37,579 nt of DNA, from assembly GCA_903970595.1 (NCBI GenBank), contig CAJCJI010000327.1, forward strand, positions 1 to 37,579, read 5' to 3'. Position numbers and translations under genes: made by a program. Positions 1 to 37,579 of the stretch are shown in pieces. Within the stretch, counting starts at the first letter, position 1; the number at the start of each line of letters is the position of its first letter. The notes under the pieces were generated by a model. It saw only the letters and a program-made list of their open reading frames with translations, ran no database searches and was not told the origin of the DNA. The DNA comes from Verrucomicrobiota bacterium. Lineage in GTDB: Bacteria; Pseudomonadota; Gammaproteobacteria; Nevskiales; Nevskiaceae.

Positions 1-168
1 GCTACGCCATCCGGCAAATCTCCAAAAATCCCCTGTCTCGGGGGGAGTCCTGCGGTAGGCCCGGGCCCTGATGCGGCGGCCGATCGGTGCTAAAGTGCGG
101 CCCCCTTTTCTCGCAAACGCGGGCGATCTGTACTCAACAGAAGCGCACCGCCTCCGTCTTCGATCCCG

Positions 169-1089
169 ATGAGCGCCTGGTTCAAGCATCTAACCGTCTA
201 CACCCTCGATTCGCACTGGAAAATCACCCCCGGCAAACTGGAGGAAGCGCTCGCCGCGCACCCGCTGCTGCCGTGCAACGCCGCCAGCATGCAGAGCCAG
301 GGCTGGGTGGCACCGCATGCCTCGTCCGGCATGGTCTACAGCCAGTCCAAGCAGATGCTGATCGCGCTCGGCACGCAGCAGCGCCTGCTGCCCGCCGCGG
401 TGATCAACCAGACCGTGAAGCAGCGCGCCGCCGCCCTGGAGAAGACCCAGGGCTTCGCTCCGGGCCGCAAGCAGCTGCGCGACCTCAAGGAGCGCGTCGC
501 GGACGAGCTGCGGCCACGCGCCTTCGTACGCGAGAAAACCGTGCGCGCCTGGCTGGACCTGTCGAACCATCGCATGATCGTCGACAGCTCCTCGCCCAAG
601 GTGGCCGAGAATCTGGCCTCGGTGCTGCGCAACGACCTGGGCGAGTTTCCCGCCGTGCCGCTGCAAACGCGCGACGCTCCCGGGGCCGTCATGACGGCCT
701 GGCTCACGGCGGGCAGCATTTCGAAGCAATTCGGCCTGGATCAGGACTGCGAACTGATCGCCAACGCACAGTCGAAAGCGGCGGTGCGCTACGTGCGGCA
801 CGGCCTGGAAGGCGCGGAGATACGCTCCCTGATCAAGGGCGGCAAAACGGTCAGCCGGGTAGGCCTGCTGTGGCGTGAACGGCTGTCGTTGGTATTGACC
901 GAGAAGGTGGAGGTCAAGCGCCTGCGTTTCGAGGCGATGGACGCCGAGGAGCCCGGAGCGCCGGGGACCGGCAAGTCAGGCAAACAGGATGAGGCCGAGT
1001 TCGAAGCCAATTTCACCCTGATGACGGGCGAATTGAGCGCACTGACCGACGACCTCATCGGCCAGTTGGGGGGTCTGAGGGTCGATTAA
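169..1089 (+). CDS. rdgC: Recombination-associated protein RdgC
   Basis: Encodes 306 residues, the usual length of RdgC (about 300), a ring-forming DNA-binding protein of beta- and gammaproteobacteria that coats double-stranded DNA and restrains RecA in the nucleoid. The match rests on the N-terminus (MSAWFKHLTVY), the WVAPH segment near residue 46, the run of basic and charged residues at 75-120 including the LPAAVIN segment, and the acidic C-terminal part with the FEANFTLM-TGELS segment, all typical of the family. The ATG at 169 begins directly with the conserved N-terminus; longer reading frames here are out of frame. It is a single gene with no partner on the same strand. Family assignment is recognition from sequence; no function was tested. 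Confidence 0.95.
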   Translation: MSAWFKHLTVYTLDSHWKITPGKLEEALAAHPLLPCNAASMQSQGWVAPHASSGMVYSQSKQMLIALGTQQRLLPAAVINQTVKQRAAALEKTQGFAPGRKQLRDLKERVADELRPRAFVREKTVRAWLDLSNHRMIVDSSSPKVAENLASVLRNDLGEFPAVPLQTRDAPGAVMTAWLTAGSISKQFGLDQDCELIANAQSKAAVRYVRHGLEGAEIRSLIKGGKTVSRVGLLWRERLSLVLTEKVEVKRLRFEAMDAEEPGAPGTGKSGKQDEAEFEANFTLMTGELSALTDDLIGQLGGLRVD

Positions 1090-1161
1090 AGCTTGCAAGC
1101 CCCCTGCGAGAGCTTGCCCCTACGAGAGGAGCTTGCGTCCGGAGAAGCGTACTTGCCTTAT

Positions 1162-1195
1162 CGGCCGCCTGATCCATTCAGGTCTTCGGCGGCCG
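1162..1195. terminator. Inverted repeat between convergent genes
   Basis: Perfect 8-base inverted repeat CGGCCGCC / GGCGGCCG with an 18-base loop lies between the ends of rdgC and the histidine-rich gene. No T-run follows on either strand, so intrinsic termination is uncertain. Just before it, AGCTTGC occurs three times (1090, 1111, 1130). Confidence 0.3.
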
Positions 1196-1217
1196 TTGCC
1201 CGGACTTGACGCGCGGT

Positions 1218-1364
1218 TTAGTGCGCGACTTTCTTGTGGTGGTGCTTGGCGTGGTGGTGAGCCTTGTGATGGGCCTTGTGATGGTGCGCGGGCGGCTGGG
1301 CGAAAGCCACGCTACTCGCAAGCATGCCGGCGCTCACCATGAGCGCAGCGAGAATCTTCTTCAT
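1218..1364 (-). CDS. Very short histidine-rich secreted protein
   Basis: A 48-codon minus-strand gene. It begins MKKILAALMV, continues through a classic hydrophobic signal core and ends the signal at a VAFA site (cleavage predicted after residue 22). The mature part is only about 26 residues and is almost entirely His, Lys and Ala (motifs AHHHKAHHKAHHHAKHHHKK). An AGGAA ribosome site lies six bases before the ATG (plus-strand 1371-1375), which strongly supports translation. The product should be exported to the periplasm, where its clustered histidines could bind Ni, Zn, Cu or Co; that role is inference. It is convergent with rdgC and divergent from the S53 peptidase gene. No named family is recognised. 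Confidence 0.8.
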   Translation of the reverse strand: MKKILAALMVSAGMLASSVAFAQPPAHHHKAHHKAHHHAKHHHKKVAH

Positions 1365-1542
1365 CGTGTATTCCTGGGTCGGTTGATCGCGGCCGAAATT
1401 GCGCCGCGCGATTATGATAACGGAGGACAGCGGTCAATTGCGCGTAGTTCAGGTTACGAACCGGAAAATTGTTTCACGGCCTCCCGGGCATGTACGCTTT
1501 GGGGATAGGCGTGTGACAATCCGGAGATACTGGTCTGATTTT

Positions 1543-3645
1543 ATGGGAACCATGCGCCGTTGGCTGACCCTGGCAAGCTGCCATCGGCTGGCATTGACCA
1601 TCCTGGCCGGAATTTGCATGGTCGGCCCAGCCCAGGCCGCGCCGCAGAACCGGATCAGCGGAAATCTGGAAGCGACTCCCAGCCTGCCGTTGCGGGGCAG
1701 CACGCATGCCCTGGCCCAGGCTCGCTACGACGTCGGCCGGCTCGACCCGAATCGAGTCCTGCACGGGGTGACGATGTACTTCTCCCCGTCGCCGGGCCAG
1801 CAGGCCGAACTCGACGAGCTGCTGCGCGAACTGCAGGATCCACGGTCTGCCAATTTCCACGCCTGGCTGACGCCGCGGGAATATGCCGGCCGCTTCGGCA
1901 TCTCTACGGCGGATCGCGACAAGATCGAAGCCTGGCTGCGAGCCCGGAGCCTGACACCGGAGGCCGTGGCCGCCGGTGAAACCCAGGTCCGCTTCGGCGG
2001 CCGGACCGGCGATATCGAGACGGCATTCGGCACCGAGTTTCATCGCTATCAGGTGGACGGCGAGCGCCACTTCGCCAATGCGTCCAACCTGTCCCTGCCG
2101 GCAGCGCTGTCGGGCATGGTCGTGGGATTTCGCGGCCTGAACGATTTTCGTCCGCATCCGCAGATTCGAAGAGCGGCGCCGCGCTTCACCTCAAGCATCT
2201 CGGGCGACAATTACCTGGCCCCGGGTGATCTTGCCGTGATCTACGACATCAATCCGCTTTACAGCGCCAGTCCAGCCATTACCGGTTCCGGTGTGAAGAT
2301 CGCCGTGGTCGGCCAGACCCCGGTCAATCTCAGCGACATCGCCGACTTTCGCACGGCCGCCGCGGGTTTGGGCGTCAACCTGCCGGTGACAGTGCCGATC
2401 GACAGCGGCTCGGATACGCCGGAGGCGGGCTCCGAGGATCTGGTCGAATCGGACCTCGATCTGGAATGGTCGGGTGCCATCGCCAGGGAAGCCACCATCG
2501 AGTTTGTGTATTCGCGTCTGAACAATGGCAACAACGACAACGTCATCGACGCGCTGAACTATGCCATCACGCACGATGTGGCGCCGATCATCAGCATGAG
2601 CTACGGCGACTGCGAGCCCGACGAGACATCGTTCATTACGACCGGCGAAACCTGGCTGCAGCAAGCCAATGCGCAAGGACAGACGCTGGTGATTGCCTCG
2701 GGAGATACCGGTGCCGCGGATTGCGATACCGGCGCAAGCGCGGGCAGCGGCTTAGCCGTGGATTATCCGGCATCGTCGGCGTACGCCACGGGCGTCGGCG
2801 GCACCGAATTCGATGAGGGCAGCAATGGCGCGAGCTATTGGGCGAAAGCCGGCAGCACCGACGTGATCAATTCGGCCCTGTCGTATATTCCAGAAGTGGT
2901 CTGGAACGATACCGCCGCGACCGGCACGCTCGACGCCACCGGCGGCGGCGCGAGCAGTGTCTTCAGCAAGCCAGCCTGGCAGACCGGCACCGGCGTGCCG
3001 GCGGAGAATGCGCGCTACGTGCCGGACATTGCGTTCGCCGCATCCAACACCCACGACGAATATCTGTATTGCACAACCAACTCCTCCGGTCAGGCCAGCT
3101 GCGACAATGGCACGTTTCGCCTGGTCAGCAGCGATTCGAACGTCGACAACGACTTGACCGTGGCGGGGGGCACCTCGTTCGGAGCGCCGCTGTTCGCCGG
3201 GGTGCTGGCCCTGGCCATCCAGGAAACCGGCGCCAGCGGCGGCCTGGGCAATGTCAATCCACGCTTGTATCAGCTCGCCGCCAGCACCCCCGCGGCATTT
3301 CACGACATCACCGGCGGCAACAACGATGTGCCCTGCGTCATTGGCAGCGCCGACTGCGGCAACGTCGGCAGCTTTGGATATTCCGCCGGGGTCGGCTACG
3401 ACCCCACCACCGGCTTGGGCACCATCGACGTATCCCTGCTTGTCCGCAATTGGGACGCGGTCAGCGGCAGTTCGTCCTCTTCTTCCGGCGGCAGTTCATC
3501 GTCGGGCAGTTCGTCCTCCTCTGACGGTCCTTCCGGTTCCAGCGGCGCCTCCGGGTCGGGCGGCGGGGGAGGGGCCTGGTCGCCCGAAATGTTATTGCTG
3601 CTGTCATCGCTGCCCTGGCTCCGTCGCCGCCGACGATTCGCCTGA
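1543..3645 (+). CDS. Secreted S53 (sedolisin/kumamolisin) peptidase with GlyGly-CTERM-like tail
   Basis: A 700-residue pro-kumamolisin-type serine-carboxyl endopeptidase. Residues 1-33 form a signal peptide ending AQA-A; about 35-205 are the activation prodomain; about 215-635 the S53 catalytic domain. Visible residues: Glu302 and Asp306 (E-S-D-L-D), oxyanion Asp356 (SYGD), nucleophile Ser545 (GGTSFGAP), and the calcium site pair DI at 588-589 with GYD at 618-620. After the domain comes a Ser/Gly linker (about 641-677), then a short hydrophobic stretch and RRRRR at the C-terminus, the layout of GlyGly-CTERM sorting tails processed by rhombosortase and used with type II secretion. The frame is open upstream to 1399, but the signal peptide places the start at the ATG at 1543 or 1552. 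No rhombosortase is in the window. Confidence 0.92.
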   Translation: MGTMRRWLTLASCHRLALTILAGICMVGPAQAAPQNRISGNLEATPSLPLRGSTHALAQARYDVGRLDPNRVLHGVTMYFSPSPGQQAELDELLRELQDPRSANFHAWLTPREYAGRFGISTADRDKIEAWLRARSLTPEAVAAGETQVRFGGRTGDIETAFGTEFHRYQVDGERHFANASNLSLPAALSGMVVGFRGLNDFRPHPQIRRAAPRFTSSISGDNYLAPGDLAVIYDINPLYSASPAITGSGVKIAVVGQTPVNLSDIADFRTAAAGLGVNLPVTVPIDSGSDTPEAGSEDLVESDLDLEWSGAIAREATIEFVYSRLNNGNNDNVIDALNYAITHDVAPIISMSYGDCEPDETSFITTGETWLQQANAQGQTLVIASGDTGAADCDTGASAGSGLAVDYPASSAYATGVGGTEFDEGSNGASYWAKAGSTDVINSALSYIPEVVWNDTAATGTLDATGGGASSVFSKPAWQTGTGVPAENARYVPDIAFAASNTHDEYLYCTTNSSGQASCDNGTFRLVSSDSNVDNDLTVAGGTSFGAPLFAGVLALAIQETGASGGLGNVNPRLYQLAASTPAAFHDITGGNNDVPCVIGSADCGNVGSFGYSAGVGYDPTTGLGTIDVSLLVRNWDAVSGSSSSSSGGSSSSGSSSSSDGPSGSSGASGSGGGGGAWSPEMLLLLSSLPWLRRRRRFA

Positions 3646-3725
3646 GGCCTTCCGAAGGTCCAGCAGGTTTCCGATAAACTATGGGAGACCAAATATTTAA
3701 CACCAGCCCAAGAACAGGAAATGTC

Positions 3726-4898
3726 ATGAGTGAAGTGAAGGAAGTGCCGGCGGCCGCGCCTGCCGGTCCAAAACCGAAAAAATCCGTCGCCCTGTCCGGC
3801 GTGACCGCCGGCAATACCGCCCTGTGCACGGTCGGCCGCACCGGCAATGACTTGCACTACCGCGGCTACGACATCCTGGATGTGGCCGACTGTTGCGAGT
3901 TCGAGGAAATCGCCCACCTGCTGGTGCACGGCAAGCTGCCGACCCAGGCGGAGCTGAAGGCTTACAAGGCCAAGCTCAAGTCCCTGCGCGGCCTGCCGGC
4001 GAGCGTCAAGTCCGCCCTGGAGGCCCTGCCTGCGGCCTCGCACCCGATGGACGTGATGCGCACCGGTGTTTCGGCCCTGGGCTGCGCCCTGCCGGAGAAA
4101 GACGACCACAACCATCCCGGCGCCCGCGACATCGCCGACAAGCTGATGGCCAGCCTGGGCTCCATGCTGCTGTATTGGTACCACTACGCCGTCAACGGCA
4201 ACTTCATCGACGTGGAGACCGACGACGACTCCATCGGCGGCCATTTCCTGCACCTGCTGCATGGCACCGAGCCGCCGAAGTCCTGGGTCAAGGCGATGCA
4301 CACCAGCCTGATCCTCTACGCCGAGCACGAATTCAACGCCAGCACCTTCACCTGCCGGGTCATCGCCGGCACCGGCTCGGACATGCATTCCGCCATCACC
4401 GGCGGCATCGGCGCCCTGCGCGGCCCCAAGCACGGCGGCGCCAACGAAGTGGCCTTCGAGATCCAGAAGCGCTACGACAGCCCCGACGAGGCGGAAGCCG
4501 ACATCGTCAAGCGTGTCGCCAACAAGGAAGTCGTCATCGGTTTCGGCCACCCGGTCTATACCATTTCCGATCCGCGCAACAAGGTGATCAAGGAAGTGGC
4601 GCGCAAGCTCAGCAAGGAGCAGGACAACACCAAGATGTTCGACATCGCCGAGCGTCTCGAGTCGGTGATGTGGCGCGAGAAAAAGATGTTTCCCAACCTG
4701 GACTGGTTCAGCGCCGTCAGCTACCACATGATGGGCGTGCCGACCGCGATGTTCACGCCGCTGTTCGTCATCGCCCGCACGTCGGGCTGGTCGGCGCACA
4801 TCATCGAGCAGCGCATCGACGGCAAGATCATACGGCCTTCGGCCAATTACACCGGGCCGGAGGATCTGCAGTTCGTGCCGATCGACAAGCGGCGCTAG
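3726..4898 (+). CDS. prpC: 2-methylcitrate synthase
   Basis: A 390-residue citrate synthase-fold enzyme that condenses propionyl-CoA with oxaloacetate to 2-methylcitrate, the first committed step of propionate breakdown. It matches PrpC rather than GltA: the LHYRGYDI segment near 43-50, GFGHPVYTI (GltA has GHRVY), [12 protein letters not shown] and the IIRPSANY ending. The catalytic set is in place: His236 (KHGGANE), His275 (GFGHP) and Asp326 (NLDWF), within one residue of the E. coli numbering. The ATG at 3726 has AGGAA five bases upstream (3716-3720); an upstream in-frame start at 3681 has none. The usual partners prpB, acnD/prpF or prpD and prpR are absent, so the gene stands alone. Confidence 0.93.
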
Positions 4899-4930
4899 CC
4901 GCAGGCGAGGGCTGGGGGCAGGGCCGGGAA

Positions 4931-4988
4931 GGCGCGGCGGCTTGCTGCTCGCCGCTGCTCTCCCGCCGCGCCGGCTCAAGCGTTTTTT
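4931..4988 (+). terminator. Candidate terminator of prpC
   Basis: A perfect 10-base GC-rich inverted repeat GGCGCGGCGG (4931-4940) / CCGCCGCGCC (4963-4972) is followed, ten bases later, by six T residues (4983-4988). The T-run is further from the stem than in a canonical intrinsic terminator. It lies inside the 3' part of the convergent acyltransferase frame. Confidence 0.4.
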
Positions 4989-6149
4989 CAAGCCGCTGGA
5001 CGGCCGCTCCACCAGCCAGTAGGCGAGTGCGCCGCAGGCCAGCGAGGCCAGGACGTTCTGCGGCCAGGCCGTCCAGAACCAGGCGTTGCGGTAAACCTCC
5101 GGCGGCCCGAGGAACAGCTGCTGCCACAGATAGATGCTGTATGAGGCCAGGCCCAGCCAGCGCAGCGGCGCGATCGACAGGGCGCGGCGCAGCAGGCCGT
5201 CCTCCATCACGCTCTCCGCCACTATGGCAAACGTGGCCAGCGGCATGACCAGCGCCTCCAGCACGGTCGCCAGCTCCAGGTCCTGCCCATCGCGCTTGAA
5301 GCAGCTGGCGGCCACCGCGCAGGGCGGCAGGAGCCATAATGCCGCGCGGCGCAGACTGCGGCGCTGACGCAGCCGGTCAAAGGTCCGCTGCCGCATGTGC
5401 AGCAGTACCGCCAGCAGGCAACCGCCCGACAGGTAGGGAATACAGGGCAGCACGTTCAGCAGCCGTGGCGGCATCAGCAGCAGACCGCCCAGTGCCAGCA
5501 GCGGACTGCCTGCAAGCAGCACCAGCAGAAAGCCGGCGGCACGCCTGCTGCGGACCAGGGGCAGGAACAGCAATGGCCAGAACAGATAGAACTGCTCCTC
5601 CATCGACAGGCTCCAGAAATGGCCAAAGAACCAGTCGCCTTCAAAGAAATGGAGGTTGGTGGTAAAGGTCATGGCGCTAAGCAGCGAGTGCCAATGCCAG
5701 TCCTGCAGGCCCAGGCTCGCCGCCAGGCCGATGCTGGCGCAGGCCGCGGCGAACGGCGGCAGGATGCGCAAGGCGCGGCGCTCCCAGAAGCCGGACAAGC
5801 TCAAGCTGCCGCTGCGCTGCCACTCGCGCAGCATCAGCAGGCTGATGATGAAGCCGCTGACGGTGAAAAACAGGTAGACGCCGAGCAGGCCGAGATCCCG
5901 CATCGGCCACAGGAAAGCAGGCGCGCCGCTGCTGCGTGCGGCATGTCCGAACAGTACGATGGCGATCGATAGCGCGCGCACGCCGTCGAGACCGTCGATG
6001 CGCTTGGGCAAGGCGTCCGGCTGCTGTCGCGGCACGGGCGCATGGACGACAGGCCCGGAGTTTGCGTTCGGGCGCCTTCGATCCAGATGTGTGCGCACCC
6101 TGATCGGAGGGCGCGGGCGGGCTTCACTGCCCTTGACCACGGGTTCCAT
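4950..6149 (-). CDS. Membrane acyltransferase 3 family (OafA/YrhL-like), 3' end unresolved
   Basis: Integral-membrane acyltransferase 3 protein, a family that moves acetyl or other acyl groups onto surface sugars such as O-antigen or exopolysaccharide. Visible: the DGVRALS opening with catalytic-type His69, YLFFTVSGF at 92-100, the basic FWERRALRILP at 121-131, WSLSMEEQFYLFWP at 179-192, then about ten hydrophobic segments and the family-typical end AYWLVERPSSGLKKR near residue 390. I give the part supported by homology (400 codons). The frame itself does not stop there: it stays open to 3396, antisense through all of prpC. A run of six A residues at codons 388-389 is where a one-base loss would give an immediate TGA, so either a frameshift, a sequencing error or a real long tail is possible. 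Start ATG at 6149 has a weak AGGCGG ten bases upstream. Confidence 0.82.
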
Positions 6150-6253
6150 ACATTAGCGACCGCCTGCGTTGCAAAAAGTTTTTCGCTTTGGAAAGCTCCA
6201 GGGTTCTACGTGCGCGCCGGACCGGGATGTGCAGGGGGCGTGGGTGCGGCGGA

Positions 6254-6808
6254 TCAAACGAGGTACTGCGCGATCGCCGTCCGCCAGATGACGTAGGCCT
6301 CCGGCAGCAAGTGCAGATCGTCGGCGGTCAAATCCTGGCGCAGGCTGCCGTCGCCGCTGTCGAACAGCGGGAACAGGTCGATCCACCTGGCACTGCACTG
6401 TTCCGCCAGCCGGCGTAATCGCTCGTTAAGTGCATGGATTCTCGCCGTATAGGCCGGCGCCCGCGGCAGTACCGATTGCAGATAAAAGCCACAGGAGGGG
6501 AGGGCTTGCTGCAACTCCCCGAGAATTCTTGAGACATTGGCGACGATGACGTCTTCCGCAGTGCCGTGCTCCAGATCATTGGTGCCGATCATCAGGAACA
6601 GCTTCGAAGGATGGGCAGCGATAACCGGCGGCAGGCGGGCGAGAATATGTTCCGTGCGGTCGCCCTCGACGCCGAAATTGCGGAGCCGCACCCCGGGGAA
6701 CAAGGTGTCCCAGCTGCCTTGGAAGGTGATGCTGTCGCCCAGGAAGGCGACAAGGCCGGGCGTGGTTCCGCTAGCGGGAGTGCCGCGGCCTTGATCCGAA
6801 AGCTGCAT
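6254..6808 (-). CDS. SGNH/GDSL hydrolase
   Basis: A 184-residue single-domain esterase-type hydrolase of the SGNH superfamily. The four blocks are present: nucleophile Ser26 in FLGDSIT (block I), Gly in NFGVEGD at 44-50 (block II), Asn77 in IGTNDLE (block III), and Asp164 with His166 in ADDLHL (block V). No signal peptide is evident, so a cytoplasmic enzyme is likely; the family cleaves esters, including acyl groups on sugars or lipids, but the substrate here is not visible. It lies just downstream of nothing on its own strand except the acyltransferase 104 bases further on, so the pair could be cotranscribed (acyl addition and removal); this is inference. It is divergent from the transglutaminase-fold gene. 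Confidence 0.88.
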   Translation of the reverse strand: MQLSDQGRGTPASGTTPGLVAFLGDSITFQGSWDTLFPGVRLRNFGVEGDRTEHILARLPPVIAAHPSKLFLMIGTNDLEHGTAEDVIVANVSRILGELQQALPSCGFYLQSVLPRAPAYTARIHALNERLRRLAEQCSARWIDLFPLFDSGDGSLRQDLTADDLHLLPEAYVIWRTAIAQYLV

Positions 6809-7035
6809 CGGGGTCTTTCCTGGTCATGGGCTCAATAATGACGGCCGCGCCCGCCGTCCCCTGGAGTGAGACGACGCGGCGGCGATCGCAAAAAATCAGG
6901 CGGTGCAATATTCAGGCAGTTGGCCCGCCGGGGAAGTTCCCGCCCAGCCAGCCGCCGGATTTGAATTATTCACCTTGCCCCCTGTCTGAAGCACCGCCGC
7001 AATGAGCGTCGCGGACGAAACCTTGAGGAATGCCG

Positions 7036-8043
7036 ATGCCGACGATCTCGGTGATGCACAAAACTACTTATCGCTACGCCAAACCGGTACAGCTGGGCGA
7101 GCACCGGCTGATGTGCCGGCCGCGCGACAGCCACGACCTGCGCCTGATCGGCACCGGCCTGAGCATCACGCCCGCGGCGCGGGTGCGCTGGATGCATGAT
7201 GCCTTCGCCAACTCCATCGCCGTCGCCAGCTTCGGCGAGGAACCCGCGGCGGAACTGTGCTTCGAGTCGAGTTTCCGCGCCGAGCACTATCCCTCGGACC
7301 CCGGCCATATCGAGATCGAACCGTACGCCAGCGTCTATCCGTTTCACTACAGCTACGAGGAAATGCCCGACCTGGTCCGCACGGTGGAGCGCCATTACCC
7401 CGATCCGGAACGCCAGGTCGACCAGTGGGCGCGCGGCTTTCTCGGCGAGCAGCGCAGCTGCGACACCATGGACCTGCTGATGCGCATGAACCAGGCGATC
7501 AAGGAACAGTTCCCTTACGCCCGGCGCGAGGAGATGGGCACGCAGACGCCGCTGGAGACCTTGCACAAAAAATCCGGCAGCTGCCGCGACTTCGCGTTGT
7601 TCATGATGGAGGCGGTGCGCAGCCTGGGCTTTGCGGCGCGCTTCGTCTCCGGTTACCTGTATGACGAGGAATTGCTGGCGGCGGAGTCCGGAGTGGTCGG
7701 CGGCGGCGCCACGCATGCCTGGATGCAGGTGTTCCTGCCGGGCGCGGGCTGGGTGGAATTCGATCCGACCAATGCGCTGGCGGGCGGCAGGAACCTGATC
7801 CGCGTTGCCGTGGCGCGGGATGCGGCGCAGGCTGCGCCCTTGACCGGCAGCTTTACCGGCGCCGCGGCGGACTTCCTGGGCATGACCGTGGAAGTGACGG
7901 TGACCGCGGATGGACCGCAGCAGGATCAGGGCCAAAGTCAAAACCAAAGCCAAAACCAAAACCAGGTCCAAGCCCAAGCCCAGGCAGAAGCGCCAGCCGA
8001 ACCCGCGTCCGAATTCCAGGCACAATCATCCGGCAGCGGGTGA
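7036..8043 (+). CDS. Transglutaminase-like cysteine protein with Gln-repeat tail
   Basis: About 335 residues. An N-terminal beta-rich domain (about 1-105, HKTTYRY start) precedes a transglutaminase-like core carrying the triad Cys183 (SGSCRDF), His227 (GGATHAW) and Asp243 (WVEFDPTN). Bacterial members of this fold are mostly predicted cysteine peptidases or amidases rather than cross-linking enzymes. The protein has no signal peptide. The last 40 residues are a disordered tail of alternating X-Gln dipeptides followed by Ala/Glu/Pro. ATG at 7036 is chosen over 7030 because GAGGA (7025-7029) is six bases before it but directly abuts 7030. The 3' end overlaps the convergent FAD monooxygenase gene by 18 bases. 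Confidence 0.88.
   Translation: MPTISVMHKTTYRYAKPVQLGEHRLMCRPRDSHDLRLIGTGLSITPAARVRWMHDAFANSIAVASFGEEPAAELCFESSFRAEHYPSDPGHIEIEPYASVYPFHYSYEEMPDLVRTVERHYPDPERQVDQWARGFLGEQRSCDTMDLLMRMNQAIKEQFPYARREEMGTQTPLETLHKKSGSCRDFALFMMEAVRSLGFAARFVSGYLYDEELLAAESGVVGGGATHAWMQVFLPGAGWVEFDPTNALAGGRNLIRVAVARDAAQAAPLTGSFTGAAADFLGMTVEVTVTADGPQQDQGQSQNQSQNQNQVQAQAQAEAPAEPASEFQAQSSGSG
7931..7984 (+). repeat. Imperfect hexanucleotide tandem repeat (nine units)
   Basis: Nine consecutive six-base units of the form NCCAAR (gccaaa, gtcaaa, accaaa, gccaaa, accaaa, accagg, tccaag, cccaag, cccagg) encode the alternating X-Gln tail of the transglutaminase-fold protein. Unit length is a multiple of three, so gain or loss of units would change tail length without breaking the frame. 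Confidence 0.85.
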
Positions 8044-9270
8044 CTGCACATGCTCCGGGCGGATGCCCAGGCCCACCAGGCGCGCCGGCAGACGCTGCAG
8101 CAGCGGCCAGCGGCCGAGCAGGCGCAGGGGCCACGGCGGGGCAGGGCGCCCCTGGCTGGCCAATACCCGGCTGATCACCTTGTTCTGCACCAGGATTTGC
8201 ACGGCCTGGGTCATGCGCGTCGGCCATTCGCGGCGTTCCTGCAGCCCTCGCAGGAGATCGTACGATGGCGCGCCGTCGAGCAAGGGTTTGGCCAGAAGGT
8301 TGGCCGCGGCGACGGCATCCTGGATCGCCAGGTTGATGCCCACGCCGCCGATCGGCGACATGGCGTGGGCGCAATCGCCGATGCACAGCAGGCCCGGCAT
8401 TTGCCATCGGCGCAAGCGGTCCACGGTGACCGTCAGGAGCTTGACGTCATCCCAGTCGCGCAGTTCGTGCAGACGTTCGCGCAGATACGGCATCAGCCCG
8501 GCGATTTCCTCGCGAAAGGCGTCCAGCCCGCGCTCGCGGATCTCCTGGTAGCCGCCCTTGCGGATGACGAAGGCGCATTGCCAGTAGTCGCCCCGGTTGA
8601 TCATGACCATGATGCGGCCGACGTCGAAGCGTCCGAGCGTCTGTTCCGGATCGTCGGCGCGGCGCCGCAAGCGCATCCACAGCACGTCGATCGGCGCTCC
8701 CAACTCCATCACTTCCAGGCCCGCGTCTTTGCGCATGGCCGAGTGGCGGCCGTCCGCCGCCACCACCAGGTCGCAATGAATTTCCAGCGGGCCTTGCGGG
8801 GTCTGTGCCCGCACCCCGGCGACACGCCCGCCCTCGCGGATCAGGGCCGTTGCCTCAGCCTCGGTTCGCAAGGCGAATGCGGGCAGGCGCCGGCCCCGTT
8901 CGGCGAGGAAATTGAGGAAGTCCCACTGCGGCATCAGGGCGATGAACTTGCAATGCGTCGGCAGGTACGAGAAATCGGCGATGTTGATCAGCGTGTCGCC
9001 GACCTGTCCGGCGAGCTGGCGCGCCTCCTGGTGCGGCAACTTCAGGAAATCCTCGAGCAGACCCAGCTCGTGCATCAGTTCCAGCGTCGAGGGGTGGATG
9101 GTGTCGCCGCGGAAATCGCGCAGGAAATCGCCGTGCTTTTCCAGCACCATCACCGGCACGCCGGCCCGCGCCAGCAGGTAGCCCAGCATCATGCCGGCCG
9201 GACCGCCGCCGACGATGCAGCAGCGCACCTCGCCGCGTGCCGGGGTTTGAGTCTGGGCCTGATCGTTCAT
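8026..9270 (-). CDS. FAD-dependent monooxygenase (PHBH fold)
   Basis: A 414-residue group A flavoprotein monooxygenase. The N-terminal Rossmann dinucleotide site is VGGGPAG (20-26), the DG motif is AADGRHS (171-177), and the second FAD motif is IGDCAHAMSPIGGVG (297-311). Such enzymes use NAD(P)H and O2 to hydroxylate aromatic or quinone-like substrates; the substrate cannot be read from the sequence. It lacks the ubiquinone-synthesis signature contexts (UbiH/UbiF/UbiI neighbours), so a general label is kept. The C-terminal extension after about 370 is Pro/Arg/Leu-rich. The gene ends 18 bases inside the convergent transglutaminase-fold gene and is divergent from cysH. Confidence 0.9.
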   Translation of the reverse strand: MNDQAQTQTPARGEVRCCIVGGGPAGMMLGYLLARAGVPVMVLEKHGDFLRDFRGDTIHPSTLELMHELGLLEDFLKLPHQEARQLAGQVGDTLINIADFSYLPTHCKFIALMPQWDFLNFLAERGRRLPAFALRTEAEATALIREGGRVAGVRAQTPQGPLEIHCDLVVAADGRHSAMRKDAGLEVMELGAPIDVLWMRLRRRADDPEQTLGRFDVGRIMVMINRGDYWQCAFVIRKGGYQEIRERGLDAFREEIAGLMPYLRERLHELRDWDDVKLLTVTVDRLRRWQMPGLLCIGDCAHAMSPIGGVGINLAIQDAVAAANLLAKPLLDGAPSYDLLRGLQERREWPTRMTQAVQILVQNKVISRVLASQGRPAPPWPLRLLGRWPLLQRLPARLVGLGIRPEHVQSPAAG

Positions 9271-9372
9271 TTTGCCGGGATTCCTCTCATTCAGATGGCC
9301 GCGGCCTCATCAAGGTTCCGCCGCCGCCGCGCCGGGAAAGGAGCCTCGGGAGCGGGTTTTGTAAAAAACAGA

Positions 9373-9382
9373 ATAAGCTTAT
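9373..9382. promoter_or_regulatory. Palindrome ATAAGCTTAT upstream of cysH
   Basis: A perfect 10-base AT-rich palindrome sits in the 242-base gap between the divergent monooxygenase and cysH. Sulphur genes of gammaproteobacteria are controlled by CysB, whose sites are AT-rich and loosely conserved, so this is a candidate site only. Confidence 0.25.
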
Positions 9383-9512
9383 GCCTTTTCCGGAATTGGA
9401 CGCTTGGCCCATTGTCTGGGTAGGGATGCGAACTTAGACTTCAGCCCCGCAATGGATGCTCCAATTCCCTGGGTCGCATCCATTGGGCCGCATTCATCTG
9501 GAGCCCGGAGCA

Positions 9513-10229
9513 ATGTACGACGCAATTCCAGCCAGCGATACCGCCGAGAAAGCCGGCGCCGCCGTGTTGGGCGAGGCACAGCTGCAGGCCCTCAACGAGA
9601 AGTACCTGCCGCTGGACTTCGAGGAGCGCATCCGCAGCCTGTATCGCGACTTCGCGCCGGACAAGGTGCTGGTGACGTCCTCGTTCGCCGCCACTTCCGC
9701 GTATTTCCTGCACATCATTACGCGCATCCGCCCGGAACAGGTGATCCACTTCATCGACACCGGCTTCCACTTCCCCGAGACCCTGGAATACCGGCGTTAT
9801 CTGACCGGCTTATATCACCTCAAGGTCGAGGATGTGCGCGCCGAGGACTGGCAGCACCAGTTCACCGTGGATGACAGAACCTACGAACGCGATCCGGATT
9901 ATTGCTGCTCGATCAACAAGATACAGCCTCTGGAAGCGGTCAAGAGCAGCTTCAGGGTGTGGGTCTCCAGCCTGATGCGCTGGCAGACCGATCATCGCGC
10001 CGGACTGCCGGTGTTCGAGTTGCGCCGCGGCATCCTCAAGTTCAACCCGATGATCGACGTCACGCGCGAGCAGCGCGACCGCTATATCGCCGAGCACAAC
10101 CTGCCGTTCCATCCGCTGGTGGCGCGCGGCTACTCCTCGATCGGCTGCACCCATTGCACGGTGATGGGCGAGGGCCGCACCGGCCGCTGGGTCGGCAAGC
10201 CCAAGACCGAGTGCGGCCTGCACTTGTAG
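9513..10229 (+). CDS. cysH: Assimilatory adenylyl-sulfate (APS/PAPS) reductase, 4Fe-4S type
   Basis: A 238-residue CysH-family reductase that converts activated sulfate to sulfite in the cytoplasm using thioredoxin-type electrons. It has the PP-loop region SSFAATSAYFLH (56-67), the IDTGFHFPET segment (81-90), and the catalytic C-terminal Cys234 in ECGLH. It also has Cys131-Cys132 and Cys212-x-x-Cys215, the four ligands of a [4Fe-4S] cluster. That cluster marks enzymes that reduce APS (EC 1.8.4.10) and is missing from the enterobacterial PAPS-specific CysH. The ATG at 9513 has TGGAG nine bases upstream (9499-9503); an upstream in-frame start at 9456 lacks support. No cysI, cysJ, cysD or cysN lies nearby. 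Confidence 0.92.
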   Translation: MYDAIPASDTAEKAGAAVLGEAQLQALNEKYLPLDFEERIRSLYRDFAPDKVLVTSSFAATSAYFLHIITRIRPEQVIHFIDTGFHFPETLEYRRYLTGLYHLKVEDVRAEDWQHQFTVDDRTYERDPDYCCSINKIQPLEAVKSSFRVWVSSLMRWQTDHRAGLPVFELRRGILKFNPMIDVTREQRDRYIAEHNLPFHPLVARGYSSIGCTHCTVMGEGRTGRWVGKPKTECGLHL

Positions 10230-10404
10230 GGGCAGGGGGCCGAACACCAAGCCTTTGCGCTGCAGCATGGCACTCGACGTGTTATTCCTGTAAGTTCCGC
10301 TGGACAAGCGGGCGGCATGCGGAGGCGACTCAGCGCTGCCGATCCGCGAAGCAACCGGGACGACTCAAGGCCGCGGCGATGGGTGCGCTCAGGGAATACG
10401 CGCG

Positions 10405-11625
10405 ATGACCGAGAATCCGGGCACGAGCCCGAGCAGAGCGGCGCCGCCGGGGCCTGCGGCGGAGCGCGATTCAGCACTGGACGGCGTCCGCGGTGTGGCA
10501 GTACTGACGATCGTCCTGGTCCACGGTTTCACGGTCGAGTCCACCGGCCTGTTGACGGGGCTGGTGCACAACCTGTTTGAATCGCTATTCATCGGCGTCG
10601 ACCTGTTTTTCGTGCTGTCGGGTTTTTTGATCACCTCGATCCTGATCCGCAGCCGCGGTTCCGAGGGCTACCTGCGTCAGTTTTACTGGCGGCGCCTGCT
10701 GCGCATCGTTCCGGCCTATCTGATCGTGATCTTCGTCTGTTTCGCGCTGTTGCCGCTGTGGTCCGATCCGCGCACGGCAAGAGCCCTGCACGAGGCCGCG
10801 CTGCCGCACCTGCTCTACGTTCAGAACCTGGTCGCGGCCCTGCGCGGTCCGATGCCCCCCGGCGTCACGCATTTATGGTCGCTGGCGGTGGAGGAGCAGT
10901 TCTATGCGCTGTGGCCGCTGGTTGTGCTGCTGGTGCCGCTGCGGCTGTTGCCGCAGCTTTGCGTGGGGGTGTTCGCGGCCTCATGCCTGTGCAAGCTGGC
11001 GCTGTTCCTGGGCGGCGCCTCCTGGCTGACGCTGTATGTGTTCACACCCTGCCACGTCGAGGGCCTGGCCGCCGGAGCCTGGATCGCCGGCAACCGCCAG
11101 ATCCAGGGGGTTCTTGCCGTGCCGCGCTGGCTGAAGCTGGCCGGGGCGCTGGCCGCGGCCGGTTTGCTGGTGCTGGGATTGGCCGTCTCGTCGGTCAAGC
11201 TGTTCGACCCCGCCCAGGTGCTGGTGCACAATCTATTGTCTGGCGTGGCCTTCGCCTGGCTGGTCTATGCTCTGGCCGCCGCGCAACCTGCCAGCGCGCT
11301 GCGCCGATTCTTCGACAACCGCGTGCTGCGGCTCTTCGGCACCTACTCGTACGGCATTTACCTGATCGGCTGGGTACTGGTGCTGCATCTCCAGTACCCG
11401 CTGGCGCGGCGCCTCGCGGAATCCGTGCCCGAAAATGCGGCCCTGTTATGCAGCGGCGTCGCCGTCGCCGCGCTGAACCTCGCGCTGGCCATGCTGATGT
11501 ACCACGCGGTCGAAAAGCCGGTGCTGGGCTTCAAGGACCGGGGGCCGGGCCGGCGGCGCCGCACCGCGCAAGCTGCGGCAATGACTGAAACCGGGATCAA
11601 CGGGGCCAATCCCGCTCCGCCCTAG
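10405..11625 (+). CDS. Membrane acyltransferase 3 family (OafA/YrhL-like)
   Basis: A 406-residue integral-membrane acyltransferase, second of this family in the window. Visible: LDGVRGVAVL at 25-34 with His40, GVDLFFVLSGFLITS at 64-78, the basic YWRRLLRIVPAY at 94-105, WSLAVEEQFYALWP at 158-171, about ten hydrophobic segments, YSYGIYLIGW in the middle-to-late part and a VEKP motif before the basic C-terminus. Role by family: acylation of a surface glycan or lipid. It lies on the same strand as cysH after a 175-base gap holding no gene, and 77 bases before serA, with no functional link evident. The N-terminal 20 residues are Pro/Ser-rich and probably cytoplasmic. Confidence 0.9.
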   Translation: MTENPGTSPSRAAPPGPAAERDSALDGVRGVAVLTIVLVHGFTVESTGLLTGLVHNLFESLFIGVDLFFVLSGFLITSILIRSRGSEGYLRQFYWRRLLRIVPAYLIVIFVCFALLPLWSDPRTARALHEAALPHLLYVQNLVAALRGPMPPGVTHLWSLAVEEQFYALWPLVVLLVPLRLLPQLCVGVFAASCLCKLALFLGGASWLTLYVFTPCHVEGLAAGAWIAGNRQIQGVLAVPRWLKLAGALAAAGLLVLGLAVSSVKLFDPAQVLVHNLLSGVAFAWLVYALAAAQPASALRRFFDNRVLRLFGTYSYGIYLIGWVLVLHLQYPLARRLAESVPENAALLCSGVAVAALNLALAMLMYHAVEKPVLGFKDRGPGRRRRTAQAAAMTETGINGANPAPP

Positions 11626-11702
11626 GTTCCGCGGCAGGCGCCGGCGAAACAGCTTAAAATTCGCCCCCCGAAGCGCCGCCCGCGGAGCATGGTTGCCCAC
11701 CG

Positions 11703-12938
11703 ATGACCAAGACCTCGTTCCCCAAAGAAGATCTGAAGATCCTGCTGCTGGAAGGCATCAGCCAGACCGCGGTGCACTGTTTCCGCGAAGCCGGCTACAG
11801 CAACATCGAGTATCACGACAAGTCCCTGCCGGAAGCCCAGCTGGCCCGGGCTGTGGCGGAGGCGCATATCGTCGGCATCCGCTCGCGCAGCCAGCTGACC
11901 GCGGGCATGTTCAACCAGTCGCGGCGCCTGTTCGCGGTGGGCTGCTTCTGCATCGGCACCAATCAGGTCGACCTGGATGCGGCGCAGCTGCGCGGCGTGC
12001 CGGTGTTCAACGCGCCGTATTCCAATACCCGCAGCGTGGCCGAACTGGTCATCGCCGAGGCGATCCTGCTGATGCGCCGGATTCCCGAGAAGAACATGGA
12101 ATGCCACCGCGGCGGCTGGTCCAAGTCGGCTGCAGGCAGCTTCGAGGTGCGCGGCAAGACCCTCGGCATCGTCGGCTATGGACATATCGGCACCCAGGTC
12201 GGGGTGCTGGCCGAAGGGCTGGGCATGCGGGTGATCTACAGCGATATCGAGACCAAGCTGGCCCTGGGCAATGCCAGCGCCGCCGCCAGCCTCGACGATC
12301 TGCTGCAGCGCTCCGATATCGTCAGCCTGCACGTGCCGGAGACGCCGGAGACGCGTTACATGTTCGGCGCCGCGCAGGTGGCCCGCATGAAAAAAGGCGC
12401 GGTGCTGATCAACGCCTCGCGCGGCACGGTGGTGGATATCGACGCGCTCGCCGAGGGCGTGCGCAGCAAGCATCTCGGCGGCGCGGCGGTCGACGTGTTC
12501 CCGGTGGAGCCCAAAGCCAACGACGAGCGCTTCGTCTCGCCGCTGGTGGGCATGGACAACGTGATCCTCACGCCGCATGTGGGCGGCAGCACCCTGGAAG
12601 CGCAGGAGAACATCGGCCTGGAAGTGGCGGCCAAGCTGGTGCGTTACAGCGACAATGGCTCGACCCTGTCCGCCGTGAACTTCCCGGAAGTGTCGCTCCC
12701 CGGCCACAGCGGCAGCCGCCGCCTGCTGCACATCCACCGCAACGTGCCGGGCGTCCTGTCGCGCATCAACGAGGCCTTTTCCAGAAGCGGCGTGAATATC
12801 GACGCGCAGTTCCTGCAGACCAGCGGCAAGGTCGGCTACGTGGTGATCGACGTCACCGCCTCCGAGCAGCAGGCCGAGGGCATCAAGGACGACCTGGCCG
12901 CGATCGAGGGCACACTGCGGACGCGCCTGCTTTACTAG
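11703..12938 (+). CDS. serA: D-3-phosphoglycerate dehydrogenase
   Basis: A 411-residue SerA, the first enzyme of serine synthesis, oxidising 3-phosphoglycerate to 3-phosphohydroxypyruvate with NAD. It follows the E. coli layout and numbering: NAD site GYGHIG (158-163) with Asp181 ending the second strand, Arg240 (NASRGT), Glu269 (PVEP) and His292 (TPHVGGST) as active-site residues, and a C-terminal ACT domain from about 338 that in E. coli binds serine for feedback inhibition. Length equals the short ACT-type enzyme, without the intervening domain of the long type. The ATG at 11703 opens directly into the conserved region. It is followed 89 bases later by maeB. Confidence 0.95.
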   Translation: MTKTSFPKEDLKILLLEGISQTAVHCFREAGYSNIEYHDKSLPEAQLARAVAEAHIVGIRSRSQLTAGMFNQSRRLFAVGCFCIGTNQVDLDAAQLRGVPVFNAPYSNTRSVAELVIAEAILLMRRIPEKNMECHRGGWSKSAAGSFEVRGKTLGIVGYGHIGTQVGVLAEGLGMRVIYSDIETKLALGNASAAASLDDLLQRSDIVSLHVPETPETRYMFGAAQVARMKKGAVLINASRGTVVDIDALAEGVRSKHLGGAAVDVFPVEPKANDERFVSPLVGMDNVILTPHVGGSTLEAQENIGLEVAAKLVRYSDNGSTLSAVNFPEVSLPGHSGSRRLLHIHRNVPGVLSRINEAFSRSGVNIDAQFLQTSGKVGYVVIDVTASEQQAEGIKDDLAAIEGTLRTRLLY

Positions 12939-13027
12939 GAGCCTTCAAGGCAATCGCGGGTCCCGCAACAACCGCAATGTTGCCGAACGACACTGGGTCT
13001 TGAGCATCGGGTACCTGGAGACAGCGC

Positions 13028-15325
<2,298 letters not shown>

Positions 15326-15326
15326 A

Positions 15327-15423
15327 AGCTTCTCGCGCAAAGCCGCAAAGCCGCAAAAAAGCTCTTCATAACAGTTTGTTGGGGTTGTTCCTTTTTTCGC
15401 GGCCTTGCGTCTTCGCGTGAGCT
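15327..15423. repeat. Long imperfect inverted repeat after maeB
   Basis: Two arms of about 33-35 bases (15327-15361 and 15391-15423) are imperfectly complementary and enclose a 29-base loop. The left arm reads AGCTTCTCGCGCAAAGCCGC and ends in A6-G; the right arm begins C-T6-CGCGG and ends TTCGCGTGAGCT. The internal CGCAAAGCCGCAAAGCCGC motif resembles intergenic palindromes that recur in many proteobacterial genomes. It could also act as a transcription stop for maeB. Confidence 0.7.
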
Positions 15424-15448
15424 GTTTGCCTGAAAATTGACAAATGCA

Positions 15449-15472
15449 CTGACGAATGTCAAAAATCGTCAG
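15449..15472. promoter_or_regulatory. Palindromic operator candidate for the TetR regulator
   Basis: A perfect 7-base inverted repeat CTGACGA (15449-15455) / TCGTCAG (15466-15472) with a 10-base spacer ends one base before the regulator's ATG. A second overlapping symmetry, TTGACA (15437) with TGTCAA (15457-15462), and TGAC-GAAT-GTCA are nested in the same stretch. TetR proteins commonly bind such sites over their own promoter, so autoregulation of the downstream efflux genes is likely but inferred. Confidence 0.55.
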
Positions 15473-16078
15473 ATGCGAAGCGCCGCGCTCACCCAACCGG
15501 AAACCCGCGACCGCATCCTGCAGGAGGCGGAGCGTGTGTTCCGCGCCTATGGCTATGCCAAGACCACCGTCGCGGACATCGCCAAGGCCTGCGGCATGTC
15601 GCCGGCCAATGTGTACCGATTCTTCGAAAGCAAGGCGACGATCAACGAGGCCCTGACCGAGGTGATGCTCAAGCGCCAGGAGGACCTGGCCCTGGGTATC
15701 GCCGCGGAGAAGCGCCCGGCCGCGCAGCGCCTGAAGAAGCTGATCGTCGAAATGCACCGCTTCACCTGCGAGCAGTATCTCAACGAATCCAGGGTGCACG
15801 AGATCGTGCTCAAGGCGATGGACGAGCAGTGGGGCGTGATCGACGCGCATATCGAGCGCATGCGCCTGTTGTACCGCGTGGTGATCGAGGACGGCGTACG
15901 CGCCGGCGAATTCTCCGGCAAGGGCATCGCGGCGCGCGGCACCTGCGTGTTCAACGCGGTGATGCCGTTTTGCCACCCGCAACTGGTGGCGGAGAAGTTT
16001 GCGGAGGACCGCGGCGAGCAGGCGGCGCTGATGGCGGACTTCCTGGTCGAGGCCTTGCGGGTGACGAAAGCGAAATAA
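15473..16078 (+). CDS. TetR/AcrR-family transcriptional regulator
   Basis: A 201-residue one-component repressor-type protein. The N-terminal HTH lies at about 12-60: ETRDRILQEAERVF, then TTVADIAKACGMSPANVYRFF, the standard TetR helix-turn-helix, then the ligand-binding helical part. The frame is open back to a TTG at 15437, but the ATG at 15473 keeps the usual short leader and leaves the palindrome at 15449-15472 free as an operator. It is the first gene of a same-strand set with an RND adaptor (99 bases downstream) and RND pump, so it probably controls them in response to a pump substrate. The stop at 16076-16078 is followed by two hairpins. Confidence 0.92.
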   Translation: MRSAALTQPETRDRILQEAERVFRAYGYAKTTVADIAKACGMSPANVYRFFESKATINEALTEVMLKRQEDLALGIAAEKRPAAQRLKKLIVEMHRFTCEQYLNESRVHEIVLKAMDEQWGVIDAHIERMRLLYRVVIEDGVRAGEFSGKGIAARGTCVFNAVMPFCHPQLVAEKFAEDRGEQAALMADFLVEALRVTKAK

Positions 16079-16091
16079 TGTCAGTGCTGGA

Positions 16092-16152
16092 GGCGGGTCA
16101 TCACCCGTCTTCGACGAAAAGCTTCGCGGTAAACGGCGGGTCACCACCCGCC
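16092..16152. repeat. Two near-identical short hairpins between regulator and adaptor
   Basis: The element GGCGGGT-CAYC-ACCCG occurs twice: 16092-16109 (stem CGGGT/ACCCG, loop catc) and 16135-16152 (perfect GGCGGGT/ACCCGCC, loop cacc), 43 bases apart. The second is followed by CTACG, as in REP-like repeats of other gammaproteobacteria. In mRNA they would fold between the regulator and pump genes and could limit read-through or protect the message. Confidence 0.7.
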
Positions 16153-16176
16153 CTACGTGAATGGCAGGAGTTTGAG

Positions 16177-17268
16177 ATGAGGCAGTGCTTGGTGTTGCTC
16201 GCCGCAGTCCAGGTATCGCTGGTCCTTGCCGGCTGCGGCAAGGCGCCGGCCGCGCCGCAGGAAATCCGCCCGGTGCGCAGCATCGTGGTCGGCGCGGCGG
16301 TCAGCGAGGCCAACGATACCTACGCCGGCGAAGTGCGGCCGCGCTACGAATCCGACCTGGGGTTCCGCGTATCCGGCAAGCTTCTGGCGCGCCTGGTCAA
16401 CGTCGGCGATACGGTCAAGGCCGGGCAGGCCCTGGCGCGGCTGGATGCGAAGGACCTGGCCCTGAGCGAAGCCAGCGCGCGCGCCCAGGCGGCGGCGCTG
16501 GATGCGCAGCTGGCGGTGGCCAAGTCCGACTACGAACGCAACCAGAAACTGTTCGAGGAGGGGGTGATCGGCGCCTCGGGCATCGACCACTACCAAGCCA
16601 GCTACCAGGCGGCGCGGGCGCAGGCGGAAGCCGCGCGCGCGCAGTTGCGCAGCATGAGCAACCAGACCGGCTACGCCGAGCTGAGCGCCGATCATGACGG
16701 GGTGATCACCGCGGTCCTGGCCGAGCCGGGACAGGTGGTGGCGGCCGGGCAGACCGTGCTGCGTCTGGCGCGGTCCGGCGAGATCGAAATCGCGTCCAAC
16801 GTGCCGGAAGACCAGGTTGGCCGCCTGCATCCCGGCATGCCGGTGCAGGTGTCGCTGTGGGCCGGCGGCGGCGCCAGCATTCCGGGCAGCATCCGCGAGT
16901 TGGCGTCCAGCGCCGATGCCGCCACCCGCACCTACACCTTGCGCGTATCGGTGCCGCAGCCTCCGCCGGAAATGAAGCTGGGCATGACTGCCAGCGTGCG
17001 CATCCCGCTGAGCGATGTGCCGCGGCTGATCCACCTGCCGCTTGGAGCCCTGATTGAGCAACAGGGCAAGCAGGGCGTCTGGGTGTTCGATCCCTCCACC
17101 CAGGCGGTGGGGTTCCGGCCGGTGGCCATGGCCGGGGTCATCGGCAACGAGGTCCTGATCGCCGGCGGACTCAAGGACGGCGAGGTGGTGGTCACCGCCG
17201 GCGCGCCGCTGCTGCTGCCCGGGCAGAAGGTCCGGCTGATGCCGCGCGACACGGTTGCCGAGAATTAG
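16177..17268 (+). CDS. RND efflux periplasmic adaptor lipoprotein (HlyD/AcrA-like)
   Basis: A 363-residue membrane fusion protein linking an inner-membrane RND pump to an outer-membrane channel. The N-terminus is a lipoprotein signal with lipobox LAGC, so Cys20 is the likely lipidated residue. Then a barrel-sandwich (lipoyl-like) half around 50-80, an Ala/Gln-rich coiled-coil hairpin at about 85-155, the second lipoyl half (DHDGVITAVLAEPGQVV), a beta-barrel and a membrane-proximal domain ending GQKVRLMP. The ATG at 16177 has AGGAG (16166-16170) six bases upstream; longer open frame upstream overlaps the regulator and is not used. Seven bases separate it from the pump gene, so the two are cotranscribed. 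Confidence 0.93.
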   Translation: MRQCLVLLAAVQVSLVLAGCGKAPAAPQEIRPVRSIVVGAAVSEANDTYAGEVRPRYESDLGFRVSGKLLARLVNVGDTVKAGQALARLDAKDLALSEASARAQAAALDAQLAVAKSDYERNQKLFEEGVIGASGIDHYQASYQAARAQAEAARAQLRSMSNQTGYAELSADHDGVITAVLAEPGQVVAAGQTVLRLARSGEIEIASNVPEDQVGRLHPGMPVQVSLWAGGGASIPGSIRELASSADAATRTYTLRVSVPQPPPEMKLGMTASVRIPLSDVPRLIHLPLGALIEQQGKQGVWVFDPSTQAVGFRPVAMAGVIGNEVLIAGGLKDGEVVVTAGAPLLLPGQKVRLMPRDTVAEN

Positions 17269-17275
17269 ACCGCCG

Positions 17276-20200
17276 ATGAAACCGGGACAGGAGGGAGGCT
17301 TCAATCTGTCGCGTTGGGCGATCGAGCACGTCTCGTTCACGCGCTTCCTGATCGTGCTGCTGGTCATCAGCGGCGTTTTCGCCTACGTCAACCTGGGTCA
17401 GCGCGAAGACCCCAGTTTCACCTTCCGGCTGATGGTGGTGAGCGCCTACTGGCCGGGCGCCACCGCCAGGGAAATGGAGCTGCAGGTCACCGACAAGCTC
17501 GAGGAGAAGCTGGCCGAGACGCCGTACCTGGATTACACGCAGAGCTATTCCAAGCCGGGCGAGGCGCAGGTGTTCGTGGTGCTGCGCGAGGATACGCCGC
17601 CGAGGGAAGTGAAGAATTCCTGGTACCAGGTGCGCAAGAAGATCGGCGACATCCAGGGCAATCTGCCGGCCGGGGTCGGCGGACCCTATTTCAACGATGA
17701 GTTCGGCGACACCTACATCGCCATGTACGCCTTCCACGCGGAAGGGTTCAGCTACGCCGAGCTGAAGGACTACGTCGACCAGGCGCGCAAGGAGATGCAG
17801 CGCGTGCCCGGCGTGGAGAAGGTCGATCTGCTCGGCGACCAGGAGCCGAAGATCTACGTCGAGTTCTCCTACCGCAAGTTCGCCGAGCAGGGCATCAGCT
17901 TCCAGCAGATCGGCGATGCCCTGCAGGGCCAGAATGCCATCGCCCCGGCGGGACAGCTCAATACCGCCGACAAGGCGATCTACGTCCGCGTCGACGGGCA
18001 ATACAACTCGATCCGGGAGATCGAGGACACGCGCTTCCGCGTCAACGGCAAGACCTTGCGCCTGGGCGATTTCGCCCGCGTCTATCGCGGCTACCAGGAT
18101 CCGCCGGAGATGAAGGTCCGCCAGCGCGGCCGCGAAGCGATCGTGCTGGGCGTGGTGATGCAGCACGACGGCGACGTGCTGGCCGTGGGCAAGAGTCTGG
18201 CCGCTACGCTGAGCGGGCTGCATGCCCGCTTCCCGGTCGGTATCGAGGTGGCGCAGATCACCGATCAGCCGGCGGTGGTAAAGGTCGCGGTGGGCGAGTT
18301 CCTGCATTCACTGGGCGCGGCGGTGGTGATCGTACTGGTGGTCAGCTTCTTCAGCCTGGGGCTGCGCACCGGCATGGTGGTGGCTCTGACCATCCCCCTG
18401 GTGCTGGGCGTGACCTTCGTGGCGATGCAGTACGCCGGCATCGAGCTGCAGAAGATCTCCCTGGGTGCCCTGGTGCTGGCGCTCGGCCTGCTGGTGGACG
18501 ACGCCATGATTTCGGTGGAGATGATGGCGCGCAAGCTGGAAGAGGGCTACGACAAGCTCAGGGCCGCGTCCTACGCCTATACCTCCACCGCCTTCCCGAT
18601 GCTCACCGGCACCCTCATCACCGCCGCCGGCTTCCTGCCGGTGGGCCTGGCCAAATCCTCGGCGGGTGAATACACCTTCTCGATCTTCGCCGTGGTCGGC
18701 ATGGCCCTGCTGATCTCCTGGTTTGCCTCGGTCTATTTCACCCCCTTCATCGGCCACTGGCTGCTCAAGGCGCATCCGCAGGAGGGGCACGAGCTGTTCC
18801 ACACACCGTTCTACCGGCGCCTGCGCGGCGTCATCGACTGGTGCGTGGAGCGCCGCTGGCTGGTGATCGCCTGCACCGGCATCGCCTTCGTGCTCAGCGT
18901 CTTCAGCTTCCGCTATATCCCGCAGCAGTTCTTCCCGGATTCCACCCGCCTGGAGATCATGGCCGACCTGTGGCTGCCGGAAGGTTCCAGTTACGCCGCC
19001 ACCGAAGACGTGGCCAGGCGCATGGAGGCGAAGCTGGCGCAGGACCCGGACGTGACCGATTACGTCGCCTACGTCGGTTCCGGCAGCCCGCGCTTCTACC
19101 TGCCGCTGGACCAGCAGCTGCGCAACACCAATCTCACCGAGTTCATGATCCTCACGCGCGACATCCCGGCGCGCGAACGCCTGCGGCTGCAGCTGCGGCG
19201 CTGGCTGTCCGAGGACTTTCCGGAAGTGCGGCCGCGCATCGACCGCCTGCCTAACGGGCCGCCGGTGGGCTGGCCGGTGCAGTTCCGCGTGATGGGGCCG
19301 GATGCCGCCGTGGTCCGCGACCTCGCCGAGCAGGCCAAGCAGGTGGTGCGCGCCAATCCCTACACGATCAATGTGCACGACAACTGGCATGAACGAATCC
19401 TGGCCCTGCACGACCTCATCGACCAGGACAAGCTGCGGGTGCTGGGCATCACCAGCGCCCAGGTCCGCGGGGCCGCGCAGACCATCCTGTCCGGTACCCA
19501 GATCGGGACCTACCGAGAGAATAACCGCAACATCGCCGTGGTGGCGCGCCAGCCTTTGGAAGAGCGGGACAGGCTTGGCGATCTGAAGGATTCCTACATG
19601 CCAACCGCCGGCGGCCAGTCGGTGCCGTTCTCGCAATTCGGCCAGGCCCGGTCGGTATTCGAGGACGGTGTGATCTGGCGCCGCAACCGCGAGCCGGCTA
19701 TCACCATCGAGGCCGAGGCGGTGGACGGCATGCAGGCGCCGGACGTGACCAACATGATCTACGCCGCGCTCGGGCCGCTGCGCGCCCAGCTGCCCAGCGG
19801 CTACAGCATCCAGATTTCCGGGGCGCTGGAGCAAAACCAGATCGCCAACGACTCGATCAACGACCAGATGCCGAAAATGGCGGTGCTGGTGCTGTTGCTG
19901 CTGATGATCCAGCTGCAGCATTTCGGCCGCACGGTGCTGGTACTCCTCACCGCGCCGCTCGGCATCATCGGCGCCGCCATGGCCCTGCTGGTGACGCAGA
20001 CGCCGTTCGGCTTCGTCTCCCTCCTCGGGGTGATTGCCCTGGGCGGCATGATCATGCGCAACTCGGTGATCCTGGTCGACCAGATTCGCCAGGACATGGC
20101 GGATGGCCACGACGCCTGGACCGCCATCGTCGAATCCGCCGTGCGCCGCTTCCGCCCGATCTGGCTCACCGCGGCGGCGGCGGTGTTGGCGATGGTGCCG

Positions 20201-20338
20201 CTGTCGCGCAGCGTGTTCTTCGGCCCCATGGCCATCGCCTTGATGGGCGGGCTGATCGCGGCGACGCTGCTGACGCTGACCTTCCTGCCGGCCTTGTACG
20301 CGGCGTGGTTCCGGGTCAAGCGCAGCGGGGCGGCGTAG
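17276..20338 (+). CDS. RND multidrug efflux pump, inner-membrane permease (AcrB superfamily)
   Basis: A 1020-residue proton-driven RND transporter, full length for the HAE-type family (AcrB 1049). First transmembrane helix at about 22-40, large periplasmic porter domain to about 340, then helices 2-6 with the proton-relay pair Asp408-Asp409 in LLVDDAMIS, a hydrophobic hairpin near 525-545, a second porter domain, and a closing set of helices from about 865 with GLVAATLLTL-type ending. It resembles the TriC/VexF-like group more than AcrB by its GQREDPSF opening. An alternative TTG start at 17255 would overlap the adaptor; ATG at 17276 is preferred. No outer-membrane channel gene is adjacent, so a TolC-type protein elsewhere is needed. 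Confidence 0.94.
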   Translation: MKPGQEGGFNLSRWAIEHVSFTRFLIVLLVISGVFAYVNLGQREDPSFTFRLMVVSAYWPGATAREMELQVTDKLEEKLAETPYLDYTQSYSKPGEAQVFVVLREDTPPREVKNSWYQVRKKIGDIQGNLPAGVGGPYFNDEFGDTYIAMYAFHAEGFSYAELKDYVDQARKEMQRVPGVEKVDLLGDQEPKIYVEFSYRKFAEQGISFQQIGDALQGQNAIAPAGQLNTADKAIYVRVDGQYNSIREIEDTRFRVNGKTLRLGDFARVYRGYQDPPEMKVRQRGREAIVLGVVMQHDGDVLAVGKSLAATLSGLHARFPVGIEVAQITDQPAVVKVAVGEFLHSLGAAVVIVLVVSFFSLGLRTGMVVALTIPLVLGVTFVAMQYAGIELQKISLGALVLALGLLVDDAMISVEMMARKLEEGYDKLRAASYAYTSTAFPMLTGTLITAAGFLPVGLAKSSAGEYTFSIFAVVGMALLISWFASVYFTPFIGHWLLKAHPQEGHELFHTPFYRRLRGVIDWCVERRWLVIACTGIAFVLSVFSFRYIPQQFFPDSTRLEIMADLWLPEGSSYAATEDVARRMEAKLAQDPDVTDYVAYVGSGSPRFYLPLDQQLRNTNLTEFMILTRDIPARERLRLQLRRWLSEDFPEVRPRIDRLPNGPPVGWPVQFRVMGPDAAVVRDLAEQAKQVVRANPYTINVHDNWHERILALHDLIDQDKLRVLGITSAQVRGAAQTILSGTQIGTYRENNRNIAVVARQPLEERDRLGDLKDSYMPTAGGQSVPFSQFGQARSVFEDGVIWRRNREPAITIEAEAVDGMQAPDVTNMIYAALGPLRAQLPSGYSIQISGALEQNQIANDSINDQMPKMAVLVLLLLMIQLQHFGRTVLVLLTAPLGIIGAAMALLVTQTPFGFVSLLGVIALGGMIMRNSVILVDQIRQDMADGHDAWTAIVESAVRRFRPIWLTAAAAVLAMVPLSRSVFFGPMAIALMGGLIAATLLTLTFLPALYAAWFRVKRSGAA

Positions 20339-20392
20339 CGATTCGCCCTGCGTCCCCGGCTTTTAACCAAACTGACACGCATTCTTCGCATT

Positions 20393-20410
20393 GCCTGATT
20401 AAGCTCAGGC
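20393..20410. terminator. Hairpin after the efflux operon
   Basis: Perfect 6-base inverted repeat GCCTGA / TCAGGC with a 6-base loop, 55 bases after the pump stop codon. No T-run follows, so it is a weak terminator candidate or a binding site in front of the phosphoesterase gene. Confidence 0.3.
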
Positions 20411-20515
20411 CCGAGCCAAGGGGCAGCTTGCAATAACATCAGCCGCGGCGCCACGGACCGGCGAATCAGGGCCGTTTTGGTGCGGCGCCATACAATGGAT
20501 TGGAGCGAGAATCTC

Positions 20516-22351
20516 ATGAGCCGGAAAGCGCGTGCAGTCCTGCCGTTCGGAACCCCGTTGCTCCATTCCCTGTCCGCAACTGCCGCGACCGGCCTGCTCG
20601 CGCTTGCGCTCCTGGCCTCCGGCCCGGCTGCTGCCGCCACCAGCGGCAACCTGCTGGTCGATGGGGGCGGGGAGTCCGGCACTTGCACCGCCGACTGGGA
20701 GGCGGTCAATACCGTCCCCGGCTGGACCGTGGTGCAGGGCGCTCCCTCGGTGGTCTGCTACTCCATCGCCAGCTTTAGCACGCCGGCCGGAGGCTCCGGC
20801 GGCAACGCCTTCATCGCCGACGGCCCCTATGGCGATTCGGCCCTGGTGCAGACGGTCAATGTCGCCTCGGCCGGCACCACGATCGACGGCGGCAGTGTCA
20901 GCTATACCCTGTCCGGCTGGCTGGGCGGCTACGGCTCCTATGCCGGCCAAGCGGTGGTGACCGCCACCTTCCTCGGCGCCACTGGCAATACGCTGGGCAC
21001 GCCGGCTCTGCTGTCCGGGGGCACCGCCGCCGCGCGCAACGACGACAATGCCTTCCTGGCCGAGTCGGCCACCGGCAAGGTGCCCGCGGGCACCCGCTCC
21101 ATCGTCGTGTGCCTGCAGTTCATGGACACCTCCGCTTCCTACAACATCGGTTACGCCGACAAGCTCTCGCTGACCCTGTCCACCCCGGTCACCGCGGCCA
21201 CCCTGGCGCCGCCTGCATCCACCGTGCCGGCCTTCGATCATGTGTTCATGATCATGATGGAGAACACCAATTATTCCGAGGTGATCGGCGACACCACCGA
21301 TGCGCCCTACATCAACAGCCTGGCCACGCAAGGCGCGTTGATGACCGATTACAGCGGCGTCTACCATCCCAGCGACGAGAACTACCTGGCCATCGCCGGG
21401 GGCAACACCTTCGTGCAGGGCGCCATCTACTATCCGAACATCAAGGTCACCGCGCAGAACCTCGGCGATGAACTGATCGCCGCCGGCAAGACCTGGAAAG
21501 CCTATGAAGAAGGCATGGGCACGCCCTGCAACACCAGCAATAACGACGACAGCTACTACTACCCGGACGATGCGCCGTTCATCAACTTCACCGACGTCTC
21601 CGGCAACCTTACGTATTGCGCCGCGCACCTGTTCGATACCAGCCAGCTCACCGTCGATTTGAAATCAGCTGCCACCACGCCGAGCTTCTCCTGGATCGCC
21701 GCCGACGACTACTACGACGGCGAGGCCTCCGGCAACGGCTCGGCCGAAAGCCTGCAGGTCCAGAACGGCTGGTTGGAAAGCATCGTGCAGCCGATCATGG
21801 CCTCCCCGGCATGGACCAGCCAGCGCTCGCTGCTGATCCTCACCTGGGACGAATCCGAAACCAGCGGCACCAACCATATCGCGACAATCGTCAACGGCTC
21901 GCAGGGGCTGGTGCGCTCCGCTTTCGAAAGCAACCTCAGCTACGACCACTACAGCGCCGGCCGCACCATCGAAAACGCCCTGGGGCTGGCGCCGTTCACC
22001 GCCAACGACCAGTACGCACAGCCGCTCAACGACGCCTTCACCACCACCGCGCCGCCGACCGCGCCGGTCCTGTCCACCCTGTCGCCCACCGTGGTGCAGG
22101 GCTCGAGCATCGTGTTCGGCTACTCCACGCCGGCGTCCAAGCTGGCATCCACCAACTGGGTCGGAATCTACGCTACTGGCAAGACGCCGGGGCAGACCTC
22201 CTCGATCACCTATCAATACGTGCCGAGCGCGGCCGGTACCGTGTCGTTCTCCACCTCGAGCCTGGCGGCCGGCAGCTATGACGCCTGGTATTTGTACGAC
22301 AACGGCTACACGGTGCTGTCCGGTCCCATTCCCTTCACGGTGGCGCCGTAG
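20516..22351 (+). CDS. Secreted phosphoesterase (acid phosphatase / phospholipase C type), three domains
   Basis: A 611-residue exported protein. Signal peptide 1-41 ends AAAA. Residues about 44-225 form a beta-sandwich resembling carbohydrate- or extracellular-matrix-binding domains. Residues about 240-515 are a PF04185-type phosphoesterase: HVFMIMMENTNYSEV (242-256), YHPSDENYLA, and the metal-site region LTWDESE with NHIATIV, typical of the acid phosphatase and phospholipase C group. Residues about 520-611 form a small C-terminal beta domain (WVGIYATG, YDAWYLYDNGYTVL) like those fused to other bacterial phosphatases. ATG at 20516 has GGAG ten bases upstream; the open frame begins earlier at 20477 but the signal peptide fits 20516. 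Substrate (phosphomonoester or phospholipid) is not determined. Confidence 0.87.
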   Translation: MSRKARAVLPFGTPLLHSLSATAATGLLALALLASGPAAAATSGNLLVDGGGESGTCTADWEAVNTVPGWTVVQGAPSVVCYSIASFSTPAGGSGGNAFIADGPYGDSALVQTVNVASAGTTIDGGSVSYTLSGWLGGYGSYAGQAVVTATFLGATGNTLGTPALLSGGTAAARNDDNAFLAESATGKVPAGTRSIVVCLQFMDTSASYNIGYADKLSLTLSTPVTAATLAPPASTVPAFDHVFMIMMENTNYSEVIGDTTDAPYINSLATQGALMTDYSGVYHPSDENYLAIAGGNTFVQGAIYYPNIKVTAQNLGDELIAAGKTWKAYEEGMGTPCNTSNNDDSYYYPDDAPFINFTDVSGNLTYCAAHLFDTSQLTVDLKSAATTPSFSWIAADDYYDGEASGNGSAESLQVQNGWLESIVQPIMASPAWTSQRSLLILTWDESETSGTNHIATIVNGSQGLVRSAFESNLSYDHYSAGRTIENALGLAPFTANDQYAQPLNDAFTTTAPPTAPVLSTLSPTVVQGSSIVFGYSTPASKLASTNWVGIYATGKTPGQTSSITYQYVPSAAGTVSFSTSSLAAGSYDAWYLYDNGYTVLSGPIPFTVAP

Positions 22352-22357
22352 CGACGT

Positions 22358-22372
22358 TGCGGGGCTTCCGCA
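22358..22372 (+). terminator. Short hairpin after the phosphoesterase gene
   Basis: Stem TGCGG / CCGCA with a 5-base loop lies seven bases after the stop codon. There is no T-run, so termination is only possible, not shown. Confidence 0.25.
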
Positions 22373-22492
22373 TCGGGTCCTCTCAGCGAAATAAGGGCAG
22401 ATTCCGAAAAACAGCTTAATCGCGCAAGAGATGCGGCTCGCCTCGGAGACAGGCTAGGATGGAATCCCTCCCATCCCGCAGACACCGCCTCA

Positions 22493-23416
22493 TTGGACTT
22501 CAATGCGATTGCCCCAAGCCGGCTCAGACTCGGCACGGCGCTGCTTCTGGCCGTCTGCGGCTCCTCATGCTGGCGCCTGGCGGCTGCCGCGCCGATCTCC
22601 TGGAACGAGGTGCAGGCCCTGCCGCTGCCCGCGGCCGGGCAGAAAATCGCCTATGGCGCGGACCCCGAGCAGTTCGGCGAGCTGCGCCTGCCGTCTGCCG
22701 CGGGCACCGGCGCGGTTCCGGTCTTGTTGCTGCTGCACGGCGGCTGCTGGCTGAACGAGTTCGATTATCGCTACATGACCCGGCTCGCCGCGGCACTCGC
22801 CGCGCAGGGCTATGCGAGCTGGACCCCGGAATTCCGCCGCGTCGGCGATGCCGCGGGCGGCTGGCCCAATACCCTGCGGGATGCGGCGCTGGCCGCCGAC
22901 CAGCTGACGGTGCTGGCGCAGGCGCATCCCCTGGACCTGAAGCGGGTAGTCGCCATCGGCCATTCCTCCGGCGGCCACCTGGCGCTGTGGCTGGCGGCGC
23001 GGGGCAAGCTGCCACAGGACAGTCCGCTGTACAGCCCGCATCCCCTGGCCATACACGCGGTGATCGGCCTCGACGCCATCACCGATCTGGCCAGCTATCG
23101 CATCGGTCCGCCGGATAGCTGCCACGCTTCGGTGGATGCGCTGATGGGCGGAACACCGCGGACGCAGCCGCGCCGTTACGCCGAGTCTTCACCTCTGGCC
23201 TTGCTGCCGCTGGGGGTGCCGCAGTGGTTGATCGAGGGCGGGCAGGATACGATCGTCAGCCCTGCCTCGGTGCGCAGCTATGCGGCAGCCGCCAGGCATG
23301 CCGGCGATCGGGTCACGGTTCTGGAGCAGCCCGATGCGGGGCATTTCGAGTCCGCCGTGCCGCAGGGGCCGGCCTGGCAGGCCTTGCTGACGGCGCTGCG
23401 TCAGGCGCTGCCCTAA
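22493..23416 (+). CDS. Exported alpha/beta hydrolase
   Basis: About 307 residues with an N-terminal signal segment (LGTALLLAVCG, cleavage near AAAA at 30-33) and an alpha/beta hydrolase fold. Catalytic set: oxyanion HGGCW (82-86), nucleophile Ser158 in GHSSGGH, Asp252 in GGQDTIVS and His284 in DAGHFES. The HGG motif and overall plan resemble the BD-FAE/carboxylesterase and acylaminoacyl-peptidase-like group, so an esterase on the periplasmic side is likely. No in-frame ATG precedes the signal segment; TTG at 22493 is the only plausible start and no strong ribosome site is visible, so the exact start is uncertain. It follows the phosphoesterase by 141 bases on the same strand. Confidence 0.82.
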   Translation: MDFNAIAPSRLRLGTALLLAVCGSSCWRLAAAAPISWNEVQALPLPAAGQKIAYGADPEQFGELRLPSAAGTGAVPVLLLLHGGCWLNEFDYRYMTRLAAALAAQGYASWTPEFRRVGDAAGGWPNTLRDAALAADQLTVLAQAHPLDLKRVVAIGHSSGGHLALWLAARGKLPQDSPLYSPHPLAIHAVIGLDAITDLASYRIGPPDSCHASVDALMGGTPRTQPRRYAESSPLALLPLGVPQWLIEGGQDTIVSPASVRSYAAAARHAGDRVTVLEQPDAGHFESAVPQGPAWQALLTALRQALP

Positions 23417-23472
23417 AACACCGCCAGTGTGGTTACTAATATCGGCTCAAACGGCGGGGCGCGCCTACCGTC

Positions 23473-25242
23473 CTAAATTCCATATTGGGCGAACCAATCG
23501 TCGATCTTGGGATCAAGGGCCTTCGCCGCTTCCAGATCTGCATTTCCGGCATCCGCTTTGCCGCCGCGAAGCTCTGCCAAACCCAGACCATAGCGTGACT
23601 TGGCGGAGCGGGAACCCTTGGCCACGGCTTGCGTGTAGGCATCGATGGCTTCGGAGTAGTTTTTTCGCCGCAGCTGGACCAGGCCAAGGCTGTCGAGATA
23701 ATGGGGCAATGGTCCATCACGCTTGATCGCGCCTTTGCAATCCGCAAATGCGGCGTCCAGCTCCTGATTGGCCAGACCGCGTGCCCAGCAGCGGCTGTTC
23801 AGGGCGGCGCCCAGCTTCGAGTCGTCGTCATGCAGGCGAATCCAGTCGCTCAGCAGCGGTATCGCCGCGGCGGGTTGATTGACGTTAACGTAGAAATTGG
23901 CAACAAGTTCGGACTCGGCCGACCCCGCTGGCGCGAGCTGCCGCGCGACCGCAATATCCGACTCGGCGCTGGCGCTGTCTTTCTTGTACAGCCGCAGATT
24001 CGCCCGAAAGAGCAAGGCCATGACGTTCTTGGGGTCAAGCTCGATCGTCTTATCCAGGTCCGCGATGGCGGCATCGGTTTGCTTGTTTGCCAGATTCGCG
24101 TGGGCGTGCGCCAGATAATAGGCTGCCTGGTCCGGCGCCAGCCGGATCGCATTGTCGAGGTCGGCCACGGCCGCCGCGGACTCACCGCGAGAAAGACGGG
24201 CTTGACCGCGCAGTGCATAGTCCGCCGCGGTCTTGGGGGCGTCCGGATCGTCGGGCACTGCGGCTCCTGGCGCATCGGCAGTCTTCGCTGTCATCTCCAA
24301 GGCAAACACCCGTCCCCCGTTGTAGGTGAGATAGAGTTTGTTCTGGCTATTGGCGATGAACAGGTGATGGGCCAGAAAAAAATCCGCGCCCAGCAGCATG
24401 TCTGTACCGTCGAAGCGACCCCCAATGTCGTCGTCCATAACCATCAGGCGGCTGTGCTGGATGGTCTCGGTGCCGATCGACAAGGAATCGATGGGCACAT
24501 TCCAGGTCTTGATGGAACTCTTGTCGCCGAAACCGCTCACGGTCCGGCTTGCTTTCGCCTGCGGAGACGTCAGGTCGATCCCCGCGCGTCCCGCGGCCCG
24601 GCGGCTCAAAAGACTGACCGGGGCTCCGGTGTCCAGCAGAGCCCGCATCTGCTTGCCGTTGATGGTCACGGTCACGAAGGTTCGCCGATCGGAAGAACGG
24701 TCTGAAGGGCTCAGGTCGGCCACCTCGTAGTTTTCGTCCTGTGTCCAGTATGCCAACGCCGCGTGTTCGCAACCGAGTGGTTTCATCAGGTGCAGCTTGC
24801 CCTGCGCCAGATCGATTTCGAGATCCTTCCAGTCCAGCAGATTGGCGCCGATCAGCCCCATGCCCATGTCCGATCCTCCAACCACGAATTCGATATTCTT
24901 CAGCGTGGCGCCCAGGATGCCGAATTCCGCGATGTGGGTCAGTTCGACGTCGAAATCGCCGCCGATGCCCGACATGAAGAAACCAAAGGGAGCGGGTTCG
25001 CGCTCGAGCTTCAAGGCATCGGCATTCGCACGCGACATGATGCTGAAAAAGGCGCCCGTATCCAGGATGAAGCGCGTTTCCTGGCCGTTGATCTTGACGA
25101 CGGTTGTCGCCCGCCCGCCCTGCATTTCCACCGGCAGCGCCCCGTAATCATCGACCTTGCAGTCCCCGGCAACGGCGGCCCCGCACCCCAGCTGCAGGAT
25201 GGCAACCAATCCAATTCCGATCCGCAACACAGTGTTGTGCAT
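23473..25242 (-). CDS. Exported protein with two retropepsin-like aspartic domains and TPRs
   Basis: A 589-residue protein. Residues 1-26 are a signal peptide (cleavage near AVA-G; a Cys20 lipobox is poor). Two retropepsin-like domains follow in tandem: domain 1 about 35-155 with Asp61 (FILDTGAFFS) and a later GLIGANLLD, domain 2 about 185-315 with Asp204 (ALLDTGAPVS) and MLLGADFF. Each keeps the DTG and the second hydrophobic-Gly motif expected of the fold, so the two could pair intramolecularly as in pepsins. Residues about 338-585 are TPR repeats (Ala/Tyr/Leu-rich helices, e.g. ADYALRGQARLSRGE). Likely a periplasmic protease or peptide-binding protein. Start supported by GAGGGG seven bases upstream. 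It is convergent with the alpha/beta hydrolase. Confidence 0.87.
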   Translation of the reverse strand: MHNTVLRIGIGLVAILQLGCGAAVAGDCKVDDYGALPVEMQGGRATTVVKINGQETRFILDTGAFFSIMSRANADALKLEREPAPFGFFMSGIGGDFDVELTHIAEFGILGATLKNIEFVVGGSDMGMGLIGANLLDWKDLEIDLAQGKLHLMKPLGCEHAALAYWTQDENYEVADLSPSDRSSDRRTFVTVTINGKQMRALLDTGAPVSLLSRRAAGRAGIDLTSPQAKASRTVSGFGDKSSIKTWNVPIDSLSIGTETIQHSRLMVMDDDIGGRFDGTDMLLGADFFLAHHLFIANSQNKLYLTYNGGRVFALEMTAKTADAPGAAVPDDPDAPKTAADYALRGQARLSRGESAAAVADLDNAIRLAPDQAAYYLAHAHANLANKQTDAAIADLDKTIELDPKNVMALLFRANLRLYKKDSASAESDIAVARQLAPAGSAESELVANFYVNVNQPAAAIPLLSDWIRLHDDDSKLGAALNSRCWARGLANQELDAAFADCKGAIKRDGPLPHYLDSLGLVQLRRKNYSEAIDAYTQAVAKGSRSAKSRYGLGLAELRGGKADAGNADLEAAKALDPKIDDWFAQYGI

Positions 25243-25350
25243 GTCGTCGCCCCCTCGACGAAAAGTCAGTCATTCTAGCGAGCAAGCCATTGATGCGCTT
25301 CGAGGCCATTCCTTGCGGACCCCGTGTACTCCTACCAATTGTCTCCCTGC

Positions 25351-25366
25351 CGCCCGCCGGCGGGCG
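25351..25366. promoter_or_regulatory. 16-base perfect palindrome upstream of the LuxR-type gene
   Basis: CGCCCGCCGGCGGGCG is a perfect self-complementary palindrome 38 bases before the HTH gene start, followed by TAAGAT (25368-25373), a possible -10 element. It could be a hairpin or operator; its G+C content alone makes such palindromes more common here. Confidence 0.4.
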
Positions 25367-25403
25367 CTAAGATAAGCGCGTAACGGGGCGAGGGGAGGCG
25401 GGT

Positions 25404-25817
25404 ATGTGGAAACAGGTGGTCGGCTACGGCGCCCTGCTGGCGGCGGGGATGCTGGCCTTGCAGTGGCTCGACTACCAGCGCCTGGCGCGGATGCACTCGG
25501 GCGACATCTACCTGTTCCTGGTCGCCGCCGCCTTCCTGGTGCTGGGCATCGTCCTGGGCGTGCGGGTCTTTGCCGCGCCGGCGCCGGCCGCCTTCGACGG
25601 CAATCCGAAAGCGCAGGCGGAGCTGGGCCTGAGCGAACGGGAACTCGAGGTGCTGCACGAGCTGGCCGCCGGCCGCTCCAACAAGGAGATTGCCGCGCAC
25701 CTCCACGTTTCGCCGAACACGGTCAAGACGCACGTGGCCCGGCTGTTCGAGAAGCTGGGCGCAAGGCGGCGCACCGAGGCGATCCACCGGGCGCGCGAGC
25801 TGGGGATCGTGCCCTGA
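25404..25817 (+). CDS. Membrane-anchored LuxR-type HTH regulator
   Basis: A 137-residue protein with two predicted N-terminal transmembrane segments (about 5-20 and 35-57), a short linker and a C-terminal LuxR/GerE-type DNA-binding domain (about 75-130: LSERELEVLHELAAGRSNKEIAAHL, then VSPNTVKTHVARLFEKLGA). There is no receiver domain, so it is not a standard response regulator; the HTH would sit on the cytoplasmic face of the inner membrane. GAGGGGAGGCGGG just before ATG 25404 gives a strong ribosome site. It is followed, after a terminator-like hairpin, by a DUF4199-type membrane protein, and the pair probably forms a small signalling unit. Target genes are unknown. Confidence 0.88.
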   Translation: MWKQVVGYGALLAAGMLALQWLDYQRLARMHSGDIYLFLVAAAFLVLGIVLGVRVFAAPAPAAFDGNPKAQAELGLSERELEVLHELAAGRSNKEIAAHLHVSPNTVKTHVARLFEKLGARRRTEAIHRARELGIVP

Positions 25818-25830
25818 GGCCCGGTTATTC

Positions 25831-25857
25831 GGGTGATTACGCCAGAATCACCCTTTT
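25831..25857 (+). terminator. Intrinsic terminator-like hairpin
   Basis: Perfect 8-base stem GGGTGATT (25831-25838) / AATCACCC (25846-25853) with a 7-base loop, followed immediately by TTTT. It starts 13 bases after the HTH stop codon and lies before the DUF4199-type gene, so it could reduce or regulate read-through between the two. Confidence 0.55.
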
Positions 25858-25924
25858 GGGCGATTGCCCGGCGGTGCCGGATCGCGGTCAATGGCGGCTC
25901 ACCCATCGCAAGAGGAACAGCACC

Positions 25925-26461
25925 ATGTTGCGGACCATCCTGAAGTACGGCGTCATCGCGGGCCTGGTCGTCGGCGGCTTCGAGGTCGCCACCGTAGTCA
26001 CCTTCTCCGGGATGCCGCCGCTGAAATACGGCATGCTGATCGGCTATACCACCATGCTGATCGCACTGAGTGCGATTTTCGTGGGCATCAAGCAGCACCG
26101 GGACGTGGACCGCGGCGGGGTGATCGGGTTCTGGCCGGCGTTCGGGGTCGGGCTGGGGATCAGCTTCATCGCCGGGATTCTCTACGTGGCCGCCTGGGAA
26201 GCGGTGCAGGCGATGACCCACATGGATTTCGCCAACTCCTATGCGCGGGCGATGATCGAGAACGAAAAGGCCAAGGGCGCAAGCGCCGAGGCGCTGGCGA
26301 AGCTGAGCGCCGATATGGATGCGTTCAAGGTCCAATACGCCGACCCGCTGTTCCGCCTGCCGATGACCTTTATCGAGATATTCCCGGTCGGCGTGCTGGT
26401 GACCCTGGTCTCGGCGGGGCTGCTGCGAAACAGCCGCTTCTTGCCGGCGCGGCGGGGTTGA
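25925..26461 (+). CDS. DUF4199-type integral membrane protein
   Basis: A 178-residue protein with four predicted transmembrane segments: about 5-25, 35-55, 75-97 and 148-168. Between the third and fourth is a polar, Ala/Lys/Glu-rich loop (about 98-145) with AMIENEKAKGASAEAL. The plan and the opening MLRTILKYGVIAGLVVGG fit the DUF4199 family, whose function is not known. Start ATG 25925 has AGAGGAA (25911-25917) seven bases upstream. Its pairing with the membrane-anchored HTH gene suggests it senses or modulates that regulator, which is inference only. Confidence 0.8.
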   Translation: MLRTILKYGVIAGLVVGGFEVATVVTFSGMPPLKYGMLIGYTTMLIALSAIFVGIKQHRDVDRGGVIGFWPAFGVGLGISFIAGILYVAAWEAVQAMTHMDFANSYARAMIENEKAKGASAEALAKLSADMDAFKVQYADPLFRLPMTFIEIFPVGVLVTLVSAGLLRNSRFLPARRG

Positions 26462-26471
26462 AGGGTTTTAT

Positions 26472-26520
26472 GAGCGTAGGTGAGCAGGATTGCGCGCTGC
26501 GCTTATTGCGCCCTACGCTC
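26472..26520. repeat. Intergenic inverted repeat with ATAAGCG-type motif
   Basis: GAGCGTAGG (26472-26480) is exactly complementary to CCTACGCTC (26512-26520). The interior, with GATTGCGCGCTGCGCTTATTGCGCC, is the kind of sequence that recurs between genes in many beta- and gammaproteobacteria. It marks the left edge of the lower-GC region. Confidence 0.6.
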
Positions 26521-26521
26521 G

Positions 26522-26711
26522 CTAATCCGTTTTGCTTCTGGTGTCACCCAAGCCACCGCGGTCTTCGGCAGCATCCTTGAGCATCTGCCGAATTCTGGAT
26601 GTCATCAAGGGCTCCACCGCTGAGCACCACTTCGATTCCATGCAGGCGCAGATGCTCCGCGACAATGCCTGCAAGTTCTTCGACCGTAGTATCCGCGGTG
26701 ATCCTTCTCAT
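26522..26711 (-). pseudogene. Truncated nucleotidyltransferase-like partner gene
   Basis: Begins with ATG at 26711 inside the stop of the winged-helix gene (ATGA overlap), the usual coupling of a two-gene cassette. The first 34 codons (MRRITADTTVEELAGIVAEH and then GIEVVLSGGA) match the N-terminus of nucleotidyltransferase-fold proteins that accompany this type of regulator, ending exactly at the start of their hydrophobic-Gly-Gly motif. The frame then changes to unrelated residues. In another frame the last 27 codons (MTSRIRQMLKDAAEDRGG, stop at 26522-26524) look like a genuine C-terminus. The central catalytic part, normally some 150-200 residues, is missing, so an internal deletion with frame change has destroyed the gene. 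Family naming is inference. Confidence 0.65.
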
Positions 26712-27034
26712 AGCGGCTTGCCGACTCTCCGCGGCCGGCGGCGCTGCATGAACCAACGGTCCTTCTCGGCTTGAGGGGTCAGGTCGATTCCTTTCTGCAA
26801 AAGAGCCGCAAGCTCCTTGCGGAACGCATATCGGGGATTGAATTCAAAAACGCGCGTGCGGCCATACTCCCGGTTCACCAGCACGTATTCCTGCTCCAGG
26901 CGCACCAGTTGCTTGTAGACCATGCTTTGGGGGATCTGATACGTGCGGGCAATCTCACGCGAGTATCCACTGCCGTAGTTCTGAATGAACATCAGCACTT
27001 TTTCCGCAGTCTCATTTCCAAATGCGCCGATCAT
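26708..27034 (-). CDS. Winged-helix transcriptional regulator of a two-gene cassette
   Basis: A 108-residue winged HTH protein. Residues about 5-75 form the wHTH: ETAEKVLMFIQNYGSGYSREIA, IPQSMVYKQLVRLEQEYVL as the recognition helix region, then a wing with GRTRVFEFNPRY. The C-terminus is basic, ending RRRPRRVGKPL, a tail seen in small wHTH proteins paired with nucleotidyltransferase-like genes. By analogy with AbiE-type systems it would act as the antitoxin or repressor. A perfect palindrome lies 18 bases upstream of the start, a likely autoregulatory site. Its partner downstream is a remnant, so only the regulator may remain functional. Composition is less GC-rich than the host genes. Confidence 0.85.
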   Translation of the reverse strand: MIGAFGNETAEKVLMFIQNYGSGYSREIARTYQIPQSMVYKQLVRLEQEYVLVNREYGRTRVFEFNPRYAFRKELAALLQKGIDLTPQAEKDRWFMQRRRPRRVGKPL

Positions 27035-27425
27035 GATCTAAATAGTAGTTCATATGACATATATAGTATGTCATATTCCGAACAAAATCCAAGGTTTGCT
27101 TTTAGCTTGTATCGCAGAGATAGGGGGCAGGCTTCATCTGCCCGCGCGGATTAGTCAACGGTGGGCACGGGGTTCGGCCGTTGCCCACCTTTGCTGCAAT
27201 GCTTGGAGCCGCTGGACGGGCGAAGGTCAGCAGCGCAAAGTAAAATCAAAAGTCCGAGCGTCAATGATTGCAGGCAGCCGCAATGAGACGTTGAACGTCC
27301 GCGATCGGCCCGTTGCTGCCAGTTGCGCATGGCGGCTTTCGGATAGGCTAACGAAGTGTCGCTTAGGTAACAGATAGCGGTAGGCAAAACCAACAACGTC
27401 CAACAGCCTCGACCATGCTGCCCCA
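27035..27425. other. Intergenic segment with hairpins, no gene
   Basis: 391 bases without a supported coding frame. It holds the palindrome at 27052-27076, a hairpin GGGCAG (27125-27130) / CTGCCC (27138-27143), a stronger hairpin GGTGGGCACGG (27160-27170) / CCGTTGCCCACC (27178-27189) with one bulge followed by TTTG, and a short palindrome GACGTT-G-AACGTC (27287-27299). The rest looks like non-coding or eroded accessory DNA. Confidence 0.6.
27052..27076. promoter_or_regulatory. Perfect palindromic operator upstream of the winged-helix gene
   Basis: ATATGACATA (27052-27061) and TATGTCATAT (27067-27076) are exact inverted copies around a 5-base spacer TATAG. The site is AT-rich, overlaps possible -10 sequences on the minus strand, and sits 18 bases before the winged-helix start, as expected for autoregulation. 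Confidence 0.65.
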
Positions 27426-28112
27426 ATGACTACGTATTCGGAAATGACCGCGGAGCATATAAATCTCCGCGTGTATGGTGGACGCTCCCCGATCGAAAGC
27501 GTCGCGCTTTCTCGTGCCTCATTTCAAAGCTGTCACGTAGGACTGTCGTCCGATAAGAAGGAGCGTGCAGTCTTCAGAGATATCTCGCTTAGTAAGTGCA
27601 AGCACGGGGCCTCTTTTATTCACGGGGCTGTACTTGAAAGAGTTGTTATTACCGATCTGACCGGCGGTGGGCGCGTGCCAACCTTTTTGTGGGGGTGCTT
27701 GTACTCTCAGGTGATTTTGAAAGGCCCAATCTCGGGGCTTATGTTTCGCTGGCAGGTGGCCTCGGACGACGAGCGTCTGAGCAGAGAATTTGTAGAGCAG
27801 GCGGCAAGCTACTACAAGTCAGTACCCTTTGCGTTAGATATCACTGAGGCGAAGTTCACCACGTTTGATGCCCTTCTAGGTATCCCGCCAAGCTTGATTA
27901 AGCGCGATGTCGAAACGCAGTTCGTGCTGTTGCGTGAGCGTATTGAGGCCATAAAGAACGCTGGTCAATCGACTATTTGGCGCATTGTTGCTCAATCCTT
28001 GAATCTAAGCCCCCTGCCCGGTGTGGTGATAGTCCTCGGAAAGCGAGATACAAAACACGCACTGCACCTGAAGGAGGCGCAGACCTTGCGCGCGATGGGC
28101 ATTCTGCAGTGA
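27426..28112 (+). CDS. Hypothetical protein in low-GC region
   Basis: A 228-residue ORF I do not recognise. No signal peptide or transmembrane helix is clear. Residues about 25-85 show a rough five-residue periodicity with central F, L or I (RASFQ, AVFRD, ISLSK, SFIHG, AVLER, VVITD), reminiscent of pentapeptide-repeat or other beta-helix proteins, but weak. The C-terminal half is mixed alpha/beta with VETQFVLLRERIEAIKNAG and VVIVLGKRD. Codon use includes AGA, TTA, ATA and many A/T-ending codons, unlike the neighbours, which points to transfer. No good ribosome site precedes ATG 27426; ATG 27444 with GGAA is an alternative. Coding status is likely but not certain. Confidence 0.6.
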   Translation: MTTYSEMTAEHINLRVYGGRSPIESVALSRASFQSCHVGLSSDKKERAVFRDISLSKCKHGASFIHGAVLERVVITDLTGGGRVPTFLWGCLYSQVILKGPISGLMFRWQVASDDERLSREFVEQAASYYKSVPFALDITEAKFTTFDALLGIPPSLIKRDVETQFVLLRERIEAIKNAGQSTIWRIVAQSLNLSPLPGVVIVLGKRDTKHALHLKEAQTLRAMGILQ

Positions 28113-28658
28113 AGCACTTGCGGACTATGTACTATGCATCTCCCACGGGCCAACACTGACCTTCCCCTGAGCTTCCGGACAGGACTCGAACGTTCGCATT
28201 CAGGCAACAAGAGTGAGGCAGCGAACTTCCACTCGTGGCACAGACCACTCATCCTTTGGCGACGTCGGAATACTCGCCTCAAATAATCTCTATCGGAAGC
28301 CAAGCACGCGGTACCCCTCAAGCACCCCGAGTGTTTTCATTCGCAAAAACAGGCTTCGAACTCCTTGCTCAAACTACGGAAATTCTGGTTACCGATCGCT
28401 CCAACGATCATTCGGATTCCGGCTCCCTGTACGCCAGCGAACCTCCGCGAACCTTGACGGCCCTCATCGTCGTCCACGGACCTCCGCGAACCATTGATTT
28501 TCATTTTCGTCCATGCGTAACACCACCGAAAACCTGTCACGCATGTAACGCATGGTGAAAACAGGCCGCGTTGAATCCTCATCCAGCGGAAAAATCCCCC
28601 TTACCCGGTGTCGCTGGGCGGGGGCTGTCTTACAGGGAGAGCGGAGCTTGCAGGCAGC
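28113..28658. other. Intergenic segment with decayed frame and direct repeats
   Basis: About 546 bases with no intact gene that I can support. On the minus strand one frame stays open from 28582 to 27992 except for a single TGA at 28337-28339, which could be a decayed gene. ACCTCCGCGAACC occurs twice (28441-28453 and 28480-28492). Near 28510-28560 GCGTAAC and GTAACGC motifs recur. These repeats could mark the edge of a former mobile element; no integrase, tRNA or insertion sequence is visible. Confidence 0.5.
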
Positions 28659-29978
28659 CTATCGCAACGTCGCACCAACACGCCCGCGCCGCAGCGGCCG
28701 GATCAGAAACCAGTACACCGGCACCGTCAGTGCCACGATCCCCGCCGTCAATTCCAGCAACTCGCGACCCGAGGCGGCGATGACCCAGACGCAGACCAGC
28801 AGCGCGGCCACGGCCAGCACGCGGTAGCGCACGAATACCCATGGAGAGGGTCCGGGCCGATCCAGGCGCCACAGGGCGATGCAGGAGTAGATATAGGCCA
28901 GCAAGCACAGGATGGTCGACACCTCGATCAGCTTGCCGAACTGCTCGCCGATGGTCGGCGACATGGTGAGGAACACAACCGCGCTCATCACCGCCGCCAT
29001 CAGCAGCAGGCTGGGCATCGGGATGCCATGCCGGTCGGTGCGGGCGAAGACAGTGGGAAACAGGCCGCGGTCGGCGCCGGCCTTGCTGGTCTGGGCGGTG
29101 AGCAGCACCCAGCCGCCCAGCGTGCCGGTGGTCTTGATCAGGGCCATCACGGCGACGAAGGCGCCGGCGGCCGGACCGAACATCAGCCTGGCCGCGTCGG
29201 CGAAGGGGGCCGAGGAGCGGGCGAGGTCGGCGGCGGGGATCATGCCCATGATGACGCTGCAGGAGCCGATGTAGACCACGGCGGCGGCGAGCACGCCGCC
29301 GATGGTGGCCAGCGGCACGTTGCGCTCGGGATGGTCCACCACGCCGGCGGCGACCGAGGCGCTTTCCAGGCCGGTGAAGGCCCAGAACACCAGCACCAGG
29401 GAATTCGGGATGGCCTGCAGCGCCGGTTCGTGCCGCACGTTCCACGAGGCCATGAACAGGTCGGCGTTGAAGTAGCCCCAACCCAGGACGGCGACCAGCA
29501 GGATCGGGATCAGGCCGAGCGCGATGGCGCCGGATTCGAACTGGCAGACCAGGCGCGGACCCAGGATGTTGAGCAGGGTCATCAGCCAGATCAGGCCGCA
29601 GGTCGCCGCCGCGCCGGCCAGCGGCGACCCCAAGGCAGGAACGAAGCTCGCCAGGTAGCCGGCGGCGGTGACGGCGATGGCGATGTTGCCGGACCAGCAG
29701 GACACCCAGTAAAGGGCGGTGGTCTGGAAACCGATGTAAGGTCCCAGCGCATCCGCGGCATAGGCGCAGGGTCCGCCGGCTTGAGGCGAGATGCGTCCCA
29801 GGCGCGCCAGGGTCGCCGCCACCAGCAGAGCGCCGGCCGTGGCCACCATCCAGCCGAAGATGGTGATGCTGCCGACCGCGGCCAGCGTGGCCGGCAGCAG
29901 GAAGATGCCGGAGCCGATCATGTTGCTGGCGACCAGGGCGGTGGCGAGCACCGGACCGATCTTGCGATTGCGCTTCAT
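28659..29978 (-). CDS. APC-family amino acid transporter, AdiC-like
   Basis: A 439-residue inner-membrane transporter with about twelve hydrophobic segments. It is clearly related to the arginine/agmatine antiporter AdiC (445 residues): GSGIFLLPATLA in helix 1, YWVSCWSGNIAI, LNILGPRL, WAFTGLESASVAAGVV in helix 6, RNVPLATIGGVL, MGMIPAADL and GGWVLLTAQTSKAGADRGLFP, which contains the position of the AdiC gating Trp293. Substrate cannot be assigned; no decarboxylase is next to it, so it need not be part of an acid-resistance system. It is divergent from the Rieske oxygenase gene across about 100 bases and ends near the accessory region. Confidence 0.9.
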   Translation of the reverse strand: MKRNRKIGPVLATALVASNMIGSGIFLLPATLAAVGSITIFGWMVATAGALLVAATLARLGRISPQAGGPCAYAADALGPYIGFQTTALYWVSCWSGNIAIAVTAAGYLASFVPALGSPLAGAAATCGLIWLMTLLNILGPRLVCQFESGAIALGLIPILLVAVLGWGYFNADLFMASWNVRHEPALQAIPNSLVLVFWAFTGLESASVAAGVVDHPERNVPLATIGGVLAAAVVYIGSCSVIMGMIPAADLARSSAPFADAARLMFGPAAGAFVAVMALIKTTGTLGGWVLLTAQTSKAGADRGLFPTVFARTDRHGIPMPSLLLMAAVMSAVVFLTMSPTIGEQFGKLIEVSTILCLLAYIYSCIALWRLDRPGPSPWVFVRYRVLAVAALLVCVWVIAASGRELLELTAGIVALTVPVYWFLIRPLRRGRVGATLR

Positions 29979-30079
29979 CTGGCTCCCTGTTTGGTTCGCG
30001 GGGGCGGGCCAGCACTGGCGCTCCCCCGCGCTTTGCGGCTAGCTTACTGCACCGATGCCCGGTCCAGCGGATTGCCAGG

Positions 30080-31255
30080 ATGCCCCATCAAGATGTGCCC
30101 GAGAGTGCGCCGCAGCCGGGCGGGGCGGATGAGGACGGCCTGAGCCTGCCGGCCTGGATTTACCGCGACCCCGAATTCTTCGAGGCGGAAAAGCAGGCGG
30201 TGTTCCGCCGTAGCTGGCAACTCGTCTGCCACCTGAACGACATCCCCGCATCCGGCGATTACCAGTGCCTGGACTTGCTCGGCGAGTCGCTGGTGGTGCT
30301 GCGCGGCGAGGATGGACAGGTGCGCGGCTTCCACAATGTCTGCCGCCATCGCGCCTCGCGCCTGCTGGACGGGTCCGGCGGCAATTGCGGCAGGCGCATC
30401 AGCTGTCCCTACCACCGTTGGACTTATGCGCTCGATGGACAGCTGGTGGCGGTGCCGCAGCTCAAGAGCTTTACCGGCCTGGACCTGCGGCAGCATGGGC
30501 TCGTGCCGCTGGAGCTCGAGGTATTCGTGGGCTTCATCTTCGTGCGGCTGCAGCCGGGGTTGCCCGGCGTGGCGCAGATGATGGCGCCCTATGCTCATGA
30601 ACTGGCCCCGTATCGCATGGAAGAATTGCTGCCGCAGGGACGCGTCACGCTGCGGCCGCGGCCGGTGAACTGGAAGAACGTCGCCGACAATTATTCCGAC
30701 GGCCTGCACATCAACGTGGCGCATCCGGGCCTGACCCGCCTGTTCGACCAGGGCTACGGCATCGAGGCCAGGGACTGGGTAGACAAGATGTGGGGCGTGC
30801 TGCTCGATGCGCCGTCCAGCAACTGGTCCGAGCGCAATTACCAGCGCTTCCTGCCGCCGGTCGAACATCTGCCGCCGCAGCGGCAACGCCTGTGGACCTA
30901 TTTCAAGCTGTGGCCGAATGTCGCGTTCGACATCTACCCGGACCAGATCGATTTCATGCAGTTCCTGCCGGTCTCGCCAACCGAAACCCTGATCCGGGAG
31001 ATTGCCTACGTGCTTCCGGACAGCCGCCGCGAGATGCGCGCCGCGCGCTATCTGAACTGGCGCATCAACCGGCAGGTGAACCTGGAGGACAAGGCGCTGA
31101 TCGAGCGGGTGCAGGCCGGCATGGCTTCGAGCAGCTACAGCGCCGGTCCCTTGAGCGAAAGCGAAGTCTGCCTGCGCAGTTTTGCGCGGCGCCTGCGCAG
31201 CCTGATCCCGCAGAGCCGCTTGCCGCACGCGCCGGCGCGCGGCTGGTGGAGCTAG
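30080..31255 (+). CDS. Rieske non-heme iron oxygenase, alpha subunit
   Basis: A 391-residue ring-hydroxylating-type oxygenase. The N-terminal Rieske [2Fe-2S] ligands are Cys88-x-His90 and Cys109-x-x-His112 (CPYHRW). The C-terminal catalytic domain has NWKNVADNYSDGLHINVAH with the bridging Asp203 and mononuclear iron ligands His210 and His215. The sequence style resembles the betaine/stachydrine/carnitine demethylase branch as much as true aromatic dioxygenases, so the substrate stays open. No reductase, ferredoxin or beta subunit is adjacent, so electrons must come from proteins coded elsewhere. Divergent from the AdiC-like transporter, which could import its substrate (inference). Confidence 0.9.
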   Translation: MPHQDVPESAPQPGGADEDGLSLPAWIYRDPEFFEAEKQAVFRRSWQLVCHLNDIPASGDYQCLDLLGESLVVLRGEDGQVRGFHNVCRHRASRLLDGSGGNCGRRISCPYHRWTYALDGQLVAVPQLKSFTGLDLRQHGLVPLELEVFVGFIFVRLQPGLPGVAQMMAPYAHELAPYRMEELLPQGRVTLRPRPVNWKNVADNYSDGLHINVAHPGLTRLFDQGYGIEARDWVDKMWGVLLDAPSSNWSERNYQRFLPPVEHLPPQRQRLWTYFKLWPNVAFDIYPDQIDFMQFLPVSPTETLIREIAYVLPDSRREMRAARYLNWRINRQVNLEDKALIERVQAGMASSSYSAGPLSESEVCLRSFARRLRSLIPQSRLPHAPARGWWS

Positions 31256-31265
31256 CCTGCCTTCC

Positions 31266-33404
31266 TCAAGCGGCGCGGCGGGTGGGCAGCAGCGAGATGG
31301 GCAGTTTCGGGCGCGGCAAGGTGCCTACCGCCCAAGGTTCCGGCCGGTGCAGATAATAGCCCTGGGCATAGTCCACGCCGAGTTCCTGCAAGCGCAGCAG
31401 CGTCGCCTCGTTCTCGACGAACTCGGCCACCGTCCTGGAGCCTTTGAGCTGCGCCAGTTTGTTCATCGCTTCGACGGTGGCGAGGTCGAAGGGATTGCTC
31501 ACCAGCTCGCGGATGAACTGACCGTCGATCTTGATGTAGTCGACGTCGAATTTCCTGAGGTAGGCCAGCGACGCCATGCCCGTGCCGAAATCGTCCAAGG
31601 CCACGCTGCAGCCCAGGTTGCGCATGTCGTGGACGAAGTTGGCGGCGACGTCGAGGTTGCGGATGGCGGAGGTCTCGGTGATCTCGAAGCACAGCATGCC
31701 CGGCATCACGCCGTATTGCAGGATCTTGTCGAAGATATAGCTGGTGAGGCCGGTCTTGCCCAGGCTCATGCCGGAAATGTTGATCGAGATCGACTCGGGC
31801 AGGTCCCCGCCCACGTCGCGCGCCCATTTGAGCTGGCTCAGCGCCATGTCGATGACGTAGCGGTCGATGACGGGCATCATGCGGAAGCGCTCCGCGGCCG
31901 CGATCAGGGCGCCGGGCGGCATGGCCACCCCGGCTTCGTCGATCATGCGCAGCAGCACTTCGTAGCGGCCGCCTTCGGACGGCGCCATGGTCGGAACGAT
32001 GCGCTGCAGATAGAGGATCAGGCGTTTTTGAGCGATGGCGTCGGCGATGCGGGTGCCCCAGGTCAGGTCGTCCCGGTGGCGGCGCAGTTCGCGATCGTCG
32101 GCCTGGAACACTTCGACATGGCTGTCGCCCTTTTCCGCGGCGAGGTGGCAAGCGGTGGCGGCGCCGCTCATCAGGTCGGCAATGGTTTCGCCGCTCTTGC
32201 TTTTATGCATCAGTCCGATGCTCAACTGCAGCGGCCAGGACTGTCCGCCGCAGTCGAAGCGCTGCGCTTCGGCGGCCTGCACCAGCTTGGCGGCGATCTG
32301 CTCGGCGATCATCGGCGTCAGGTCGCACAACAGCAGCGCGAATTCGCAGTTGCCGATACGTGCCAGCAGATCGGAGGCGCGGGTGCGGTCGCGCAGCAGG
32401 CCGGCGACATCGCACAGCAGGCGCTCGCCCATGGCGGTACCGAAGCTGTCGCTGACCAGCTTGAACTGGTCGAGATCGATGTGCAGCAGGGCGAAACCGC
32501 GGTGGCCGATGCCGGCCGCGGCCATCAGCCCGGCGGAGGCACGCTCGAACTCGCGCCGGTTGATCAGCCCGGTGAGCAGGTCATGGGTGGATTGGTAGCT
32601 CAATTCGGAAGCCAGCTTGCGGGTGCCCGAACGATCCTGGTAGATGGCGTAAGCACCCACCACCTCACCGCCGACGATCAAGGGGTAGCTCATCAGCGAG
32701 ACGTGGACCGGCGTGCCGTCCTTGCGCCGCCGCACGCTGTCGCTGCGGTCGATGGCGCCGTTCAGCGACAGGGCGGAAAGCGCGGCGCCTTCGGCTTGCC
32801 GTTCCGGCGGCACCACCAGGCCGTTGATGCGCCGGCCCAGCACCTCGGCCCGCGCATACTGGAACATGCTCTCGAATGCCGGGTTGACGTCGACAATGGC
32901 GTCGCCGCGATCGAGCAGGGCGATGGCATCGGGCGACCCTACGAACAGCTGGCGGAAGTATTCGCCTTGCTCGTTCGCCTTGTCGGCGTAGCGCCGCAGT
33001 TCGCTGTTGTCGTGGATGGTGGCCAGGCCGACCCGGTGCCCGCCGGCCAGGAACTCCTGGTCGTAGATGTCCGCCCACAGCAGGCTGCCGTCCTTGCGCC
33101 GGTGCCGCCAGCCGGTGGATTTGCGCCACTCGGCGGCGTCGGGCCGCGCCCGCAACAGCACCTCGACGGTGCGGGGCACATCCTCCGCTGGCTGCAGGTC
33201 GTACAGCGTGCGTTCGAGGAATTCGGCCCGGCTGTAACCATAGGACGCAATGGCCGCCTGGTTCACGTCGAGCAGGCGGGCGTTGTCCGGATCGAACAGC
33301 CACATCGGCATCGGGTTTTGCACGAACAGCTTGTGCAGGTCCGCATGGCTGAGTGCGCACCAGACCTCGGCACCGTTGTCCCTCTCCCCACCGCCGCTTG
33401 CCAT
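31266..33404 (-). CDS. PAS-PAS-GGDEF-EAL protein, probable c-di-GMP phosphodiesterase
   Basis: A 712-residue cytoplasmic signalling protein without membrane helices. Two PAS domains lie at about 20-135 and 148-262, a GGDEF domain at about 270-435 and an EAL domain at about 445-690. The GGDEF signature is GNCEF (351-355), so diguanylate cyclase activity is probably lost and the domain may be regulatory. The EAL side keeps the expected set: Glu482 (EVL in place of EAL), Asn542 (NISG), the FEITE Glu, Asp604-Asp605 (DDFGTG), Lys625 (KIDG), the AEFVE Glu and Gln681 (QGYYL). It should therefore hydrolyse c-di-GMP in response to a PAS signal. It is convergent with the Rieske gene (10-base gap). Confidence 0.93.
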   Translation of the reverse strand: MASGGGERDNGAEVWCALSHADLHKLFVQNPMPMWLFDPDNARLLDVNQAAIASYGYSRAEFLERTLYDLQPAEDVPRTVEVLLRARPDAAEWRKSTGWRHRRKDGSLLWADIYDQEFLAGGHRVGLATIHDNSELRRYADKANEQGEYFRQLFVGSPDAIALLDRGDAIVDVNPAFESMFQYARAEVLGRRINGLVVPPERQAEGAALSALSLNGAIDRSDSVRRRKDGTPVHVSLMSYPLIVGGEVVGAYAIYQDRSGTRKLASELSYQSTHDLLTGLINRREFERASAGLMAAAGIGHRGFALLHIDLDQFKLVSDSFGTAMGERLLCDVAGLLRDRTRASDLLARIGNCEFALLLCDLTPMIAEQIAAKLVQAAEAQRFDCGGQSWPLQLSIGLMHKSKSGETIADLMSGAATACHLAAEKGDSHVEVFQADDRELRRHRDDLTWGTRIADAIAQKRLILYLQRIVPTMAPSEGGRYEVLLRMIDEAGVAMPPGALIAAAERFRMMPVIDRYVIDMALSQLKWARDVGGDLPESISINISGMSLGKTGLTSYIFDKILQYGVMPGMLCFEITETSAIRNLDVAANFVHDMRNLGCSVALDDFGTGMASLAYLRKFDVDYIKIDGQFIRELVSNPFDLATVEAMNKLAQLKGSRTVAEFVENEATLLRLQELGVDYAQGYYLHRPEPWAVGTLPRPKLPISLLPTRRAA

Positions 33405-33626
33405 TATGTCTGCTGTTCCGTTTGAAATCTTGAAAATGTCATCTTGTCGTGGATGTCACCGATCGGCCGCCCCCCGCTGAGGACAGTGCCGGCCGTGCTG
33501 CGCGCTCAGAACCCCGCAATTTAATTTCCCGCTTGCGCCGGAAAAATCCTTGCAGTGAAGGAAACGAATCGGCAACCCTTTCCGCAGTCCGAGGAAGCAG
33601 CGCTGCTGGCGTTTGCCGCACGCCAC

Positions 33627-35387
33627 TCAGGCCTGCTTGTCGGGTTCCCAATTCCTGCCCGCGCCAGCCGAATGGCGGTTCCAATTGTTCCGTTCGGCCG
33701 CCCATAGCGCAATGGTCAAAACAAACCACGCCAGTAGGAATGGCCAACGCGGCAGGGGCAGGGCGCGCGCGTTTGATGGCGGGAATTCCGGGAAGCTGTC
33801 CTGGGCCAGCCACTGCGTGGCCGTCCGGTCGCGCCCGGCTCGCAGACCCGCGCCATCGTCCGCGGCGCGCACATAAAAAGGCCAAGTGCCGCCAGCATTG
33901 TCCAGGATGTGCCAGCCGGCCCGTGCCGGCCAGTAGCCGGCGCAGCCGTCGGCGGCGACGCTGAGCCCCACCGGCCCGACAGAGTCCGGCGCATGCACGG
34001 CCGCCGCACCGCTCAGCCCGCAGAGCACACTGCGCTCGCCGGTCCAGGATTGCTGCGGCAGATCCGGGCCCGGCGCCGGCCTTGGTTGCGGGCGGGCCAG
34101 GGCTGCCAGCAAGTCGGCCCATAGCGTGCCGTAACGGGCGTGTTCGCCCAGCAGCTGCAGGCGGTAACTATCCACCAGGCGCAGCAATCCGACGCGGCCG
34201 CGGCCCAGGTCGCGCTGCCAGGCCAGTACCTCGCCGTCGTCGGCGGATAGCAGGGCGGCGGCATCGGCCGCCTGCACCGTGACCGGCGCCTCGGTGAACG
34301 CCTGGCGTTCGTGCAGGCCCAGGGCGCGATCCAGCACCACCTCGCGCGGGGCATCGGTGCCGCCGAGCCGATAGCCCAGGCTGGCCCAGTCGGCGGCGGT
34401 GGCGGGGGCCGGCGGCAGGTCGGCGCGCAGCAACAGGCCCAGGCCTTGTTCCACCGCTGCGCGCAGCGCGGCCTTCTGCGCCGCAGGCAGGGTGTCCCAG
34501 GCGCGCGTGTCGATCATCACCAGGTCCGCGGCCGCCAGCAGGTCCGGCGTCAGTTGCGCCTGACCTTGATGCAAGGCCACGCCCTGGGTCAGGCTGGTGG
34601 CGATCCCCAGGTCCAAGCCGGCATCGGCGGCCCAGCGCTGCCAATACTTGCTTTCCGGCCCCGGCGCGCCCTCCAGCGCCAGCACTGAAAGACGGGTGCC
34701 GCCGCGCACCACCACCGGCGCGGATACCGTTTCGTCCGGCCGGCCGGCGTGGATCAGGCGCAGCTCGAAGCGCGCGAGGCCCTCGCCGCGCAGCGCGGCG
34801 GACGCACGGAACCTGCCCTGCGGGTCCGGCAGCACGCTGTCCACCACGGTCCCCGCAGGGTCGCGCAGTTCCAGGTGCGTGCCCGGCTCCGCCACCCGTC
34901 CGCTCAGCATCCATTGCTGGCCGAGCCTGGCGGTCGCCGGTGCCTGCAGCGCGATCAGGCCTTGCTGCGGCGCTGCCTCGAAACGCAGCTGGAGCCGCGC
35001 CGCCGCGGGCAGGTCGCGCGGCGGAAGGCCTGATCCGACCACGATGATGCCGCGCACCTGAGGATGCAGACGCAAGGCGGTGGCAAGGTCCGGCACGCGT
35101 TCGGTGCCCGGCGCTTGCGGTGCGTCAGGCAAGGCCGCGCGCAGCTCACCGAAAGGCAGGGCATGCAGCTGCTGCAGGGTGGCGCCGGGTGCAATCAGGT
35201 AGAGCAGGTTCCCCGGGCGATGCAGGACCGGGGGGAACAGGGCCAGGTAGAGCAGCAGCGCCAGCGGTGCCTGCGCCCAGACTTGTGCCTGCCGCCTCTG
35301 GCCATCGCGTGCGCCGCGCCAGATCGAAGCGGCGGCGCTGGCGGCGAGCAACGCGCCACAGAGCAGGGGCAGGGAGGCCGGGCTCAT
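33627..35387 (-). CDS. Membrane protein with Ig-like and GATase1-like domains (MoxR/Bat-type operon)
   Basis: 586 residues from the ATG at 35387, which overlaps the preceding stop as ATGA. Two N-terminal transmembrane segments (about 4-24, 38-58), a long non-cytoplasmic part, and one C-terminal transmembrane segment (WPFLLAWFVLTIALW) followed by a short polar tail. The middle contains a beta-sandwich/Ig-like stretch (about 155-245) and then an alpha/beta region (LSVLALEGAPGPESKYWQRW, DLVMIDTRAWDTLP, LRAAVEQGLGLLLRADLPP) resembling class I glutamine-amidotransferase-like folds with no clear catalytic Cys-His pair. Proteins of this plan occur downstream of BatA/DUF4175 genes in MoxR clusters. 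The longer upstream reading frame is out of the operon logic. Function unknown. Confidence 0.82.
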   Translation of the reverse strand: MSPASLPLLCGALLAASAAASIWRGARDGQRRQAQVWAQAPLALLLYLALFPPVLHRPGNLLYLIAPGATLQQLHALPFGELRAALPDAPQAPGTERVPDLATALRLHPQVRGIIVVGSGLPPRDLPAAARLQLRFEAAPQQGLIALQAPATARLGQQWMLSGRVAEPGTHLELRDPAGTVVDSVLPDPQGRFRASAALRGEGLARFELRLIHAGRPDETVSAPVVVRGGTRLSVLALEGAPGPESKYWQRWAADAGLDLGIATSLTQGVALHQGQAQLTPDLLAAADLVMIDTRAWDTLPAAQKAALRAAVEQGLGLLLRADLPPAPATAADWASLGYRLGGTDAPREVVLDRALGLHERQAFTEAPVTVQAADAAALLSADDGEVLAWQRDLGRGRVGLLRLVDSYRLQLLGEHARYGTLWADLLAALARPQPRPAPGPDLPQQSWTGERSVLCGLSGAAAVHAPDSVGPVGLSVAADGCAGYWPARAGWHILDNAGGTWPFYVRAADDGAGLRAGRDRTATQWLAQDSFPEFPPSNARALPLPRWPFLLAWFVLTIALWAAERNNWNRHSAGAGRNWEPDKQA

Positions 35388-37495
35388 GGGGATGGCGCCG
35401 CCGACGCCGGCGGTGAGAGCGCCTGCAAGTAGGCGGCGCCGGCGGCGTCGGCGCCGCTGCGCCTCACAATGGCAGTGGGCGGCGGCGGCAACAGCGGCCA
35501 TAAACCGGCCAGAAGCTCGTCGCGGCAGGACTGGCAGGCCGGCTCGCGCCGCAGCCGGTCCGCGGCCGACAGCAGTCCCATGGCCGCCGGTGCGGCCTCG
35601 GGATGGGTTTGCAGCCATTGCTGCAGCACTGCCGTTTCAACCGGGTCGCCGGAGGCGGCGGCGCGGTACAGGGCTGTCAGGCGCGCATCGCCATCCTGCG
35701 CCGATGGAACGCCGGCGCTGCGGTCCTCCAGTCCGGCGCGGTCCCCGCTCAGGCGCCGCGCCGGGTCCGGCTGGGGCAGTTCCAATCCGGCGCGCGCCAG
35801 GTAGATGCGCTCGGCCTGCTGCACCTGCTTGATGGCGTCCAGCGCCTTGTGCTCATAAGGCAGGGCCTGCTCCGGCAGGGCCTGGCGCAGCTGCAGCTCC
35901 GCCTGCCACATCTCGTCCAGCGCCGACTTGAGGATGCGCCGGGTCTCGGGGTCGAGCAGGGTGGCGGCTTCGGCGATGTCGTGGATATGGCCGTACTCGG
36001 CGGTGGTATTGCCCTCCTTGCCGAAGACCTGGCTGCCCGGTTTGGGCGGAGGGCCCGCCTCGTGTTCGTCAGCCTGTCCTTCCTTGCGCGGATCGTGCTC
36101 GGCATTGCCCTCGAACTCCTCGCCGAGGAATTGGCCGTAGCGCAGGCGCAGCATCTTCTGGTCCACGCCCAGCGCGTCCGCACGCGCGGCAAACCGCGCC
36201 GTATCGAGAGTGCCGCGCTCGCCCTGCAGCGCCTCGGTGTCGATAATCAGCTGACGTTCGCTGCGAAAATAGGCCGGCGTGGCATTCTGGATCGGGCCTT
36301 CCACTCCGGCGCCCTGGCGCATGGCCTGTTCGGGCCAGCGCAGGATGAAGCTGGCGCTCTGGGTGAGGTTCGGCTGCGGCTGGCGGTTGTCGGCCACGCT
36401 CAGGCGCACGATCAGGTCGTCACCGCGCGCAAAGCCCAGCGCCGCCAGATCCAGCTTGGTTGAATAGCTGCGGCGGCGCGCATCGCCGCGCCCCTCCAAG
36501 GCCATCTTGCGTTCGGTGGTCTTGACGTTGTCGCCGGCGCCCTGGGCCAGCGATATCGACAGCTCTGCCGGGCCCAGGCCGTAGTCGTCGCTGGCCTCGA
36601 AGGCCAGTTCCCAGGCCTTCTGGTCGGGAGCAAGCAGGTTGAGCGTTTTGTCCGGCGCGCGCACGCGGACTTCGGGCGGACGGTCGGGCAGCGCTTCCAG
36701 CGTATGCAGCGGCTGCTCGTCGGCGGCGGACGCGGTGCCCAGATCGAGGCGGTAGAGGGCTGAGGCGTCCAGCCTGAAGCTGCCGTGCCAGCCCTCGTCC
36801 TGGCGCTTCAGATCCAGGCGATGGCCATCGGCGAACACCAGTGACGCCGCATTCGGGGCCGGCTCCAGGTGCAGCGCGAATTCCAGTGCGCTGCCTTCCG
36901 GTGCCTTCACGTCGAGAGTAGTAGTGTCCACGTCGGGCAGCCCGGTGTAGGCAGGCGGTCGGACATGGATGCGCGGGGTCACTGCAAACCCGTTGGTACT
37001 GACGCTGGCGGTGTGCTGCCGCGCCAGGGCGAGGTTCAAGCTGCCAGACTCAAGTGCCAACAGGGCCAGGGCCAGGCCGCCCAGGCAGGCCAGGGAGAGG
37101 AGGCGCCAGGGATAGGGCGGACGCAGATCCGGCAGTACCGCGTGTTCCAGTCGGGCCTTGAGGCGGGCGCGTTGCAATGCGGCCAGCGGCGGCAGGTCCG
37201 AGTCCTCCCCCAGCAGCAAATCGGCGCTGTCTTCCATCACGGGCAGATGCTGGTTCAGCCCGCGCGCCAGCCAGCGGCGATCCAGCGCGCGCCAATGCCG
37301 CAGGGCCAGTGCGGTCCACAGGATCAGCGCCGCCGCTGCAACGGCCCAGGTGATCGCCGGGTTCGTATACCGGTCGAGCAACAGCACGATGCCGGCAGCC
37401 GGCGGCGCCGCCAGCAACGCGCCCGACAGCAAGGCCCGCAGTCTTGCGGCGCGCAGCACGCCAAGAAATGCAGGGGGCATGGCGGCGCTGCTCAT
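35384..37495 (-). CDS. DUF4175-like membrane protein (MoxR/Bat-type operon)
   Basis: 703 residues. N-terminal hydrophobic segments at about 18-40, 48-66 and 130-150, then a large periplasmic region: a beta-rich part (GFAVTPRIHVRPPAYTGLPD near 170-190, ASDDYGLGPAELSISL near 300) and a helical, Glu/Gln/Ala-rich part from about 440, with a charged segment (EFEGNAEHDPRKEGQADEHE) and a Pro-rich C-terminus. The AYTGLP and DDYGL motifs and overall design fit DUF4175 proteins found in clusters with MoxR ATPase, DUF58 and BatA-like VWA proteins. Start ATG at 37495 overlaps the upstream stop as ATGA, and its own stop overlaps the next start the same way, so translation is coupled through the operon. 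Confidence 0.85.
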   Translation of the reverse strand: MSSAAMPPAFLGVLRAARLRALLSGALLAAPPAAGIVLLLDRYTNPAITWAVAAAALILWTALALRHWRALDRRWLARGLNQHLPVMEDSADLLLGEDSDLPPLAALQRARLKARLEHAVLPDLRPPYPWRLLSLACLGGLALALLALESGSLNLALARQHTASVSTNGFAVTPRIHVRPPAYTGLPDVDTTTLDVKAPEGSALEFALHLEPAPNAASLVFADGHRLDLKRQDEGWHGSFRLDASALYRLDLGTASAADEQPLHTLEALPDRPPEVRVRAPDKTLNLLAPDQKAWELAFEASDDYGLGPAELSISLAQGAGDNVKTTERKMALEGRGDARRRSYSTKLDLAALGFARGDDLIVRLSVADNRQPQPNLTQSASFILRWPEQAMRQGAGVEGPIQNATPAYFRSERQLIIDTEALQGERGTLDTARFAARADALGVDQKMLRLRYGQFLGEEFEGNAEHDPRKEGQADEHEAGPPPKPGSQVFGKEGNTTAEYGHIHDIAEAATLLDPETRRILKSALDEMWQAELQLRQALPEQALPYEHKALDAIKQVQQAERIYLARAGLELPQPDPARRLSGDRAGLEDRSAGVPSAQDGDARLTALYRAAASGDPVETAVLQQWLQTHPEAAPAAMGLLSAADRLRREPACQSCRDELLAGLWPLLPPPPTAIVRRSGADAAGAAYLQALSPPASAAPSP

Positions 37496-37579
37496 ATCTG
37501 TTTCACGCGTGCGCGCAGCGAGCAGATGCGCTCGGCCAGGAACAGCAAGGCGGCCAGCAGCGCGGCGTAGGAATCGAGC
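37492..37579 (-). CDS. 3' end of an upstream membrane gene (BatA-like), partial
   Basis: The right edge cuts a minus-strand gene. The visible last 28 codons read LDSYAALLAALLFLAERICS followed by a basic end LRARVKQI and TGA, which overlaps the next start as ATGA. A closing transmembrane helix with AER and a short basic tail is typical of BatA/VWA membrane proteins in MoxR clusters. Identity rests mostly on operon context. Confidence 0.6.
   Translation of the reverse strand, partial: LDSYAALLAALLFLAERICSLRARVKQI

Follow-up and report, generated by a model that had tools for sequence, protein, structure and literature searches.

The cassette at 26544-27034 (minus strand) of contig CAJCJI010000327.1 (assembly GCA_903970595.1, Nevskiaceae by its GTDB lineage) consists of an intact winged-helix gene and a broken second gene. 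We read this locus as an ordinary relic, a two-gene cassette that was acquired horizontally and is now decaying, and whose remaining regulator most likely has no selected role; we put the probability of this reading at roughly 70%. Positions are those of the 37,579-nt stretch of the contig, referred to here as the window (Table 1). The locus draws attention to an unnamed, small family of gene pairs that occurs on viral contigs and on plasmids of Leptospira, Bdellovibrio and Campylobacterota. Since members of this family often lose the enzyme but retain the regulator, intact and orphaned states can be compared cleanly within one family.

Table 1. Features of the cassette and its leader in the window, and the loci with loss of the partner gene.
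Feature	Position	Strand	Basis
Winged-helix regulator, 108 aa, intact, MIGAFGNETAEK...RRRPRRVGKPL	26708..27034	-	ORF, phrog_18520, 12-homologue alignment, AlphaFold
Nucleotidyltransferase-like partner, N-terminal remnant MRRITADTTVEELAGIVAEHLRLHGIEVVLSGGA, 34 codons	26610..26711	-	Partner profile, shuffle test
Out-of-family continuation, 21 residues to TGA (26546-26544)	26544..26609	-	Translation; partner profile without match
C-terminal tail of the original prediction, ...SRIRQMLKDAAEDRGGLGDTRSKTD, stop 26524-26522	26522..26606	-	Score matched by 213/1000 shuffles
Perfect 10-bp inverted repeat with 5-bp spacer, ATATGACATA CTATA TATGTCATAT (minus strand)	27051..27075	.	Predicted operator
Eight cases of partner loss: window, L002, L005, L012 clade, L017, L039, L040, L046			Profile classification

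The regulator matches the PHROGs family phrog_18520 with an E value of 7e-18 over residues 3-107 of its 108 residues. It has one winged-helix domain followed by a short basic tail (RRRPRRVGKPL). In the 12-homologue alignment it retains almost all conserved positions and lacks one residue near the N-terminus. The AlphaFold model (pLDDT 83) is nearest to the solved folds of AF1382, CzrA/SmtB and the centromere-binding AspA. Pfam, NCBIfam and PADLOC gave general winged-helix matches only; none of the PADLOC matches was convincing over the full length, and that to PDC-M05A (E 1e-7) extends over residues 12-86 only, the winged helix. The closest relative of the regulator, from a genome of the same family (L017), is identical at 62 of 108 residues, and no close relative was found. 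A search of phage records with the regulator and a distant DNA search for the cassette among plasmids were both without match.

The end of the regulator frame (...RVGKPL-TGA) overlaps the start of the second frame by ATGA (26711-26708). The remnant encoded by this second frame aligns with the partner profile over profile positions 1-38, at an E value of about 1e-5. Its summed alignment score against intact N-termini is 454, a value reached by none of 1000 shuffles (164 ± 19), and the original prediction that the second gene has the N-terminus of the partner up to VVLSGGA was thereby confirmed. Homology to the partner family ends just after motif I (VLSGGA). Beyond GGA the frame no longer resembles the family, and it ends at 26544, so that the complete partner motifs, GGx14DhD and KDRL, are missing, and neither the rest of the partner nor another copy was found elsewhere in the assembly. 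The second gene is a truncation after motif I, and its catalytic middle is gone as had been predicted. With the aspartate metal site and the downstream motifs lost, the enzyme is dead in the genome of the window.

It had also been proposed that the second gene jumps from its N-terminus to a C-terminal-looking tail in another frame, as expected for an internal deletion. The tail scored 138 against eight intact C-termini, which lies within the range of its own shuffles (129 ± 12, with 213 of 1000 as good), and the partner profile gave no match over the tail frame. The stop of the tail moreover coincides with the edge of the dispersed repeat at 26494-26524. As a C-terminus of the partner, the tail is therefore no better than chance. 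Alignment to intact cassettes thus bore out the N-terminal end of homology, but the C-terminal end of the supposed deletion did not rise above chance, and what the data give is a truncation after motif I, without support for an internal deletion. Because C-termini vary so much in the partner family, a deletion that spared the tail may still be compatible with the data. The repeat that ends at the stop of the tail is short, REP-like and common to congeners.

The assembly is fragmented (534 contigs, 86.9% completeness), and the cassette has dispersed repeats to its left and right. Both features would suit an assembly artefact near 26600-26610, with an intact partner present in the strain itself. 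Yet the break is ~80 bp away from the nearest repeat found, no part of the missing partner sequence was found in another contig, and similar breaks are seen on complete plasmids of other species. We consider such an artefact very unlikely.

Intact pairs with the same gene order, overlapping genes and the same N-terminus occur in unrelated bacteria, in agreement with the predicted cassette of a winged-helix gene and a nucleotidyltransferase-like gene of which the second has collapsed. The intact cassette encodes a winged-helix protein of ~110 aa and, overlapping with it, a nucleotidyltransferase-like enzyme of ~180 aa. The regulator comes first and the partner second, with a short overlap in most of the pairs. 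The intact partners are 176-211 aa long and contain the motifs GGx14D[LI]D and [KM]DRL...Q.A-type. Such pairs were identified in three genomes of the same order, one genome of the same class, a Haliea MAG, a Bdellovibrio plasmid, plasmids of Sulfurimonas and Sulfurospirillum, several Leptospira plasmids and three viral contigs. This architecture is rare and patchy, found in about a dozen separate lineages (including Halieaceae and Campylobacterota).

Intact partners match phrog_13263 with E values of 4e-18 to 1e-40 over 160 residues; both this family and phrog_18520 are labelled 'unknown function' in PHROGs. Pfam, NCBIfam and PADLOC gave no family membership for the partner. The best hint from Pfam, at a cut-off of E 0.1, is DUF2204 'nucleotidyl transferase' (E 0.0019, three of eight partners), and DUF5959 was matched by one of the eight. 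Sequence comparison of the partner with solved structures gave nothing beyond E 0.37, and the structural model of the partner has a pLDDT of 70, with the lowest values around the motif loop. Judged from the profile matches, the locus in the window is a member of the wHTH-NTase family phrog_18520 plus phrog_13263 that has lost most of its partner. Another relic, in this case of the partner, was observed in a congener (G010), where a 110-aa ORF (L035:1369-1701) overlaps the end of a helicase-like gene and contains only the C-terminal part of a related nucleotidyltransferase (positions 118-165, E 1e-10).

The cassette is found in a GC dip (56% compared to 65.5% for the window), inside a low-GC stretch (52-57%) from ~26.5 to 28.4 kb. 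The regulator is absent from all 17 sampled congeners. A clean empty site was not found in the genus, where a homolog of the left neighbour was present in only one of the 17 congeners (38% identity). Because the regulator is absent from these congeners, the GC content dips and dispersed repeats adjoin the cassette, it is most likely a horizontal import that has since decayed.

Several other elements were observed around the cassette. Two short dispersed repeats lie upstream of the regulator; the one at 27125-27189 recurs in several congeners, and the one at 27193-27252 occurs at no fewer than six places (at least) in the window's own genome. A further dispersed repeat at 28373-28608 has some 30 copies in the genome (74-94% identity, on separate contigs) and no Rfam match, and its strongly conserved core at ~28439-28560 (CATGCGTAACAGCACCAAAAACCTGTTACGCATGTAACGCATGG) contains an inverted repeat. 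On contig C489, the 27193-27252 repeat and the 28373-28608 element are ~590 bp apart with different intervening DNA. The low-GC stretch also holds a 228-aa ORF (27426-28112, plus strand), for which the Pfam search was without match. An Rfam search of the window gave no match.

The inverted repeat in the leader is positioned at -42 to -17 relative to the start of the regulator (P 0.005 against dinucleotide shuffles). Several homologous loci also have dyads in their leaders, individually for L003, L007 and L029, and with the window left out the combined P across the homologous loci is 0.004. As leader dyads are found both in the window and at homologous loci, the dyad is likely to be the autoregulatory operator of the regulator. 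A scan for sigma-70 promoters showed nothing at the set threshold.

The orphaned regulator might also have been co-opted to control other genes, for instance the ORF at 27426-28112. Its DNA-binding fold is intact, and the strong dyad lies between the regulator and this divergent ORF. However, the dyad is just upstream of the regulator, as seen for the homologous loci, and ~350 bp from the ORF, and within the locus nothing connects it to another gene. Co-option is thus improbable.

Eight cases, to all appearance separate, have an intact regulator whose partner is absent or broken (Table 1). It is missing or broken in L002 (same order) and L017 (same family), and in Parahaliea maris (L005) the homology to the partner ends after position 55. 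On the rep_cluster_216 plasmids of L. interrogans the partner is broken by frameshifts, in L. weilii transposase genes follow after partner position 51, in L. kirschneri the break in the partner follows position 86, and a plasmid of L. noguchii has a partner frameshift near position 148. The reverse case is seen in a single strain, L. noguchii IP1512017, on its plasmids p2 and p3 (L036 and L037), where the regulator is frameshifted near position 82 and the partner is intact. This represents either a sequencing error or a partner that is tolerated without an intact regulator.

According to the original prediction, the regulator would act as an orphan antitoxin or anti-addiction protein. In such a role, selection would keep it for neutralizing or repressing cognate cassettes that arrive on plasmids or phages. 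Several features agree with this: the regulator frame and the dyad are intact after the loss of the enzyme, regulators that outlast their partner outnumber the reverse by eight cases to one, and intact cassettes occur on plasmids and viral contigs. There is also precedent, as orphan antitoxins are common in other toxin-antitoxin systems and antitoxins with orphan copies neutralize toxins in assays (PMC7192599). However, the 8:1 asymmetry, although suggestive, is not significant (P 0.10) when it is taken into account that the partner is 1.7 times longer, and most loci in the count came from searches that used the regulator as query, which biases the sampling towards regulators. The asymmetry was therefore rejected as evidence for a toxin. 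A strict toxin would in addition forbid an intact partner beside a frameshifted regulator as in L. noguchii IP1512017, unless that sequence is wrong.

The selection acting on the regulator could be compared in Leptospira. Regulators with intact partners have a between-species dN/dS of about 0.04 (L013-L038), with synonymous sites near saturation. The orphaned regulators of 11 L. interrogans plasmids with a broken partner have seven non-synonymous and no synonymous polymorphisms. The chance that all seven are non-synonymous is ~1e-6 for an omega of 0.05, 0.002 for an omega of 0.2 and 0.17 under neutrality, in a test that covers seven sites and in which within-species polymorphism (segregating mildly harmful changes) inflates omega. 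The pattern points to relaxed constraint on the orphaned L. interrogans regulator with no sign of purifying selection, and it speaks against the proposed anti-addiction role. This first comparison of intact and orphaned states argues that the orphans are relics and not protective modules.

Taken together, a relic under relaxed constraint accounts for the data better than an anti-addiction protein maintained by selection, and an orphan antitoxin at this locus seems unlikely. A broader version is highly doubtful: here the family as a whole would be a true toxin-antitoxin or defence system that repeatedly loses its enzyme, while the kept regulator protects the host from incoming cognate cassettes. 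Some points go against the relic reading: the regulator retains almost all conserved positions together with a perfect dyad, which would also fit a gene in use, and the selection test comes from another genome, that of Leptospira, with its seven sites.

For the decaying relic we propose the following course of events. In the intact state, the enzyme would transfer nucleotides like the AbiEii/MenT-type toxins and would be held in check by the regulator, which would bind the dyad and repress its own promoter. After import of the cassette, everything behind motif I of the partner would have been lost. The remaining self-regulated winged-helix gene would still be open because the loss of the partner is too recent for decay.

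Among known families, the regulator of the window resembles phrog_18520 over its full length, whereas most of the phrog_13263 member is missing. The small nucleotidyltransferases of the ANT(2'')-Ia, LnuA and TM1012 type are similar in size to the partner and resemble the nucleotidyltransferase-like fold of its model. The likeness is weak: comparison of the model with ANT(2'')-Ia gave a Z of 6.8 over 130 residues (rmsd 6.8), and that with MenT1 (8an5) a Z of 6.0 for 148 aligned residues at an rmsd of 7.1; the structure comparison tool rates Z values under 8 as common. The identity to the small nucleotidyltransferases is however 10-13%, and the partner model is of low confidence (pLDDT 70). To our knowledge, enzymes of this type have no coupled winged-helix regulator.

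Modules of two genes, one of them for a small and mobile nucleotidyltransferase, are also known from the MNT-HEPN system (MntA-HepT; PMC2701414), but in the cassette the nucleotidyltransferase-like enzyme is paired with a winged-helix protein and not with HEPN. On the L. interrogans plasmids (L041-L044 and L069-L074), an MNT/HepT-like pair is found further downstream of the broken cassette and a Phd/PIN pair before it. The broken cassette is here surrounded by a cluster of toxin-antitoxin-like modules.

Both AbiEi-AbiEii and MenA-MenT are two-gene operons in which a winged-helix regulator is followed by a nucleotidyltransferase and the promoter contains inverted repeats (PMC3985639; PMC7319586). 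The cassette has the same two-gene layout, an hGG...DhD motif and promoter inverted repeats. It differs from AbiEi in that its regulator (~110 aa) has one winged-helix domain and no C-terminal antitoxin domain. The motif spacing of the partner is x14 and not x15 as in AbiE/DUF1814, the motif II arginine of DUF1814 (four residues before the first aspartate) is Y or F in all eight partners, and in motif IV the +DxxD is not conserved, the partners having a W.D.Q-type motif instead. None of the eight intact partners matched Pfam DUF1814 at E 0.1, and the AbiEii match of the partner in PADLOC was negligible (E 0.025). Because the DUF1814 hallmarks that were checked (the motif II arginine, motif IV and the two-domain antitoxin) were not found, we do not file the cassette as a member of AbiE, although by analogy with the shared layout, motifs I and II and promoter repeats it may work like AbiE and MenAT.
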